Origin: Thermoplasma volcanium GSS1
Lineage (GTDB): Archaea; Thermoplasmatota; Thermoplasmata; Thermoplasmatales; Thermoplasmataceae
NCBI RefSeq assembly: GCF_000011185.1
Contig: NC_002689.2
Location: 310,001-374,000 of the forward strand
Direction: 5' to 3'
DNA length: 64,000 nucleotides
The notes under the pieces: model-generated
What the model saw: only the letters and a program-made list of their open reading frames with translations
What the model was told of the DNA's origin: nothing
Databases searched by the model: none
In this document: positions 1 to 64,000 of the stretch, piece after piece
How the letters are laid out: each line of letters opens with the position of its first letter
Numbering within the stretch: position 1 is the stretch's first letter
Made by a program: the position numbers and the translations under genes

Positions 1-1358
1 CCTTCAGCCTCTCTGAACAAGTTGATGAAAGCATACTGCCTGAGAACCTTAAAAGAAAGGATCTAGAACTTCCAGAGGTCTCGGAATATGATGTGGTGAG
101 GCATTATACCAGGCTTTCGCAGATGAATTATACAGTTGATGTTGGTATATACCCGCTGGGCTCGTGCACGATGAAGTACAACCCAAAATTTGCTGACAGA
201 GTATCGGCTATTGATGGATTCAGGAATATACACCCGTTCCAACCTGAGAATACAGTTCAAGGCGCTCTTCACGTGATGTACGACCTTCAGGAATACCTAA
301 AAAAGATATCTGATATGGACGCCGTATCTTTGCAGCCAATGGCAGGTGCTGACGGTGAATTTACTGGCATATTGATAGTGAAAAAGTATTTTGAAGATAA
401 AGGAGAAGATCGAACAGAGATAATAATACCAGATTCAGCGCATGGAACAAATCCAGCATCTGCAACAATGGGCGGGTTCGATGTCGTAGAGGTTCCATCC
501 GATGACAAAGGAATGGTCGATCTCGAAGCCCTGAGGGCAGCTGTTTCTAAAAAGACTGCAGCATTTATGATAACGAACCCAAACACATTGGGCATATTCG
601 AACAAAACATAGAAGAGATTGCAAAGATAATTCATAATGCTGGTGCGTTGCTATACTACGACGGGGCAAACTTAAATGCAATCTTTGGCATCACATCGCC
701 AGGTCTCATGGGGTTTGACATAGTCCATTTCAACCTCCATAAAAGTTTTGCAACTCCACACGGAGGCGGAGGTCCAGGTGCCGGGCCTGTTGCTGTAAAA
801 TCATTCCTTAAAGATTTCCTTCCTGTGCCTATAGTCGATTTTGATGGAAATTCTTACAGGCTTAACTATGAACTTAAGAAAACGATTGGTAAGGTTTCGT
901 CCTTCTACGGTTCTTTTTCGATTTTGTTAAGGGCCTGGTCGTACATAATCAGAAATGGAGATGACGGCCTCAAAAACGTAAGCGCAAGGGCAGTTTTAAA
1001 TTCAAACTACCTCAAGAAGAAGCTTGAAAAATACTACGATATTCCATACTATCCACTTAAGAAACACGAATTCGTTCTTTCAACAGAGAATACAGGCAAA
1101 AGAGCACTCGACATAGGGAAGTACATACTAGACAATGGAATACATTCACCAACAGTCTATTTCCCCTTGATAGTGAAGGAGGCTATGATGATAGAGCCAA
1201 CAGAAACTGTAAGTAAGGCCGATTTAGACAACTATGCTGATGTTCTTATTGAGGCACTTAAACTCAGTGACGAGGAACTAAAATCCAGGCCAAAAAATAC
1301 GGCGGTACGTAGGATTGACGAAGTTAAAGCAGCAAGGGACCTTAAACTTAAATGGTAA
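1..1358 (+). CDS. gcvPB: Glycine dehydrogenase (decarboxylating) subunit 2, 5'-truncated by window
   Basis: This is the PLP-binding subunit of the glycine cleavage P-protein, which decarboxylates glycine and passes the aminomethyl group to lipoyl-GcvH. The reading frame is open from base 3, so the true start lies upstream of the window; the GTG at 93 is internal. The motif [12 protein letters not shown] follows soon after, and [16 protein letters not shown] holds the PLP lysine at nt 741-743. The stop at 1356-1358 is followed by AT-rich sequence. In split-P archaea the subunit 1 gene normally sits just upstream; that part cannot be seen here. Confidence 0.95.
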
Positions 1359-1396
1359 ATTAATTTTAATATATTTATCTTTTAATATTAATAATG

Positions 1397-1404
1397 CTTA
1401 TATA
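1397..1404 (+). promoter_or_regulatory. TATA box of the radical SAM gene
   Basis: CTTATATA is centred about 25 bp before the ATG at 1426. There is no Shine-Dalgarno-like sequence between them, so the transcript is probably leaderless. Confidence 0.6.
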
Positions 1405-1425
1405 GAGTATTAGATTGGTTTTACA

Positions 1426-2436
1426 ATGGCTATAATAGAACCTATTATAGGTAGGTCTATAAAGAGAAAGATGGGTGGTATGCGTGGCAAAAAGATGCCC
1501 TTCATTGCCGGCCATAAGTTGCTTTACACATGCAACTTAAGGTGTGATATGTGCCCATTCTGGAGGAGGAAGGACGAAAGGCTTCTCAGTATAGATGAGG
1601 AGATAATGATGATGGATTCACTGGCATCTGCGGGCGTTTCATTTATGGGGTTTGAAGGCGGAGAACCTCTATTGAGAAACGATCTTGAGGACATACTCAG
1701 GGAATCGCATAGAAGGTTTCATACTTCTTTAGTTACTAACGGGTGGCTTCTTAAGAATAGGGCTTCATCTATAGCAAAGTATCTGGATTATCTTTTCGTT
1801 TCAATTGATGGATTAAAAGAAACACATGACAAGCAAAGGGGAGTACCAGGTTCCTTTGAACACGCCCTGGAAGGGATAGAAGAAGCTAAAAAGTACGTTC
1901 AGGTCGCTATAAGCACAACCATAACAACGTACAATATGAATGAGATAACAAAGGTCGTAGAATTAGCAAAAGATTTGGGAGTTGGAATAAATGTTCAGGT
2001 ATCGTATGATTACAGTACGGCAAACAATCTTTCTCCAGAAAAGAAAGCGCTTTACGATGTGCTGCTGTCTTTGAAGAAGATGAAGGAAGATGGGTACCCT
2101 ATAGTAAATTCAAAGGAATACTTTGACACGTTGATATCATCTTGGTACTATGGCATAAAATGGGCCTGCAAACCATGGTCCACTGTAAATATAGATCCGC
2201 AGGGGAGGATCGTTATGCCCTGCTACGTATTGAATGAGTATGCAGGGTCCAGCAAAGTTTGGGAAACGGACATAGTTAGGCTATGGAATACATACGATTG
2301 GTCCCAATACGAAAGTTGCAATAAATGCTCGCTATCGTGCTATCTTGAACCATCTATATTCTCTTGGAAAAAACTATCAATGGTTAACGAAAGGATAATA
2401 GGCAGCATTGCGAATTACATTTCGTCCATGCTATAA
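1426..2436 (+). CDS. Radical SAM/SPASM-like protein
   Basis: A 336-residue radical SAM enzyme. The [4Fe-4S]/SAM motif CxxxCxxC is C36, C40 and C43 (TCNLRCDMC). It is followed by the GGEP-type SAM-binding motif (FEGGEPLL) and an IDG strand (VSIDGL). The C-terminal third has several cysteines (WACKPW, MPCYV, SCNKCSLSC) that could bind an auxiliary Fe-S cluster as in SPASM or twitch domains. It appears monocistronic, with its own TATA box. The substrate is unknown. The architecture resembles peptide- or cofactor-modifying SPASM enzymes more than the B12-dependent lipid-modifying ones. Family confidence is high; function is not assigned. Confidence 0.85.
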   Translation: MAIIEPIIGRSIKRKMGGMRGKKMPFIAGHKLLYTCNLRCDMCPFWRRKDERLLSIDEEIMMMDSLASAGVSFMGFEGGEPLLRNDLEDILRESHRRFHTSLVTNGWLLKNRASSIAKYLDYLFVSIDGLKETHDKQRGVPGSFEHALEGIEEAKKYVQVAISTTITTYNMNEITKVVELAKDLGVGINVQVSYDYSTANNLSPEKKALYDVLLSLKKMKEDGYPIVNSKEYFDTLISSWYYGIKWACKPWSTVNIDPQGRIVMPCYVLNEYAGSSKVWETDIVRLWNTYDWSQYESCNKCSLSCYLEPSIFSWKKLSMVNERIIGSIANYISSML

Positions 2437-2543
2437 TTTAACATATCTGCTATTTTTTTACAACTTCTTAAATATAAAGGCTCAAATGACCGTCTTATGT
2501 ATTTGTATTGGCACGATAATAAAAATATTCGGTAACAGGTAAC

Positions 2544-2617
2544 GGGCGCAAGGGGATTTGGACCCCTGATCTACAGCTTAGGAGGCTGTTGCCCTATCCA
2601 GGCTAGGCCATGCGCCC
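2544..2617 (-). tRNA. tRNA-Arg (CCT anticodon)
   Basis: On the minus strand a 74-nt cloverleaf folds with a perfect 7-bp acceptor stem (GGGCGCA/TGCGCCC). The anticodon arm ACAGC-CTCCTAA-GCTGT gives anticodon CCT, which reads AGG. The T arm has the loop TCCAAAT. No CCA is encoded and there is no intron. Confidence 0.95.
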
Positions 2618-2910
2618 AATTATAAATTTTGGAGAAAACCGTAAGAGAGTCCTCCGGCATGGCTATCAAATGCGGATATATAGAATTAACTTTGATATTA
2701 GAAAGCTAAAATGGTTTTGGAGCTCCAGTTGGCAATTATCCGATTAACTAGATTGAGTATTTTATTTGCCCTTATACCTCTAATTATAATAGAATAGGAA
2801 AAATTTGAAATCTTCTTGCATATTATATGCTTATAATACAAAGATATATCAAGCATAAAGTTAGACTTATAGGTAAGTTTATTAATGACAATATCATGAT
2901 ATTAGCTATC

Positions 2911-3402
2911 ATGACTCAGGAAAACAAAACTATATCAAAGAGGAGTGAAGACGAAGTTTTGGAGGGACTACTAAGAAGGATAGCCCAATTGAAGAGAAAC
3001 CGAGAACTAAACTACCGTAAAATGGCAAATTCTAATGTGCCCGACAATGTGAGGAGTATGATGCTTAGAGTAGCTGATATGGAGGAGCAGACAAGAAGGC
3101 GCATAGAAGACGCAATTAGAAAGAAGGAATTTGATGTCTCTATAAACAACACAAATAGTTACGCCATGATAGAACACATTGTTAAAAATTCTGATGTATC
3201 GGACATATCTGACGTGAAAAGTGTTCTTCTGAAGTCCATGAAAGAGGAAGAAGAGCTTCATAGGATCCTAGAGGTTATGTCAAAGGAGTATAACGGCACT
3301 AATATTGAAAAAACCCTAAGGTCTATAATAGAGTGCGAAGAAAATAACAAAAATGCATTGGCAGATCTTTACGAAGACTACGTAAATGAGGGCTATTGGT
3401 AA
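2911..3402 (+). CDS. Ferritin-like/rubrerythrin-fold protein, function unknown
   Basis: About 163 residues, almost wholly helical, with Glu-rich helices (ADMEEQTRRRIEDAI, KEEEELHRILEVM, IIECEENNKNAL). The pattern suggests a four-helix ferritin-like bundle, although a complete set of EExxH iron ligands is not evident. The frame is open back to an ATG at 2827, but a TATA-like stretch near 2877-2886 lies 25-34 bp before the ATG at 2911, so I place a leaderless start there. It stands alone and converges on the TatD-type gene. The fold call is from sequence pattern only. Confidence 0.55.
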   Translation: MTQENKTISKRSEDEVLEGLLRRIAQLKRNRELNYRKMANSNVPDNVRSMMLRVADMEEQTRRRIEDAIRKKEFDVSINNTNSYAMIEHIVKNSDVSDISDVKSVLLKSMKEEEELHRILEVMSKEYNGTNIEKTLRSIIECEENNKNALADLYEDYVNEGYW

Positions 3403-3408
3403 AAATAG

Positions 3409-4239
3409 TTAAAAAGAGGTTTTCTTCAGTCTTCCGTAAATATGTGCGGGAAGCTCTTCAAATATAGAATACAGCAATTCGTCAGCATTCTCTATCTGCT
3501 GTTGTATCATTAATGCTCTTTTGGGAACAGAATCCGGCGGCAAATACTTGTTTCGGTATAGAGGATCGTCTATAAAATCAGTTTCTAGAAGAAACTTTTT
3601 TGACAGCGCCGTTGATTCAATTACATTTTTTCTGGATGCGCCAATTGAACGGAATATATGCGTATTACATTTCAGATCGTTTGGCCTTGCGTGGTGTTTG
3701 ACTACCTTTACATTTTTGCCAAAGCTCGATGAAAGACTCTCCAAGCGCTCGTAATCTTTGCAATCCAGGTCATACGTATGTAATATGACTGGCGAATCTA
3801 TATTTCCAGCTATTTCGAATGCTTCGGATAGCATTTCTGTATATACATCCATTAATTCTTTGTCAACTTGAATATGCGGATATCCAATCTCCCCAATGGC
3901 ATCAGCTTTTTCCTCTGATACTAATTTTGCAGCTAGTTCTAAACCATGCCTCATTTCATTAATCGGATCCAAACCAGCATTTGAAAAAAATTGGTAGTCG
4001 AATGGATATGGCCCTATTGTTACAACGACTTCTATTCCAAACTCTGATCTTATCTTCTCTGACATCTTTATATTCCATTCATATAGATTTTCGTAATATC
4101 CTGACGTTCTGTCGTGTAGCGGAAGATTTGTGAGGTTTATCGATGTGCCACCCGCCTTAATAAATCTTCCAATAGCCTCTTTGTAGTTCCCGCCTGGATT
4201 AAGGTGAAAATGATTGTCAAATACTCTTCCTTTGTACAT
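3409..4239 (-). CDS. TatD-like metal-dependent hydrolase
   Basis: A 276-residue amidohydrolase-superfamily protein. The N-terminal HxH motif (NHFHLNP, H10 and H12), a central Glu (IGEIGYPH), histidines in LHTYD and VKHHARP, and the Asp in LLETDFIDD match the TatD-like two-metal site. It begins 9 bp after nreA, probably in one transcript with it. Substrate unknown. TatD relatives include DNases and other phosphoesterases, so a link to DNA repair through its neighbour is possible but only inferred. Confidence 0.8.
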   Translation of the reverse strand: MYKGRVFDNHFHLNPGGNYKEAIGRFIKAGGTSINLTNLPLHDRTSGYYENLYEWNIKMSEKIRSEFGIEVVVTIGPYPFDYQFFSNAGLDPINEMRHGLELAAKLVSEEKADAIGEIGYPHIQVDKELMDVYTEMLSEAFEIAGNIDSPVILHTYDLDCKDYERLESLSSSFGKNVKVVKHHARPNDLKCNTHIFRSIGASRKNVIESTALSKKFLLETDFIDDPLYRNKYLPPDSVPKRALMIQQQIENADELLYSIFEELPAHIYGRLKKTSF

Positions 4240-4248
4240 TCTTATCTC

Positions 4249-5463
4249 TCAATAGTTGTCTGTCAACGTTTTCTGAGTCATAAAACGTTTTATGACCGGT
4301 GAATATCTTTTCCATTCCGCTATTTCTAAACGGACTTTGAAAAGATCTTCAAGGCTTTCGAATATAGCTGGTTTGCCCTTAAGGGCATTTCTTACGCTTT
4401 CTCTGATCACCCAAACTCCAAGGGGAGCAAAGTAATCTGGAGAAATTCTCCTAAGTACGATAGCAGAGGCGCTCCTTCTTATCCTTGATAAATATTCGAA
4501 AACCGCAAGCCTTGCTGCATAATAAGCACCGGTTATTTCGCTTGCATATGAATTTCTCGGGCTTTCGAATTCAAAATCTATAGAGACTCTTCCATCACTA
4601 CCCCAAAGCGATCCTATTTCCCAGTATTCCTGCATTTCAAACGCAGTTCCCCTTGGCAGGAGTATTATGTTGAAGTGATTTCCAAATCTGGAATATGAAA
4701 AAACCATAGGTTTGTCTATAGATTCGTAGTTTAATGCGTCGCTCTTAAGATATCTCGAAATAGTATCATCGACGGCAGTTATTGACCATCTAGTAGGTAC
4801 TAGCTTCCTCTTCTTTTCGATACCTAAAAGACCTCCCGATAAGAGTCCGGTGATATAATTAATATCTATACTATTCATGTAAAGGATTTTAAGTGCCTCT
4901 GTTGAATTTAGATCAATATCGTATATAACATCCTGTGCTGCTCTGGGTGTTTTAGCGTTCCCGTAGACCTTAATGTTCTCAGATTTATACATAGGCCCTA
5001 CTGGGCTATCAAAAAAATCGAAGTGCTTTTCTTTGCCAACTATCCTGCTTTCAACTCTAAGTTCATTCAATGCCATTGCAGCTTCTTGAATTTGTTCTAC
5101 AGTTTTTTCGCTTAAATTATGTACCGATACCGTTTTTACATTTCTAAAAAGATTTGCGTTTCTTTCGATAATTTCTGGCATGCCAAGGTCAAACATATCC
5201 CGTCGGGCATACGGCCTTTCAGGATCAACGACAGACATGATCCCGCCATATACCGAAGGATAGTTATACTCACCTATGAATATGGAAGGTGGTGTGCTCG
5301 TACTTATGTCTCCGTGGAGATCTAATCGAGGGAATACCTCTTGAAATCTCTCTAGTATTGGGCAGACCCTAAGACCGCACATATGTTTATGCCCCTTGCA
5401 TAACCTGCAGTAAGGATAAGGGGCAACGTTAAAGTTGTATCTCGGGTCACTGCCGTTAATCAC
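4249..5463 (-). CDS. nreA: Archaeal DNA-repair protein NreA
   Basis: 404 residues matching the archaeal NreA family (DUF650/DUF651), which acts in DNA damage repair with the sliding clamp. The N-terminus has a Cys cluster for zinc (C19, C22, C29, C34). The extreme C-terminus QKTLTDNY fits a PCNA-interacting PIP box (Q-x-x-L-x-x-aromatic-like). The start is GTG; a TATA-like CATTAAATC about 28 bp upstream suggests leaderless transcription. It leads the two-gene operon with the TatD-type hydrolase. Confidence 0.82.
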   Translation of the reverse strand: MINGSDPRYNFNVAPYPYCRLCKGHKHMCGLRVCPILERFQEVFPRLDLHGDISTSTPPSIFIGEYNYPSVYGGIMSVVDPERPYARRDMFDLGMPEIIERNANLFRNVKTVSVHNLSEKTVEQIQEAAMALNELRVESRIVGKEKHFDFFDSPVGPMYKSENIKVYGNAKTPRAAQDVIYDIDLNSTEALKILYMNSIDINYITGLLSGGLLGIEKKRKLVPTRWSITAVDDTISRYLKSDALNYESIDKPMVFSYSRFGNHFNIILLPRGTAFEMQEYWEIGSLWGSDGRVSIDFEFESPRNSYASEITGAYYAARLAVFEYLSRIRRSASAIVLRRISPDYFAPLGVWVIRESVRNALKGKPAIFESLEDLFKVRLEIAEWKRYSPVIKRFMTQKTLTDNY

Positions 5464-5519
5464 ACTATAACATTAATTACAATGATTTAATGTTTCTCAA
5501 TGATCCTTCTAGAGTTGAT

Positions 5520-6917
5520 TTATTTTCCAATTGAACCTCTTATACCTGTATCTGCTGTTTCCCCTGTTATTTCTTCTAGGCTTTTCCCTCTGGCTTCCGG
5601 TATGCCAACATTCATTATTATGATCGAGAGTATTGCAATAGCGGAAAATCCTAAGATGAGAAATGGCAATCCAAGTCTCGCAAGAAGAAGTGGGAAGGCA
5701 GTTAATCCAAGGGCATCTGCGGTCCTGTCAAGGCCAACAGTGATTGCTTGTGAAGTTCCCCTTGCCTTCGTAGGTGTTATTTCCGGAGTGACCATTGCAC
5801 CACCGATTATTGAAGCTGGTCCCATCGCTGAAAACAAGTAATTCATAATGTAGAATGAAAAGCCAGCAAATGCTGCTTCACCAACAAGGCCGGTTGGTAG
5901 GATTCCAGAAAGTATCTTGGAACCGAATATCGGAGACTTCATCAGAAGCAGCCCATAAAGCAGAAGCCAGAAAAACACTCCAAGATATCCTATTGTTATA
6001 AGGCGCTTCCTTCCAATCTTATCAATCAACATAGCGGAAACAATGGCTCCAGGTATACCTGCAAAAATTTCTGCATAGTACGTAAATGAAATAGGAGTTA
6101 ATCCGAGGTTTTTGGCAATCGTTATCGGTCCGTATATAGCAAATGTAGACGAATACATATCATAAAGTATCCATAACACTGAAGAAATTAAAACAAGAAC
6201 TAATGAAGTCTTTAATCTATAAGAATAAGTCTTTGTATCTCTTGTTATCTCTATCTTCGTTCCAGTTTCTTTTTCTATGCTCATAATATCTACAGAAGAA
6301 CCCTTAACAATAGCGGAGTACCTTGCAGTTTCTGTTATTTTCCTTCTGAAGTATATCACGAATAGAGCTGGGACTCCGCCAAATGCGAGAACTATTTTCC
6401 ATACAAGAGACGATGGCAAAAGAATAGTTGAAACCTGATCTACGAACGCCGCTAGCATTGCACCAAAGGCGGCCATTATAGGAAACGTCATTATCATCAA
6501 TTTCCCTCTGTCCCTTGAATTTGCATTCTCAGCAGTTATTATAGGTGAGAGGACATAATCCCCACCTATCCCGAGCCCAAGTATTATTCTGAATATAAGC
6601 AATAAAGTGAAATTAACTGCAAAAAACTGCAGGAAAGATCCAAGGGTGATCAATGCTAGATCCAGGCCATACACCGGCTTCCGACCTATCTTGTCGGCTA
6701 TAAGGCCGAATAATATCGCGCCTATAGCCGCACCTATGAATGCCCCCGAAGTCATGAGTGCGCTTTCTGGTGGTGTTAGATTGAGGTAAAATGCTGCTAT
6801 ATAATAGACTAACGCGATAGCATACAAGTTATACGAATCTGAGAAGATGCCTATACCACTTACGATCACAGTTTTAATCTGGAACCTCGTGAGCTTGCTA
6901 TCAAAGTCACTGAACAT
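5520..6917 (-). CDS. MFS transporter, metabolite/phosphate:H+ symporter type
   Basis: 465 residues with about 12 membrane spans. The MFS loop 2-3 signature GLIADKIGRKPVYG and its repeat in the second half (MLIDKIGRKRLITIG) are clear, as is the span-4 motif RIILGLGIGGDY typical of sugar and phosphate/organic acid symporters. A cytosolic loop follows span 6. It is a single gene with its own promoter, divergent from psmA. Likely a proton-coupled importer; the substrate cannot be read from the sequence. Confidence 0.88.
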   Translation of the reverse strand: MFSDFDSKLTRFQIKTVIVSGIGIFSDSYNLYAIALVYYIAAFYLNLTPPESALMTSGAFIGAAIGAILFGLIADKIGRKPVYGLDLALITLGSFLQFFAVNFTLLLIFRIILGLGIGGDYVLSPIITAENANSRDRGKLMIMTFPIMAAFGAMLAAFVDQVSTILLPSSLVWKIVLAFGGVPALFVIYFRRKITETARYSAIVKGSSVDIMSIEKETGTKIEITRDTKTYSYRLKTSLVLVLISSVLWILYDMYSSTFAIYGPITIAKNLGLTPISFTYYAEIFAGIPGAIVSAMLIDKIGRKRLITIGYLGVFFWLLLYGLLLMKSPIFGSKILSGILPTGLVGEAAFAGFSFYIMNYLFSAMGPASIIGGAMVTPEITPTKARGTSQAITVGLDRTADALGLTAFPLLLARLGLPFLILGFSAIAILSIIIMNVGIPEARGKSLEEITGETADTGIRGSIGK

Positions 6918-6937
6918 AATGAGGTATTTTATTAGGA

Positions 6938-6946
6938 TATATAAAA
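6938..6946 (-). promoter_or_regulatory. TATA box of the MFS gene
   Basis: ATTTTATAT on the minus strand is centred 25 bp before the ATG at 6917, which fits leaderless transcription. Confidence 0.55.
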
Positions 6947-6999
6947 TTTGAGTAAATACTCATATATTAGTAATATATTTTAAATATCACTTTTCATAG

Positions 7000-7752
<753 letters not shown>

Positions 7753-7789
7753 TGTGACATATTTTTATTTTTAATGGAATTCACTAGTT

Positions 7790-8482
7790 ATGGTACGAGT
7801 AGAAGATGCCATTGTAGCTAGGCTTGAATCTCATGGCTACAAGTTTGAGATACTTGTCGATCCAGATGCAATAGAGAGGATAAGGAAGGGAAATATCGAT
7901 ATAGAAAACGATCTAGCTATGCCCGAAGTCTATAAAGATGCCAGAAAAGGCGAAAAGGCAAGCGAAGAATCATTGAAAGAGGCGTTTAAGACAACAGATA
8001 TAGCACAGATAGTTGTTGATATAGTCAAAAAGGGCCAAATACAGTTGACGACAGAGCAGAGAAGGGAGATGTATGATGAAAGGAGGAAACAGATAGTAAA
8101 TATCATTGCCAGAGAAGGAATAAACCCACAAACTAATACCCCTCACACACCATATAGAATATCCCAGGCTATGGAAGAGGCTAAGGTAAAGATCGATCCA
8201 TTTAAAAGTGCTGAAGAGCAGGTTCAGGGCGTCCTTAAAGCCATCATGCCTATTATACCTATAAGATTTGAGAAAGCTAAGCTAGCTGTAAAACTTGTTG
8301 GCGATGCATATGGAAAACTCTATGGAGAACTGGCTAAGTCTGGATACATAACAAAAGAGGAGTGGGGCAAAGACGGTTCGTGGATGGGCATATTGGAAGT
8401 TCCAGCAGGAATCCAGGGGGATATAATCGAGAGCCTCTCAAGGCGTGGGGGAGATAAGGTACAGATAAGGGTTATAAAATAA
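7790..8482 (+). CDS. sdo1: SBDS/Sdo1 ribosome maturation protein
   Basis: 230 residues matching the Shwachman-Bodian-Diamond syndrome protein family, which helps release the anti-association factor from the large subunit. The N-terminal FYSH domain carries GYKFEILVDPD, then the helical domain (TPHTPYRISQAMEEA) and the C-terminal ferredoxin-like domain follow. A T-rich stretch with TATTTTTAT at about 7759-7767 lies 25 bp upstream; it could end psmA transcripts and also supply a leaderless promoter. Its place between psmA and rrp4 is conserved in archaea. Confidence 0.95.
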   Translation: MVRVEDAIVARLESHGYKFEILVDPDAIERIRKGNIDIENDLAMPEVYKDARKGEKASEESLKEAFKTTDIAQIVVDIVKKGQIQLTTEQRREMYDERRKQIVNIIAREGINPQTNTPHTPYRISQAMEEAKVKIDPFKSAEEQVQGVLKAIMPIIPIRFEKAKLAVKLVGDAYGKLYGELAKSGYITKEEWGKDGSWMGILEVPAGIQGDIIESLSRRGGDKVQIRVIK

Positions 8483-8532
8483 ACGAAAGTATATTATGAG
8501 AATAACAATAAAGTTGCAAAAAAGGACAGAAG

Positions 8533-9243
8533 GTGTATCAGTTGGGCGATGTTAAAAAAATAGTGTTGCCTGGAGACCCTGTGGAGGTTCAGGGCAAGAT
8601 CAGGAATGGAATATATAGAGGCCCTGACAACAAGTATTATTCGGAATATTTCGGCACGCTTCAGGTTAGTGACCAGTACGTTGATGTTGTGCCCTTTTCA
8701 GGCCAGTATATACCAAGAAAGGGGGATAAGGTAATTGGGAAAATAATAGAGGTTGGGCCTTCTACTTGGACCGTGGATATCAATTCGCCTTATTTTGCTA
8801 TGCTTCATATGAACGACACTCCATGGCGGATATCTTCTGGCGATCTGAAGAGATACCTAAACTCAGGCGATTACGTATACGCAAAGATCATGAGCGTAAA
8901 CGAGATCAAAGAGAGCTGGTTGACCCTAAAGGAACCAGGCCTGAAAAAACTGGAAGGAGGCCATATGGTGCTTATCCATGCATCAAGAGTACCAAGGGTC
9001 ATAGGGAAGGGCGGTGGCATGGTCAACATGGTCAAAGAGCTCACATCAACTCGTATCATAATCGGTCAGAACGGCCTTATATGGATCGACGGTCCAATTG
9101 AAGGTGTGACCATGGCCATAGCGGCTATTGAGATGATAGAACGTGAGGCCCATACTGAGGGCCTAACTGTACGTGTTGAGAGTTTTTTGAAAGAACTAAG
9201 GGGTGATAAAGACGGAAACCAGCAAGATAAAGCTAATCAATGA
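8533..9243 (+). CDS. rrp4: Exosome RNA-binding subunit Rrp4
   Basis: 236 residues forming part of the exosome cap that feeds RNA to the Rrp41/Rrp42 ring. The order is an N-terminal beta domain ([11 protein letters not shown]), an S1 domain ([15 protein letters not shown]) and a KH domain with GxxG in [12 protein letters not shown]. The start is GTG at 8533; the next in-frame candidate is TTG at 8542. The gene overlaps rrp41 by 41 nt. Confidence 0.95.
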
Positions 9244-9949
9244 AGATAACCTAAGGCTCGATGGAAGATCATTCAATGAACTTAGGCCCATAAAGATCGA
9301 AGCAGGTGTATTAAACAGAGCTGATGGATCGGCATACATAGAATGGGGAGGCAATAAAATAATAGTAGGTGTGTATGGTCCAAAGGAAGCTTATCCGAAG
9401 CACTCGCAGGATATAGATCATGCGGTTGTTAAAGCCAGATACAACATGGCCGCATTTTCAGTTGATGAAAGAAAGCGGCCTGGCCCAGATAGGAGAACAA
9501 TGGAAATATCAAAAGTCATTTCTGAAGCCTTAAGTTCGTCCATTATGATTGAACAATTCCCGAGGGCTGAAATAGATGTATATATTGAGGTATTGCAGGC
9601 TGACGCTGGCACTAGAATCGCTGGATTAACTGCAGCTACAGTTGCACTTGCAGACGCAGGCATTCCAATGAGGGATATGGTCGTCGGGTGCACAGCTGGA
9701 AAGGTGGATGGACACATCGTGCTTGATCTATCGAAGGAAGAAGATAACTTCGGTGAGGCAGACATACCTATGGCTATTATGCCTAAAACAGGTGAAATAG
9801 TACTTCTGCAAATGGATGGTGATGTGACGGAAGATGAATTCTATGAGGCAACATCAATGATCATAGAGGCTACTAAGAAGATATCTCAGATACAGAGAAA
9901 CGCCCTTCTTAATAAGTATAAGATAGAGGGCATAGAAGGGGGTGAATAA
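9203..9949 (+). CDS. rrp41: Exosome catalytic subunit Rrp41
   Basis: 248 residues of the RNase PH fold, the phosphorolytic 3'-5' exoribonuclease of the hexameric ring. It shows [12 protein letters not shown], the RNA-binding strip [13 protein letters not shown], and the catalytic acidic segment [11 protein letters not shown] with [11 protein letters not shown]. The start is GTG at 9203, just after AAGGGG, giving a 41-nt overlap with rrp4. Gene order rrp4-rrp41-rrp42 is the canonical one. Confidence 0.96.
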
Positions 9950-9951
9950 GA

Positions 9952-10734
9952 ATGGTTAAAGAGTCTGCTGAAATACTATCCGAGATCAGGAAGAACTATA
10001 TACTTACCACAATGAAAGGTGGAAAGAGGATCGATGGCCGTCTACCCGATGAATTTAGAGAAATAACGATAATCGAAAACTACGTACCAAGGGCAAATGG
10101 ATCAGCCTATGTTGCCCTCGGCAAGACGAGGGTTGTAGCGGGTGTTAAGATTGAGGCGGGGGAGCCATTCCCGGACACACCGGATCAAGGAGTACTCACG
10201 ACTAACGTTGAGCTTCTCCCAATAGCATTTCCTAGCTTCGAGGCTGGCCCTCCAAATGATCTAGCAATAGAAGTTTCAAGGGTTGTCGATAGAGGTATAA
10301 GGGAGAGCAAGATGATAAGCCCTGACAAACTTGTTATCGAACAGGGCAAGAAGGTATGGATCGTCTTCCTCGACATAAACGTTCTTGACTATGATGGTAA
10401 TCTTATTGATGCGTGTACTATCGCGGCTGTTTCTGCACTCAGGAATGCTATTGTCCCTGCATCTAGAGAAGGCGGTGAAGATTTCAAGTTGCCTGTCGTC
10501 AATACGCCTATATCTGTTACCATGGTAAAGATAGGTGATACCCTCGTTTGCGATCCTTCGCTGGAAGAAGATCAAATTTGCGGTGGTCGAATTACAGTTA
10601 CTACAACTGAAGATGGACATATAAGGGCTATGCAAAAAGGTGAAATAGGAGTATTCACTCTCGATGACGTTAAGAAAGCAATAAAAATGTCCCTTAAAGT
10701 AGGCAAAAATATTAGGGAGAAGTATTTCAGGTGA
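9952..10734 (+). CDS. rrp42: Exosome subunit Rrp42
   Basis: 260 residues of the RNase PH fold, the non-catalytic partner of Rrp41 that helps bind RNA. It shows KGGKRIDGRLPDEFREI and VVDRGIRESKMI and lacks the Rrp41 active-site acids. It starts at ATG two bases after rrp41. No csl4 gene lies in this window. Confidence 0.96.
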   Translation: MVKESAEILSEIRKNYILTTMKGGKRIDGRLPDEFREITIIENYVPRANGSAYVALGKTRVVAGVKIEAGEPFPDTPDQGVLTTNVELLPIAFPSFEAGPPNDLAIEVSRVVDRGIRESKMISPDKLVIEQGKKVWIVFLDINVLDYDGNLIDACTIAAVSALRNAIVPASREGGEDFKLPVVNTPISVTMVKIGDTLVCDPSLEEDQICGGRITVTTTEDGHIRAMQKGEIGVFTLDDVKKAIKMSLKVGKNIREKYFR

Positions 10735-10736
10735 CA

Positions 10737-11116
<380 letters not shown>

Positions 11117-11119
11117 AAG

Positions 11120-12286
11120 ATGGTAAGCCTTTCGGATCTTGCCTCCTATCCTATCTGCAGGAGATGCGCAGGCAGAATTTTCGCTATGGTTGGGACCGGG
11201 CTCACTAATTTGGAAAGGGGCTCGATGCTTGAATTTTCTATAAAATGTGAAAAGAACGATCCGGAATTCAATTTTGCCGATCCGCAGAACTGTGAGATTT
11301 GCCACGGTATATTTGATAAATTTTCCGTTTTTCTTTCACTTGTAGAGGATAAACTCAAAGAAATTGAATATTCCACTTTCGTAGTAGGTTCTGTATTTCC
11401 CAAAGAATGGATAGAACTTGAAAACAAGATCCAAGAGGCATTCGGTGCACATGGTGAATCAATAAAGAAGGAGTTTAATAGGGAATTCGGAAAATATATA
11501 ACAGCTAAGACAGGGAAAGAGTATAGGAAAGAAGACCCTGATATTACTATTGCTGTTAATGTCGAATACGAGTTTGTAAATGTATCCATAAAAAGCCTTT
11601 TTATATACGGGAAATACAGAAAATATAGGAGGGATATGCCACAAACTAGGTGGATACACAAGAAGGATGGGGATTCTATTGAAAGCATTATAGGCGAAGC
11701 TGCATTGAGGATAGCAGGTGGCAAGAATTACTACTTGCATGGTTCAGGTAGAGAAGATGTGGATGTTAGGATGCTCGGGAATGGAAGGGAATTCGTCATT
11801 GAAGTAGAAGCGCCTATTATGAGAACCTTTGATCTCAGTATTCTATCGGAGACAGTTAACCGATCTATGAAGGGCGTCGAAATATTTGACCTAAGTTTCG
11901 TTGACCGCAAGACCGTAAAGGAGATAAAGGAGGAGAAACACTCCAAGGTATATGATTGCATAATCGAAGGAGATACAGATATAGATAAACTTAAGCTCGA
12001 GGAAGCCTGTACTGAAATGAACGGAAAAAATATTTATCAAAGAACACCATTAAGGGTTGCCCAGCGAAGATCAGACCTAATAAGGACAAGAAAAATTGAA
12101 AGGATGGAGCTAGTTGCTGTAGAAGGCAAGGAAGCTGAAATAGTAGTTCAGGCAGAGGCAGGAACATACATAAAGGAGTTGATCAGTGGAGACAGTGGGA
12201 GAACCAATCCATCACTCTCGTCAAAATACGGGTCTCAATTGAATGTTAAAGAACTGGATGTCATTAAAATATGCAGAGGTGAATAG
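11120..12286 (+). CDS. pus10: tRNA pseudouridine synthase Pus10
   Basis: 388 residues matching archaeal Pus10, which makes Psi54 and Psi55 in the tRNA T loop. The N-terminal zinc site is CRRC plus CEIC (a THUMP-like accessory domain), and the catalytic Asp lies in [11 protein letters not shown]. The C-terminal half carries the conserved [14 protein letters not shown] and [16 protein letters not shown]. It sits between rpoP and eL21 in the informational superoperon. Confidence 0.94.
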
Positions 12287-12288
12287 TA

Positions 12289-12585
12289 ATGGTTAAAATG
12301 TCGCACGGACCCAGATCAGGGTCAAGAAGGAAGCTTACTAAGAGCAAGGAAGAACGGAAGAAGTCAATAATAGGAAGGATGATGCAAGAGTTCTCGCCTG
12401 GAGATCGTGTTGCAATAGATATAGAGCCTTCAGTCCACAACGGCATGCCTTATCACAGGTTCCAAGGCTATACAGGTATTGTTGAAGGAGCTCAAGGAAA
12501 TTGCTATAAGGTGGGTGTAAAAGTGGGGAGCCTTACAAAGTACGTGATAGCTTCTCCAGTGCACCTCAAAAGAATAAAAGGATGA
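12289..12585 (+). CDS. rpl21e: Ribosomal protein eL21
   Basis: 98 basic residues with the family signature [16 protein letters not shown] and a KOW-like beta domain. It binds 23S and 5S rRNA in the large subunit. It follows pus10 by two bases and is followed by rpoF four bases later. Confidence 0.95.
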
Positions 12586-12588
12586 AAA

Positions 12589-12900
12589 ATGGAGAAAAAG
12601 TATATCAGCATACCCGAAGTTTACAATATACTGTCGAAAAAAGAACAGCTGACCGACATGGAAAAAGAAAACTTAGAGTATGCTGGCAAATTCTCAAGAG
12701 TAGATCCTTCTGTAATAGATAGGGTAAAGGGGGATATTTCTGGAATAGCTAAGCTGCCAGAAAAAGTTATTGTGAAAATTCTTGATCTTAAACCGGGGAC
12801 CCCGGCAGATATAACATCTATACTTTCAACTTACAACGTTATGATTTCTGACGAAGATTTAAATGCTCTTGCCGACTATCTCAAAAAATTAAAATTCTAA
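12589..12900 (+). CDS. rpoF: RNA polymerase subunit F (Rpo4)
   Basis: 103 acidic, helical residues matching archaeal Rpo4. It pairs with Rpo7 to form the polymerase stalk that helps open-complex formation and binds the emerging transcript. The eL21-rpoF-DUF655-rsmA order is conserved across Euryarchaeota. Confidence 0.9.
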   Translation: MEKKYISIPEVYNILSKKEQLTDMEKENLEYAGKFSRVDPSVIDRVKGDISGIAKLPEKVIVKILDLKPGTPADITSILSTYNVMISDEDLNALADYLKKLKF

Positions 12901-12913
12901 GGGGAGTGATGGG

Positions 12914-13462
12914 TTGGAAGAGTATGCTTATGTTTTAGATTACTTGCCACAAGGAAGACCAGATGATAGATCCTATAGGATGAACCCTCTAGTGCTTGCT
13001 ATAGGCGAGAGCGAATTCAAATTGCTCGAGCTCATACCGAAGCCAAACGAAATAATAACTGTCGGGGAAAAGGTGTATATAGGAAAAAACCCAGAGATGA
13101 GGAAGAAAATTCTCTCCGTAAGGCGCCGTATAACATACAAAGATCTTACTAACTCTGCCCAGAACGAACTCCCTTATGTGCTAGAGGATATAGTTAACAA
13201 ACAACAGGAAAGGTTTATTAAGTTTTTTAACGAAGCTGAGCCAATAAACGCAAGACTGCACAGCCTTGAGCTTCTGCCAGGGCTTGGCAACAAGACCATG
13301 TGGGCTATTCTGGAAGAAAGAAAGAAGAAGCCGTTTGATTCATTCGAGGACCTTGTAAATAGGGTTAAGAGTATACATAACCCTCAAAAGATGATAGCCG
13401 GCCGTATAATTGAGGAATTGAAAGACCGCTACGAAAAGTACAAGCTATTCGTTTCAAAATGA
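12914..13462 (+). CDS. DUF655 RNA-binding-type protein
   Basis: 182 residues matching archaeal DUF655. It has an N-terminal OB-like part (VLDYLPQG at the start) and a C-terminal helix-hairpin-helix (LHSLELLPGLGNKTMWAILEER). It starts at TTG behind GGGGAGTGAT. Its stop overlaps the start of rsmA (ATGA). The function is not established. The constant linkage to rsmA and the HhH motif suggest RNA or DNA binding in ribosome maturation. Confidence 0.88.
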   Translation: MEEYAYVLDYLPQGRPDDRSYRMNPLVLAIGESEFKLLELIPKPNEIITVGEKVYIGKNPEMRKKILSVRRRITYKDLTNSAQNELPYVLEDIVNKQQERFIKFFNEAEPINARLHSLELLPGLGNKTMWAILEERKKKPFDSFEDLVNRVKSIHNPQKMIAGRIIEELKDRYEKYKLFVSK

Positions 13463-14172
13463 GTTACAGCAAGCGATTGGGCCAAGTTTTCCTTAGGAGT
13501 AGAAGAATAGCAGAGTATGAAGTGGACCTCCTTAACGGTCATCCAGGGGATTCGGTACTGGAGATAGGGCCTGGCCACGGGATACTGACATCAATATTAC
13601 TCGATAGAGGTTACTACGTAACAGCTGTTGAGAAGGACAGGTTTGTCTACAACGAACTGCTCTCTATAAAAAACAAAAATCTCAACCTTTTCAATATGGA
13701 TTTTCTTGACATGCCGCCACAAAAGTATGATTTTATTATTGGTAATATACCATACTATATATCATCGGATGTAATATTCAAACTTTATGATTTTGAGTTC
13801 TCTGCTTCTGTAATAATGGTACAAAAAGAGTTCGCAGACAAATTAACAAATGTCAAAGATTCCTCCAGGCTTTATGTTAATGCTTACGTGAGGTACGAAA
13901 TTGATCTGAAGCGATACGTTGGTAGGAAAAATTTCAACCCTCAGCCGAAGGTGGATTCAGCTATCCTGTTACTGAAGAAGAAAAAGATAAACCTAGACAT
14001 ACCCTTGGATTACCTTGATTCAAAATTGAAGGTTATGTTTTCAAAGAAAAGAAAAATGATATCAAACATATTCGAGATTTATCCAGAGAGCATGGGAAAC
14101 AGAAGGCCATCCGACCTTACTGCTTCTGAGATCCTTGACCTTGTACGTCTTCTACATGCCCACGGGCTTTAA
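13459..14172 (+). CDS. rsmA: 16S rRNA dimethyladenosine transferase (RsmA/KsgA/Dim1)
   Basis: 237 residues. It makes m6,2A at the two adjacent adenines near the 3' end of 16S rRNA. The SAM-binding motif is LEIGPGHGILT (from about residue 34) and the catalytic motif is NIPYYIS (N96). It is somewhat shorter than the usual 260-280 residues, with a reduced C-terminal domain. Its last 56 nt overlap the convergent stomatin gene. Confidence 0.93.
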   Translation: MSYSKRLGQVFLRSRRIAEYEVDLLNGHPGDSVLEIGPGHGILTSILLDRGYYVTAVEKDRFVYNELLSIKNKNLNLFNMDFLDMPPQKYDFIIGNIPYYISSDVIFKLYDFEFSASVIMVQKEFADKLTNVKDSSRLYVNAYVRYEIDLKRYVGRKNFNPQPKVDSAILLLKKKKINLDIPLDYLDSKLKVMFSKKRKMISNIFEIYPESMGNRRPSDLTASEILDLVRLLHAHGL

Positions 14173-14941
14173 GTGCCTCATTCATTCCCATAACAGAAAA
14201 GGCAGAACCGGCCACTGGTACATCTGACGGCACCATTATCATTGAAGACTTGCCCTCCAGCCCTATCTCATATATTATCTGCATCCACCTAAGTTGGAGC
14301 CCAACTGGATTGTCTACATACTGCTTTGACGCTTCAACCATCTTCTGTGCCGCTTCCACCTCAGCCTGTGCAAGGGTGACTCTTGATCTCCTTTCCCTCT
14401 CTGCTGAGGCCTGCCTTGACATTGCCTCCTGTAACTGTGATGGAACTATTACATCTCTTATCTCAACTGAAGCGACCTTAACACCCCAAGCTTCAGTTTT
14501 CTGATCTATAATTTCCCTAGCAGTTTCGCCAACCTTTTCTCGTTCAGATAGAAGTTCGTCAAACATTGATTTTCCAATTACTTCCCTTAGAGTAGTTTGA
14601 GCTGCATAATTTGTACCAACAGAATAATTCTCAATATTCAAGACTGCCTTTTGAGGATCTATTACCTGGTAGTACATTATCGCATCAACGTTTACAGGGA
14701 CGTTGTCCTTTGTGAATGTTGCCTCAGTTTTGAACTGCACTGGTTGTATTCTTGTCGAAACATATATGCCTCTACTTACGATTGGAGTAATGAATATTAT
14801 CCCTGGGCCTCTAATCCCACCATACCTACCCAAAGTTAGTACGATGGCCCTTTCCCATTCCTTTAATACGTGTATACCAGAGAGTAGTATTATCAAAGCA
14901 ATTATGATAATTATTATTAGCAGTATGTCCAAACCTGTCAT
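14117..14941 (-). CDS. Stomatin/prohibitin (SPFH, band 7) membrane protein
   Basis: About 274 residues. There is one N-terminal membrane span, then an SPFH domain (ERAIVLTLGRYGGIRGPGI, VNVDAIMYYQVIDP) and a coiled-coil (QEAMSRQASAERERRSRV). The frame is open to an ATG at 14956, but a TATA box at 14961-14970 is centred 25 bp before the ATG at 14941, which I take as the leaderless start. No nfeD-type protease gene lies next to it, unlike many archaeal stomatins. Probably a membrane-domain scaffold. Confidence 0.88.
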   Translation of the reverse strand: MTGLDILLIIIIIIALIILLSGIHVLKEWERAIVLTLGRYGGIRGPGIIFITPIVSRGIYVSTRIQPVQFKTEATFTKDNVPVNVDAIMYYQVIDPQKAVLNIENYSVGTNYAAQTTLREVIGKSMFDELLSEREKVGETAREIIDQKTEAWGVKVASVEIRDVIVPSQLQEAMSRQASAERERRSRVTLAQAEVEAAQKMVEASKQYVDNPVGLQLRWMQIIYEIGLEGKSSMIMVPSDVPVAGSAFSVMGMNEALKARGHVEDVQGQGSQKQ

Positions 14942-15080
14942 ATGTAAGTAAATCAAACATAATATATAGATTTATTGTAATATTTTTTCTCTTATGAATT
15001 TATTCCTTTCAATATTTAACAGCTTCTATTGTTCCATCGGGGAAAAATCTCCTAAATGCTGCTTCGTTTAACAGGCTCAA

Positions 15081-15088
15081 ATTTATAT
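15081..15088 (+). promoter_or_regulatory. TATA box of tRNA-Pro
   Basis: TTTATATT lies about 30 bp before the mature 5' end of the tRNA. Confidence 0.5.
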
Positions 15089-15113
15089 TTGAAGTTTGCA
15101 TTCCGAGTTTTAG

Positions 15114-15186
15114 GGGGCCGTGGGGTAGCTTGGTATCCTACGGGCTTTGGGAGCCTGAGACTCCGGTCCAAATCCGGACGGCCCCA
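15114..15186 (+). tRNA. tRNA-Pro (TGG anticodon)
   Basis: 73 nt with acceptor stem GGGGCCG/CGGCCCC and discriminator A. The anticodon stem CGGGC/GCCTG encloses TTTGGGA, giving anticodon TGG. The T arm is TCCGG-TCCAAAT-CCGGA. CCA is not encoded and there is no intron. Confidence 0.95.
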
Positions 15187-15791
15187 TCAGGTTTTAGTTT
15201 TAATGGATAATCTGAATATTCTACCGTCTTTTAAAATGCAGAGTCAAGATAGAGAAAAATGGATATTTATGAATTATCTTTTTTATAGACTTCTTTTTAC
15301 GGTTTTCCAATTTGCACTTTTATGTTTGGTTCTTAATGTGATCTTGTTAAAAATATTAATAATCTTGAATAATGAATAAATGTAAATACTAAAATAAAAA
15401 ATGAGAATGCATAGTGATCATTTCTTAAAAATTATCCTCAAACGATCAACCACAAATACACATGGCGATCTCATAATAATCTTGAATGCAAGCTTATTCC
15501 AAGATTTGGATTGCGATAAAGAGCTAAAAATTATCCTTAATTTTTTGACTAATAATTCAAAAAATATGCGATATAATGATTGCAGCTTTTTGTTATAATT
15601 AGTTCGTGTATACTAAAACCGAAGTTAGAAGGTATATTTGAAATTCATTATAAATATCTTATTACAATACAATGTAATTTCGTATCTTTAATTTCTTGCA
15701 CAAATTTAATATATAAATTATTTTAATTATTTGTCATCTTCAATTGAAATTAGATGAGGCCGAAAGATATAAATACAAATTTTTTTTGAAA
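15187..15791. other. AT-rich intergenic stretch without a convincing gene
   Basis: The only frames here (for example 15401-15598, 65 codons) have no recognisable motifs, no promoter and atypical composition. Short direct repeats are present: AATAATCTTGAAT at 15358 and 15475, and AAAAATTATCCT at 15427 and 15526. They have no common spacing. A strong TATA-like GATATAAATAC near 15766 leads into the decayed gene that follows. Confidence 0.5.
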
Positions 15792-15982
15792 ATGGCGCTA
15801 GTTAAAGACCAGTTATTTCAGATCGGAGCTTAATTTTGAATCAGAGATTTTGGGAACTTATTGCGGTCTATAATGATGGAATGCCAGCTAAAGAAAAGCC
15901 TCAGTATAGAATGAAATTCCAATCAAAAAACACTGAGAAACAATACTTGTGTTTATGTGTTCACCATTGGAAAATACGTTAA
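15792..15982 (+). pseudogene. Decayed gene fragment, possibly a recombinase N-terminus
   Basis: A TATA box lies about 24 bp before an ATG at 15792 that opens only 13 codons. A shifted frame from 15836 then runs 48 codons and contains SKNTEKQYL, which is loosely like the core-binding start of tyrosine recombinases. The nearby tRNA-Pro would suit an integration remnant. The family call is weak and rests on this short resemblance; the broken frame is what is actually seen. Confidence 0.3.
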
Positions 15983-16443
15983 GGGAAATTGTAAATGCAT
16001 CCGTTGTAAGTAATTATCCCCCATCAACCTGCGTTAGCGTGGTATGCTCACAAAATGGTGACAAAGAAAAAATGCTAGCAAAATCACTTTCTATATACTT
16101 TGTGTCTAAGATAATATACCATAAGCCCGATGGATCTTCTGAGGTAATAAAGAACGAAGAAGAGAATATTAATCTCAGGTTCTCTCAATCAGTTGTTACA
16201 GGGCGAAAGCAAAAGGCAAAAATTATATTCGACATATTAAGTTTTATAAAGACGCCTGAGTGCACTGGAATAAAGAGCATTATCTATAACTGCAATTTGA
16301 ATTATAGAACTGCAATTAAGATACAGAGGGAGATGGAAAGTAGAGGGCCCAAAGAAAAGCAACAGGAAGGAAGGAATGGAAAATACATTTTGACGAGCAA
16401 GGGAACGGATTTTTTGGAGGCAATTCAATTTATTACATTATGA
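15949..16443 (+). CDS. Winged-helix DNA-binding protein (HTH_45-like)
   Basis: 164 residues. The C-terminal half (from RKQKAKIIFDILSFI to the end) fits the archaeal predicted-regulator winged helix: helix, LNYRTAIKIQREMESRG recognition region, wing, then YILTSKGTDFLEAI. The N-terminal half is unrecognised and may be partly mis-started; an internal start is possible. No effector domain is seen. Probably a local transcriptional regulator. Confidence 0.6.
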   Translation: MFMCSPLENTLREIVNASVVSNYPPSTCVSVVCSQNGDKEKMLAKSLSIYFVSKIIYHKPDGSSEVIKNEEENINLRFSQSVVTGRKQKAKIIFDILSFIKTPECTGIKSIIYNCNLNYRTAIKIQREMESRGPKEKQQEGRNGKYILTSKGTDFLEAIQFITL

Positions 16444-16519
16444 GTATTTTTATCCAATGAACTTAAGCTGTAGAGGGCATTTAATAATCCTTTTATATAA
16501 ACAAAAAATACCTTAGTGA

Positions 16520-16903
16520 ATGAAGAATTGGAGCGGGCATATATATTTTGATCCAAAGTTTGAATGGTCAAAGCTTGATAAGGCTTTTCAAGAGATATTC
16601 GAACATATTGTTGAGCAAAAGAAGAATCCAGAAGACCTGCAATTCGACCAGGTCATTTTGCAGCTCAACCTAGAAGAGATTAAGAAGAACAAAAAGCCCA
16701 TAGGATATATAAAAGATGATGCCAGATATAAATTGGTCTTCCCTCTTGATCGCAAGGAGATGATTATTTATCGTGGTGTTGTGAGTGAAGACGTACACGA
16801 AAAAACCGAGGAAGTAGAGAAAATATTGAAGAATAAAAAGATAAAATATACTGTCGATTACGATAAAATGCTCCTCTACGAGATCAAAAGGTCTAAGAAA
16901 TAA
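16520..16903 (+). CDS. Hypothetical protein
   Basis: 127 residues, lysine-rich and soluble, with no motif I recognise. Support comes from a good TATA box (TTTATATAAAC, 16491-16501) about 24 bp before the ATG, normal codon use, and a position ahead of the Sec61-beta gene. The opening WSGHIYFDPKFEWSKLD may be lineage-specific. Confidence 0.6.
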   Translation: MKNWSGHIYFDPKFEWSKLDKAFQEIFEHIVEQKKNPEDLQFDQVILQLNLEEIKKNKKPIGYIKDDARYKLVFPLDRKEMIIYRGVVSEDVHEKTEEVEKILKNKKIKYTVDYDKMLLYEIKRSKK

Positions 16904-16993
16904 TATACTGGCTAGTTTTAAAATACTAGATTGCAGTACACAATGGCAACGCATGGAGAAAGTTTAATAGAATTAATTATATTAACAGGATCG

Positions 16994-17161
16994 ATGGCTT
17001 CAGACAAAAAGTCAGAAGGGTTCCAGTCTGGTGCTGGTTTAATAAGGTACTTCGAAGAAGAGGAAATAAAAGGACCAGCTCTTGATCCGAAACTTGTGGT
17101 TTATATAGGAATAGCTGTGGCCATTATGGTTGAGCTTGCAAAGATATTCTGGCCCCCATAA
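16994..17161 (+). CDS. secG: Preprotein translocase Sec61-beta (SecG) subunit
   Basis: 55 residues: a short polar N-terminus, the family motif SGAGLIRYFEEEE, then one membrane span to the C-terminus. It is the small subunit of the SecYE-beta channel. The frame is open back to 16931, but archaeal Sec61-beta proteins are about 50-60 residues, and GTTTAATA at 16965-16972 sits 22-29 bp before the ATG at 16994, so I start it there. Confidence 0.88.
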   Translation: MASDKKSEGFQSGAGLIRYFEEEEIKGPALDPKLVVYIGIAVAIMVELAKIFWPP

Positions 17162-17165
17162 ATAT

Positions 17166-18128
17166 TCAATCACTTTCAACTTTCTTTATCCAGGCTGGTC
17201 CTGCTACATTAAGTATTTTTGGCTTTGATCCGAACGTATTTTTTATGTGAATTAAACGCTCTAAGTCATCCCTTCTCACTATGACATAAACATTGCTTCC
17301 GCCGGTAACTATATATGAGTTCCAGAACTCTTTTCTTAGTATTTTGATAAACTCTATTAATTTCTGCATATTTTCTCTGATTACTAAGACACCTACTTCT
17401 CTAAGTATGCTATGATATTCTTCCGTGTCTTCCTCAGCCTTTTCGAATATTCCCTCGATGTCGTCTGTCCTTGCCATCTCCTTGATCTCGTGTGCGTGTT
17501 CATCTGCATCTATTGTTCTTTGCTTGTACCTTTTACTCTTTATAATATTCTGGTGTATTGTGTCCGATGGATTTCGTGGATAATCAAAGGAAAAACCAAC
17601 TATGGCGTAGTTGTTAAAATGTTCAGGCCCAAGTACTCTTTCCGTATAGGCGCTATAGCCATCGCTCCATGTAATTGTTAGGCCGCCATGTAGGCTTCTT
17701 CCAGCGCTTTCGGATATCATGCGTATATCGTTTTCAATATCGTGAATATCATTTTTCTTATCAATGAATGACAGGATTGCACCAATTGACGCAGCTCCGG
17801 CATCAGAGCTTCCGCTGAGTATTCCGTAGTTGAGGGATGAGTAGGATACATCTTTTTTGCCAAAGAAACTTTGGAGTTCGTTCCTGTAGCGTTCAAGCAC
17901 TGATTTTACGGATCTATTTTCATCTTTACTTTCTGTTCCATTGAAATATATGTGCATTTCACTATCACCATATATGGTACTCTCTGTTCTTATTGAGCCG
18001 CAGGAATCAGTATAGGCTATACCCGCAGATGTATGGAGCGGCGTCCGTGTCTTTTCATTGGCAATTCCTCCAAGTAGTACTACACCGATAGTGGGATACG
18101 CAACTGACGTTATTGATGAGTTCGACAT
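17166..18128 (-). CDS. Mevalonate-3-kinase
   Basis: 320 residues of the GHMP fold, closely resembling the T. acidophilum mevalonate-3-kinase. That enzyme phosphorylates the 3-hydroxyl of mevalonate in the Thermoplasma route to isoprenoids (mevalonate 3-phosphate, then 3,5-bisphosphate, then isopentenyl phosphate). Shared features are AYPTIGVVLLGGIAN near the start, the substrate loop YGILSGSSDAGAAS (residues 101-114), SESAGRSLHGGLTITWSDG and YIVTGGSNVYV. It derives from the mevalonate diphosphate decarboxylase family, for which it is easily mistaken. It is convergent with secG. Confidence 0.9.
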   Translation of the reverse strand: MSNSSITSVAYPTIGVVLLGGIANEKTRTPLHTSAGIAYTDSCGSIRTESTIYGDSEMHIYFNGTESKDENRSVKSVLERYRNELQSFFGKKDVSYSSLNYGILSGSSDAGAASIGAILSFIDKKNDIHDIENDIRMISESAGRSLHGGLTITWSDGYSAYTERVLGPEHFNNYAIVGFSFDYPRNPSDTIHQNIIKSKRYKQRTIDADEHAHEIKEMARTDDIEGIFEKAEEDTEEYHSILREVGVLVIRENMQKLIEFIKILRKEFWNSYIVTGGSNVYVIVRRDDLERLIHIKNTFGSKPKILNVAGPAWIKKVESD

Positions 18129-18338
18129 GTTATCTGCATGGTATGTTTATTCTATTTTTGAAGGTAACGAATTGACGGGTGAAAGCAAAGGCAGAACATA
18201 CTCAAATTATAAATGCATAATATTTAAATCAGGAGTAGATGTAACATCACTATAAGAATTGCATTAAATGGATCAATTTGATCTTTGATGATTTATGATA
18301 TTAATGAAAGTAAATACGAACTTTGAAGGGATATTCCA

Positions 18339-19157
18339 ATGCCGCAGAAATTTGGAAAGAATGGATTCGTACAAGTTAGGGACAAGATGAGAATTAATTT
18401 TAGATCACTATTTTTAAAAGTTAATCCTGCTGGTTCAGCTTCAATGTCTAAGTATTATTATTATGCATTCATATTTTCTATACTCATATTGTTTGCGAGT
18501 GCCGTCAGTATTACAAATGGTTATTTCCATTATGTTAACGTTTACTCATACTATTCATATCAACATAAAATACTAGCACCGTTTTCTCTAACTGGATACG
18601 AAGGCATGTTTCTGGTCGTGGCTTTTGCCCCGCTTCCAGACTACCTCATTTTGCCATTTTACGGGTATCTTTCTTCAGTTGGTGAATTCAATATTTTTTT
18701 AACTTTTCTCGTCTCTGTTGCAGCAATGTTGTTCGAGATGGGTATAGAATACGCAGGAGGTAGACTGGCTGGTAGACCGCTCCTCCTTAAGGTATTGTCA
18801 TACTTTAAAATCACTGAAAAAGATCTTGAAGTGGCAGATCATTGGATAAAAGATCATGGTAGTTTCTCCATATTCATAGCAACTTTTATTCCGTATTTTA
18901 AGAACGTAACTTCACTTGCCGCCGGCACTTTGAAAATGAATGCAGGACTTTTCTTTCTTTCAAACCTTGTAGGTTTTTCCATTAGGTTTGGTCTACTTTT
19001 GTACATAGGCTATACCGGTATATTCGTACTAACCCCATCCTGGGATTATTCGCACCGGCTGGCTACAGCTTTGGTTGGAGTTTTAGCGTTGATGTACATT
19101 ATAGCCTACACTTGGCGTAAAATCTCGACTATTCTAGCATATCGAGTAAAAAAGTAG
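18339..19157 (+). CDS. DedA/VTT-domain membrane protein
   Basis: 272 residues. Membrane spans flank a VTT (SNARE-associated) core: the re-entrant segment LPDYLILPFYGYLSS, an acidic pair in MLFEMGIEYAGGRLAG, and FIATFIPYFKNVTSLAAG. DedA proteins move lipid carriers or affect membrane potential. A TATA box (AGTAAATAC, 18308-18316) is about 27 bp before the ATG, giving a leaderless start. Single gene. Confidence 0.8.
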   Translation: MPQKFGKNGFVQVRDKMRINFRSLFLKVNPAGSASMSKYYYYAFIFSILILFASAVSITNGYFHYVNVYSYYSYQHKILAPFSLTGYEGMFLVVAFAPLPDYLILPFYGYLSSVGEFNIFLTFLVSVAAMLFEMGIEYAGGRLAGRPLLLKVLSYFKITEKDLEVADHWIKDHGSFSIFIATFIPYFKNVTSLAAGTLKMNAGLFFLSNLVGFSIRFGLLLYIGYTGIFVLTPSWDYSHRLATALVGVLALMYIIAYTWRKISTILAYRVKK

Positions 19158-19339
19158 ATAAGAAGTTCTAACTTTTAAATAAGTGTGTATTGTCAATTTT
19201 TGTTTATTTTTTAATTGCTCTAGCAACAAAAATATTAGGAATATTATATCAAGGAATTCTGTATCAAAGGAAGTTTACAATGATCTTAAAAAAATACGAT
19301 ACGCCTTCGTGTTATGTAGGGGCGATCAATAAAGCAGTC

Positions 19340-19530
19340 GCACTTGTTAAAGCCTACAGGAAAAAATGCAGTAGCCTTGAGATAGATCGTGATGTAAATG
19401 CATTTGCTAACATAAAAAAGTGTTCGTGCATGTTCCAAACGAGCTGTTGAAGTATTATAGAGTGAAGCAGCCAAAATATACAGAGAATATGGCAGGAAGT
19501 CAAACATACATTGATGTTTGGCAGAGCTAA
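19340..19530 (+). pseudogene. TnpB (IS200/IS605 OrfB) C-terminal remnant 1
   Basis: One frame encodes LEIDRDVNAFANI, the RuvC-III region of TnpB (compare GIEIDRDVNACINI in remnant 2). A second frame, from about 19462, encodes VKQPKYTENMAGSQ, matching the TnpB tail in remnant 2 (VKQSKDVEQMAGSQ). A frameshift therefore separates the two, and the rest of the gene is gone. It ends in the hairpin at 19501-19520, directly against the promoter of the S2P protease. Confidence 0.75.
19501..19520 (+). repeat. IS200/IS605 right-end hairpin 1
   Basis: CAAACAT-acattg-ATGTTTG forms a 7-bp stem immediately after the conserved ATGGCAGGAAG. The same position in remnant 2 holds a different stem sequence with the same geometry, so pairing is kept although the bases differ. 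Confidence 0.65.
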
Positions 19531-19565
19531 CAAACGTTATAACCTATGTTTCAATATCTAATGGG

Positions 19566-21095
19566 ATGAATTACCTTTACCTGTTCGTGTTTCTTCTAAT
19601 AGCGTGGATAATGGCCATTTATCTATTATCGCCATACATAAAAAAATCCGGGAATTTTTCGTTGTTTGGGCCTGCACTTATGCTTAAATTCACTAAGAAT
19701 AGACATGTTATTGATGGGATAGCTAAAAGATTCCCGGCAATTAAATTTTCTAAGGTGTCAGTTGTAATTGTTTTTATCGCGGGCATAGTTTCATTGGTGA
19801 TGTTATTTTATAGTGCTTACTTAGCATCTTTTATAAGGCCTAGCCAGGCTCCTCCTGTAACAGAGTTTCTTGGCATTCCGGGAATAAATCCGGCAATACC
19901 AGTCGGCTATGGACTTCTAGCCATAGTTATATCCGTCGTTATCCATGAAATGATGCACGGAATAACGGCTAGAAAACATGGCCTAAAGGTGGATTCAGTT
20001 GGTGCCCTCTTTTTCATAGTACCTGTTGGCGCATTTGTCGAACCAAATCAAGATGAAATGACAAAAGCTGATCCGGTGATTAGAAGAAGAATTTTTGCCG
20101 CTGGACCATCAATAAATATTATAATCGGTATTATATTTGCTGTAATCCTTTCTACCGCAATGTTTGCTGGCGCCCAACCAATACATCAAGGGCTTTATAT
20201 AGAATCCTCGGACACAACGGTGAATCCTCACATCTTACCAGGTACTGAATTAATATCACTGGGTAATTACTCCGGAAGTGCTGTAATGCAGGCCCTTCAA
20301 AGCCCAACATTTCTTCCGGGCTCGAATGTAACGGTTGAAACGTTCGATGGTCATAGCGTTTCAAAAGGTGAAGCGGTAGCCGGGGTAATAATAGTATCAG
20401 TCATTTCCGGTTATCCAGCAGAAAAAGTGCCGGGAAACTCTGTTATACTCTCTATCGATAATAAAACAATATACAATCTTACAACTCTTGATGATGTACT
20501 CAATTCTATAAAACCTGGGACTCATATTTCTATGAAGATACTAGAGCTGCCATCATATAGCCTGCAATCCTATACTATGGTAACAGCATCTAAATATAGT
20601 TACTATCAGCAGTATGATCCATCAGCTAACAGTGTAATTTACAAAAATCAGAGCTTTATAGGTGTTTCGGTTTCATATATGGGAATAAGCGGTTATCCTT
20701 TAAACGAGCTCAGGAATATCATATTTTTAAAAGAAATTTATGCTAATCCAATTGACGGCTTTATCACATCTATAGGGTTACCATTTTACGGTCTCAACCC
20801 TGTTCCAGTTTCGCTGGCAAGCATGTTCTCTGTTCCTGTTAATCCAACGCTGTTTTGGGGTACTGTAAATATACTATTTTGGATGTTCTGGATAAATATT
20901 GTATTGGGGATAACTAACGCATTGCCGTTTGCGTTCTTCGATGGAGGTCAGTTCTTCAAGGATACCTTGACAATATGGGGCCGCCACATAAAATCTTTGA
21001 GAAGCGAAAAGACAGTGAATCAGGTAATGTACTTTCTTAGTTTTATTGTTTTCTTTCTAATACTGTGGGAAATAGTTATACCAAGAATAATTTGA
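19566..21095 (+). CDS. Site-2-protease-type membrane zinc metalloprotease (M50)
   Basis: About 509 residues. The catalytic motif HEMMH (HExxH) lies in a membrane span near residues 127-131, and the second zinc-ligand motif is NALPFAFFDGGQF near the C-terminus. Between them lies a PDZ-like region (ILSIDNKTIYNL and GTHISMKI). It would cleave membrane proteins within the bilayer. The frame extends to a TTG at 19518 inside the TnpB remnant, but TTATAA near 19536-19541 sits about 27 bp before the ATG at 19566, so I choose that leaderless start. Confidence 0.85.
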   Translation: MNYLYLFVFLLIAWIMAIYLLSPYIKKSGNFSLFGPALMLKFTKNRHVIDGIAKRFPAIKFSKVSVVIVFIAGIVSLVMLFYSAYLASFIRPSQAPPVTEFLGIPGINPAIPVGYGLLAIVISVVIHEMMHGITARKHGLKVDSVGALFFIVPVGAFVEPNQDEMTKADPVIRRRIFAAGPSINIIIGIIFAVILSTAMFAGAQPIHQGLYIESSDTTVNPHILPGTELISLGNYSGSAVMQALQSPTFLPGSNVTVETFDGHSVSKGEAVAGVIIVSVISGYPAEKVPGNSVILSIDNKTIYNLTTLDDVLNSIKPGTHISMKILELPSYSLQSYTMVTASKYSYYQQYDPSANSVIYKNQSFIGVSVSYMGISGYPLNELRNIIFLKEIYANPIDGFITSIGLPFYGLNPVPVSLASMFSVPVNPTLFWGTVNILFWMFWINIVLGITNALPFAFFDGGQFFKDTLTIWGRHIKSLRSEKTVNQVMYFLSFIVFFLILWEIVIPRII

Positions 21096-21104
21096 AAACG
21101 AGAA

Positions 21105-21177
21105 TAGCCCTGGGCAGATTCGAACTGCCGTCGATGGGTCCAGAGCCCATAATGCTTGGCCGCTACACCACAGGGCT
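21105..21177 (-). tRNA. tRNA-Gln (CTG anticodon)
   Basis: 73 nt on the minus strand with acceptor stem AGCCCTG/CAGGGCT and discriminator A. The anticodon arm ATGGG-CTCTGGA-CCCAT gives anticodon CTG. The T arm is GGCAG-TTCGAAT-CTGCC. There is no CCA and no intron. Confidence 0.95.
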
Positions 21178-21317
21178 TCTTTTGCTACATATCAAAATGG
21201 GATAATAATCTTTTCATAAATGGACATTTGCAAATCTTAGTTGATTTATTAATCATTTGACTTGTAAATTTATGTATGATAGTGGTATATGTATTTGTAT
21301 AGGCTTTCAAGGCCGTA

Positions 21318-21810
21318 AAACAGTATTTCTATCCTTCTGGTAACCTGAAGGTGCTTATGCATAAGTTTACTGATATGGTCAATTTCACGATAAATATTAT
21401 GATTGAGAATTGGGGGAATAAATAAGATTACAAAGAAGGGCGATGGAAAAGGGAATAATTACAGATTCATTCTTAAGAATGCGTTTCCATATGGGATGCT
21501 TGCATCCCAGGTAATGTATAAGGCATCATGGGAAGGCCTTCCTGCCATAGAGCTGACAAGAAAGGAAACAAGGAACACCAGCAGGATGTGCTCGGTATGT
21601 GATACTCTGGCCAGAATAGAGCATGGCAGGATCCTGAAGTGTGATTCCTGCGGTATTGAGATAGACCGTGATGTGAATGCATGCATAAACATTGCATTCA
21701 GGTATCGGACATGTCTGAAACGATCCCATAAAGGCCTGCCAGGTGAAGCTGTGAAGCAGTCAAAAGATGTGGAGCAGATGGCAGGAAGCCAAATATCAAT
21801 GGATATTTGA
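21318..21810 (+). pseudogene. TnpB (IS200/IS605 OrfB) remnant 2, internally deleted
   Basis: A piece at 21318-21425 reads like a TnpB N-terminus (KFTDMVNFTINIMIEN). It stops, and from about 21430 another frame gives a TnpB C-terminus: the zinc finger CSVCD plus CDSCG, then EIDRDVNACINI (RuvC-III). The middle of the protein, including the first two RuvC catalytic segments, is missing. No TnpA is nearby, so it is not mobile by itself. The 3' hairpin at 21790-21809 is intact. Confidence 0.8.
21790..21809 (+). repeat. IS200/IS605 right-end hairpin 2
   Basis: CAAATATC-aatg-GATATTTG forms an 8-bp stem just after ATGGCAGGAAGC at the tnpB stop. In this IS family such a hairpin is the TnpA recognition site and lies at the 3' end of the tnpB-derived guide RNA. 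Confidence 0.65.
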
Positions 21811-21815
21811 CAAAG

Positions 21816-22094
21816 CCCATAAACGCATGCTGCCATTTTTTGATGTCTCTTCTTGATTTGCAAATGGATTTAAATACTATAGAAATTCGTATATTGTGCG
21901 TGATCCAGAGAATACGATATAAAAACTTTATCCTGTATGATAGGGATTTATCTATATTCAAATAGCAGTGAAACTAAAATTATCAAAGAACACGGTGCAG
22001 ATTTGTGCTTATTATTTCAAAAAGCACTAGACTAGAAAGATTAATAACTGTGATTGCATTCCGACATAAAGTGCTCAAAATGAGCTGTCTTTAG
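21816..22094. other. Intergenic stretch upstream of the ribosomal operon
   Basis: I see no gene here. It is AT-rich. A weak TATA-like ACATAAAG at about 22065-22072 lies 23-30 bp before the first hairpin of the rpl3 leader and could be its promoter. AGATTAATAACT near 22037-22048 is an alternative. Confidence 0.4.
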
Positions 22095-22230
22095 GGCCTC
22101 CGGATCTTAACAGGTTAAGGAGGCCGTAAAGCCATACACGCATTGGGCAACCATATGGTCCCATTGCTGCTGGTCTAATGATATTTTAGACCTAGCTGCA
22201 GCGTGTAACGGTATATGGTGGTGAAATTAG
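22095..22230 (+). promoter_or_regulatory. Putative structured 5' leader of the ribosomal superoperon
   Basis: Several inverted repeats fill the 136 nt before rpl3. Hairpin A is GGCCTC (22095-22100) with GAGGCC (22120-22125), with CTTAA/TTAAG stacked inside. Hairpin B is GGTCTAA (22172-22178) with TTAGACC (22186-22192), extended by GCTGC/GCAGC. ACACGC (22136-22141) pairs with GCGTGT (22201-22206). The sequence ATATGGT (22213-22219), which overlaps the ribosome-binding GGTGGTG, can pair with ACCATAT (22150-22156), and its ATGG alternatively with CCAT (22132-22135). This would suit autoregulation by a ribosomal protein. It is read by eye only. Confidence 0.5.
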
Positions 22231-23226
22231 ATGGCAACGCCTCATCATTCGAGAAGAGGATCAATGGCCTATTACCCTAGGGTAAGGGCAAAAAGTATAG
22301 AACCAAGGATAAGGAGCTGGCCCGAGATATCAGGACCTGTAAAGGTACAGGGATTCGCTGGGTTCAAGGTAGGAATGACGCACGTAGAAATGGTAGACTA
22401 CAGAAAAACCAGTGTTACAGCAGGTCAACCTATATTTGTTCCTGTTACGGTAATCGAGGTTCCACCCCTAGACGTCATAGGGATAAGGCTATATGACGAG
22501 GATGAAGAAGGAAATATGGTTGTGGTATACGAAAAATGGACGCAAAACCTCGATAAGGAGCTGTTCAAAAAAATCACAACATTTAAGGAAGTAAAAGAGA
22601 AGCCTGTCCCTGAAACATATGCAGATGTAAGGTTAATAGTCGCTACAAGAAATAAGGATGTACCTGGGATCCCATCAAAGAAACCAGAGATATTTGAACT
22701 AAGGATAGGTGGAGGAAATTCTGTGAAGGAAAGATTTGAATACGCTACGGCACATCTCGGAAAAACAATAAGATTCGAAGACTTTTCTAAACCTGGAAAA
22801 TTTGTAGACGTTTTGTCAGTTACTAAGGGTAAAGGATTCACGGGTCACGTTCAGAGATTTGGTGTAAAACTCCTCCCTCGCAAGAATAGGAAGCATAGGA
22901 GAATGATTGGTACGCTGGGCCCGTGGCATCCAGATTGGGTTAGGAATACTGTGCCTCAGGCAGGTCAGATGGGGTACCAGCAAAGAACAATAAGCAATGT
23001 TAGAGTTCTTAAATATTCGAAGGGGGAAGATGCGGATACAATAAATGTGAGAGGCGGTTTTCTCCACTATGGCCTCGTAAAAAATGACTATGTCCTATTG
23101 TTTGGATCTGTCCCTGGCCCTGCCAAGAGGCTTATAAAGATGAGAGATCCGGCTAGGCAGAAAGTACCGGATATAGATAATGTCAAGCTTGATTACATAT
23201 CATTAGAATCTAAGCAAGGTGATTGA
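22231..23226 (+). CDS. rpl3: Ribosomal protein uL3
   Basis: 331 residues of an archaeal/eukaryotic-type L3, beginning MATPHHSRRGSMAYYPR. The core GKGFTGHVQRFGV and the peptidyl-transferase-near W-finger region (GTLGPWHPDWVRNTVPQAGQ) are present. It is the first gene of the S10-type cluster, preceded by GGTGGTG and the putative structured leader. It overlaps uL4 by 4 nt. Confidence 0.97.
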   Translation: MATPHHSRRGSMAYYPRVRAKSIEPRIRSWPEISGPVKVQGFAGFKVGMTHVEMVDYRKTSVTAGQPIFVPVTVIEVPPLDVIGIRLYDEDEEGNMVVVYEKWTQNLDKELFKKITTFKEVKEKPVPETYADVRLIVATRNKDVPGIPSKKPEIFELRIGGGNSVKERFEYATAHLGKTIRFEDFSKPGKFVDVLSVTKGKGFTGHVQRFGVKLLPRKNRKHRRMIGTLGPWHPDWVRNTVPQAGQMGYQQRTISNVRVLKYSKGEDADTINVRGGFLHYGLVKNDYVLLFGSVPGPAKRLIKMRDPARQKVPDIDNVKLDYISLESKQGD

Positions 23227-23990
23227 ATACGAAGGTGCCTATATATTCAATAAATGGTGAAAAGAGAGGTGAGATAGACCTCCCTGAAATATTTAACTAT
23301 AGTGTTAGAGAAGACTTAATTCGAAAGGCTTTCAGAGCTATATCACTTTCACTTCGTCAACCGTATGGTTCGTCTCCTCTTGCTGGATTGAGGAGGGTGG
23401 GTCATACAACCAAGCCAGGTCTTGGGATATCTAGAATGCCAAGGATTGCTGGTGGATCTAGGGTCGTAGGTATAGCTAGTGCAGTTGGCGGTAAAAGCGC
23501 TCATTCTCCGAGAAGCACAAAGAAACTCTATGTAGGGATAAATGAAAAGGAAAGAAAGATGGCAAAATTCAGCGCAATAGCTATGACCGCATCCGCTGAT
23601 GCTGTAAGGAAGAGAGGTCATAGATTTAGTGAATCTTTGCCATTGCCTGTTGTAGTAGAAGATGCTGTTTCAGGAATTAAGAAAACGAAAGACGCGGTTA
23701 ATTTACTTAAATCAATAGGACTGTATGAGGATATACTTAGATCAAAGGAAGGTAAACACATACGGGCTGGACGTGGTAAGATGAGAAATAGAAGGTACAA
23801 GGTCCCTAAAAGCCTGTTGATAGTTGGAACCGATTCGGTCTCGCTTAAGGTGTTTAAGTCTCTTCCGGGTGTAGACGTTGCGTCAATGGATTCGTTGAGT
23901 ATAAGGAAGCTAGCGCCGGGAGGGGTTGGAGGTAGGCTTACCGTATATACTGAAAGTGCAATTGAGAAGCTAAGGGAGGCGAATGCGTAA
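23223..23990 (+). CDS. rpl4: Ribosomal protein uL4
   Basis: 255 residues. The long internal loop that lines the exit tunnel is visible ([22 protein letters not shown]). The start is TTG at 23223 with AAGGTGA immediately upstream; a GTG at 23235 (giving VPIYSINGE) is an alternative with more usual spacing. In bacteria L4 represses its own operon, which bears on the leader upstream, but no such role is known for archaeal uL4. Confidence 0.95.
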
Positions 23991-24241
23991 TGGGAGACGT
24001 TATATTATCACCGGTATCCACTGAGAAGACTGCATTGCTGGCAGAGAAGGAAAATAAACTAACCTTAATAGTCGATAGGAAGGCAACGAAGGAAGACATA
24101 AAAAGAGAAGTTGAGAGTAGGTTCTCTGTAAAAGTCGAAGGTATAAACATACTGATAACAAAAAAAGGGAAGAAGGCTATAGTTAAGCTAGCGAAGGAAT
24201 ATTCCGCTGAGGAGATAGCGGAGAGAATAGGTGTGTTTTGA
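23990..24241 (+). CDS. rpl23: Ribosomal protein uL23
   Basis: 83 residues of the archaeal L23 core ([22 protein letters not shown]). It binds 23S rRNA domain III at the tunnel exit, where SRP docks. Its ATG shares one base with the uL4 stop. Confidence 0.95.
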
Positions 24242-24249
24242 GGTGAATT

Positions 24250-24954
24250 ATGGGTAAACATATAATCCCACAAAGGAGAGGCCATGGAAGTCTCGTTTAC
24301 AGAAGCCCTAGCCATAGGCATGTCGTAGATGTTAAGCACTTGAAACCAGGCGAATATGTAGTTAAAGACATTATCCACGCACCTGGCAGGAATTCACCAC
24401 TTCTTGAACTCGTAGATTCAACTGGAAAGAAAGTGTATCAGATTGCTTTTACAGGTGCCTATGTTGGGCAGAAGATAGTTGCCGGGAATGTAGATACAAT
24501 TAATCCGGGTACTACAACAGTTCTAGCCAATATACCTGATGGGAGTTACGTCTACAACATAGAGAGCAGTCCTGGAGATGGGGGTGAATTTTGCAGAAGC
24601 GCAGGTACTTTTGCACTTGTTGTCTCGCATGGAAGTAGAGTTACTTTGAAGTTGCCTTCTGGTTCTATGAGGGATTTCGATCCAAGATGCCGCGCTACTG
24701 TTGGAGTAGTAGCAGCTTCAGGAATTATAGATGCTCCAATACTGAAGGCAGGTACTCATGTTCATTATCTGAGGAGTAAGGCGAAGAGGCCGTACACGGT
24801 TAGAGGCGTGGCCATGAACGCTGTAAATCACCCGCATGGTGGTGGAAACCATCAACATGTAGGAAGGCCAAGCACTGTTGGTAGGAATGCCCCGCCAGGG
24901 AGAAAAGTGGGCAGGCTTTCACCTAAAAGGAGGAAGGTAAATGGTAGTAAATAA
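24250..24954 (+). CDS. rpl2: Ribosomal protein uL2
   Basis: 234 residues with the conserved C-terminal peptidyl-transferase-centre region ([22 protein letters not shown]). It starts after GAGGTGA. Its last 14 nt overlap uS19. Confidence 0.97.
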
Positions 24955-25396
24955 GCAAGGTTCGGTAAAGTCCATAAAGAGAAAGGCCAGAAAGTCAAGG
25001 AAAGTTACTACTGGCAGAGCTAAGGAGTTCAGTTACAAGGGTTACACACTAGAACAACTACAGGAAATGAGCTTAGAAGAACTTATAAAGATACTTCCTG
25101 CCAGAGCAAGAAGATCACTCTCTAGGGAAATGAACCACGACCAGAAGAAACTTGTAGAAAAACTTGAAGGGGATTATGACGACATAAAGACTCACGTAAG
25201 AGATGTTATAATATTACCAAGCTACGTAGGTAAAATAGTCGAAGTTTACAATGGCAACAGTTATTCCAAGTTCGAGATAAAGCCGGAAATGATTGGGCAT
25301 TACCTCGGGGAATTTGTGATGACGAGAAAGGAAGTAAAGCACTCAGGACCGGGTGTTGGCGCAACCCGTTCATCTAAGTTCATGCCATTGAAGTGA
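24941..25396 (+). CDS. rps19: Ribosomal protein uS19
   Basis: 151 residues with a basic N-terminal extension ahead of the S19 core ([23 protein letters not shown] and [21 protein letters not shown]). It starts after AAAGGAGG inside the uL2 gene. Confidence 0.96.
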
Positions 25397-25401
25397 TTGC
25401 T

Positions 25402-25848
25402 ATGAAGGGTTACTCGATGAGTGTGGATGAGAACAACGCAAGAGCTAGGATAGTAGAGGCTGATATATCACTGAAGGATGCTGTAAATATAGCGCATCAC
25501 ATAAGGGGAATGAAGCTTGACTACGCGAAGCAGATACTTGAAGATGTCGTCAGTAAAAAATATGCCATACCATACTTTAGATACCTAGATTCTGTATCAC
25601 ATAGGCCGGGCAAAGGGCCTGGAAGGTACCCAGTCAAGGCGGCTAAGGTCTTTATTGATTTGCTTTCTAATGTAGAAAACAATGCCGAATTTAAGGGAAT
25701 GAATACAGATAGCCTCATAATTAAGCACGTCGCTGCCAATAAGGGAAGGATGATAAAAAAGTATACGCCAAAAGCCTATGGGAGGGCTGGCGCGAACTTC
25801 AAGGATCTAATAAACCTTGAGGTTATAGTTACGGAGGGAGATCAATGA
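25402..25848 (+). CDS. rpl22: Ribosomal protein uL22
   Basis: 149 residues of archaeal L22, with the tunnel loop region around [19 protein letters not shown]. The frame extends to GTG 25393, which overlaps the uS19 stop, but the ATG at 25402 behind AAGTGAT is the better start. It overlaps uS3 as ATGA. Confidence 0.95.
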
Positions 25849-26522
25849 AGGAGAGGAAATTCGTTAACGAGGCGGTAAAGAGGCTCCTTGTTTACGAGTA
25901 TCTTGTGAAGGAAACTGAGAACGCTGGATTTGGAAAAATGAGCATGAAAAGGACCCCATTCGGTACTAACATAACTCTATATGTAAACAGGCCTGGCCTA
26001 GTAATTGGGAGAAGAGGCAGCAAAGTTCAGCAGATGACAGAAACCCTTGAAAAGAAATACGCAATAGAAACCCCGCAAATAGAAGTAAAAGATGTTAAAG
26101 ATCCTGATCTTAACCCGTCAGTAATAGCAAAAAAGATAGCCCTGTCTCTTGAAAAGGGTTGGTCTTATAGGAAGGCTGGTAACACCTCACTTAAAAGGAC
26201 AATAGATGCTGGAGCCAGGGGAGTCCTTATAAAGATATCAGGAAAGATATCGGGTGAAAGGGCCAGATATCAGAAGTTCATTTATGGCAACGTGAAATAT
26301 TCCGGAGAACCAGGGAGCAAAGGTATGCTCGTAGGTTTTTCAACGGCAAAGTTGAAGGTTGGGATACTTGGAGTTACAGTTAAAATACTTAACCCGGAGT
26401 ATAAGCTACCCGATGTATTTAGTATAAGCAATTTAGCAGGAGGTGAAAATGTTGGAACTGAGAGCGAAACAGATAAGGCAGATGAGCAAGGAAGAGAGGC
26501 AGCAAACACTGAAGAATCTTAA
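25845..26522 (+). CDS. rps3: Ribosomal protein uS3
   Basis: 225 residues with a KH domain ([16 protein letters not shown]) at the mRNA entry. After the folded part (to about [11 protein letters not shown]) there is an acidic tail of about 25 residues. Its coding sequence also holds the ribosome-binding site and first 25 codons of uL29, an unusually long overlap of 74 nt. Confidence 0.96.
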
Positions 26523-26649
26523 GGAAAGCCTGCTGCATGAGAGAGCATTAGTGTCTATGGGAGGTTCATCTCCCAGTCCTGGCAAGGTTAGGAGTATAAG
26601 GAGACAGATAGCCAGGTTACTAACAGTTGAGAGGGAGGAAAAAAAGTAA
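26449..26649 (+). CDS. rpl29: Ribosomal protein uL29
   Basis: 66 residues of a helical hairpin ([21 protein letters not shown]) at the tunnel exit beside uL23. The start is set by GGAGGTGA just before ATG 26449; a GTG at 26443 is also in frame but lies within that site. The first 74 nt lie inside rps3 in another frame. Confidence 0.93.
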
Positions 26650-26952
26650 ATGAAGGATAAGAACTTTACCGGAATGCCAAAGGAATTACAGCCTTGGGAA
26701 GGATTTGGAAGAGAGGCCCAGGCTGTGAAAATAGTCGTGGATAAGAGGAGATACGGCAAGTTTGTTACAATAATTGAGGGAATAGATCCGAAGATAGAGG
26801 ACATCGAGAAAATCGCAAAAGAATTGAAGAAAAAAGTCGCTTCAGGCGGCACCGTGAAGGAAGGAAGAATAATAGAATTACAAGGAGACCACAGGCAAGA
26901 GGTAAAAAAGTTTCTTGAAGATATGGGATTTAAGGTGAGCGTGGAACAATGA
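26650..26952 (+). CDS. Translation initiation factor aIF1 (SUI1)
   Basis: 100 residues of the SUI1 fold (KRRYGKFVTIIEGID, then KKVASGGTVKEGRIIELQGDH). It monitors start-codon fidelity on the small subunit. It sits between uL29 and Rpp29, the conserved archaeal position, and abuts uL29 without a gap. Confidence 0.94.
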   Translation: MKDKNFTGMPKELQPWEGFGREAQAVKIVVDKRRYGKFVTIIEGIDPKIEDIEKIAKELKKKVASGGTVKEGRIIELQGDHRQEVKKFLEDMGFKVSVEQ

Positions 26953-27218
26953 TATACATTAGTGAGTTCATTGGCCGGCACGTTGAAGTGATCCAAAGTT
27001 CAAACAGGTACGATGTCGGTATATCGGGTCAAGTTAGCTTTGAAACGAAAAACACATTTGAGATTACGAAAGGAACTGGAAAGGTTATAGTTCCTAAAGA
27101 GGGCCGTATATTCACGTTCGATGGCAAGTTCAAGGTTGATGGTTCACTAATAAACTATAGGCCTGAGGATAGGCTAAGGGAGTATAGGAAGATATTAAAA
27201 AAGTTAGGAGGTAATTGA
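26949..27218 (+). CDS. rnp1: RNase P protein component Rpp29 (Rnp1)
   Basis: 89 residues of an Sm-like beta barrel (SEFIGRHVEVIQS and VIVPKEGRIFTFDG). It pairs with Rpp21 to help RNase P RNA cleave pre-tRNA leaders. It overlaps the aIF1 stop (ATGA). The linkage aIF1-rnp1-uS17 is standard. Confidence 0.93.
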   Translation: MIYISEFIGRHVEVIQSSNRYDVGISGQVSFETKNTFEITKGTGKVIVPKEGRIFTFDGKFKVDGSLINYRPEDRLREYRKILKKLGGN

Positions 27219-27219
27219 G

Positions 27220-27549
27220 ATGCAGGCAAGGAATATAGGTTTAGATGTATCCGTCCCAGAAAAGGAATGTACAGATCCACATTGCCCATTCCATGGCAAT
27301 CTGCCCGTTAGGGGTCAGGTTCTGACTGGGAAAGTAATATCAACAGCTATGACCAGAAGTGTCGTGGTGGCAAGAGAATATCAACAGTACATTCCAAAAT
27401 ACGAGAGGAAGGCAACTAAGATCAAGAAGTATCACGTTCACGTGCCTGACTGCATTGAGCTTAGAGTAGGCGATACAGTCAGGTTTGCAGAGTGCAGAAA
27501 GCTTGCTAAGACCATATCATTCGTTGTTGTCGAAAAGGTGAAGCAATGA
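27220..27549 (+). CDS. rps17: Ribosomal protein uS17
   Basis: 109 residues in an archaeal form with an N-terminal extension ([16 protein letters not shown]) ahead of the OB fold (YVH-type core [10 protein letters not shown]). It starts after GGAGGTAATTGAG. Confidence 0.95.
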
Positions 27550-27944
27550 AGGGAATAGCTGGAAGGGAGATCAGAGGTCTACCTCTTGGAGCGAATATAG
27601 TTTGTGCAGATAACACTGGGGCAAGATCGATTAGCCTCATAGATGTAAAAGCATATCACGGAAAAGCTAGGAGAATACCTGCAGCTGGAGTTGGTGATAT
27701 GTTTATAGCAAGCGTGAAGAAGGGAACTCCAGAGATGAGATCTAAGGTTGTGTACGCCGTGGTAATAAGGCAGAAAAGACCTTATAGAAGGCCTGATGGC
27801 ACAATGGTGGAGTTCGAAGACAACGCTGCAGTGCTTGTCACTCCAGATGGAGAAGTACGCGGTTCTGAAATAAAAGGCCCCGTTGCAAGGGAAGCTGCTG
27901 AAAGGTGGCCTAGGATAGCCGCTATTGCATCCATAATAGTTTAG
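27546..27944 (+). CDS. rpl14: Ribosomal protein uL14
   Basis: 132 residues with [26 protein letters not shown] near the start. It lies at the intersubunit face. It overlaps uS17 (ATGA). Confidence 0.96.
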
Positions 27945-27952
27945 GTGATAAT

Positions 27953-28390
27953 ATGTATGATAAATTAAATGTAGCATTAAGCAAAGATCTGAGGAAAAAA
28001 TACGGCATAAGGTCTTTCCCTATCGTAAAGGGTGATGTCGTAAAAGTTGTAAGTGGAGCTAGGAAAGGCGAAGGAGGAAAGGTTGCAGAAGTTGATCACC
28101 ACTCAGGTCTAGTAATAGTTGAGGGCATAACGATAGCAAAGATAGATGGGAAACAGAAAGGCTTTGGCATAAGCCCAGAAAAACTCCAGATAACCCATCT
28201 TGACCTATCAAGATCTGAAAGATTCCAGAAAATAAAGGAACTAGCTAACATAAAGCACATAACGATACAAGAGGAACCGATTCAAGAAGAGCAACAAAAA
28301 ACTGAAGAAACTAAGCAAGAAATTGCACCGGAAGAAGTTGAGGCAAAGGAAGCGCAAGATAAGCAGGAGGTGAAGGAAAATGATCAATAA
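27953..28390 (+). CDS. rpl24: Ribosomal protein uL24
   Basis: 145 residues. The KOW motif (GDVVKVVSGARKGEGGKVAEV) is followed by a long Glu/Lys/Gln-rich acidic tail from about residue 104, which is unusual for archaeal uL24 and probably disordered. The tail's last 11 nt overlap eS4. Confidence 0.95.
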   Translation: MYDKLNVALSKDLRKKYGIRSFPIVKGDVVKVVSGARKGEGGKVAEVDHHSGLVIVEGITIAKIDGKQKGFGISPEKLQITHLDLSRSERFQKIKELANIKHITIQEEPIQEEQQKTEETKQEIAPEEVEAKEAQDKQEVKENDQ

Positions 28391-29087
28391 AACGAAGAGA
28401 TTGATGGTTCCACGCACTGTAAAGATACCGAGGAAAACTTACTTCTGGGGTCCAACGCCTCTTCCAGGTAGGCATAAGGCAGATCATTCGGTCACTCTCT
28501 TAACCATAATAAGGGATTACTTGAGATTATCGGATAAAGAGAGAGAGGCCACTAGAATACTCGCCAATGGTCTTGTAAAGGTGGACGGTAAAGTAGTGAA
28601 GGAACGTAAGTTTGGAGTAGGATTCATGGATGTTATAGAGATAAGCGGTGAATCATACCGTGTGGTTTATAACAACCAAGGCGCTCTTGTGCTGGTAAGC
28701 GAAAGCAAAGATCGCGCAAACATGAAACCGCTTCAGGTGAAGAATAAAGTAATAGCACCTGGAAACAAGATACAGCTGGGATTCCACGATGGACGTGTAA
28801 TGGTAACGGAGGACAGATCAATTTCCGTTGGAGATGTCGTAATTGCATCCTTACCTGATATGAAGATAACCGAGATAATAAAGATGCAGCCAGGTAACAA
28901 GGCTTTCATAACGGGCGGTTCTCACGTTGGAGAAACTGGAACTATAAGCAAAATAGAAATAAAGGAATCGTCTTCCGCTAACTTAGTCCACTTTGATGAG
29001 GGCTTCACAACAGTAAAGGATCACGTTTTCGTGATAGGCAGTCCTAGGTTTACGTTTACAATGCCTTCAGGTGAGGTGTATCCATGA
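28380..29087 (+). CDS. rps4e: Ribosomal protein eS4
   Basis: 235 residues with the N-terminal core KRLMVPRTVKIPRKTYFW, an S4-type RNA-binding domain and a C-terminal KOW part (GNKAFITGGSHVGETGTI). It starts within the uL24 tail behind AGGAGGTGA. Confidence 0.96.
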   Translation: MINKTKRLMVPRTVKIPRKTYFWGPTPLPGRHKADHSVTLLTIIRDYLRLSDKEREATRILANGLVKVDGKVVKERKFGVGFMDVIEISGESYRVVYNNQGALVLVSESKDRANMKPLQVKNKVIAPGNKIQLGFHDGRVMVTEDRSISVGDVVIASLPDMKITEIIKMQPGNKAFITGGSHVGETGTISKIEIKESSSANLVHFDEGFTTVKDHVFVIGSPRFTFTMPSGEVYP

Positions 29088-29596
29088 ACCAGATGCAGGA
29101 AATTATCATAGACAAAGTTGTTGTCAATATAGGTGTCGGTCAGGCTGGTGACAGACTAACTAAGGCTGCCAAGGTACTAGAAATGTTAACAGGTCATAAG
29201 CCTACCCAAACACTAGCTAAGAAGAGCGTTAGAGACTTCAATATAAGAAAGAGGTTACCCATAGGAGTAAAAGTGACGCTCAGAAAGGATGACGCCGTGA
29301 ACTTCCTCAATAAAGCCCTCTATGTTAAAGACTATAAAATACCTGATTATTCCTTCGATAAACACGGCAACGCGTACTTCGGTATCTCTGATTATACGGA
29401 TTTCAAAGGAATGAAGTACGATCCAGACATTGGAATATTTGGTATGGACGTTGCCATAGTACTCAAAAGGCGTGGTGGATATAGGATAGAGAAGAGGAAA
29501 ATCGGTAAGAAGACTATCCCATCATCCATAAGGATCAAGAAGGATGAAGCGGTAGAATTCCTAGAGAAGAATTTCAAGGTTAGTGTCGTGAGGTGA
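29084..29596 (+). CDS. rpl5: Ribosomal protein uL5
   Basis: 170 residues. It binds 5S rRNA in the central protuberance. Recognisable parts are [22 protein letters not shown] near the start and the C-terminal [15 protein letters not shown]. It overlaps eS4 (ATGA). Confidence 0.96.
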
Positions 29597-29600
29597 AATA

Positions 29601-29762
29601 ATGTCTCAAGTTAAGTTACAGCCAAAAAAGAAGTATGGGCATATTGACGGTTGTGTCAGATGCGGCAGGAAGAGGGGAATAGTAAGAAAATACGGGCTTC
29701 ACCTATGCAGGCAATGCTTTAGGGAAACTGCAAGGCAGCTAGGATTTGAGAAGTACAGCTGA
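29601..29762 (+). CDS. rps14: Ribosomal protein uS14, zinc-binding type
   Basis: 53 residues beginning [14 protein letters not shown]. The zinc ligands are CVRC and CRQC. The start lies four bases after AGGTGA. It fits the gene order uL5-uS14-uS8. Confidence 0.94.
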
Positions 29763-29771
29763 GGTGTGTTG

Positions 29772-30161
29772 ATGAGAAATGATACACTTAATGATGTTAT
29801 AAATTCGATAAAGAATGCAAGCAGGTTAGGTAGAAGAGAAATAATAGCAGAACCAGCCGCGAAGCTAATTGGAAAAGTACTTAAGGTAATGCAAGACTAC
29901 AACTATATAAAAAGCTTCGAAGTGATAGATGAGAGCAGGGGAGGAAAGTTCAAAATAGTGCTTAATACGACGATCAATAACTGCGGAGTTATAAAGCCAA
30001 GATTTCCTGTCAAGAATGAAAACCTTGAGAAATACGAATCAAGATATCTACCTGCTGAGGACTTTGGTATACTCATCCTCACTACAACAAAGGGCGTGAT
30101 GAGTAACATAGAGGCAAGAAAACTAGGTATAGGCGGCAAGCTTCTAGCCTATGTATACTAA
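29772..30161 (+). CDS. rps8: Ribosomal protein uS8
   Basis: 129 residues (NDTLNDVINSIKNASRLGRRE at the start). It binds helix 21 of 16S rRNA. Its C-terminus is GILILTTTKGVMSNIEARKLGIGGKLL. In-frame GTG and TTG codons lie just upstream; AGGTG at 29762-29766 favours the ATG at 29772. Confidence 0.96.
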   Translation: MRNDTLNDVINSIKNASRLGRREIIAEPAAKLIGKVLKVMQDYNYIKSFEVIDESRGGKFKIVLNTTINNCGVIKPRFPVKNENLEKYESRYLPAEDFGILILTTTKGVMSNIEARKLGIGGKLLAYVY

Positions 30162-30174
30162 GAGGTGTAAATAA

Positions 30175-30711
30175 ATGATAAAATGGGAAGAGGCATCTGT
30201 CATTGAAATCCCGAAAGACGTGAAGGTAGGGCTCTCTGGCACAATGCTTTCCATGACGTTCGGCAATAAAAAGTTAGAAAAGAAATTCGCCGACAACTAT
30301 GTCAGGTTATTGGTAGAGGATAACAAAATCAAGATAGTTAAGAGCAAAAATAACTCAAGGGAGAGAGGCATAGTAGGCACATGGGCATCAGAGATCAGCA
30401 ATATGGTAAAGGGCCTTAAAGAAGGTTTTCAGTATGAGATGAAAATCGACTATTCGCATTTTCCGATGAGAGTGTCTGTTAAAGGAAAGACTGTCGTTAT
30501 AGAAAATTTCTTCGGGGAACGTTCGCCTAGGACTGCAGAGATAGTTGGCGAAACTCAAGTTTCAGTTAAAGGAGACAGATTATTCCTCAATGGTCCATCA
30601 AAAAAAGACGTCGGCGAAACAGCAGCAAACATAGAAAGAGCAACTATCATTAAAGGCTTCGATCCAAGGGTATTCCAGGATGGTATATATTTAATATCGA
30701 AGGGTGAGTAA
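30175..30711 (+). CDS. rpl6: Ribosomal protein uL6
   Basis: 178 residues with the typical duplicated fold and the motif [23 protein letters not shown] at the C-terminus. It starts after GAGGTGTAAATAA. It overlaps the upstream in-frame extension of eL32. Confidence 0.96.
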
Positions 30712-30712
30712 A

Positions 30713-31099
30713 ATGAACAGAGCGCTTGACGATGAAGTTAGAAGGTTACTAAAAATCAAAAATTATATGGCGAGGAAGCGTGTAGAATTTCACAGGCAAG
30801 AGTGGTTTAGGTACAAAAAATTAGGCGATGCCTGGAGAAAGCCAAGAGGCAAGCATTCAAAGCTTAGAGAACACCTAAGCAGGAGGCCCCCAATTGTGGA
30901 TGCAGGGTTTAGATCACCTGCAAAGGTAAGAGGAATGCACCCTTCAGGTTATTACGAAGTACTTGTATATAACTTAAAGGATATCGAAAATATTGATCCA
31001 AAGATACAGGCCGCAAGGATAGCCTCTTCTGTTGGTTCGAGGAAGAGGGAAGAGATCGCCAAGAGATGCGCTGAGCTTAATATAAAGGTGTTAAATTAG
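30713..31099 (+). CDS. rpl32e: Ribosomal protein eL32
   Basis: 128 residues with the core [21 protein letters not shown]. The frame begins at GTG 30704, but GGGTGA before the ATG at 30713 supports the shorter start. Archaea-specific spc-operon gene order eL32-eL19-uL18. Confidence 0.94.
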
Positions 31100-31108
31100 G
31101 TGGTATAA

Positions 31109-31558
31109 ATGAGAGCAGAGACTGTTAAAAGGATAGTATCCGACTTAAAGGGTGTCGGTACTTCAAGGGTTTATATTGATACGAATAAACTGGATAAGAT
31201 AGATGAAGCAGCCACAAGATCCGATATTCTAGCGCTCATTGAACAGGATGTTGTCAAAATAAAGCAGAAAAAAGGCATCTCTAACGGTCGTTTGAAGAAA
31301 AGGATAAAGCAGCTTTCGAAGGATAGGAGACGCGGCCCTGGCTCTCTAAGAGGTACAAGGAACGCGCGATACAAGAGAAAGGAACGCTGGATCGATACTA
31401 TAAGGGCATTGAGGGATGAACTAAGGAAGCTTAAAAAAGATGGGAAGATAGACCCTGCAGTATATAGGAAATATTATCGTATAATAAAGAGTGGAAGCAT
31501 AAAGTCAAGGGCTCAACTCGTATCCCATATAAAGTCGGCTGGTTTGCTTAAAGAGTGA
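31109..31558 (+). CDS. rpl19e: Ribosomal protein eL19
   Basis: 149 basic residues with the signature RRGPGSLRGTRNARYKRKERW (split here from DRRRG) and a long C-terminal helix that bridges to the small subunit. Confidence 0.95.
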   Translation: MRAETVKRIVSDLKGVGTSRVYIDTNKLDKIDEAATRSDILALIEQDVVKIKQKKGISNGRLKKRIKQLSKDRRRGPGSLRGTRNARYKRKERWIDTIRALRDELRKLKKDGKIDPAVYRKYYRIIKSGSIKSRAQLVSHIKSAGLLKE

Positions 31559-31563
31559 TTGGC

Positions 31564-32046
31564 ATGGCATTCAAAAGGAAGGTATTGGGTAAGACTGATT
31601 ATGGTAGGAGGCTTAGACTCCTTAAATCAAAAGATAGGAGGTTCATAGTAAGGATCACCAACAAAGGCATCATAGCTCAGATAGCGGAGTACTCAGTAAA
31701 TGGAGATCGAATATTAGCTACAATTACCGACAAGGCGCTATCTAAGTATGGTATAGAATTACGTGGAAACAATCTCCAGATCTGTTATCTTGTAGGTTAT
31801 GCGGCTGGAGTCGAAGCTCAAAAAGCAGGTGTAGAGACAGCCGTATTAGACATAGGCCGCAAGAAATTTAGAAAGGGTGGCAGGATAGCTGCGTGCCTTA
31901 AAGGCATAACGGATTCTGGTGTAGATATCCCACACGGCGAAGACGTGTTTCCTGATAAGAAGAGGCTTAACGGTTCACATTTAAAGAATCCTGTTAAGTT
32001 AAATGAAGCTGTAAAGAACTTTAAGAAGCTGGAGGAGAAAGCATGA
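31564..32046 (+). CDS. rpl18: Ribosomal protein uL18
   Basis: 160 residues. It binds 5S rRNA with uL5. Visible motifs are RKVLGKTDYGRRLRLLKS and VDIPHGEDVFP. A GTG at 31555 overlapping the eL19 stop is also in frame; ATG 31564 is preferred. It overlaps uS5 (ATGA). Confidence 0.95.
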   Translation: MAFKRKVLGKTDYGRRLRLLKSKDRRFIVRITNKGIIAQIAEYSVNGDRILATITDKALSKYGIELRGNNLQICYLVGYAAGVEAQKAGVETAVLDIGRKKFRKGGRIAACLKGITDSGVDIPHGEDVFPDKKRLNGSHLKNPVKLNEAVKNFKKLEEKA

Positions 32047-32708
32047 GTGATGAATGGACACCGAGAACTCAACTTGGTAAACTCGTTGCGTCTGGGCAGA
32101 TAAAAACTATATCCGAAGCGCTTAAAACAAAACTTCCATTGAAGGAATATGAGATAGTAGATTATTTGCTGCCAAACATTAAGGACGAGGTTATAGATAT
32201 AAAAAGAGCACAGAGGATGACAGACAGTGGTAGGAGAATGACCTATTCGATAACTGTAGTTGTGGGAAACGAAGACGGCTACATTGGGCTAGGCATAGGC
32301 AGATCAAAGGAGGCAGCACCTGCCATTAGAAAGGCACTGATAAACGCAAAGCTCAATATAATGGAAATAAGGAGAGGCTGTGGTTCCTGGGAATGTGGTT
32401 GTGGAAGAGCACACACCCTTCCATTTCTGGTTGAGGGAAAATCCGGATCCGTAAGGATCACTTTAAAGCCGGCGCCAAGAGGAGTTGGACTAGCAGTTGG
32501 AAACGTCGCAAAGATTATACTAAGGATGGCAGGAATTGAAGATGCGTGGGGATTCGCAGCAGGTCATACAAAGACCACAGTCAATTATGCTCTCGCTGTG
32601 TATAACGCGCTAAAGGAAACTGCAAAGGTAAGGATTAATCCTGGAATCGTACTCTCGACACCAATTTATTCGGGGAGTGTTATAAATGTTAGCGGTCATA
32701 CGGATTAG
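32043..32708 (+). CDS. rps5: Ribosomal protein uS5
   Basis: 221 residues with the double-stranded-RNA-binding fold (GNEDGYIGLGIGRSKEAAPA), which is important for decoding fidelity, and an archaeal Cys-rich loop GCGSWECGCGRAHTLPF. It overlaps uL30 by 23 nt. Confidence 0.96.
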   Translation: MSDEWTPRTQLGKLVASGQIKTISEALKTKLPLKEYEIVDYLLPNIKDEVIDIKRAQRMTDSGRRMTYSITVVVGNEDGYIGLGIGRSKEAAPAIRKALINAKLNIMEIRRGCGSWECGCGRAHTLPFLVEGKSGSVRITLKPAPRGVGLAVGNVAKIILRMAGIEDAWGFAAGHTKTTVNYALAVYNALKETAKVRINPGIVLSTPIYSGSVINVSGHTD

Positions 32709-33183
32709 GGGTAGAACAGGTATAAAGCAAGATATAGAGGATACTGCGCACCTCTTAAGACTGAACAGGATAAATCATCTAGTTCTTCTCCAGGAAGATG
32801 CAGTTACTAAAGGTATGCTTCAGAAGGTAAAAGATTACGTAACTTGGGGCGAGATAGACGTCGATACCCTGGAGGTCTTGCTCAAGAACAGGTGTTTGTT
32901 CAAAGGAAGAAGAAAGCTTACAGAAGAAGAGTTAAAAGATGTAACTGGTTTTGGATCTTACAGGGATCTCGCAAAGGCTTTGGTTGACGGAAAGATAAAG
33001 TTTAGTGAAATTAACGATGTAGTGCCGGTGATAAGGTTAAATCCTCCTTACAAAGGTTATGAAGCAATAAAGACTTCTTACCGCAATGGAGGCTCAGCCG
33101 GTTACAGAGGCAAAGACATAAACAACCTCATTAGAAGGATGATAATACCGGGGGTAGATCTTAATGGTCAGAGAGAGAACTAA
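32686..33183 (+). CDS. rpl30: Ribosomal protein uL30
   Basis: 165 residues, the long archaeal form (bacterial forms are about 60), starting MLAVIRIRGRTG. It starts inside rps5 behind GGGGAGTG and overlaps uL15 by 20 nt at its end. Confidence 0.95.
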   Translation: MLAVIRIRGRTGIKQDIEDTAHLLRLNRINHLVLLQEDAVTKGMLQKVKDYVTWGEIDVDTLEVLLKNRCLFKGRRKLTEEELKDVTGFGSYRDLAKALVDGKIKFSEINDVVPVIRLNPPYKGYEAIKTSYRNGGSAGYRGKDINNLIRRMIIPGVDLNGQREN

Positions 33184-33601
33184 GAAACTTAGGGGTGGCC
33201 ATTATGGCCGAGGAATGAAAGCTGGAAGAGGCAAAGGAAAGAAAGGAGGAAGAGGAAATGCTGGCATGGGCAAGCATAAATGGATATGGATGGTAAAGTA
33301 TGACCCGCTCCACTTTGGCGGCAAGGGATTTACAAGCCATCATCTCTCAACTCCTGATGTTCCTATAAACCTAGGTGAACTGGAAAATATATTCGAAAAT
33401 TTAAAAGCAGATGGTTTCGTTAGGGAAGAAAACGGTGAAACAGTGGTAGACTTAAAAGCAGCTGGATATGACAAACTGCTAGGTTCCGGAAATTTCAGTG
33501 TTAAGTCGAGGATAATAATAGATAAGGCAACCGAAAAAGCAATAAGCAAGCTTTCAGCTATAGGCTCAAAGATCGAAAATGTCGGAAATACAGCGGAATA
33601 A
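33164..33601 (+). CDS. rpl15: Ribosomal protein uL15
   Basis: 145 residues with a Gly/Arg/Lys-rich N-terminal arm (TKKLRGGHYGRGMKAGRGKGK) and the globular C-terminus. It is the last ribosomal protein before secY, as in most archaea. It overlaps secY by 23 nt. Confidence 0.95.
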   Translation: MVRERTKKLRGGHYGRGMKAGRGKGKKGGRGNAGMGKHKWIWMVKYDPLHFGGKGFTSHHLSTPDVPINLGELENIFENLKADGFVREENGETVVDLKAAGYDKLLGSGNFSVKSRIIIDKATEKAISKLSAIGSKIENVGNTAE

Positions 33602-35339
33602 CTCGGTAGCGTTTCCTATATTCATATTTTACGTCATAATTGTGGTGGCGTTTTGGTACTTTGGCCATCTTGGTTATGTGAAGCTAGCGATAGCTTCGTT
33701 ACTTGTTGCTCCACTTTTCTATATAACGTATCTAGTTGCTAGCTACGCAGGCCCAAAGAAAAGTAAACTTTATGGCCTTGAAAATCTAACTGCAAAACTG
33801 CCGGCTGTTAAGAAGGCTAAGGGTCACGTAGAATTCAAGTATAAGATGTTGTGGACTGCCGTCATAGTAATATTGTATTTTGCACTTAGCAATATATACA
33901 TATATGGTCTTAACACTGCAAAAACCATAGATGTATTTGCATCCTTCAGGGAAATCTTTGCAGGTGCATCCGGGTCCTTAATGGATCTAGGTATAGGCCC
34001 AATTGTAACTGCAAGCATAGTTATGCAGCTCTTTGTTGGAGCTAAGATATTTAACCTTGATCTGCAAAACTCTGAGGACAAGGCTATATATCAGGGAGTA
34101 CAGAAGTTATTAGTAATAATAATGATATTCGTTGAAGCTATCCCACAGGCGTTTGGATACCTTGTGCCAGATACTAAGTTCGTTAATTCAATAAATAGTG
34201 TTCTGCCAGGTTACGGTGAATTTCTCGCACAAACTACTATAATAATGCAGCTTTTCTTTGGTTCTTATCTTGTCTTTCTTATGGATGAAGTCGTATCAAA
34301 GTATGGCATTGGTTCTGGTATATCACTTTTCATAGCTGCAGATGTATCTGAGCAGTTGTTTATAGGTGCATTTAACTGGCAGGCCCTAAACAATGCTCTC
34401 ACGTACTCGCTTAAGAATCCGCCTGCGGGTGCTTTCCCGAAGATGTTTTACATAATAATGCACTCATCGTCAGCTTATCTTCTTACGAATGGTGTTGTGC
34501 AGATACTGTTTGCACCGCCAAATCCAATGATAGCTGTATTAGGTACGTTGTTAATATTCTTCCTGGTAGCATACTTCCAGAGCAGCAAAATAGAACTTCC
34601 GATAGCTCATGAGAGGGTAAGGGGTGCTAGAGGAAGGTACCCTCTTCAGCTTCTATATGCGTCAAACATACCAGTTATACTGGCGACAGCATTGCTTGCA
34701 AATGTCTCAATGTGGACGCTTCTTTTTTGGAGCAGCCCGGTCCTTAGCAAGGTTCCGTTGCTGGGCCATAATAAGTTTCTTGGATCTTATCCAAGCGCAG
34801 CGCAGGCAGCTGCTTTAAATATTTCTTCAACAACTCCTACTGGTGGGCTTGCATATTATCTGTTTTCGCCAAACGGTTTATCTGATTGGCTTTTCCCGAT
34901 TCTGCAGCCTTCGGCTTATCAAAATATATTGCTTGGCCATACCCCTATTGAAGAGGCCATACACATCATAGTGTTTACAGCTTTCATGGTTGGCTTCAGC
35001 GTGTTGTTTGCCATATTTTGGATTGAAACTACAAATATGGGAGCTTCAGCAGTAGCGAAGCAGATACAATCTAGCGGTATGCAGATACCAGGTTTTAGGA
35101 GAGATCCTAGGGTTATGGAACGTGTGTTGAAGAAGTACATACCAGCCATAACTATATTTAGCGGTGCGGCAGTTGGCCTTTTAGCCGCAGGTGCAAATCT
35201 CATCGGTACCGTAGGTGATACGAGCGGTACTGGGCTTCTACTTGCCGTAGGTATAATAATACAGTTCTACGAGGCTATGGGACGCGAGCAACTGATGGAG
35301 ATGCATCCTGTTATAAGGCAGTTCTTTGTAGGTGGTTAA
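33579..35339 (+). CDS. secY: Preprotein translocase SecY with N-terminal membrane extension
   Basis: 586 residues, the channel-forming Sec61-alpha subunit. Hallmarks are LGIGPIVTASIVMQLFVG, VSKYGIGSGISLFIAADVS and PIAHERVRGARGRYPLQLLYASNIP. Compared with typical archaeal SecY of about 440-490 residues, it has an extra N-terminal region of about 62 residues with two predicted membrane spans before the usual plug and TM1 region, and longer external loops. Its start lies 23 nt inside rpl15. Confidence 0.95.
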   Translation: MSEIQRNNSVAFPIFIFYVIIVVAFWYFGHLGYVKLAIASLLVAPLFYITYLVASYAGPKKSKLYGLENLTAKLPAVKKAKGHVEFKYKMLWTAVIVILYFALSNIYIYGLNTAKTIDVFASFREIFAGASGSLMDLGIGPIVTASIVMQLFVGAKIFNLDLQNSEDKAIYQGVQKLLVIIMIFVEAIPQAFGYLVPDTKFVNSINSVLPGYGEFLAQTTIIMQLFFGSYLVFLMDEVVSKYGIGSGISLFIAADVSEQLFIGAFNWQALNNALTYSLKNPPAGAFPKMFYIIMHSSSAYLLTNGVVQILFAPPNPMIAVLGTLLIFFLVAYFQSSKIELPIAHERVRGARGRYPLQLLYASNIPVILATALLANVSMWTLLFWSSPVLSKVPLLGHNKFLGSYPSAAQAAALNISSTTPTGGLAYYLFSPNGLSDWLFPILQPSAYQNILLGHTPIEEAIHIIVFTAFMVGFSVLFAIFWIETTNMGASAVAKQIQSSGMQIPGFRRDPRVMERVLKKYIPAITIFSGAAVGLLAAGANLIGTVGDTSGTGLLLAVGIIIQFYEAMGREQLMEMHPVIRQFFVGG

Positions 35340-35885
35340 ATGCGTTCAGTCATTACTGGTGTAGCAGGTGTCGGTAAGACCACTGTTCTCGACATAGTAG
35401 CCAGAGAGAGTGGGATACCGGTTGTCAATTACGGTACCCTCATGTTTGAGGTTGCAAAGAGGCGTGGCCTAGTAGAGAACAGAGACCAAATAAGGAAGCT
35501 CTCAAGAGAAACTCAAGTTGATCTTCAAAAACTTGCAGGTGAAGAGATTGGGAAAATGGAAAACGCGATAGTCGACACACACATGTCCATAAAGACACCG
35601 TTTGGATATCTACCAGGTCTACCGGAGTGGGTCCTCAGATCTATAAATGCTTCCGTATTTGTAATAATAGAGGCTGATCCAGCTATAATCAAAAGGAGGA
35701 GAGACAACGATCCCACTAGGGCCAGGGATGACGAAGGCGTAGACAGTATACGCGAACATCAGGAGATGAACCGATACTTTGCAGCAGCCTACTCAATATT
35801 CAGCGGCGCCACGGTAAAGATTGTTAAAAATGAAGAGGGGAAACCCGAACAGGCCGCAGATGAAATCGTGAGGGTGATAAAATGA
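35340..35885 (+). CDS. adkA: Archaeal adenylate kinase
   Basis: 181 residues of the archaeal AdkA type. The P-loop is GVAGVGKTT. The NMP-binding part includes NYGTLMFEVAKRRG and IVDTHMSIKTPFGYLPGLP. It begins directly after the secY stop and overlaps the DUF106 gene (ATGA). The secY-adkA-DUF106-cmk order is common in Euryarchaeota. Confidence 0.94.
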   Translation: MRSVITGVAGVGKTTVLDIVARESGIPVVNYGTLMFEVAKRRGLVENRDQIRKLSRETQVDLQKLAGEEIGKMENAIVDTHMSIKTPFGYLPGLPEWVLRSINASVFVIIEADPAIIKRRRDNDPTRARDDEGVDSIREHQEMNRYFAAAYSIFSGATVKIVKNEEGKPEQAADEIVRVIK

Positions 35886-36559
35886 CAGAAACCTACAATA
35901 AAGAACAGCAGGAAGCGATGAAGAAAATGATGAGCTTCCAGATGCTTTACATGCTAATTATGCTGGGATCTTTATTCATCGTTATAACGCCTTCTTCCCG
36001 TGATGCTGTGGGGAACTTGTTGAACGTAGTGTTGATCCCGACCATAGGTTTTGGTTACCGCTATCCACTGTTAAGCATAATACTTACCGGCGTTATAATA
36101 GGAGTTATCCTATCCATCCCAAGGTACTTTTTTACCGACTGGGTAAAGATGGGTAAGATGCAGAACACAATGAAAGCTTTCAATGAGGCCATAAGGGCTG
36201 CCTACAGAGAACGTGATATGAAGAAGATAAACAAGCTCAACAGCATGAGGATGCAGATGTCTATGGATCAGTACCAGCTCTCAATGAATACAATGAAGCC
36301 GCTGCTTGTCATAAGCGTACTTACTATCCTATTCTATGCATGGCTATTCGTCTTTGTCGGCAAGATTCCGTACAACTACATTGCTTTTCCATGGGATTTT
36401 AATATAAACATATCAACCGCCCACTTCTGGATAATGCCATACTGGATATTCATGTACTTCCTTACCGAAATTGTGGTTTCATACTTCATAACGATGATCA
36501 TGAAATACATAGACTTCACGCTTAGGCTCAGAAGGATAAGCAGGGAAACATCGTCATGA
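35882..36559 (+). CDS. DUF106 membrane insertase-like protein (EMC3/YidC superfamily)
   Basis: 225 residues. An N-terminal span is followed by an amphipathic helix pair rich in Met (MRMQMSMDQYQLSMNTMKP) and two or three further spans. The family is related to EMC3, TMCO1 and YidC. It is probably a Sec-associated membrane protein insertase; its position right after secY supports that. Not yet assigned in Thermoplasma. Confidence 0.85.
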   Translation: MTETYNKEQQEAMKKMMSFQMLYMLIMLGSLFIVITPSSRDAVGNLLNVVLIPTIGFGYRYPLLSIILTGVIIGVILSIPRYFFTDWVKMGKMQNTMKAFNEAIRAAYRERDMKKINKLNSMRMQMSMDQYQLSMNTMKPLLVISVLTILFYAWLFVFVGKIPYNYIAFPWDFNINISTAHFWIMPYWIFMYFLTEIVVSYFITMIMKYIDFTLRLRRISRETSS

Positions 36560-37128
36560 GAATAACGATAGCTGGCAAGATAGGTAGTGGCAAATCAACC
36601 GTCAGTCAAGAAATATCAAAGATAACAGGTTATTCTGTATACTCATCCGGCACATTTTTTAGGGAATCTGCTAAGAAAATGGGGATGAGTATAGAGGATT
36701 TCAATAGATATGCTGAGACGCATCCTGAAGCGGACTATGCAACTGATGGGATGCAAAAAGATTTTATGGAAACTCACGACAACATAATAGTTGAAGGTCG
36801 GCTTGCCGGCTGGATATGCAAGATCTATTCAATATCAGCGTTTAAGGTATTTCTTTACGCAACAAGATATACAAGGCTCGTGAGATTTTCCAACCGTGAA
36901 GGCATTGAAATAGACGAAGCAGCCAAACTTCTTGATGAGCGAGAAATTTCAGAGAAGAAGAGGTACTTGGATCTATATGGCATAGATATAGATGATCTTT
37001 CGATATATGATATAGTTGTGAACACGGAATTTATGAAGCCTGAAGAAGTAGCTGTTTTAGTGCTTAATAGGATCGACGAGATGTCACGCAAGGAAGTATA
37101 TACACCTCGCATATTGAAAGGAATGTGA
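36556..37128 (+). CDS. cmk: Archaeal cytidylate kinase
   Basis: 190 residues. The P-loop is AGKIGSGKST near the start, followed by YSVYSSGTFFRESAKKMG and IIVEGRLAGW. It phosphorylates CMP/dCMP. It overlaps the DUF106 gene (ATGA) and closes that part of the operon. Confidence 0.93.
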   Translation: MRITIAGKIGSGKSTVSQEISKITGYSVYSSGTFFRESAKKMGMSIEDFNRYAETHPEADYATDGMQKDFMETHDNIIVEGRLAGWICKIYSISAFKVFLYATRYTRLVRFSNREGIEIDEAAKLLDEREISEKKRYLDLYGIDIDDLSIYDIVVNTEFMKPEEVAVLVLNRIDEMSRKEVYTPRILKGM

Positions 37129-37178
37129 ATAAAGTATCTTGCTTTAAATATTTTCTTAGCATTGGAGTTTGATACAGG

Positions 37179-38240
37179 TTGATTGAAGAAATCCAAAAAT
37201 TAAACGGCTTCATAGTTATAGACAAGCCGCAGGGTCCAACGAGCCATCAGGTAGACTATTGGGTAAGGCAGATCCTAGGCACAGAAAAGGTCGGTCACAT
37301 TGGTACCTTGGATCCAAATGTGACTGGTGTTCTAGTTATGGCCATAGGCAAAGCAGTTAGATTAATTGATGTTGTACATGAGAAACCAAAGGAATACGTA
37401 GGTGTAATGAGGTTTCATAGCGATATATCTGAGGAAGAGGTAAGAGAGGTATTCAGGAAATTTACCACAAGGATATATCAGCTTCCGCCTGTTAGGAGCG
37501 CGGTATCCAGGAAGGTCAGAATTAAAACAATATACGAACTGGATATGATTGAAAAAAAGGATAAGATCGTACTATTTCATGTAAAATGCGAGTCTGGGAC
37601 CTATATACGAACTTTATGCACAGATATAGGCTACGTATCAGGAAAGGGAGGCCAGATGGTTGATCTGAGACGAATAAGCACTGGCCCATTTAAGGAAGAT
37701 ATAGCAATAACCCTTCAGGATCTGCAGGCTTACGTAGATCTCGCCAAGGAAGGGAAGGATGAATTATTCCGATCGCACTTCCTAGACATGACCTATGCTT
37801 TTATAGATTACCCTAAGATAGTTGCAAAGAAAAGTGCCGTTGAAAACATAGCACATGGATCGGATCTTTACGTGGGCGGTGTTAAGCTCATAGATGGCAA
37901 TTTCCAAAAAGGCGATAGGGTTTGCGTTTTATCCGAAGACAACGAACTCCTGGGAACAGGAATAGCTAGATGTGATTCCAGCAATCTCTTTATGAAGGTT
38001 GTAGATTTCGATCACATATTTGTGGAGGCAAAACATGGAAAAGGCGATGTGGTACGGGATAGGGAAAAGGATGTACAAAGACCTGGACAGCAGGTACATA
38101 GAAATATTCGAGATGCTGCGCATGGGCCGGACTCCAGAACTGGACGGGGAAGGAAAGAAACCGGACCTCAGATCGCTCCTAATCGAGTACGGAAATTACA
38201 GAATAAAACAGGAGTTCACAGAAGACCAGGCAGCCATTAA
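37179..38240 (+). CDS. cbf5: Cbf5/TruB-type rRNA/tRNA pseudouridine synthase with long out-of-frame C-terminal overlap
   Basis: 353 residues. Cbf5 is the catalytic subunit of H/ACA RNPs and also makes Psi55 in tRNA. The catalytic Asp is D45 in IGTLDPNVTGVL, and the PUA domain runs from about IDYPKIVAKKSAV to about DHIFVEAKHG. The last 68 residues (286-353) are a basic Arg/Gly/Gln-rich tail wholly overlapping nop5 in another frame. The usual archaeal N-terminal extension is absent. The start is TTG; TTTAAATATT near 37144-37153 suggests a leaderless transcript. Confidence 0.92.
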   Translation: MIEEIQKLNGFIVIDKPQGPTSHQVDYWVRQILGTEKVGHIGTLDPNVTGVLVMAIGKAVRLIDVVHEKPKEYVGVMRFHSDISEEEVREVFRKFTTRIYQLPPVRSAVSRKVRIKTIYELDMIEKKDKIVLFHVKCESGTYIRTLCTDIGYVSGKGGQMVDLRRISTGPFKEDIAITLQDLQAYVDLAKEGKDELFRSHFLDMTYAFIDYPKIVAKKSAVENIAHGSDLYVGGVKLIDGNFQKGDRVCVLSEDNELLGTGIARCDSSNLFMKVVDFDHIFVEAKHGKGDVVRDREKDVQRPGQQVHRNIRDAAHGPDSRTGRGRKETGPQIAPNRVRKLQNKTGVHRRPGSH

Positions 38241-38814
38241 AGTTGCTGCCGTTAGGGAGGAGATGGATCAGCTTATAAATAAGTATTATGAAAAATGCTT
38301 AGCTTTTGCAATTCCGTTTGATCTTAAAGTCACCAGCGATCCATGCGCTTACTTCAGACAGGGTTCCACCATCGATGGTATCTCTGAACTCTTTAGTTAT
38401 GGTTCTAAGATGTGTGATTTTAGAGGGCAGCTTGATGAAAGGGTAAAAGAAATGGCACGGCAGATACTGCCCAATACCACTGCCCTTGTTGGGGAAAGGC
38501 TGGCTATGGACCTTCTCGTCCATGCACACGGCTTAAAGAGGCTTGCCTATATGCCCTCAAGCTCAATACAGATGCTAGGGGCCGAAAGAGCCCTCTTCAC
38601 TGCAATACAGAAGAGAGGCAATACGCCTAAGTATGGAGTACTGTTCAAGTATCCTAAACTATCAACTCTCAGGCCAAGGCAGAGAGGGAAAATAGCAAGG
38701 ATTATAGCCAACAAAGTCGCAATAACCGCCAGAGCAGATTTGCTCGGTACAAAAGTTGATGCGGAATCCTTCCGTGAGAAAATCGATAATATGATTAAAT
38801 CTAGTAAGAAGTAA
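38035..38814 (+). CDS. nop5: Nop5/Nop56-type C/D box RNP protein, N-terminally short
   Basis: 260 residues. The Nop domain is clear: ILPNTTALVGERLAMDLLVHAHG, PSSSIQMLGAERALF, and KYGVLFKYPKLSTLRPRQRGKIARI. It scaffolds C/D box methylation RNPs with L7Ae and fibrillarin. Archaeal Nop5 is usually about 370-410 residues; most of the N-terminal fibrillarin-binding domain is missing. The start at 38035 is supported by GTGGAGG eight bases upstream. No fibrillarin gene is adjacent. It overlaps cbf5 by 206 nt and the convergent purF by 14 nt. Confidence 0.88.
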   Translation: MEKAMWYGIGKRMYKDLDSRYIEIFEMLRMGRTPELDGEGKKPDLRSLLIEYGNYRIKQEFTEDQAAIKVAAVREEMDQLINKYYEKCLAFAIPFDLKVTSDPCAYFRQGSTIDGISELFSYGSKMCDFRGQLDERVKEMARQILPNTTALVGERLAMDLLVHAHGLKRLAYMPSSSIQMLGAERALFTAIQKRGNTPKYGVLFKYPKLSTLRPRQRGKIARIIANKVAITARADLLGTKVDAESFREKIDNMIKSSKK

Positions 38815-40270
38815 TATTTTCTGCGAGTTTCTTTGATATATCTATAGGATATTCTCCTGTGAGGCACCCAAGGCACAGGTTATTGTTTTTCATAGATATC
38901 GCCTGTTTGAGGCCGTCAACTGAAAGAAACGCGAGTGAATCGGCCCCGATTTCTCTGTTTATCTCCTCATCGGTTTTACCGCGCGCTATGAATTGATCCT
39001 TCGTCTTCATGTCGACACCAAAATAGCATGGTGCGATTATATGCGGCGATCCAATTCTGACATGTATCTCCTTTGCGCCATATTTCCTCATTAGGCCGAC
39101 GATGAACCTCATAGTGTTTCCACGGACTATGCTATCATCTACAAGCACTACCTTCTTTCCCCCTATCACTTCGCGTATAGGATTTAGCTTCAAATGTATC
39201 GCGGCCTTCCTATCGCTCTGAGTAGGCATTATGAAGGTCCTCTCCGAATACCTATTCTTAATCAGCCCCTCTGTGTAAGGCATTCCAGATTCCATGGAAT
39301 AACCTATTGCTTGAGAACGCCCTGAATCTGGAACAGGGACGACTATGTCAGCTTCAACTGGGCTCTCCTTAGCAAGTATTCTGCCCATGTTTACCCTGGC
39401 GGCATAAACGTTTATGCCGTCTATAACGCTATCCGGCCTTGAGAAATATACATACTCAAACATGCAGTGGGCTATTCGATTTGCAGATTTGCTTACAATT
39501 GTTCTTATGCCTTCGTCAGATATCTCAACTACTTCCCCTGGTTCGATGTTTTTTATTAACGTGCCTTCGAGAGCATCTATTGCGCAGCTTTCTGAAGCTA
39601 CTATGTATCCGTCGTTATTCTTCCCTATAACCAGAGGCCTTATCCCATTTGGGTCCCTTACGGCGTAGAGGCGATCATTTATGCTTATTGCGCATGCATA
39701 AGCTCCCCTTAGGCTCTCCATGGACTGTTCGAATCCTCTTTTTAGGCCATACTTTGAGATATTTCTCGAAAGCTCTGCCAGCATAACCTCTGTATCTGAA
39801 TCGCTCTGGAACGTGATCCCTTCTTTTTTCATGGAATCACGCAATTCATCAGCGTTTACTATCTCACCGTTGTGGGATATGGTTATGTAACCGAAAGAAG
39901 AGTTCATTACAAATGGCCCAGCATTAACCACATTTTTTGATCCAGCAGTTGAATAACGTGTATGGCCTACTCCCACGTAACCTTTAATATCGTCGGTTGC
40001 AGGATTAAAAACATCTGTTACTAGGCCACTTCCTTTTTTCAACGTTACCTTCTTGCCGTCAAAAACAGCCATACCAGCCGATTCCTGGCCTCTATGTTGC
40101 AATGTTCGAAGTGCAGTTATTATGGGGTTATAGGCGTTTATCTTCCCCTTGAACCCCACAACTGCGCAATCTTCACTTGGCTTTTGCCCATTTATAGGAT
40201 CTGATCCTTGGGGCCGGGAATCCACAGTGGGAGCACCTCTTAGTCCTGACGTTATAGGTGTGGTGTCCAC
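38801..40270 (-). CDS. purF: Amidophosphoribosyltransferase
   Basis: 489 residues. It makes 5-phosphoribosylamine, the first step of purine synthesis. The catalytic Cys is C35 in [10 protein letters not shown], which implies removal of an N-terminal propeptide. The PRPP loop is [13 protein letters not shown]. Cysteines in HCMFEY, PCYFG and CLGC match the [4Fe-4S] ligands of the Bacillus-type enzyme. The start is uncertain: GTG 40270 lies inside a palindrome, whereas GTG 40225 has AGAGGTG upstream and would shorten the propeptide to about 19 residues. Confidence 0.94.
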
Positions 40271-40274
40271 ACCT
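40256..40274 (-). promoter_or_regulatory. Palindrome at the purF start, candidate operator
   Basis: AGGTGTGG-aca-CCACACCT (minus strand) is a perfect 8-bp inverted repeat with a 3-base centre. It lies about 30 bp downstream of the TATA-like ATAAATAA (about 40299-40306), at the expected transcription start, and includes part of GGAGG. A bound regulator or an RNA hairpin would block transcription or translation. Confidence 0.5.
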
Positions 40275-40333
40275 CCTGCAGGTTATGTGAGTCTTTTTAT
40301 TATTTATCTTTCCCATTACAGCAGTTCCATTGC

Positions 40334-40585
40334 TCATTCATTATCACCCTTCGATGGAGAAACAAAAATTACGTTATCGCCTCTAACAAGTATCCTGTCG
40401 AATACACCTTTGTTTTCTCCGTTAATAATTTCGCTCGCGTTTTGAAGGACAACGTTCATGTAAACGTCGTATCCTTCCAGTATGCCTGAATATTCCCTAT
40501 TGCCCTTTACATCTATAAGCACATTTCGTGAAAGTGCATTCTTTAGGACATCCATTGGCTTTGTGTTCGCTACAGTCTTAGGCAT
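40334..40585 (-). CDS. Sm-like archaeal protein (LSm)
   Basis: About 83 residues with Sm1 ([30 protein letters not shown] split across the fold) and Sm2 ([13 protein letters not shown]). It would form a heptameric RNA-binding ring. The frame reaches an ATG at 40597, but TATATAA (40614-40620) centred about 31 bp before 40585 favours the inner ATG. It is transcribed in the same direction as purF. Confidence 0.88.
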
Positions 40586-40719
40586 GTGATTCGGCATTGA
40601 ATTGATAGTCTGTATATAACATTATTCCTTGTTTGATGGAATATGGCAATATAGCACTGCGATATATCATAATAAGTGTCCGTACATCACTTTTTAATAC
40701 GTTAAAAAAATACTAGTTT

Positions 40720-41553
40720 GTGAAAGCTATAGTGTTTGGTGGATCCGGCTTCATAGGTAGCCACATCGTTAATTCTCTAGAGGCCGATTCAGTGGCGTAC
40801 TATTCGCTGGAAAAGGGAACAAATGTTAAGCGCAATGATGCAGTGTGGATCCAGGGCGACGTAACTGACTACAGCAAGGTTGAGGCTTCTATGGCCGGCT
40901 ATGATACTGTCTTCTTTGCCGTTGAAGACTGGGCTGCTGATGAAGCAAGAAATCGTGAGATCCTGCTTAACGGGATAAAAAATGTTGTATCTGCAATAAA
41001 GAAAGCTAGCACAGATCAGAAACTCGTATCATTTTCTATGATAAACCAACCTTCCTATCCTCTCGAGTATTTTAGGACAAAGAGGCTGGTTGAAGATAAT
41101 ACCAGAGTGCTCAAAAACGGGCTTGTAGTAAGGCTTTCTATCGTCTTTGGAGATGGAGACCACTTTACAGATAGGTTTGTAAAACTTGCTGAGCAGGTTT
41201 CCCACCTCCCAGAGGAAGGGAATCTTGCACCAGTATACGTTGGTGACGTAGTTACTGTGGTAAATAGCATAATAAAGAGGGAAGGTGTGTACGATATATG
41301 CAGCAATGATAACCTACCGCTAATAAGAATAATCAATTACATAAGGAAAAACATAGGGAAAAAGGAAATTGGAAGTGTGAAATTGGAGAAAGGGCTTTCA
41401 ATGCTCACAGAAACCGGCCTATTCAGCAGGTATGAAGCGGAGCTTATGTTTCAGGACTACTACAGAGAAACCAGCATACTCGACAGATACGTGAAAAATC
41501 CGACATCTTACCTTGACTTTCTGCGCAGCATATTGGTGGAACACACCACCTAA
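40720..41553 (+). CDS. Atypical extended short-chain dehydrogenase (NDUFA9-like)
   Basis: 277 residues with an N-terminal Rossmann motif VFGGSGFIGSHIV and NDUFA9-like features (FRTKRLVEDN; VVRLSIVFGDGDHFTDRFV). The catalytic Tyr of classical SDRs is not obvious. The start is GTG about 24 bp after a TTTAATAC box. Relatives bind NAD(P)H structurally or act on quinone- or lipid-linked substrates. Function unassigned. Confidence 0.78.
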   Translation: MKAIVFGGSGFIGSHIVNSLEADSVAYYSLEKGTNVKRNDAVWIQGDVTDYSKVEASMAGYDTVFFAVEDWAADEARNREILLNGIKNVVSAIKKASTDQKLVSFSMINQPSYPLEYFRTKRLVEDNTRVLKNGLVVRLSIVFGDGDHFTDRFVKLAEQVSHLPEEGNLAPVYVGDVVTVVNSIIKREGVYDICSNDNLPLIRIINYIRKNIGKKEIGSVKLEKGLSMLTETGLFSRYEAELMFQDYYRETSILDRYVKNPTSYLDFLRSILVEHTT

Positions 41554-41554
41554 A

Positions 41555-42022
41555 TTATAGCCTAACATCCCCGAGACCCTCCCTCAATATGACTGCCCCT
41601 ATCTTGTAGAGGGCCATAATATTTTCATCACTTACCTTATTTACAAATCTTTCGTCTTCTCTTAGTTTTGACAACCAATATACAGCATTGTCTATATGGC
41701 TTCTAGCTAGCATAAGGTATAGGCTCCACTTTGATCCAGAATTGCATTTTTCCTTAATATCATACCACTCTTCCTCTGTGAACTTTAACCTCTTTTCCTG
41801 GAATTCATTTAGTTTAGATTCTTCGTCGTACAGGCTGTTATAAACTGTATCGAGCATGTCAAGAAGTTCCCTCGTCTCATTAACCTTAACGCCCTCCGAA
41901 ACCGCTAACCCTATGAATGCTTCAGCAGATTCTATCTCGCTTCTAAACTTGAAAAATACATGATCAAGCGGAAGATTATCATCAATTACTGGACAATACC
42001 TAACATTTTCCATATCTATCAA
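41555..42022 (-). CDS. Hypothetical all-helical protein
   Basis: 155 residues, helical and acidic ([36 protein letters not shown]). It loosely recalls the five-helix bundle of cobalamin adenosyltransferases but lacks clear ATP-binding residues, so I do not assign that function. Convergent with the SDR gene, with one base between the stops. Confidence 0.5.
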
Positions 42023-42109
42023 CGCACTAATTTTATGGACTGATTAAAAGATTTTTTAGCTTTGAGACCTAAAAGTCAAAATTTAATTCTATCCGAGGCA
42101 TAGTGAACT

Positions 42110-43009
42110 ATGGATCATCTCAACGTATTTACGTATGGTATTGAAGACATATTAAGGGAAATAGCAAAGAAAGGCACAGAAAGCGACATAAGGATTTATA
42201 ACAGGAAGGACGAGAATTCTATAATGACATTCTCAGAACCAATACGGTACCCTGATAAAGTGTCCTCATTGACTGATTCAATATACCCAATGGATACGTT
42301 CATAATTAACGGAAATAAGCTGGATAAAAATCTTGGGGAGGTTATACTAGCCCTTGATCTTTTCTCAAAGAAAAAAGGAATAATCGTGGCGGATGAAGAT
42401 AAAAGACCTGTTATTGATAGAGTAATGAAAGATACTGAGATATCATACGAATATTTCAGTGGAAGGCCAATGGAAATTGTCGATCTGTTAAAGAAAATAA
42501 ATCCAGTCCGGAAAAAAGATAAGCCCCTTGTGGTTATAGACCATTATTTCAAGGTAAAGAGCGTTGGCACAGTTGTTTTGGGGTTCGTGCTTTCTGGTAT
42601 TGTGAAAAAACACGATGATCTTTACCTCTCGGAGGTAAATAGGCAAGTCCAGATAAGGTCAATACAAGTGAACGATGTAGATGTTGATGAAGCAGAAGCT
42701 GGAACGCGTGTTGGGTTAGCCCTCAGGAATGTAGAGGTGGAGGAACTATCTAGGGGAATGTTCTTAGCTCCAGAGCAATTTGAATATTTTCAGGCCGTCA
42801 GCGATGATGTATCTTTCCATAGGTCACTCAGGAACAAAGACACCCTTTCTGATCCATATGTAAGCGATATTATGAACTATGTAAAGTGCAACCAAGAGGG
42901 CGAAAATTTGACATTTAGACAAAAGCTGCCAGTCATAAAAGATTCAGTGGTTATATCGGATCAGAATGGATTCCCGAGGGTTGTTGGAAAGGCTAGCATT
43001 TCAAAATGA
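42110..43009 (+). CDS. EF-Tu/SelB-like protein without a GTP-binding loop
   Basis: 299 residues. The second half matches translation-factor beta barrels, especially domain 2 (FKVKSVGTVVLGFVLSGIVKKHDDLYL, then AGTRVGLALRNVEVEELSRGMFL). The first 130 residues resemble a G domain in size and alternating pattern but have no P-loop GxxxxGK[ST] and no NKxD. It therefore looks like a pseudo-GTPase paralogue of aEF1A/SelB. A TATA-like AATTTAATTC is about 27 bp before the ATG. Confidence 0.7.
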   Translation: MDHLNVFTYGIEDILREIAKKGTESDIRIYNRKDENSIMTFSEPIRYPDKVSSLTDSIYPMDTFIINGNKLDKNLGEVILALDLFSKKKGIIVADEDKRPVIDRVMKDTEISYEYFSGRPMEIVDLLKKINPVRKKDKPLVVIDHYFKVKSVGTVVLGFVLSGIVKKHDDLYLSEVNRQVQIRSIQVNDVDVDEAEAGTRVGLALRNVEVEELSRGMFLAPEQFEYFQAVSDDVSFHRSLRNKDTLSDPYVSDIMNYVKCNQEGENLTFRQKLPVIKDSVVISDQNGFPRVVGKASISK

Positions 43010-43023
43010 ACGGTATCATTTAA

Positions 43024-43036
43024 CCTAAAATGTTAG
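43024..43036 (+). promoter_or_regulatory. Palindrome-like site upstream of the cupredoxin promoter
   Basis: CCTAAAATGTTAG differs by one base from CCTAACATGTTAG at the promoter of the HTH_10 regulator gene (47911-47923). Here it lies just upstream of the TATA-like GTTAAATATT (43045-43054), the place for an activator site. Confidence 0.5.
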
Positions 43037-43068
43037 CTTTTACAGTTAAATATTGATACCATATAATT

Positions 43069-43785
43069 ATGCGAAGCAAAATGGACGATAAGGTATTTTA
43101 TGCATTGGTTACAGCAGTTGTGGTCATAGGTGGTATAGGCATAGGCGTAGCTTATTCGTATACAAGTTCACATCCAGTGACGGTACAGGCTACAGGCCCA
43201 TACTATCTTACTATGGTGGTCACACCAAATAACCCATACCAAATAAATGCTACGTTTGAGCACAGGCAGCCGTCCTACTTTATTGTAGGGCCGAATAATA
43301 CACTTGAATCTGCAGCTACAATAAATCTGCCAGCCCACAGAGAAATCATATTGACAATAATAGACTATGATTCCGGCCCAACGCCTAACATAGGCCCAAC
43401 AGGTACATCGAACAATACCACGTACACTAAGGTCATTGGGACTGTAGGGAACGTTGAGTATGTTTATAACTCCACTATACCTGTCTCTTCCTATTCCAAG
43501 AATACTACTCAGATACAAAAGCCAGAAGCTATAAGCCAGATACCTTGGTATGGAAATTCAAGCTGGGGCTATAACATAACGCACACCTTTACTATATTGA
43601 GCGGTTCAACAATACTTGTCAACATTCCAAGCTGGGGCGGATCAACAACCGTAGCCTACCTTTACCTCAACAACACCGGTACCTACAACTGGCAGTGTTT
43701 TGTGCCTTGTGGTTACGGTAACGATGGCTGGGGTGCCGCTATGGTTACCGCAGGTTGGATGACCGGCACAGTAAACGTTCAGTAA
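43069..43785 (+). CDS. Membrane-anchored cupredoxin with CuA-like Cys pair
   Basis: 238 residues: an N-terminal membrane anchor or signal, an Asn/Thr-rich extracellular linker, and a C-terminal cupredoxin barrel. The copper-site residues seen are H172 (ITHTF), C210 and C214 (QCFVPCGYG), and M225 or M231. The C-x3-C-G spacing is that of CuA in oxidase subunit II, but the CuA His after the second Cys is Asn (N218). It could be a degenerate CuA or a blue-copper site. The start may be ATG 43081, giving MDDKVFY. First gene of the cupredoxin/polyferredoxin cluster. Confidence 0.72.
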   Translation: MRSKMDDKVFYALVTAVVVIGGIGIGVAYSYTSSHPVTVQATGPYYLTMVVTPNNPYQINATFEHRQPSYFIVGPNNTLESAATINLPAHREIILTIIDYDSGPTPNIGPTGTSNNTTYTKVIGTVGNVEYVYNSTIPVSSYSKNTTQIQKPEAISQIPWYGNSSWGYNITHTFTILSGSTILVNIPSWGGSTTVAYLYLNNTGTYNWQCFVPCGYGNDGWGAAMVTAGWMTGTVNVQ

Positions 43786-43789
43786 ACAG

Positions 43790-45256
43790 ATGTGTATGGA
43801 TAAGAGAATTTTTTATATTTTTTATATATTATCAATTTTATTTCTAATTTCGTCCTTTATATTGCCATACAAAAAATTCATCTTTGTTGATACGGATGCG
43901 ATAATGTACGTTATTTCTATATTATCACTTATTTCCCTCTTTATGATAATCTCATCTCTAAAATTACGTTGGAAGCAAATAAATCTTTACTCTCTTTCTT
44001 TTTTAATGGTTGTCTACATCCTATCTGGATGGATACTTTTTGGGTATTCCGATTTTCCTTTAATTGTAATAGCTATACTTTTATTTTCTGCTTACTATAT
44101 TCACTTTCTAACTGACATTGAATGGAAGAAGGTCCGCTTGCCCGCTTTTTACATTACTCTATTTATCATGTTTTATATCGGCGGCATTATTCAGATCCCG
44201 CTGCCAAATAATGCACCTATAGCAGTTGATTCGGCGCTTTCTGTGTTCACCGCGATGGGGGCAAAAGTATCGCTCCTAGACTCCGGCGGAGTATTTGTTA
44301 TATCGAAGAACGTTGTTGTGTTGATGAGTCCTTGGCTTCTGTTGATGTTTGTTGCCCTCTCTTCTCTAGTAGCGGAAAATTACTATCAAATCATATCGTA
44401 TGCCTCAGGAGCCGGAAACGCAATTGGTTCTGTAGTATATGGCTTAACAAGTGCGTTCAGTTGCCAATGTGAAAGTTATATATCTCTTCTGCCAGCTCTG
44501 GCGGCTGTGATAATTGATACTGTCCTCTTACCTGTGGTCTTTTTAAGCCTTTTTCTCTTAATCTTTACGTATATTTTTGTCTCAATGTATTACAAGAAGG
44601 GCAAGCACGTTTCGCTATTTTCCTCGGACCTAGAAGGCGGATATAGGAAATTAGCGATTTCATTCTATGTAACAGTATTATGTTTGATACCTGCGTTAGA
44701 CAGCATACTTGTAGGTATAGGGTATGAGAAAAACTTGATCTTCTTCTTCGTTTCTGGCATGGGAATGGTTCTAGAAGGATTCGTGTTATCGATTCTGCTG
44801 ACGAGGTTCACATCGTTTAGTTATAAGTCAACATTCCTTGCACTCTTATTTTCATTGCTTGGTTTAATCCTCTCTTTCCTCTGGTACTACCCAAATGCCA
44901 CTTATTTTGCATACTATCAGCCTGCAGGATATGGTTTAATGTCTTTCCTACAGCTCTTGGCGGGAGTTTTTGTAGGTTTGGGCTACTCGTTATATAAAAA
45001 TAGATACCTGTTTCTTGAATACATAACAGTTGCATATAGCATATTACCTTTAGCTATTTTCTACCTATCTAATGTTGCTGTTTATAACTTATGGGTACGT
45101 TTCCCGCTTGAGTATGTAACGCTCGCCACTCTTTTTGAATGGGTATCTATGCTTCCATTGATGTGGTTTTCTACCCACCTCTCGCTTAATAACATAAAGT
45201 ATAGCGAAGGGAGTAAAGTAATAGTATCGACGAGAGGTGAAGATGTACGCTCGTAG
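43790..45256 (+). CDS. Polytopic membrane protein of unknown family
   Basis: 488 residues with about 12-13 hydrophobic spans and few charged residues. A Cys-x-Cys pair (AFSCQCESYISLLPA) lies between spans. I recognise no family. It begins 4 bp after the cupredoxin stop and precedes the polyferredoxin by 26 bp, so all three are probably co-transcribed. It might be the transmembrane quinone or heme/copper-handling partner; that is inference from position. Confidence 0.65.
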   Translation: MCMDKRIFYIFYILSILFLISSFILPYKKFIFVDTDAIMYVISILSLISLFMIISSLKLRWKQINLYSLSFLMVVYILSGWILFGYSDFPLIVIAILLFSAYYIHFLTDIEWKKVRLPAFYITLFIMFYIGGIIQIPLPNNAPIAVDSALSVFTAMGAKVSLLDSGGVFVISKNVVVLMSPWLLLMFVALSSLVAENYYQIISYASGAGNAIGSVVYGLTSAFSCQCESYISLLPALAAVIIDTVLLPVVFLSLFLLIFTYIFVSMYYKKGKHVSLFSSDLEGGYRKLAISFYVTVLCLIPALDSILVGIGYEKNLIFFFVSGMGMVLEGFVLSILLTRFTSFSYKSTFLALLFSLLGLILSFLWYYPNATYFAYYQPAGYGLMSFLQLLAGVFVGLGYSLYKNRYLFLEYITVAYSILPLAIFYLSNVAVYNLWVRFPLEYVTLATLFEWVSMLPLMWFSTHLSLNNIKYSEGSKVIVSTRGEDVRS

Positions 45257-45282
45257 CTGAAGCTTTATCAATTGAAGTTGTG

Positions 45283-47232
45283 ATGTCTTTTGTACTGATA
45301 TATTTTATAAGGATATCCCACCTAAAAGGAACGCTGTCATACTTCGAATTATTCATCCTAGCAATGATGGCTTCTATGTTTTTCTCCCTAATACTATTAT
45401 TTTCATGGCCTCTTACCTTTAAATTGGTTGAGGACGCCATCGACATCTCTATGTTGGCAATGGGCCTAATACTAGTTTACTATGTATCGAGAACAGGAAA
45501 TAAATCTGATTTAAAATTCAAAAGCATACATATTTTGCCTTTGCTGGTAGTTTTCAACGAGGTTTTAATGTCCATATTTCTATACCAAGCACTATATCAT
45601 CGCGAACCTATAACAATAAACAATCTATTATCTGTGTTTTCAGCGAGCATTTCCAGCTATCTTTTCATACTGCCAATGGAAATTGAGATGATTTTTTCCA
45701 TATTGTTTCTAGAGAACGATAGGCTTAAAAAGATCGCTTTTTCTTCAATCGCGGGCATCTCACTTTTCAATCCTGCCATAGTGCCATCGCGTGCATTATT
45801 TTTGTCTGGAACTATTTACTCAGCCATTTCTATGGTTATCTTTATGATCATCATCTTTGAGGAGATAGCTAGAAGGTTTGATACGATGAACTATGGAAGG
45901 ATACGAATGCTAGTCATTCTATTCCTTATATTTACGCTCTCCTCAGCAGGTATACTCTTAGGTGATATCTACGTTAAATCACAATACTATTGGCTCCTGG
46001 CAGTATCTATGCTCTCTGGCATGTATTACTATCTTTACTATCTGAACAGTACTTTATTACGGAACGGTAAGCCGGGCTGGGTAAATAACAGATACAATAT
46101 GTTTTACGTACTCGGGCTATCGTTCGCAAGCGAATGGCTTATCTCGGCTGCTATAGAATTTATATCATCCTCTTCAGTGCGTGGTACGCTTGGGTTTCTA
46201 ACGTCGTTTGGAATTGAGCAGGCCTCAAGCCTCAGTCAATACCTTGTTTACGGCCTATATGTATTCGGGTCCGTTACGAACAACTACGTTTTCTTGCTAG
46301 TCATGGGATCTGAGATGATAGCGCTTGTGATTTTTAGGATGCGATCTCTGAAATGGAGAGAAAAGAAATGGAACTTAGCTATGGCGATAGCTGCCTATGC
46401 TCTTTATACCATCTTCTGGCCTAACTTTGCTCCAGCGTCCTATTACTCAAAGGTACCGTTGTGGGGTAACGTTGGGAGTCTTGGGCCTGTCTATCCAGGG
46501 ATATTGTTAGCCTTAATCGGCAGTTACGTATTGTACGCCATTTTGGCCCTGCTATTCGGGAGAAGAAGTTACTGTAGCACATTATGCCCCTCGGCTGTAA
46601 TGTACGGGGGGACTCTTGGTCAGGCAATGATAAAGTATAATTATACTGCACCATTAAGCCGAAAAAATATAGGGAGCAGGTTTAAGGGATATTTGTACCC
46701 TATTATAACGTCCTCATGGATACTCATATTAATTGCATCGTATATTTCCTATAGAATATCTGTAACAGGCAACGACGCAGTCTCGATCTACGGCATCGAT
46801 CCTGCTATATTTTATTCGTATATAGTTTGGAACGTCATGTGGTATTTATTTTTTATATCTATACCGCTGATCGGAATGAGCCCATGCAGGCGATACGGTT
46901 GGTGTACCACCGGGACATTTGTCGGATTTTTCAGCAAAATTGGATTCTTTAGGCTTAAGGTAAGAGACCCATCCATTTGCTTGAAGTGCGAAACTAAGGC
47001 TTGCGCAACAGCATGCGAAGTTGGCGCAGGCGATCTGCCAGGCCAGTTTATAAAGCAAGGATATTTCAAGAGCGCTAAATGTGTAGGATCCGGTTCTTGT
47101 GTGATAGCTTGCCCTTACAATAATATATACTTCTATGACATACGCAGCTTCATTTCCGATAGACTCTCAAAATTTAGAAAAAAGGAAGAGGGAGAAACTC
47201 ACCTAGATCTTTCTGTAGATCGCATCAGGTAG
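45283..47232 (+). CDS. NapH/NosR-like membrane polyferredoxin
   Basis: 649 residues: a long N-terminal multi-span region, then a NapH/CcoG-like core with Cys pairs YCSTLCPSA and PCRRYGWCTTG. A C-terminal 2x[4Fe-4S] ferredoxin follows (CLKCETKACATACE; CVGSGSCVIACPYN). Such proteins pass electrons from quinol to a periplasmic or extracellular acceptor. Here the adjacent cupredoxin is the obvious candidate. The frame includes GTG 45280; ATG 45283 is taken. Its end overlaps the convergent crotonase gene by 34 nt. Confidence 0.78.
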   Translation: MSFVLIYFIRISHLKGTLSYFELFILAMMASMFFSLILLFSWPLTFKLVEDAIDISMLAMGLILVYYVSRTGNKSDLKFKSIHILPLLVVFNEVLMSIFLYQALYHREPITINNLLSVFSASISSYLFILPMEIEMIFSILFLENDRLKKIAFSSIAGISLFNPAIVPSRALFLSGTIYSAISMVIFMIIIFEEIARRFDTMNYGRIRMLVILFLIFTLSSAGILLGDIYVKSQYYWLLAVSMLSGMYYYLYYLNSTLLRNGKPGWVNNRYNMFYVLGLSFASEWLISAAIEFISSSSVRGTLGFLTSFGIEQASSLSQYLVYGLYVFGSVTNNYVFLLVMGSEMIALVIFRMRSLKWREKKWNLAMAIAAYALYTIFWPNFAPASYYSKVPLWGNVGSLGPVYPGILLALIGSYVLYAILALLFGRRSYCSTLCPSAVMYGGTLGQAMIKYNYTAPLSRKNIGSRFKGYLYPIITSSWILILIASYISYRISVTGNDAVSIYGIDPAIFYSYIVWNVMWYLFFISIPLIGMSPCRRYGWCTTGTFVGFFSKIGFFRLKVRDPSICLKCETKACATACEVGAGDLPGQFIKQGYFKSAKCVGSGSCVIACPYNNIYFYDIRSFISDRLSKFRKKEEGETHLDLSVDRIR

Positions 47233-47873
47233 GTTTCATAGGCCCATACCTTTTCTAAAAGTATCTTGTTCGAGATATCGTACATCTTCTGGCGCCTTGC
47301 TTGAACCATCCTGTTGCCAAAGTTTTTGAGGATGTAGTTTTTTGCGTCTTCCAGTAGGCTATCGGCTTTAAATACAATATCCACATTTTTAGCCTCCTGT
47401 GCCTTTGATATGGCAAGAAGCGGGAACCTTGCAGCAGTAAACGATCCTCCCAATATTGTTTGATATTCTTGATTGAAGCCAACGTTTGCGTCCTCAGCGC
47501 TGATAATCAAGTCAGAGGACAGGGCTATTTCGTACCCTTCATTTGTAGCATCACCGTTTAAAATAGAAAATATTGGCTTCGGCAGGCTATACACCATAGA
47601 AAGGAAGCTTGATGATGACTGCATTAATTCGTAAAGGCTTCTACCATCATCCCCATCCGGCTTCATCCCCTTGGCGAACACTTTATTTATTCCAGTAAAA
47701 GCAACGCATTTCACATTTGGGTCCATTGAGGCAAGGCCAAGGGCTGAGACCATTTCATCCAGGCAGTTCCTTGATATTATACCATTAACGTCGCTTTTAA
47801 TAACTATTAGGCCGATACCATCCTCCTGCCAGAAGGAAATATCTCTGTATCCTCTTACTCTGATGTTGTCCAT
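47199..47873 (-). CDS. Enoyl-CoA hydratase/isomerase (crotonase) family protein
   Basis: About 224 residues. The crotonase fold is indicated by FTGINKVFAKGMKPD, LNGDATNEGYEIALSSDLIISAEDANVGFNQ and ILGG. The usual GGG of the second oxyanion-hole segment is ATNEG and the catalytic Glu pair is not clear, so activity may be altered. The start is ATG 47873, set by a perfect GGTGATC three bases before it, rather than TTG 47885. It is divergent from the HTH_10 regulator. Confidence 0.78.
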   Translation of the reverse strand: MDNIRVRGYRDISFWQEDGIGLIVIKSDVNGIISRNCLDEMVSALGLASMDPNVKCVAFTGINKVFAKGMKPDGDDGRSLYELMQSSSSFLSMVYSLPKPIFSILNGDATNEGYEIALSSDLIISAEDANVGFNQEYQTILGGSFTAARFPLLAISKAQEAKNVDIVFKADSLLEDAKNYILKNFGNRMVQARRQKMYDISNKILLEKVWAYETYLMRSTERSR

Positions 47874-47910
47874 TCTGATCACCAATGGTAATAGTTATAT
47901 TTCAATTAAG

Positions 47911-47923
47911 CCTAACATGTTAG
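47911..47923 (+). promoter_or_regulatory. Operator-like palindrome at the HTH_10 regulator promoter
   Basis: CCTAACATGTTAG contains the perfect 12-bp palindrome CTAACATGTTAG. It lies between the TATA-like AGTTATATTT (47893-47902) and the TTG start at 47925, so binding here would cover the transcription start. A one-mismatch copy lies at 43024-43036. Confidence 0.55.
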
Positions 47924-47924
47924 A

Positions 47925-48554
47925 TTGAGGCAAAATAAGAATCCAGTTGAAGCGTTAATCGAGGTAGAAAGGAGTGATTGTTGGGTAACTAATCTTGTTC
48001 TCGATAGAGATAAGGATGCAAAAATAGAAAGGTTGAGAATTGGTGAATTGACGACGATCCACATGGTTAAGCCAACCATGGACAGGCGGGCTTTGTTCAA
48101 CGATCTTAAAAAGTACCCGGGTATAATACTAAAGGCAAACCTTGGTGGAAAGGATTCTATCTGGGTTGAAGGGAAGAGCTGTGCTTCCTGCCGATTACTT
48201 GAATCTTTCAATATAATAGTGATCGGAGAAAGATCCATCGGTTTCGATAAAGTTAGATACAAAATCATTGCACCATCAAGAAATGAGCTTAATAAAGCTA
48301 TAAGAAAACTGAAGGAAGAGGATTTAAACGTAATAGTTTTATCTATATCTGAGTACAATAAAGTAGAGTTAACACCTAGGGAAAAGGAGATTATAAATGC
48401 CGCTTTCAAACTCGGCTACTTCGATATAGATAGGCAAATATCTATGAAGGACCTTGCCAAGAATTTTGGCATAAAGACTGCATCGATATCCGATGTTATG
48501 AGGCGTGCGCTCAAGAAGATAGTGATGGAATACCTGGAAGACTCGATCAGCTAG
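47925..48554 (+). CDS. HTH_10 (Bat-type) transcriptional regulator
   Basis: 209 residues. The C-terminal HTH_10 domain is LTPREKEIINAAFKLGYFD through FGIKTASISDVMRRALKKI, the family of the haloarchaeal bacterio-opsin activator. The N-terminal sensor half has cysteines C19, C86 and C89 (KSCASC), which could bind metal or sense redox state. TTG at 47925, about 27 bp after the TATA box, is the likely leaderless start. It probably controls itself and the cupredoxin cluster through the shared palindrome. Confidence 0.82.
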   Translation: MRQNKNPVEALIEVERSDCWVTNLVLDRDKDAKIERLRIGELTTIHMVKPTMDRRALFNDLKKYPGIILKANLGGKDSIWVEGKSCASCRLLESFNIIVIGERSIGFDKVRYKIIAPSRNELNKAIRKLKEEDLNVIVLSISEYNKVELTPREKEIINAAFKLGYFDIDRQISMKDLAKNFGIKTASISDVMRRALKKIVMEYLEDSIS

Positions 48555-49065
48555 TTTTTTCAAATGTTAGGTACGCTTCAACCCGCGCTTCTGAACCGAT
48601 TACGGCGCTTGGTATAAATGGTGATTGCCATTTGAGATTGAAATCACCGGTGTTTATCTTCCCAATAACCCTGACGGATATGTTTTTTAGGGAATATGAA
48701 AGCAGAAAAAGGTCAAATTTTAAAGTTTTCTCTATATCCTTTATTTTCACATTTACCTCTACTGTATTTGTAAAATAGTTCTTTAATTTCACATTTCGGA
48801 CTGTACATAATATCTCCGGGTACTTCTTGCAATTGAAATAGTTTTTACCTCTTAGATTTCTATCCCTCACTGAATTACCAGTTTCTAAGCTTTCGCTGTC
48901 GATATCCAGCTCTGCGTAATCGACGCATAAGTCTCCGCATGTTTCAATGTATCCACCAAAAGTGTTGAACTTACCCACTACCTTAGATATCACAAGGTGG
49001 TCGATCGTGAAGCTTATCTGCGATTTTGCTTTGTTTAGTGTTAGTTTCGATAAAGACCTCTCCAT
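48547..49065 (-). CDS. YceI-family lipid/isoprenoid-binding protein
   Basis: 172 residues with the YceI lipocalin-like pattern SQISFTIDHLVISKVVGKFNTFGG, IDSESLETGNSVRDRNLRG and YPEILCTVRNV. Family members bind polyisoprenoid chains such as quinones. No signal peptide is seen, so it is probably cytosolic here. A TATA box (49085-49096 region) lies about 26 bp before the ATG. A quinone-related role would suit the neighbouring bc complexes, but that is inference. Confidence 0.85.
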   Translation of the reverse strand: MERSLSKLTLNKAKSQISFTIDHLVISKVVGKFNTFGGYIETCGDLCVDYAELDIDSESLETGNSVRDRNLRGKNYFNCKKYPEILCTVRNVKLKNYFTNTVEVNVKIKDIEKTLKFDLFLLSYSLKNISVRVIGKINTGDFNLKWQSPFIPSAVIGSEARVEAYLTFEKTS

Positions 49066-49225
49066 AAATTAACATCTGTATATTCCATATAATAATGTGA
49101 GCTGAGATTTAAGGCTTTCTTTAAAACTAGGTTATGAATCATCGATCTTAGACCTGAATAGTTAGGTTAGTTATTTATCTCAGCAAGGGCATTGCATAAA
49201 CAATTAGGTAAAATTTTGACGTTGA

Positions 49226-50023
49226 ATGCGGAGGTGTCATGACACGACAGAAGAAAAGAAAAATGCAAAATGTAAGAATCAATCTGAAAACGACGTGGTA
49301 AACGATCCTAGTAGACGAAACTTCATAAAAGCCATGGGTATAATATCAATTGCTGCTGTGGCTGGCCTGTCTCTTCGTGGCCTTATACAGAATATAATAC
49401 CACCTCAAGAAGTTGTTAGTACGGGCTTTCCGACTTTAACTCTTGTTAGCCAAAAGACTGGTGCGCCAGTAAAGACCAGCGATCTCCAGGTGAACTCGCC
49501 CGAGATAGTACTTTTTGACTACCCATTGCAAAATGAGCCAAATTTCTTGCTAAGGCTCGGAAATTCCAGTGGACAGGATATACAAATAAAGCCGGTTTCT
49601 GTAAAAATACCGGCAACAGGCAAGACGTATACATCCCCTGGCGGAGTTGGCCCTTACAAATCTGTTGTTGCTTCTAGTGCTATCTGCCAGCATCTTGGAT
49701 GTGTGCCGCCGGAGATACACTATTACCCACCAGGTACGCCCATTCCAAGCACTAGCATAAGCGGATCATCCAATCATGGCCTTATACACTGCAACTGCCA
49801 TGGGAGTACGTACGATCCACTAAACGGTTTTTCGGTTGTAACGGGTCCTACGACACATCCATTACCAAGCGTCGTCTTATCGTATGATTCATCGACTGAT
49901 ACATACAAAGCTGTATCCATGGTCGGGCCTACAATTTATGGGCATACTAACGACCTAAGCGGCGGCAATCCTGTAAGCGGTACAAGCACAGATGTTGTAA
50001 ACGAAGGCGTTCCGAGCCAGTGA
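49226..50023 (+). CDS. Rieske iron-sulfur protein 1, Tat-type
   Basis: 265 residues. A Tat signal/anchor (SRRNFIKAMG, then a hydrophobic stretch) precedes the Rieske domain with CQHLGC (154-159) and CNCHGS (189-194), the [2Fe-2S] ligands. It pairs with cytochrome b 1 downstream (10-bp gap) as a bc-type quinol oxidase. The start is ATG 49226, about 28 bp after GCATAAAC. A GTG ahead of VNDPSRRNF is an alternative. A GGAGGTG at 49229-49235 points to a different-frame ATG with only 20 codons. Confidence 0.92.
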   Translation: MRRCHDTTEEKKNAKCKNQSENDVVNDPSRRNFIKAMGIISIAAVAGLSLRGLIQNIIPPQEVVSTGFPTLTLVSQKTGAPVKTSDLQVNSPEIVLFDYPLQNEPNFLLRLGNSSGQDIQIKPVSVKIPATGKTYTSPGGVGPYKSVVASSAICQHLGCVPPEIHYYPPGTPIPSTSISGSSNHGLIHCNCHGSTYDPLNGFSVVTGPTTHPLPSVVLSYDSSTDTYKAVSMVGPTIYGHTNDLSGGNPVSGTSTDVVNEGVPSQ

Positions 50024-50033
50024 GGTGCAAAAT

Positions 50034-51647
50034 ATGGAGGAAAAGAAACTCGAAGATTATGAAAATATCGTTGAAATTATAAATAAACCTGAGCCGCTCC
50101 CCAGGAGAGTTCCAGATTACATGAGAAAAGCCGGGGGCATATGGTACTGGACGGGGGCGCTTACAATGTTCGCTTTTCTATATGAGGTTGTCACCGGCAT
50201 AATTTTGCTCTTTTACTATCAGCCATCCAATGCTTATACTAGCACTGAAACATTTCTTCATTCGGTACCGTATGGTGAAATAATCCTAACGACACATCTC
50301 TATGGTGCCTACATAATGATAGCACTTGTTTACATACATCTTTTAAGAAACATCTTTGTTGGAGCATACAAGAGACCCCGCAGGGATCAATTCCTTTCAG
50401 GAATATTGCTCCTGTTGCTCACTCTTGGCGTTGGTTACTTCGGTTATTCCCTCAGCGGTGATGTACTATCAGCTGATGCTACAGATGTAGGAAGAGGAAT
50501 AGCACAGGGGTTCCCCTACATAGGCAATTATTTGATGGAAATTATATTTGGCAACGGTACTCAAACATCACTCTTTCACCGTTTGCTTGCATGGCACATA
50601 CTGTTGGCTGGCCTCATAGCCGTATTAATTGCTGCACACTTCTTCCTTGCAGAAGCAAGGACGATAATGCCGAAGAGATCTGAATCTAATTACAGGGTCC
50701 CGGCCATTGATAAGGAAAAGCCAGATTATAAGCCCTGGTATCCATATAATATGCTATATATGGTGGAGCTTGGCTTCTTCTCGGTTGCGCTTATATTTAT
50801 ACTGCCATCGCTTGCTGCACTCGTCCCTGGAGTACCAATGCTGTTTTCACCGTTCCCACAGCTCCCTCCAGATAATCCTGCTGCAGCTGCCTTGCCGGCA
50901 TATCCTCCTTGGTTCCTCCTGTTCATGTACAAGGAACTGGACTTCACATTCGCACAATCTATGGGCCCGTTCTGGGCTACGGTCCTGTTCGCTGGGCTCC
51001 CCCTCGCTTACCTTATCCTCCTTCCGTACATTGATACCAGCATTTCCCTTAAGATATCAGAAAGGCCGATATTTAATGGGCTCGCAATAGTGGGCATTCT
51101 TTATCTGATTGGGCTATCCGTATTGGGTGCTCTAACTCCAGGTCAACCAATACCGACTCTGGATGCAGCTGCAATCTTCATTGTACCGTTGATCATTGTT
51201 TTGCCTTTATCGTACTATATCGCAAAGTTGTATCGTACAGGCAAAATAAATAATGTACATATCGGTGTTATAGGTACGGTGCCTGTCATCGGTTTCTTTG
51301 CCTTTGAACTAGGTTCTCTACTTCCAGGTTATTTCAGGGGATACGGCGGCATATACTTAGAGGCATCCATATTCATGGCAACAGTACTCGTACTTATTTT
51401 CCTCGTTCTTATGAAGGTTGAAGGCTACTTTAAGTCAACTACCCCCAAAAAGCCGATGAGCAAGAGATCGTACATACTGGTGTCAGCAATTCTTGGCTTT
51501 TTCACCTTATTCCTTGCAACTATTGTTTCTACGATGAACCCTACATCAATAACTGATGAGGCGTTCTATGCTATGGGTATTGGTTTTATATTCATAGCAT
51601 TAGGAACTATTACAAAAATATATAGAAAAACAGCATACAACGAATAA
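50034..51647 (+). CDS. Cytochrome b 1 of a bc-type complex
   Basis: About 537 residues. Two heme pairs are visible: H-x13-H in LTTHLYGAYIMIALVYIHLLRN and H-x13-H in AWHILLAGLIAVLIAAHFF. The Qo-site PEWY motif is replaced by PPWF (AYPPWFLLFMYK), so the usual acidic residue is missing. The C-terminal part has further spans, giving a b6 plus subunit-IV-like fused length. The start at ATG 50034 is behind AGGTG. It ends three bases before the convergent prpB. Confidence 0.92.
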   Translation: MEEKKLEDYENIVEIINKPEPLPRRVPDYMRKAGGIWYWTGALTMFAFLYEVVTGIILLFYYQPSNAYTSTETFLHSVPYGEIILTTHLYGAYIMIALVYIHLLRNIFVGAYKRPRRDQFLSGILLLLLTLGVGYFGYSLSGDVLSADATDVGRGIAQGFPYIGNYLMEIIFGNGTQTSLFHRLLAWHILLAGLIAVLIAAHFFLAEARTIMPKRSESNYRVPAIDKEKPDYKPWYPYNMLYMVELGFFSVALIFILPSLAALVPGVPMLFSPFPQLPPDNPAAAALPAYPPWFLLFMYKELDFTFAQSMGPFWATVLFAGLPLAYLILLPYIDTSISLKISERPIFNGLAIVGILYLIGLSVLGALTPGQPIPTLDAAAIFIVPLIIVLPLSYYIAKLYRTGKINNVHIGVIGTVPVIGFFAFELGSLLPGYFRGYGGIYLEASIFMATVLVLIFLVLMKVEGYFKSTTPKKPMSKRSYILVSAILGFFTLFLATIVSTMNPTSITDEAFYAMGIGFIFIALGTITKIYRKTAYNE

Positions 51648-51649
51648 AA

Positions 51650-52468
51650 TTATTTTTTTATTTCAAAAAATACATTATCTTCCTTTTCATAGTCATAGTA
51701 CCCAATGAGATCGTAAAATTCAGCCCTTCTCATGATCTTGTCTAAGGAGTTGCGCTGTGTTCCATAATTCTTTATATCTGCGTAGATGCTATCAATTGCT
51801 TTTAGCATTGTTCTGAACGCGGTTAACGGGAATATCACAATGTTGTAGCCAATCGATCTTAGATCATCAACAGAAAGCAAAGGTGATTTTCCGTCCTCTG
51901 TCATATTGGCTAACAAATAGCCTTTCACCTGTTTTCTCATTTTTTCAAATTCTTCCTTGCTCTCAAGGGCCTCTGTGAATATCGCATCAGCACCGGCTTC
52001 TAAGTATGCATTTGCCCTGTCTATTGCGTCTTCAAGGCCGTTCACGGCTCTCGCATCCGTCCTCGCGATTATCATGAAATCTTCATTCTTTCTTGCGGAA
52101 GCGGCAGCAGAGATCTTCCTGATCATCTCATCCCTATCGATAACCTTCTTACCATTCAAGTGGCCGCACTTTTTCGGTAGCTCTTGGTCTTCCATATGTA
52201 TCGCGGATGCTCCACTTGCCTCCATGACCCTTACTGTTCTAATAACGTTTACAACTTCGCCAAAACCAGTATCAACGTCCACTATAAGCGGGAGCCTCGA
52301 AATTGCAGTTATCCTCTGCACTTCCTCAGCTACCTCATTCATCGTAGTAACGGATAGATCGGGCAACCCCATCATCCCAGCAACCTGCGACCCTGAAAGG
52401 TAAGCTGCCTTAAATCCTCTCTTTTCGGCTATTAGGGCGCCGATTCCGCCGACAACACCCGGCGCCAC
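51650..52468 (-). CDS. prpB: Methylisocitrate lyase (PrpB), irregular 5' end
   Basis: 272 residues of the isocitrate lyase/PEP mutase superfamily. The active-site loop is PKKCGHLNGK, with VDVDTGFGE for Mg2+ binding. It would split 2-methylisocitrate to pyruvate and succinate. From GTG 52468 it lacks the usual N-terminal helix. That helix (QLRRLLREDIVVAPG) is encoded in frame upstream but has no ATG, GTG or TTG. An ATG at 52514, overlapping the prpD stop, is one base out of frame with it. Confidence 0.85.
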   Translation of the reverse strand: MAPGVVGGIGALIAEKRGFKAAYLSGSQVAGMMGLPDLSVTTMNEVAEEVQRITAISRLPLIVDVDTGFGEVVNVIRTVRVMEASGASAIHMEDQELPKKCGHLNGKKVIDRDEMIRKISAAASARKNEDFMIIARTDARAVNGLEDAIDRANAYLEAGADAIFTEALESKEEFEKMRKQVKGYLLANMTEDGKSPLLSVDDLRSIGYNIVIFPLTAFRTMLKAIDSIYADIKNYGTQRNSLDKIMRRAEFYDLIGYYDYEKEDNVFFEIKK

Positions 52469-52514
52469 TACAATATCTTCACGTAATAGCCTTCTTAATT
52501 GGGAGGGGCCGGCA

Positions 52515-53846
52515 TTAATGTTGTCCTTCAGCCGCGACGTTAGTCATCACCTCTTTTAGCTCCACCAGGCTTTTGTTCTCAATATTTCTCACATAGGAAA
52601 CTAACTCTACTAGGTTTGGATTAACCCTTCTGGCTTTAGCCTCGAGATCCTTCCATGTATATGGATCACGGAAGTGACCCTTTGGAACATCAATTTCTTC
52701 TTCTTTGACGCTAGTTTGGTCTGTTACGCTTATCTTAACCGGCAAATACTCTGGGTACATTTTATCAAACCTTTCCGTAACTTTAAAGTGTATTTTATCA
52801 ATCGTATCCAATATTTTCTTATCATTGAGATATTTATCGTCATACGAATGAACATCCGGTTCTCCATAGTTTAGTGTATAGGCTATTATGTATGGCATAC
52901 TATGATCAGCAGTTTCCTTATTTTGCGGCCTAAGCTTCTCTGGATCCTTTATTATTATTGTGTGGGCCACTTTAAAAGTCTCTACATCGATTTTCTTGAT
53001 GTTGCCGTCTAATTTGTCTTTGAGATTGGCTGCAGCCTGTGCCGCACTCATCGCATGATATTCTACTGGATAATTCTTAATCATCGTCTTCATTACGTGG
53101 GGTTTTATTTCCAACTGAAATTCGCCAGAAACCTGTTTCTTAAAGCCCATCTCACCTTCGAATATATCTGAAGGACCAGTAAGCCCGGCCGAGGCGTTCA
53201 AAACGGCAAGGGTAGACGACATTGTTTCGTAAGCAACAGTGCATCCCTTCCACATGCTCAGTTTTCCTGCTCTAGTCTGTCGCATGCTTATGTTATTGAT
53301 TATCGATAATGAGACTGCGTTTTCAAATTTTTCTCCATTTAATTCCAGCATAGAAGCAAGCGCAGCTGAAGACGATATGGAGTCATAGTTTACATGATCC
53401 CAGCCTCTGTCCCTTATTGATACGGCGTCTGCAAATGAACACACAATATCATAGGCAACCTTTACCGCCCTAATTACGTCTTTTCCCTCCAATTCCTTGG
53501 TCTCCGCCATAGTGATGAGGGGTGGTATATTGTCGGAAGGATGAAGGGCTTCTTTGGACAAATACGTATCATTATAGTCCATATATCTAGTCATGCAGCC
53601 GTTGAGCATCACGGCATAGGGGGTGAACACCTTCCTTTTTGAGAAGTATATGGTTGAATCCATCTGACCACGGACATCACCAATAGTGTTAAGGAGTATC
53701 TTTGTTGGAGGCGAGCTAATTGCTGTAAAAGCCGTAATAAACGAATCAGCTATCCTCATCTTTATTGCTTCCTTTTCATCGTCGTTTATATCAGAGAACG
53801 ACGTTGAGTTTGCATAGTCCTCCAATACTTCTACTGTTTTGTCCAT
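52515..53846 (-). CDS. prpD: 2-Methylcitrate dehydratase (MmgE/PrpD family)
   Basis: 443 residues of the PrpD fold (LNGCMTRYMDYNDTYLSKEALHPSDNIPPL, an all-helical core with the DYNDTY and HPSDN motifs). It dehydrates 2-methylcitrate in propionate breakdown. It is the first gene of the prpD-prpB operon. TATATATAAATA (53864-53875) lies about 24 bp before the ATG. No methylcitrate synthase lies in the window. Confidence 0.9.
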   Translation of the reverse strand: MDKTVEVLEDYANSTSFSDINDDEKEAIKMRIADSFITAFTAISSPPTKILLNTIGDVRGQMDSTIYFSKRKVFTPYAVMLNGCMTRYMDYNDTYLSKEALHPSDNIPPLITMAETKELEGKDVIRAVKVAYDIVCSFADAVSIRDRGWDHVNYDSISSSAALASMLELNGEKFENAVSLSIINNISMRQTRAGKLSMWKGCTVAYETMSSTLAVLNASAGLTGPSDIFEGEMGFKKQVSGEFQLEIKPHVMKTMIKNYPVEYHAMSAAQAAANLKDKLDGNIKKIDVETFKVAHTIIIKDPEKLRPQNKETADHSMPYIIAYTLNYGEPDVHSYDDKYLNDKKILDTIDKIHFKVTERFDKMYPEYLPVKISVTDQTSVKEEEIDVPKGHFRDPYTWKDLEAKARRVNPNLVELVSYVRNIENKSLVELKEVMTNVAAEGQH

Positions 53847-53969
53847 GTCTTGTAAACGTAATTATTTATATATATCTTAGAGTCCCCTTGCATAAATAAA
53901 AATATTGGCTTTAATAATCAGAAATCTGCGATGCACAACAAGCATTTAGTAAGCAAGGTACTGTTACCG

Positions 53970-54788
53970 TTAATTATATGGGGCGGTTGCAGTCATTGCT
54001 TCGCTTTTTTCTTCTACTCTCTTGGCTATAAAAGCCCCAAGAACGTAGAGCAGCATCATGGGCAGGGCCATTATCATCATGCTTACCCCTAAAACTCCAG
54101 GTGAAAACACAAGGCCGAAAATAAGTGAACCTACTACTGCATACCGCCAGTTCCGCAACCAGAAGTTAGCCTGTACCAGCTTAAGCCTAGTCAGGGCAAC
54201 CATAATCACAGGCATCTCAAATGAGAGCCCAAATGAAATTATGTATACGAACAAAAAGGATGTAAAACTAGAAATTGACATGGTTGGATAAGCGCCAACA
54301 GACGAATCGAAATAGAAAAAGATCTTAAACAGGTCAGGAAAAATAAACCAGAAGCCAAATATACTCCCTATTGCAAATAGAACTGCAGCGGGTATGCCAA
54401 GGCTCCTTATAGCGGATATCTCCTGCTTCCTTAGCCCGGGTCCTACGAACCTGCCTATCTCCGTTACTATTATTGGCATGCTGAAGAGTATAGCTAAAAA
54501 CATTACACTGTATATGTCAGCTACCATTGCGTCTGTCGGTTTCACTGCGATCAATTCGACCTTCTTTGGAAGCACATGGCTTTCAGCTAAAACCAAGAAC
54601 TGAGCTCCAACATTGGAATATGGATCGGGATATAGCATCGGGATCTTTCTTCCAAGCATATTTATATATTCAAACCTGAATGTAAAAAAGATCAAAAAAA
54701 ACACAAAAAATCCTATAAGGGCCCTAGTAACCCTTAACCGAAGTTCATCTATGTTTTTCTGCAGTAAATCAAGTATTTCATTGGGCAT
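53970..54788 (-). CDS. tatC: Sec-independent translocase TatC
   Basis: 272 residues and six membrane spans. The cytosolic N-terminus has the conserved ELRLRVTRALIGFFVFF, and EIGRFVGPGLRKQE matches the first cytosolic loop. It recognises twin-arginine signals. It overlaps tatA by 11 nt and lies between the two Rieske operons, whose Rieske proteins both carry RR signals. Confidence 0.92.
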   Translation of the reverse strand: MPNEILDLLQKNIDELRLRVTRALIGFFVFFLIFFTFRFEYINMLGRKIPMLYPDPYSNVGAQFLVLAESHVLPKKVELIAVKPTDAMVADIYSVMFLAILFSMPIIVTEIGRFVGPGLRKQEISAIRSLGIPAAVLFAIGSIFGFWFIFPDLFKIFFYFDSSVGAYPTMSISSFTSFLFVYIISFGLSFEMPVIMVALTRLKLVQANFWLRNWRYAVVGSLIFGLVFSPGVLGVSMMIMALPMMLLYVLGAFIAKRVEEKSEAMTATAPYN

Positions 54789-55080
54789 TTTTTAATTTTT
54801 CTTGTATTTCTGCCTTTAGTTCATCTATGCTTTTGCCTTCGGTCTCTATTCCCATGGTTTTTGCAACCGATATATAATCTACGCCCTGGGATGCTGTTTG
54901 TGCAGTATTATTAGAATTCATTGCTTTTCGAAGTTCCTGTTCAATCTCCATCTGCCCACGCTTAAATTCACCCGTGGCCCTACCAACATTTCTGGCTAAT
55001 TCTGGTACCTTCTTAGCACTACCAAACAAAACAAGAATCACTACAATAACGATTAGCCATTCAATGGCAGAATCCAGCAT
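54778..55080 (-). CDS. tatA: Sec-independent translocase TatA
   Basis: About 100 residues: a short N-terminal membrane helix (IEWLIVIVVILVLFG), a hinge, the amphipathic helix SAKKVPELARNVGRATGEFKRG and an acidic tail. It forms the Tat pore. The frame reaches ATG 55092, but the TATA box (GTATATAAC, 55107-55115) is about 31 bp before ATG 55080, matching the pattern of other leaderless genes here. The intergenic region 55093-55506 behind it is very AT-rich and holds only promoters. Confidence 0.92.
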   Translation of the reverse strand: MLDSAIEWLIVIVVILVLFGSAKKVPELARNVGRATGEFKRGQMEIEQELRKAMNSNNTAQTASQGVDYISVAKTMGIETEGKSIDELKAEIQEKLKNAQ

Positions 55081-55092
55081 ATTATCATACAA

Positions 55093-55506
55093 TGCAATTA
55101 AGATTTGTATATAACCTTTATCTCTAAAATGATAGGGTTAAAGGTACACACTTAATTAGATTAAATCCAAAATCTGATGTTGTGATTTTGTTCGTACTGC
55201 GTATCAGGAGATATCCTTAAAGTGGATTTCATAATATACTAAAAATATTTAATCTCTATTTTTGAGTTTGTTTTTTCTAGTATTAATTCAAAAATCTTTA
55301 TATACAGAAGCGTATAATTTAGCTGTGTATGCTAATATTTTTAAATATAGCTAATTTAATATTTGAAATATGATTATTATATACATAAAGAAGCTAAAAT
55401 TTCCAATAATAATATTGTTTAAATTATATTATTAATACTTTTTTAAATTACAAAAAAACTTAATAATTACATGAAAGTTATATAATATGCTTCATTATTC
55501 AAAATA
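55093..55506. other. Very AT-rich divergent intergenic region
   Basis: 414 bp between tatA and Rieske 2. Apart from the tatA TATA box (55107-55115) and the Rieske 2 TATA box (AAGTTATATAATA, about 55472-55484) I see only runs of A/T and no gene or clear inverted repeat. It is a candidate place for regulator binding. Confidence 0.5.
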
Positions 55507-56346
55507 ATGGCTAATACGCAATCCGAAGACGAACCTAAAGACAGGCTTAGGCGATCTTTTCTAAAAGGTGCTGCTGTTTCACTTTTTTCGTTAGCTTTAG
55601 GGAGTCTATCAATCGAAAAATTTTTTGTTCCTACAACTAGAAATGTTCCGGTGTCATCATACAATGGTAAATATCCTACTGCAATACTTGTAGATCCAGA
55701 TGGTACGCCAATAAAGGCTTCGGAGATACCTTATGCGCTGCCCGCCAGTTCCTCATACCCAATACTGGTATTTAACTATCCACTACAGGATGAACCAAAC
55801 ATCTTAATAAGATTGAGGAACGTTTCAATACCGAATGCAATACATATAAATAATTCTACTGGCGGCGTAGACAGTATAACTGCTTATAGCGGGATATGCC
55901 AACATCTCGGCTGCACAGTCCCTCTTTTAGACTATCATCCCGGAAATTCAATCCCATTTGAGGCGCAGCTGATTGGCTACACTAAGAAGAATTGGCCAGA
56001 ATACGGCCTGCTCTATTGCAAATGCCATGGGAGTCAGTACGATCCAATACGTGGGCCTCATAATCTTTATAATTCCGGACCTGCCCCAAGCCCTGCAAAC
56101 CATTCTTTACCACAAGTTTTGTTCTATCACGATTCTGCTACAGACTACCTCTATGCTATTGGTATGAATCCAGTGAATGCAGTTATAAGAACGCATCTTT
56201 GGCAACCAAATGGTGAAACCTACGGCCCAGAGGTAGTAGACGAAAACCTCTCTGGAGGTACAGAATTACCTTTTGACAACACTCTTGGGCATTATAAGGC
56301 TACAGTTGTATCAAGTTCAAACTTCAAGTGGTCAGGGAGGTTTTAG
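55507..56346 (+). CDS. Rieske iron-sulfur protein 2, Tat-type
   Basis: 279 residues. A Tat signal (LRRSFLKGAAVSLFSLALG) precedes the Rieske ligands CQHLGC (131-136) and CKCHGS (171-176). It differs throughout from Rieske 1 but shares YPLQ(D/N)EPN(I/F)L. The leaderless ATG lies about 28 bp after the TATA box. It heads a five-gene operon with cytochrome b 2 and three small membrane proteins. Confidence 0.92.
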   Translation: MANTQSEDEPKDRLRRSFLKGAAVSLFSLALGSLSIEKFFVPTTRNVPVSSYNGKYPTAILVDPDGTPIKASEIPYALPASSSYPILVFNYPLQDEPNILIRLRNVSIPNAIHINNSTGGVDSITAYSGICQHLGCTVPLLDYHPGNSIPFEAQLIGYTKKNWPEYGLLYCKCHGSQYDPIRGPHNLYNSGPAPSPANHSLPQVLFYHDSATDYLYAIGMNPVNAVIRTHLWQPNGETYGPEVVDENLSGGTELPFDNTLGHYKATVVSSSNFKWSGRF

Positions 56347-56348
56347 AA

Positions 56349-57524
56349 ATGACGGAGAAAAACGAATACGATCTCACAAAGCTCACGAAGCCAGACGAAG
56401 AGTTTGAGGGTTCATACAAGATTGTATTAAGGCCAATAAGCAAAAAGGAGTTTAGGCTTGATTATTGGACGGGTTCTTTCCTTATGGCTGCAGTTGCTTA
56501 TTTGGCGGTATCAGGGATGCTTTTATTTTATTATTACCAGAGCGGCCATCCATTTTCATCAACTATATCTATTATAAGTAGCGTACCTTTTGGATACGCT
56601 TTATTAACTTCACATCTGTACATGGCGTATGCCATGATAGTGCTCGTATACGCACATATGCTTAGGAACTATTTCGTTGGCGCATATAAAGGAAAGTGGA
56701 GGTGGCTGCAGTGGATATTGGGCGTTATACTTTTCATACTTGTATATACGACAGCAATCGTAGGCTATATGCTGACCTACACTTACATAAGTGTAGCAGC
56801 AACGCATGTCGGTGAGTTGCTTATAGAGAGAAGTATAATAGGTAGGCTATTACCTGGTCTTGCAAACTGGCTTGTGTCTATACTTATTGGAGACGGTACA
56901 ACTTCTCAGACCTTTTCCCACATACTGGGTCTTCATGTTATGATATTATCAACTCTGATCATAGTTATAGCCTTTGTTCACTTCTTCCTGTTCGAGAAAT
57001 CCGGTCCATATGGTGTAAAGTATGATAAGAATGAAAAGATGGTTCCTTGGTTCCCAGTTAATCTTCTCTATACAATTTTCCTGTCATTGATGTTCATAGG
57101 AGTGATACTTATATTTTCTGCCGCTTTTCCGCAAGTGATTCCTGCTGCATATGGCTTACCCGTCTATGGCACGCTGCCATTCCCTGATTGGTACATCCTT
57201 CCGGTTTACAAGCTTATGGATACTGCTGGATACGGGCTTACTACCGGCGGAGTTCCCCTGGTTATAGTCTTTTTCCTGTTCCTTCTTATATTACCTTTTA
57301 TAGATAGATATAGTGGATCGCATCCGCTCGACAGACCTATGATAACAGCCTTTGGGATATTCATAATTATAGGTATACCTGTAATTGCCCTCTGGGGGGC
57401 AAGCCAGCCAGGATTAACTCAGACTAGACTTCTTACGATGTTTATGTGGTGGGGTTTAACGTTTGTTTCGATAGCTACAGTTTATGCTATGCGATTTGCT
57501 AGAAAGGATGGTGAGGAGAGGTGA
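56349..57524 (+). CDS. Cytochrome b 2 of a bc-type complex
   Basis: About 391 residues. Heme pairs are H-x13-H (TSHLYMAYAMIVLVYAHMLRN) and H-x14-H (LHVMILSTLIIVIAFVHFF). The Qo motif is PDWY (PFPDWYILPVYK), keeping an acidic residue, unlike cytochrome b 1. It is shorter than b 1 because extra C-terminal spans are absent. The start at ATG 56349 follows GGGAGGTT. It overlaps the next gene (GTGA). Confidence 0.92.
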   Translation: MTEKNEYDLTKLTKPDEEFEGSYKIVLRPISKKEFRLDYWTGSFLMAAVAYLAVSGMLLFYYYQSGHPFSSTISIISSVPFGYALLTSHLYMAYAMIVLVYAHMLRNYFVGAYKGKWRWLQWILGVILFILVYTTAIVGYMLTYTYISVAATHVGELLIERSIIGRLLPGLANWLVSILIGDGTTSQTFSHILGLHVMILSTLIIVIAFVHFFLFEKSGPYGVKYDKNEKMVPWFPVNLLYTIFLSLMFIGVILIFSAAFPQVIPAAYGLPVYGTLPFPDWYILPVYKLMDTAGYGLTTGGVPLVIVFFLFLLILPFIDRYSGSHPLDRPMITAFGIFIIIGIPVIALWGASQPGLTQTRLLTMFMWWGLTFVSIATVYAMRFARKDGEER

Positions 57525-57712
57525 ACAGGTCAGTACTTGCTGTTTATTCCATTGCAGGAATTCAATTTGTGATCGCCATAATACTTTGGATCCTTGCAGT
57601 CACTAACCCAACGGGAAACCAAAGGATATGGTCAGTAGTGTTTGCTATTGATCTCATATTGAGCGGCATTATAGCATTTATAATTATGCGGCCTGAAATG
57701 GAGGTGAATTGA
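57521..57712 (+). CDS. Small two-span membrane protein
   Basis: 63 residues with two predicted membrane spans and no recognised family. GTG start overlapping the cytochrome b 2 stop, behind GGTGAGGAG. Tight coupling suggests a small subunit of the second bc complex. Confidence 0.65.
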   Translation: MNRSVLAVYSIAGIQFVIAIILWILAVTNPTGNQRIWSVVFAIDLILSGIIAFIIMRPEMEVN

Positions 57713-57714
57713 GG

Positions 57715-58053
57715 ATGGATCGTTATTCATTGAAACTATACTATGCTTCTATGATAGTGTACATATTCGGATCAATAACTTTGATACTGTACACCCTAAT
57801 TATAAAGCCGATAGCACTGATGTACCACGAACCCATAAATCAAATGGTCTCACCGGTATTTGGGAATTATGCAAGATACCTCTTTTCTCTTGAACTATTT
57901 ACAATGATAATCATGGTTGTATCGCTTATACTATTCTTGCTTTCAATCTACCATAACCACATAAGAAATGGAAAGATTTCAAAGCCAACCATAATTACGC
58001 CTGTACTGCTGTTCGCATTTGCATTTGTCTTGCTTGGGGTGAGCGGTTTTTGA
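57715..58053 (+). CDS. Small three-span membrane protein
   Basis: 112 residues with about three membrane spans. GGAGGTGA at 57698-57705 fits either ATG 57715 or the in-frame TTG 57709. No known family. Translationally coupled to both neighbours; probably an accessory subunit of the bc 2 complex. Confidence 0.65.
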   Translation: MDRYSLKLYYASMIVYIFGSITLILYTLIIKPIALMYHEPINQMVSPVFGNYARYLFSLELFTMIIMVVSLILFLLSIYHNHIRNGKISKPTIITPVLLFAFAFVLLGVSGF

Positions 58054-58277
58054 TGGACATACGAAGACTAGCTAAGGAGAAAAGAAGATCCTTTGGAAAG
58101 GTTGTTGCAGGAATAGTGCTCCTAGTAATAGCTATACCTGTATTTCTTGACTACAAGGTGTTTCCAGTGATTAACAGTGAGATAGGTCCGCATCAAATTG
58201 GAAGTTGGCTTGCACTACTTTTCTCGTTCATTGGGTTTATACTTATAATTGTAGGTATGGGTGAAATGGATATTTAA
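58053..58277 (+). CDS. Small two-span membrane protein
   Basis: 74 residues: a basic N-terminus (MDIRRLAKEKRRSFGK) then two membrane spans. The ATG overlaps the previous stop (TGATG). Last gene of the bc 2 operon, overlapping the convergent regulator by 4 nt. Confidence 0.62.
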   Translation: MDIRRLAKEKRRSFGKVVAGIVLLVIAIPVFLDYKVFPVINSEIGPHQIGSWLALLFSFIGFILIIVGMGEMDI

Positions 58278-58801
58278 CTATTATCTTTTTCCAGTCTTTT
58301 AAGCATGTCTTTTTCACAATTTGGGCAGCATACAAGATAAGTTCTATTTTTCCATTTTACTGAAATCGGATCACCATGTATTTGGTTGCCACAATAATCA
58401 CAATACAGCGTTATGTTAGATAAAATGGCCTTCCCTTCTTCGACGGTGTCAGATATCCACACTTGATCATATTGAAAATCGTAATCCAGAGCAGATTTCG
58501 ATAATACGAGTATGCGTTTTCCATTAGATAGTTTAAAATTGTAATAAATTAAATCATCAGGTATATGGACATCATCTGGCGTTAGGGCAATAATTTTCTT
58601 TTCTGATTCTTCGTAAGATGTTTTTATTGTGTACTTTTTAATAATGCCGTTTCTTTCAAGATCCTTTATTATCTTTGAAACGGTGTTTCTTCCAATTCCG
58701 GTTCTTTCAGATATCTCTTCAACGCTAGACCTTGAATCGTCTATAAGTTCCCGAAGGACTCTAGATTCTAGGTTGCTGAGGTTGCGTTTTTCTGGATGCA
58801 T
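58274..58801 (-). CDS. Lrp-type HTH regulator with C-terminal TRASH metal-binding domain
   Basis: 175 residues. An N-terminal AsnC/Lrp winged helix (LRELIDDSRSSVEEISERTGIGRNTVSKIIKDLE), a middle domain, then a TRASH domain with C134-x2-C137-x20-C158-x3-C162. This layout matches archaeal copper-responsive regulators such as Sulfolobus CopT. It converges on the bc 2 operon. The TATA-like GATTAATTATC about 28 bp upstream lies within the inverted repeat 58821-58835, which suggests autoregulation. The metal could be copper or another soft metal. Confidence 0.82.
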   Translation of the reverse strand: MHPEKRNLSNLESRVLRELIDDSRSSVEEISERTGIGRNTVSKIIKDLERNGIIKKYTIKTSYEESEKKIIALTPDDVHIPDDLIYYNFKLSNGKRILVLSKSALDYDFQYDQVWISDTVEEGKAILSNITLYCDYCGNQIHGDPISVKWKNRTYLVCCPNCEKDMLKRLEKDNS

Positions 58802-58820
58802 TCAAATATAGCATTAGATG

Positions 58821-58835
58821 AGGATAATTAATCCT
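58821..58835 (-). promoter_or_regulatory. TATA-overlapping inverted repeat of the TRASH regulator
   Basis: AGGAT-aatta-ATCCT is centred 27 bp before the leaderless start at 58801, right on the promoter box. A protein bound here would compete with TBP. Confidence 0.4.
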
Positions 58836-58911
58836 TTGCATGGCGCCTGTCTGACTATAATTATCATACTAGGCAGTATGAAACACCATATAATTACTTA
58901 AAATGTTTCGT

Positions 58912-58925
58912 AAGTTTCGAAACTT
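58912..58925. repeat. 14-bp perfect palindrome
   Basis: AAGTTTCGAAACTT lies nine bases after the stop of the small AbrB-type gene and upstream of the TRASH regulator gene. It might be a protein-binding site or part of a transcription stop for the minus-strand gene. Confidence 0.35.
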
Positions 58926-58933
58926 CGCGACAG

Positions 58934-59104
58934 TTACTTCAATAACTCGATATAGACCCGACCGTCTTCGCCTTCGTAAAAGGCAATAAGATCCTCATCT
59001 TTGAGATTCAGTTTTTTCAATACTTTCTTGGGCAAAGTAACTCTAACAGATGATCCTCTCTTTGTCATTCTTGCTATGTCCATAATTCTTCTGTTGTCTG
59101 TCAT
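58934..59104 (-). CDS. Small AbrB/SpoVT-type swapped-hairpin DNA-binding protein
   Basis: 56 residues: MTDNRRIMDIARMTKRGSS, then SVRVTLPKKVLKKLNLKDEDLI, the AbrB/MazE-type beta-hairpin. Such proteins are dimeric regulators or antitoxins. No toxin gene is next to it. It is encoded just after the HerA-like operon in the same direction, and a TATA-like GGTTATACTAC lies about 22 bp upstream. Role unknown. Confidence 0.75.
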   Translation of the reverse strand: MTDNRRIMDIARMTKRGSSVRVTLPKKVLKKLNLKDEDLIAFYEGEDGRVYIELLK

Positions 59105-59159
59105 ATCACATCACAATTAAGAAGTAGTATAACCTTTTTTCTAAGAGCTATTTCGTTGT

Positions 59160-61058
59160 TCATTTTAAAAAAATGTCATACAGTGATATTATTTTTCGAC
59201 CGACAACAAATCTCCTTATGGCATCATTTGTAAAGTTGTTCAAAGACGTAATATTATCTATATTTAAAATAAATTGCCGTTTGGTCTTCATTTCGCTATA
59301 CACCGCTGCCTTTATAGTATAAAGCGGGCCCCCCTTCAATGACAGCATGTAAGGTGCTTCATCCAAAGATCTGAGATTAAATGAATACGTTTTCGATAGG
59401 GTCCGAAGGGTGAGTTTATCCCCAACACAAATCACCCAGGTATTCTCGTATAGCCCTGCTATATCGTTTAGATATATTGTGTTGCGGCTGTTCCTATATA
59501 TTGATCCATCCTCGCTGATAGGCATGCTTCCGTAGACCAGTTTTACAAGCCTTTCACAGTCGCACTCCTTTGTTAAAAACACAATTTTTCTCCAGTTATG
59601 ATGCTTAAGTTTATCTAGTATCCGCTCTTTATGGTCAATGTCAGAATTTTCTGCTTCTACTATGAATAGCCGATCTCCATAGTAAAAAAAGGAATCAGGG
59701 ATGTACTTACCTGCATGGCCGAAGTTTACCTGTATTCCATGTCCATCGAGATATTTGGCAAATGCGGAAATTAGCTTGCTATGATCGCTTTCCTCCGATT
59801 CAGTTTTTCTTTCAGTACCCTTTGATCCAAACTCTACTATGCTTTCTTCGATTCTTTCATCCTTCGCTATCGGAACTACATTAAAGCCGAGGGATACGGG
59901 GCCATAGGATCCATCAGTGGACCATGCAACAAGCTTGTGCAGGCTCTGCGTTGTGAGAATCCTCTCAAGTTTCCTCGAAACTGGATGGTTTCCTACTGTT
60001 CTGGAAAGGTAGGCCGCATCTTCGTGAGAGACAAGGAAAGAGATAAAATTCCTTACATTTCCATAGACTGCTGACGAATAGCCCTCCATCTGGGAAATGT
60101 ACTGATTAGATAGAATGAGGGATATTCCGTATTTTCTCCCTTCGCTTAGTATTGTTTCAAGTATGTCTGGTGGCACGTTTTGTGCTTCATCAACTACCAC
60201 GTATGTTTTTACAGGTCCTGATCTGTTATACCTAACTAAGGCATCGAACCATATCTTCATAAGAAATAGGAATGCGATTTGCGTAGATACTTCAGAGGGC
60301 ATCTTCCCTTTTGCAACGTCTACAAAAACGAATCTATCGGCAGTAGCCATCTCAGTATAGAGGTCTAATGAGTTCTTTGAAGAAGATACTAGGTCATTTA
60401 CCGATTCATCGGATATAAGTGGGAGTATTTTATTTAAAGTAGAGGCGGAATATTCCCTCCAATACGATCGATCTGATATGAAACTTTTAATAAGGCTGCG
60501 CACTGCATCATTCTCTATTTCACCTATGAACATTCTCATCGAAGTGACGTCCGAAACTATCCTGAAGAACTCTGAAAGAGTTGGGTTATCCTGCGATTTT
60601 ATGTACTCTGCAAGGACTGATCTAAACATCACCTCCAATCGTGGGCCCCAAGTGTTGTTGGAAACTGCTTTTGAAGAAAAGATAGACCTTATCCATCCGC
60701 CAAGCATATTTGCATCGAACCTGCGATCGAGAACATTCATCTTCATTTGATAAGAGGCCCCGTTTTTTTCTACTCGATCTAGCCCAAGGTAGATAACCTT
60801 CTTCTTTGTGTTGTAGACTGCGTCCTTTAAGGTTCCGTGAGGATCGATGACTACCACGTTTGCCCTTTCTTTATCAAGATTTTTGAGAAGATACACTAAG
60901 TAGCTTGATTTTCCTGTTCCAGTCTTGCCTGTTATAGAAAGATGCCCACTCAGAGAATTGTAGTTTATGTAAAATGGCCTTCCGTACTGATCCATTCCAA
61001 TCTCTAATCCCGATTTGAGTCTGAATCCGGATCCTATGGATGGATCGTAGTCAAACAT
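59160..61058 (-). CDS. HerA/TraD-like translocase ATPase with putative PD-(D/E)XK C-terminal domain
   Basis: 632 residues. The N-terminal ATPase (about 1-395) has Walker A GKTGTGKS (44-51), an IDPHG strand typical of the HerA/FtsK/VirB4-TraD clan, and Walker B VVVDEAQ (287-293). The C-terminal half has HGIQVNFGHAGKYIPDSFF and LFIVEAE, i.e. P-D (454-455) with E-x-E (468-470), like PD-(D/E)XK nuclease cores. It overlaps its upstream partner by 8 nt. It could be a conjugation coupling ATPase or a defence/repair translocase-nuclease; context does not decide. Confidence 0.75.
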   Translation of the reverse strand: MFDYDPSIGSGFRLKSGLEIGMDQYGRPFYINYNSLSGHLSITGKTGTGKSSYLVYLLKNLDKERANVVVIDPHGTLKDAVYNTKKKVIYLGLDRVEKNGASYQMKMNVLDRRFDANMLGGWIRSIFSSKAVSNNTWGPRLEVMFRSVLAEYIKSQDNPTLSEFFRIVSDVTSMRMFIGEIENDAVRSLIKSFISDRSYWREYSASTLNKILPLISDESVNDLVSSSKNSLDLYTEMATADRFVFVDVAKGKMPSEVSTQIAFLFLMKIWFDALVRYNRSGPVKTYVVVDEAQNVPPDILETILSEGRKYGISLILSNQYISQMEGYSSAVYGNVRNFISFLVSHEDAAYLSRTVGNHPVSRKLERILTTQSLHKLVAWSTDGSYGPVSLGFNVVPIAKDERIEESIVEFGSKGTERKTESEESDHSKLISAFAKYLDGHGIQVNFGHAGKYIPDSFFYYGDRLFIVEAENSDIDHKERILDKLKHHNWRKIVFLTKECDCERLVKLVYGSMPISEDGSIYRNSRNTIYLNDIAGLYENTWVICVGDKLTLRTLSKTYSFNLRSLDEAPYMLSLKGGPLYTIKAAVYSEMKTKRQFILNIDNITSLNNFTNDAIRRFVVGRKIISLYDIFLK

Positions 61059-61671
61059 GCACGTCCTCCGGTATCCTTATAAAACTTGCTAAATTGAAAG
61101 CCATTGACATTGAATTCTTCCTGAGTGGTATTACGAATCTACATCTCTTCATTTTTATGCCATGCCTTTTTTTAAGTGACCTTATTTGTTGATCAAGGAA
61201 TTCCATTATCTCCTTGTTATATTCTTCACAGGAAGAGATGCGTATAAAGAGTCCGTACTTCCTGCCACTTAAGGATAGAGATGAATACACCCTGCATAAG
61301 TATGCTATATTGCACTCAGGAAACATAGCTGCGAGTGTCGCTATACTATTAAGCAGATCTGGGAAGTAATACTCAAAACTTTTCTTCTTTTCTCTCGAGA
61401 CATAGTATATCCTTCCTCTACCTCTTTTGATCGAAGGATTGCTCTCTTTCACATAACAAGGATACAACCTAGTAAAGAAACTCCTTAGGAGCTCATAGGC
61501 GCCATTTGAGCTGCTGCCTATATAGAAATGGGTATTTCCCCCTTCCGAATATAAAATGAATTCATTGAAATATTTCCTAGGGGGAACCAGCATCTCTGCG
61601 TGATTTCTGAAAAGAAGCAAATCCGTCTTTAAGTTTGAGTCCGTAAAGACAATCATGCCATATTTTCCCAT
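61051..61671 (-). CDS. Unknown partner of the HerA-like ATPase
   Basis: 206 residues, basic, with alternating strands and helices and no recognised motif (GKYGMIVFTDSNLKTDLLLF at the start; FVIPLRKNSM near the end). The 8-nt overlap with the ATPase implies co-translation. VirB4/TraC-like systems often have an upstream protein of unknown fold like this. The AT-rich tract 61672-61930 upstream holds the promoter. Confidence 0.6.
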   Translation of the reverse strand: MGKYGMIVFTDSNLKTDLLLFRNHAEMLVPPRKYFNEFILYSEGGNTHFYIGSSSNGAYELLRSFFTRLYPCYVKESNPSIKRGRGRIYYVSREKKKSFEYYFPDLLNSIATLAAMFPECNIAYLCRVYSSLSLSGRKYGLFIRISSCEEYNKEIMEFLDQQIRSLKKRHGIKMKRCRFVIPLRKNSMSMAFNLASFIRIPEDVHV

Positions 61672-61933
61672 TATTCGTGATGTCTATGATATTAATTATA
61701 ATTACGTATATAAAATTTTACATATACAAAATTTTGTATTTTAAAAATTTTGAAATTAAATGGGTATCTTTTAACACTTTAAAGAGAGGCAAGATGTAAC
61801 AAACGAAATAAACTTTTGAATATCCCATAGCCGCTTTTAACAACATAGATATGAATAATGCGAATTCTAAATCCTACGTTTCTAAGATATATGGAAGAAT
61901 TAAATAAGAAGCATTCCATGAAAGATTGTTGCT

Positions 61934-62401
61934 ATGACTCTCGTTATTACTGATGTGCTTAGATATTATAGCGGAGATACCAACGATGAAAAAATATCAA
62001 AGCTATACATAACGGCTTCAAGAAAAGTGCTGGGGCAGGCTTATGATTTAAAAAATGGGACGGTTCTGCAGGGGCGCCTTATGGATCTTTCAGTAGCTCC
62101 TGGAAAGGAAAAGATCACCGAAACAGCTGTTCCAGGGAGAGATAGATTAATAGGAACTAAACTGGAGGCTTACTACTTTTCTGCCGGGCAGTCAAACCCA
62201 ACGGCCGACCGCGATTATATATTTTTTTCATCTAAATTCAGCCACATCCTTACGGAATATGCAATATTTGCAGAGGAATATGAAGTTAAAGTGGAGTTTG
62301 TAAGCGCAGCCTATAAATTGAAGAAGGTAAAGCTTTATACAAAGGGCACTGTGATGGATAGTTACTCCGAGGAGAAAAGCGAGGGAGATGTAAATGAGTG
62401 A
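61934..62401 (+). CDS. Unknown protein upstream of the Vps4-like ATPase
   Basis: 155 residues with a beta-rich pattern and a charged tail; no family recognised. GAATTAAATAAG near 61892-61903 is a TATA candidate about 35 bp upstream. The stop overlaps the Vps4-like gene by 8 nt, so the proteins are probably made together. By position it might take the role that CdvA plays in Crenarchaeota, but no coiled-coil or PRC-barrel signature is evident. Confidence 0.6.
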   Translation: MTLVITDVLRYYSGDTNDEKISKLYITASRKVLGQAYDLKNGTVLQGRLMDLSVAPGKEKITETAVPGRDRLIGTKLEAYYFSAGQSNPTADRDYIFFSSKFSHILTEYAIFAEEYEVKVEFVSAAYKLKKVKLYTKGTVMDSYSEEKSEGDVNE

Positions 62402-63521
62402 TGATGTTCAGAATAAGATTGAAAAAGCCACAAAACTACTGCACGCAGGGATAAAAGAAGAGGAAAATGGACATAAAGATAAGGCAAAGGAGTACTATCT
62501 TGTGGCTTACAGGGTAATGTTAGAAGCTGCAAACGACTCTCCATCGGATCTTAAGAAGAAAAGACTTGATCAATGTGCTTTAATATTAAATGCCTACAAA
62601 CGCGTTAGTGGAGAAAGGACAGACTTCACAGTGAAAAAACAAAATGATGATGAAATAGTAGAAGGTGAGGCTCTACTAGAAGAGATAGGAATAGAAAAAC
62701 CAGAGATACCAAAAGTAACCTTTGAAGATGTTGCAGGTCTAGATGACGTTAAAAATGAGATATTAGGAAAAATTATTTACCCAATGAAATTTAAGGAATT
62801 ATCGCAGGAATATAATATACAATTCGGAGGCGGAATGTTATTGTACGGTCCGCCAGGCACTGGAAAAACCTTTATTGTTAAGGCTATAGCCAACGAGGTA
62901 AAGGCCAGATTTATCAACGTAAATCCTTCCACACTCTACAGTGAATGGTTTGGTGTTTTTGAAAAGAATATATCCAAGCTTTTCAGGGCAGCGTCATTGC
63001 TATCTCCAGCAATAATATTCTTTGATGAGATAGATGCTTTGGTGCCAAAGAGAGACACCTCCAATTCAGATGCTGCAAAGAGAGGAGTTGCACAGCTTTT
63101 GAATGAGGTTGGTGGTATAAATTCTCAGAAGAACAAAAATATATTCATCATCGCAGCAACAAACAATCCCTGGGAAGTAGATGAGGCCATGCTTAGGCCA
63201 GGTCGCTTCGATATAAAGATATACGTGCCACCTCCAGACATAGTCGCTAGAAAGAAAATATTTCAGCTTAATCTAGCGAAAATTAAACAGGTAGGAAACG
63301 TAGACTACGATCTGCTGGCAGAGGAGACAGAAGGATACAGTGGTGCAGATATAGAGTTCATATGCAAAAAGGCAGCTCAGAATGTATTCATGGAAGCGGT
63401 GAAAACAGGGAAGAGCAGACCAGTTGAAACGAGGGACGTCATAGACGTTATAGGAAGCATCAAACCTTCCATTGATTATGAACTGCTGGAAAAATATTCA
63501 AAGTATGGTTCCGCTTTTTAG
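62394..63521 (+). CDS. Vps4/CdvC-like AAA ATPase with MIT domain
   Basis: 375 residues. The N-terminal MIT-like three-helix part (IEKATKLLHAGIKEEENGHKDKAKEYYLVAYRVM split over residues 9-42) is followed by a linker and one AAA module. The module has Walker A GPPGTGKT (152-159), Walker B IIFFDEID (207-214), the second region of homology AMLRPGRFD, and a C-terminal alpha-helical lid (EGYSGADIEFICKKAA). It would disassemble ESCRT-III filaments. The Snf7-like gene 107 bp downstream supports this. Confidence 0.88.
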   Translation: MSDDVQNKIEKATKLLHAGIKEEENGHKDKAKEYYLVAYRVMLEAANDSPSDLKKKRLDQCALILNAYKRVSGERTDFTVKKQNDDEIVEGEALLEEIGIEKPEIPKVTFEDVAGLDDVKNEILGKIIYPMKFKELSQEYNIQFGGGMLLYGPPGTGKTFIVKAIANEVKARFINVNPSTLYSEWFGVFEKNISKLFRAASLLSPAIIFFDEIDALVPKRDTSNSDAAKRGVAQLLNEVGGINSQKNKNIFIIAATNNPWEVDEAMLRPGRFDIKIYVPPPDIVARKKIFQLNLAKIKQVGNVDYDLLAEETEGYSGADIEFICKKAAQNVFMEAVKTGKSRPVETRDVIDVIGSIKPSIDYELLEKYSKYGSAF

Positions 63522-63628
63522 GCAATAGCAATTCAATAAAAAGGCATAAAAGTTTATATGTTTATTTCGTTTATTATTGGCAATAGATCCCCTGCATCGA
63601 TAATGGCAGAGGATAGGTAGGTATTAAT

Positions 63629-64000
63629 ATGGTGTTCTTTAAATTTGGAAAAAGTGAAGAAGAAAAAATGCTTGAAAGGAGATCAAGGATCAGTAAGTGG
63701 AAATCTGACATAGACCGAGCCATAAGGCAGTATGAAAAGAACAGGGAGATGAATATACAAAACGCTAAAATATCTCTTCGAGACGGGAACCTTGAAAAAG
63801 CCAGAGTGTTCGCTTCTAATATAGTCTCCTTAGAGAGTGCCATAAGAGGTCTTAAGGATTACAAGCTTTTCCTTGAGAACATAGATCTTAACCTGCAATT
63901 TGCAGATACCACCAAGAAGGTTTGGGCATCGCTAAAGGAGGGATCAGAGGACCTATTAAAGAGCCAGCTTACAGAAAAACAAGTAATACAGATGCAGCAG
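63629..64000 (+). CDS. Snf7/ESCRT-III (CdvB)-like protein, 3'-truncated by window
   Basis: 124 codons are visible, open to the window end. The start MVFFKFGKSEEEKMLERR follows AGGTAGGT. Helices with SLRDGNLEKARVFASNIVSLESAI and LQFADTTKKVWASLKEG match the ESCRT-III core helices 1-3. TTTATATG (63551-63558) is a TATA candidate, so it may have its own promoter besides the operon one. The C-terminal MIT-interacting motif would lie beyond the window. Confidence 0.8.
   Translation, partial: MVFFKFGKSEEEKMLERRSRISKWKSDIDRAIRQYEKNREMNIQNAKISLRDGNLEKARVFASNIVSLESAIRGLKDYKLFLENIDLNLQFADTTKKVWASLKEGSEDLLKSQLTEKQVIQMQQ

Follow-up and report, generated by a model that had tools for sequence, protein, structure and literature searches.

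Copper sites and copper assembly in described systems

In its full form the CuA centre is held by His, Cys, Glu(O), Cys, His and Met, and the type 1 blue copper site by two His, one Cys and one Met. The membrane protein CcoG is a cupric reductase with two Fe-S clusters that assists in the assembly of cbb3 oxidase (PMC7558416), and the copper importer CcoA works through MxxxM/HxxxM motifs (PMC8406296). The sole archaeal cupric reductase described in a 2020 review is CopZ of Archaeoglobus (PMC7558416). As for the respiratory chain, the route of electrons from complex III to the oxidase without cytochrome c in Thermoplasmatales was stated to be unsolved in the work on Cuniculiplasma (PMC5155288). 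Here we compare these systems with a locus of Thermoplasma volcanium GSS1, found in a window of 64,000 nucleotides, the whole stretch of DNA that was analysed.

Organization of the locus in T. volcanium

Three genes lie on the forward strand at 43069-47232 of the window with intergenic gaps of 4 and 24 bp, and their existence, order and shared strand are as given in the initial annotation. CUP (43069..43785) is a membrane-anchored cupredoxin of 238 aa, recognised by its ORF, the match of its profile to a CuA domain, an AlphaFold2 model matching PDB cupredoxins and its invariant residues. TM12 (43790..45256) is a 12-span membrane protein of 488 aa without family, defined by its ORF, hydropathy, homologues and invariant residues. 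NAPH (45280..47232, 650 aa; ORF and TIGR02163) consists of a Met/Glu-rich membrane half of about ten helices (residues 1-360) and a NapH-like Fe-S half (residues 361-650). On the same strand follows a gene for a transcription regulator of the HTH_10 (bacterio-opsin-activator) type (47925..48554; PF04967, E=1.2e-16), which is the probable regulator of the three-gene module; members of this family also adjoin five other CUP loci, and in the Ferroplasma-type loci one is a distant neighbour of TM12-NAPH.

About 2 kb downstream of the module, at 49226-51647, are two further forward-strand ORFs, 1 bp apart and both above the Pfam cut-offs, which encode the Rieske protein and the cytochrome b of the same complex III. 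The Rieske Fe-S protein (49226..50023) carries a TAT signal, passes the gathering score of PF00355 and is SoxL2-like (TIGR03171, E=4.7e-69, below cut-off), and the cytochrome b (50025..51647; PF13631, E=1e-49) is SoxC-like (NF041076, E=1.2e-111, also below cut-off). Both thus resemble the Rieske-cytochrome b complexes of Sulfolobales, from which they differ in that their scores stay below the equivalog cut-offs and their companions are CUP and TM12. The earlier view that the module has no partner enzyme nearby is correct for COX1 (PF00115), which is found neither near the three genes nor in the whole T. volcanium genome, but it overlooked this Rieske-cytochrome b pair.

CUP is a cupredoxin with an unusual putative copper site

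A single-sequence search of the PDB with CUP gave a chance match only, and a profile of 39 sequences was needed, of which the best match is the CuA domain of subunit II of the Thermus ba3 oxidase (E=3e-4). The AlphaFold2 model (pLDDT 80) matches cupredoxins including ba3 subunit II with a Foldseek probability of 1.0, and its fold also matches rusticyanin and AcoP in the PDB. Direct profile comparison of CUP with the local COX2 is weak (probability 6.5%, E=0.006), with the His and the C-x3-C-G motif aligned. H172, C210, C214, M225 and M231 are invariant in the 39 homologues, whose identity to CUP goes down to 35%, and these five residues are the candidate copper ligands.

CUP shares with the CuA domain of oxidase subunit II the cupredoxin fold, the His before the C-x3-C-G loop and a Met near the end. 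The CuA-like pair described initially is indeed present as C-F-V-P-C-G at residues 210-215, with N218 at the place of the CuA His; however, this Asn is not a conserved replacement, the column holding P/L/A/S/N/T/V or a gap among the homologues. The second CuA His is absent in 39/39 homologues, and the residue between the two Cys is V/A/I/D/S, never the Glu(O) of the CuA set. In addition, CG is followed by a loop some 10 residues longer, which displaces the position of the CuA Met, and there is a second invariant Met. CUP is also unlike subunit II in that its genome has no COX1 and that it is encoded alongside Rieske and cytochrome b. The absence of COX1 from the genome and the incomplete ligand set rule out an ordinary oxidase subunit II, including one whose oxidase is encoded elsewhere. 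Like rusticyanin, sulfocyanin and AcoP, CUP is a cupredoxin from the respiratory chain of an acidophile that is anchored in the membrane or lies outside the cytoplasm, and its N-terminal strand resembles that of sulfocyanin. In contrast to them it has two invariant Cys and one invariant His in place of one Cys and two His, and therefore no type 1 site, so that a type 1 blue copper protein is rejected too.

CUP as a probable partner of complex III

Other Thermoplasmatales usually have the genes in an operon CUP-Rieske-cytochrome b-TM12, as seen in seven relatives. The best 28 CUP matches (at least 296 bits) are all on the same strand as, and at most 7 kb from, a cytochrome b gene, the distance being about 1 kb in 23 cases. 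From this arrangement, CUP most probably serves complex III, either as its copper subunit or as its electron carrier. Quinol would be oxidised by the cytochrome b and Rieske protein of complex III, and the Rieske centre may then pass electrons to the putative copper of CUP on the outer face. The quinol-to-copper-protein route proposed initially is supported in this form, via the adjacent Rieske-cytochrome b complex rather than via the NapH-like protein. On the other hand, the idea that CUP, TM12 and NAPH form a separate electron chain is not borne out, as CUP adjoins Rieske-cytochrome b and not NAPH in most relatives.

It speaks against the overall explanation that T. volcanium lacks a haem-copper oxidase which could accept the electrons of CUP.

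Distribution of TM12 and NAPH

The linkage of CUP, TM12 and NAPH is kept in all five Thermoplasma genomes, none of which has COX1, and is rearranged elsewhere, NAPH being remote from the CUP-Rieske-cytochrome b operon in most relatives, so that the lack of linkage initially named as refuting the module applies in part. In T. acidophilum, NAPH and TM12 are frameshifted and CUP, Rieske and cytochrome b are intact, which also weighs against the overall explanation; the two proteins may not be needed in this species, unless the reads contain errors. TM12 homologues occur in 89 of the 117 genomes of Thermoplasmatales and, in this survey, solely in that order. Both proteins follow the copper respiratory proteins: TM12 is present in 88/89 genomes with COX1 or CUP against 1/28 with neither, and NAPH in 82/89 against 1/28. 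In two genomes that are more than 90% complete, COX1, TM12 and NAPH are all absent together, and other members of their genera have the set. NAPH is retained in genomes having COX1 without this CUP, and paralogues of TM12 and NAPH lie inside haem-copper oxidase operons in which the genes are arranged as COX2-COX1-cupredoxin-haem O synthase-TM12. Since TM12 and NAPH occur equally in oxidase operons without this CUP, they do not belong exclusively to an electron chain of CUP.

Sequence features of TM12 and NAPH

TM12 has 12 hydropathy peaks, in agreement with the span count first given for the middle protein, and no Pfam, NCBIfam or PDB sequence match, which bears out its earlier description as a protein without family. 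Its invariant residues, over 57 sequences, are C225-Q-C227-E228 (CQCE) and N197. TM12 and the membrane half of NAPH were compared as possible mutual relatives and rejected (hhalign probability 2%).

The C-terminal half of NAPH is NapH-like: TIGR02163 (NapH/MauN) aligns with residues 410-617, including one CxxxCP motif, with E=5.9e-8 and 32.5 bits, far below the curated cut-off of 213.05. The two [4Fe-4S] motifs first assigned to it hold only in part, as the second has just three Cys (C601-x5-C607-x3-C611) and position 604 is never Cys in 42/42 homologues, so that one cluster is incomplete or otherwise ligated. Compared with NapH/MauN, the second CxxxCP is replaced by Cx5C and the last cluster motif is one Cys short. 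In the membrane half, 12 of 19 Met are conserved in at least 90% of the 42 homologues (p=4.5e-11), and three conserved i,i+4 Met pairs are found (p=0.004), M29/M33, M133/M137 and M342/M346 being kept in at least 85% of the sequences. Five Glu are conserved in the helices (E94, E136, E194, E285 and E345), and no His is conserved at the 90% level, so this half has no haem b ligands. Three stand-alone N-domain proteins without the Fe-S half keep all Met checked (nearly the whole set) and both internal Glu, and E194 is kept in one of the three. The AlphaFold2 model of NAPH (pLDDT 81, pTM 0.86) has no Foldseek match in the PDB with E<1.

The Met and Glu of these helices could also have another role, which speaks against a copper reading.

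Proposed role of TM12 and NAPH in copper-centre biogenesis

We assume, with the chances about evenly balanced, that TM12 and NAPH serve the biogenesis of copper centres. They would not be electron carriers here, but accessories shared by CUP and the CuA/CuB centres of haem-copper oxidases. In the cytoplasm, the Fe-S half of NAPH would take up electrons, by which Cu(II) would be reduced to Cu(I); the membrane half, lined by Met and Glu, may conduct or hold the Cu(I), and TM12, by its CQCE motif, could pass copper to an extracytoplasmic copper protein. The explanation as a whole, with CUP in complex III and TM12/NAPH as shared copper-centre accessory proteins, is in our estimate just as apt to be right as wrong.

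What NAPH would have in common with CcoG is a NapH/CcoG-kind membrane Fe-S protein tied to the biogenesis of a copper respiratory enzyme (PMC7558416), and the genomic link of NAPH/TM12 to such enzymes is present, as expected of a CcoG-like role. Nevertheless, NAPH has an extra 10-helix Met/Glu-rich half and an incomplete second cluster motif, and no CcoG model is among the 25 NCBIfam matches listed, of 32. With the CcoA/CTR copper importers it shares conserved MxxxM pairs in membrane helices, but no sequence or fold relation. TM12/NAPH appear comparable to CcoG/CcoA, yet not members of these families. More tentatively, and with the odds somewhat against it, NAPH might represent a new membrane class in which an Fe-S cupric reductase is fused to a Cu(I) conduit that is lined by Met and has no recognised fold; with TM12 as CQCE copper inserter it might form a dedicated archaeal machine that reduces copper and inserts it into the CuA-type centres of respiration, among them a new one-His/two-Cys/two-Met cupredoxin site that would act as the carrier so far missing downstream of complex III.

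Among other explanations, the one put forward initially takes NAPH as a quinol dehydrogenase, whose electrons would reach CUP via the Fe-S clusters and/or TM12, as a second path beside the Rieske complex. NapH proteins are regarded as carriers of electrons from quinol, the C-terminal half of NAPH is NapH-like, and the genes stand close together in Thermoplasma. However, NAPH lies far from the CUP operon in most relatives and is kept where COX1 is present and this CUP absent; a quinol-oxidising Rieske-cytochrome b pair already adjoins CUP; the membrane half lacks haem b ligands; and the clusters of NapH proteins usually lie on the cytoplasmic side of the membrane, which is not the side of CUP. 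We consider this explanation improbable, though it has more in its favour than those that follow. A decidedly unlikely proposal makes NAPH and TM12 a redox module for energy coupling, translocating ions or protons via the membrane Glu and feeding or draining electrons of aerobic copper enzymes. The five conserved Glu, the many helices and the lack of a known fold fit it, but the conserved set is dominated by Met, TM12 has no cofactor motif, and TM12 adjoins haem O synthase, an assembly gene. This last neighbourhood in oxidase operons would suit proteins that insert a different cofactor (haem A/O, or CuB only) and not the copper of CuA/CUP, a reading that is slightly less probable still, considering that NAPH/TM12 stand beside CUP in the five Thermoplasma genomes without any COX1. 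Very doubtful is a CUP that has lost its copper and takes part in complex III without a redox function, its two Cys forming a structural disulfide. The missing second CuA His speaks for this reading, whereas the invariance of the His before the loop, of the Cys pair and of two Met is better explained by a metal site than by a mere disulfide, and one CUP copy is clustered with an apparent heavy-metal ATPase (identified by eye). An identity of NAPH with FoxG, from the fox cluster for iron oxidation, is an idea only; the NAPH homologue of Metallosphaera yellowstonensis adjoins a COX1 gene.

Implications for respiration in Thermoplasmatales

The cupredoxin encoded with Rieske and cytochrome b is a concrete candidate for the carrier after complex III in many Thermoplasmatales. 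As the 2020 review describes only CopZ of Archaeoglobus (PMC7558416), a second, membrane-bound archaeal cupric reductase would fill a gap. Homologues of TM12 and NAPH are found in most genomes of the order that encode copper respiratory proteins, and TM12 is still without a family name. Together they appear to constitute a little-studied membrane kit, shared with the copper-containing oxidases of related archaea, which may reduce and insert copper.

Gene organization and linkage of the cupredoxin

In T. volcanium, whose genome is one contig of 1,584,804 bases, three ORFs, which the initial annotation had placed in one apparent operon, lie on the plus strand with spacers of 4 and 24 bp. They encode a membrane-anchored cupredoxin (CUP, 43069-43785), a 12-span membrane protein without a named family (TM12, 43790-45256) and a protein with a Met/Glu-rich membrane half and a NapH-like Fe-S half (NAPH, 45280-47232). 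They are followed 3' by an enoyl-CoA-hydratase-like gene, an HTH_10 regulator gene (47925-48554), a YceI-like (polyisoprenoid-binding) gene (48547-49065) and genes for a Rieske protein (49226-50023) and cytochrome b (50025-51647), the last two exceeding the Pfam cut-offs. The initial annotation had left the Rieske and cytochrome b genes (49226-51647) unconnected, and its proposed three-gene electron-transfer module is partly supported. The YceI-like gene keeps its position between NAPH and the Rieske gene in Thermoplasma. The HTH_10 family recurs beside CUP loci (L049, L056, L193, L194 and L197) and, distantly, near TM12-NAPH in Ferroplasma-type loci.

The operon order is CUP-Rieske-cytochrome b-TM12 in seven relatives. 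The best 28 CUP matches in 117 genomes of the order Thermoplasmatales all share the strand of cytochrome b and are less than 7 kb from it: 23 are about 1 kb away, leaving space for a Rieske gene, and five, from Thermoplasma, about 6.5 kb. When all matches are counted, including weaker paralogues, some of which are two-domain, 48 of 104 are within 10 kb of cytochrome b. By gene linkage, the partners of CUP are Rieske and cytochrome b. The paralogues at L192, L195, L202 and L205 are two fused cupredoxin domains (405-508 aa) immediately 5' of Rieske, then cytochrome b where the contig extends. At L191:7812-14433, probably from Cuniculiplasma divulgatum, a paralogue clusters with a second cupredoxin-like gene and, by eye, an apparent heavy-metal ATPase.

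The neighbourhood check ties CUP to Rieske/cytochrome b across relatives; TM12 and NAPH are shared with haem-copper oxidase loci. In many relatives TM12 is within an operon COX2-COX1-cupredoxin-haem O synthase-TM12 (COX1 and COX2, oxidase subunits I and II) with NAPH adjoining. In Ferroplasma acidarmanus the genes for TM12 and NAPH stand side by side in divergent orientation, next to COX1, sulfocyanin and COX2. COX1 or CUP occurs in 89 of the 117 genomes, with TM12 in 88 and NAPH in 82 of these, while TM12 and NAPH occur in one of the 28 genomes with neither (72% complete), a pattern that is partly phylogenetic, since nearly everything is present in two families of the order and nothing in the rest. 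COX1, TM12 and NAPH are nevertheless missing together from G078 and G097, two genomes more than 90% complete whose genera otherwise have the set. Thermoplasma is without COX1, yet keeps TM12 and NAPH together with CUP. Among 293 genomes sampled from the phylum, TM12 occurs only in the family of T. volcanium, and the order-wide survey found it also in a second family. NAPH extends to the Sulfolobales, adjoining a COX1 gene in Metallosphaera yellowstonensis.

At L032:7165-10380, from a relative which we take to be T. acidophilum, NAPH and TM12 carry one frameshift each: NAPH is two overlapping ORFs broken at a run of seven A, and TM12 is shifted near residue 71. CUP, Rieske and cytochrome b are intact. 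The frameshifts may reflect decay, slippage or sequencing error.

Candidate metal sites

A search with the single CUP sequence gave no match. A profile of 39 homologues matched subunit II of the Thermus ba3 oxidase in its CuA domain (E=3e-4), His and C-x3-C-G falling in register, and the AlphaFold2 model (pLDDT 80) had top solved-structure matches nearly all of cupredoxin fold (CotA laccase, AcoP, rusticyanin and ba3 subunit II). CUP is, as profile and model predict, a cupredoxin, in agreement with the initial annotation. All 39 sequences share H172, C210, C214, M225 and M231, and likewise W208 and W230. The second CuA His, reported earlier as replaced by Asn, is indeed missing in every one of the 39 homologues, but the Asn itself is not conserved. 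The candidate site, lacking this His and with H172, C210, C214, M225 and M231 invariant, is therefore neither CuA nor type 1, and may be a variant copper centre.

The C-terminal half of NAPH is NapH-like and carries 11 invariant Cys, distributed over a CxxxCP, a Cx5C, a cluster motif with four Cys and a further motif with three; the last is one of the two [4Fe-4S] motifs proposed initially. In the membrane half (residues 1-360), 12 of 19 Met and five of 13 Glu are conserved at at least 90% over 42 homologues, against nine of 328 other residues (Met enrichment, p=4.5e-11). Three i,i+4 Met pairs (29/33, 133/137 and 342/346) repeat the MxxxM pattern of copper importers such as CcoA (PMC8406296). 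Three proteins consisting of this domain without any Fe-S half (L042:6179-7084, L188:11874-12779 and L048:3971-4801) retain every Met checked and both internal Glu. They are encoded divergently beside full-length NAPH or, at L048, beside a NAPH C-terminal half. The AlphaFold2 model of NAPH (pLDDT 81, pTM 0.86) places the conserved Met/Glu within helices and matched no fold among solved structures. In TM12, CQCE and N197 are invariant. Together, these residues of NAPH and TM12 suggest soft-metal handling. A functional precedent is CcoG, an oxidase assembly factor that carries two 4Fe-4S clusters and acts as a cupric reductase (PMC7558416). NAPH is closer in sequence to NapH than to CcoG, and by the tests made is a member of neither family.

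Proposed electron and copper routes

No haem-copper oxidase was found in the T. volcanium genome, which has two cytochrome bd subunit I genes. A second pair of Rieske (279 aa) and cytochrome b (398 aa) genes lies at 55507-57524. This pair is of a shorter type, present also in genomes without CUP, and just 3' of it (58274-58801) is a gene for a winged-helix regulator that carries a heavy-metal-sensing (archaeal TRASH) domain.

In the simplest reading of the linkage, CUP would be a copper subunit or carrier accepting electrons from the Rieske centre, and a route from quinol through cytochrome b and Rieske to the CUP copper seems to us quite probable. For the other two proteins we propose, at about even odds, that the Fe-S half of NAPH would reduce Cu(II) and its Met/Glu membrane half would carry the Cu(I), which TM12 would hand on to CUP or to the CuA of COX2.
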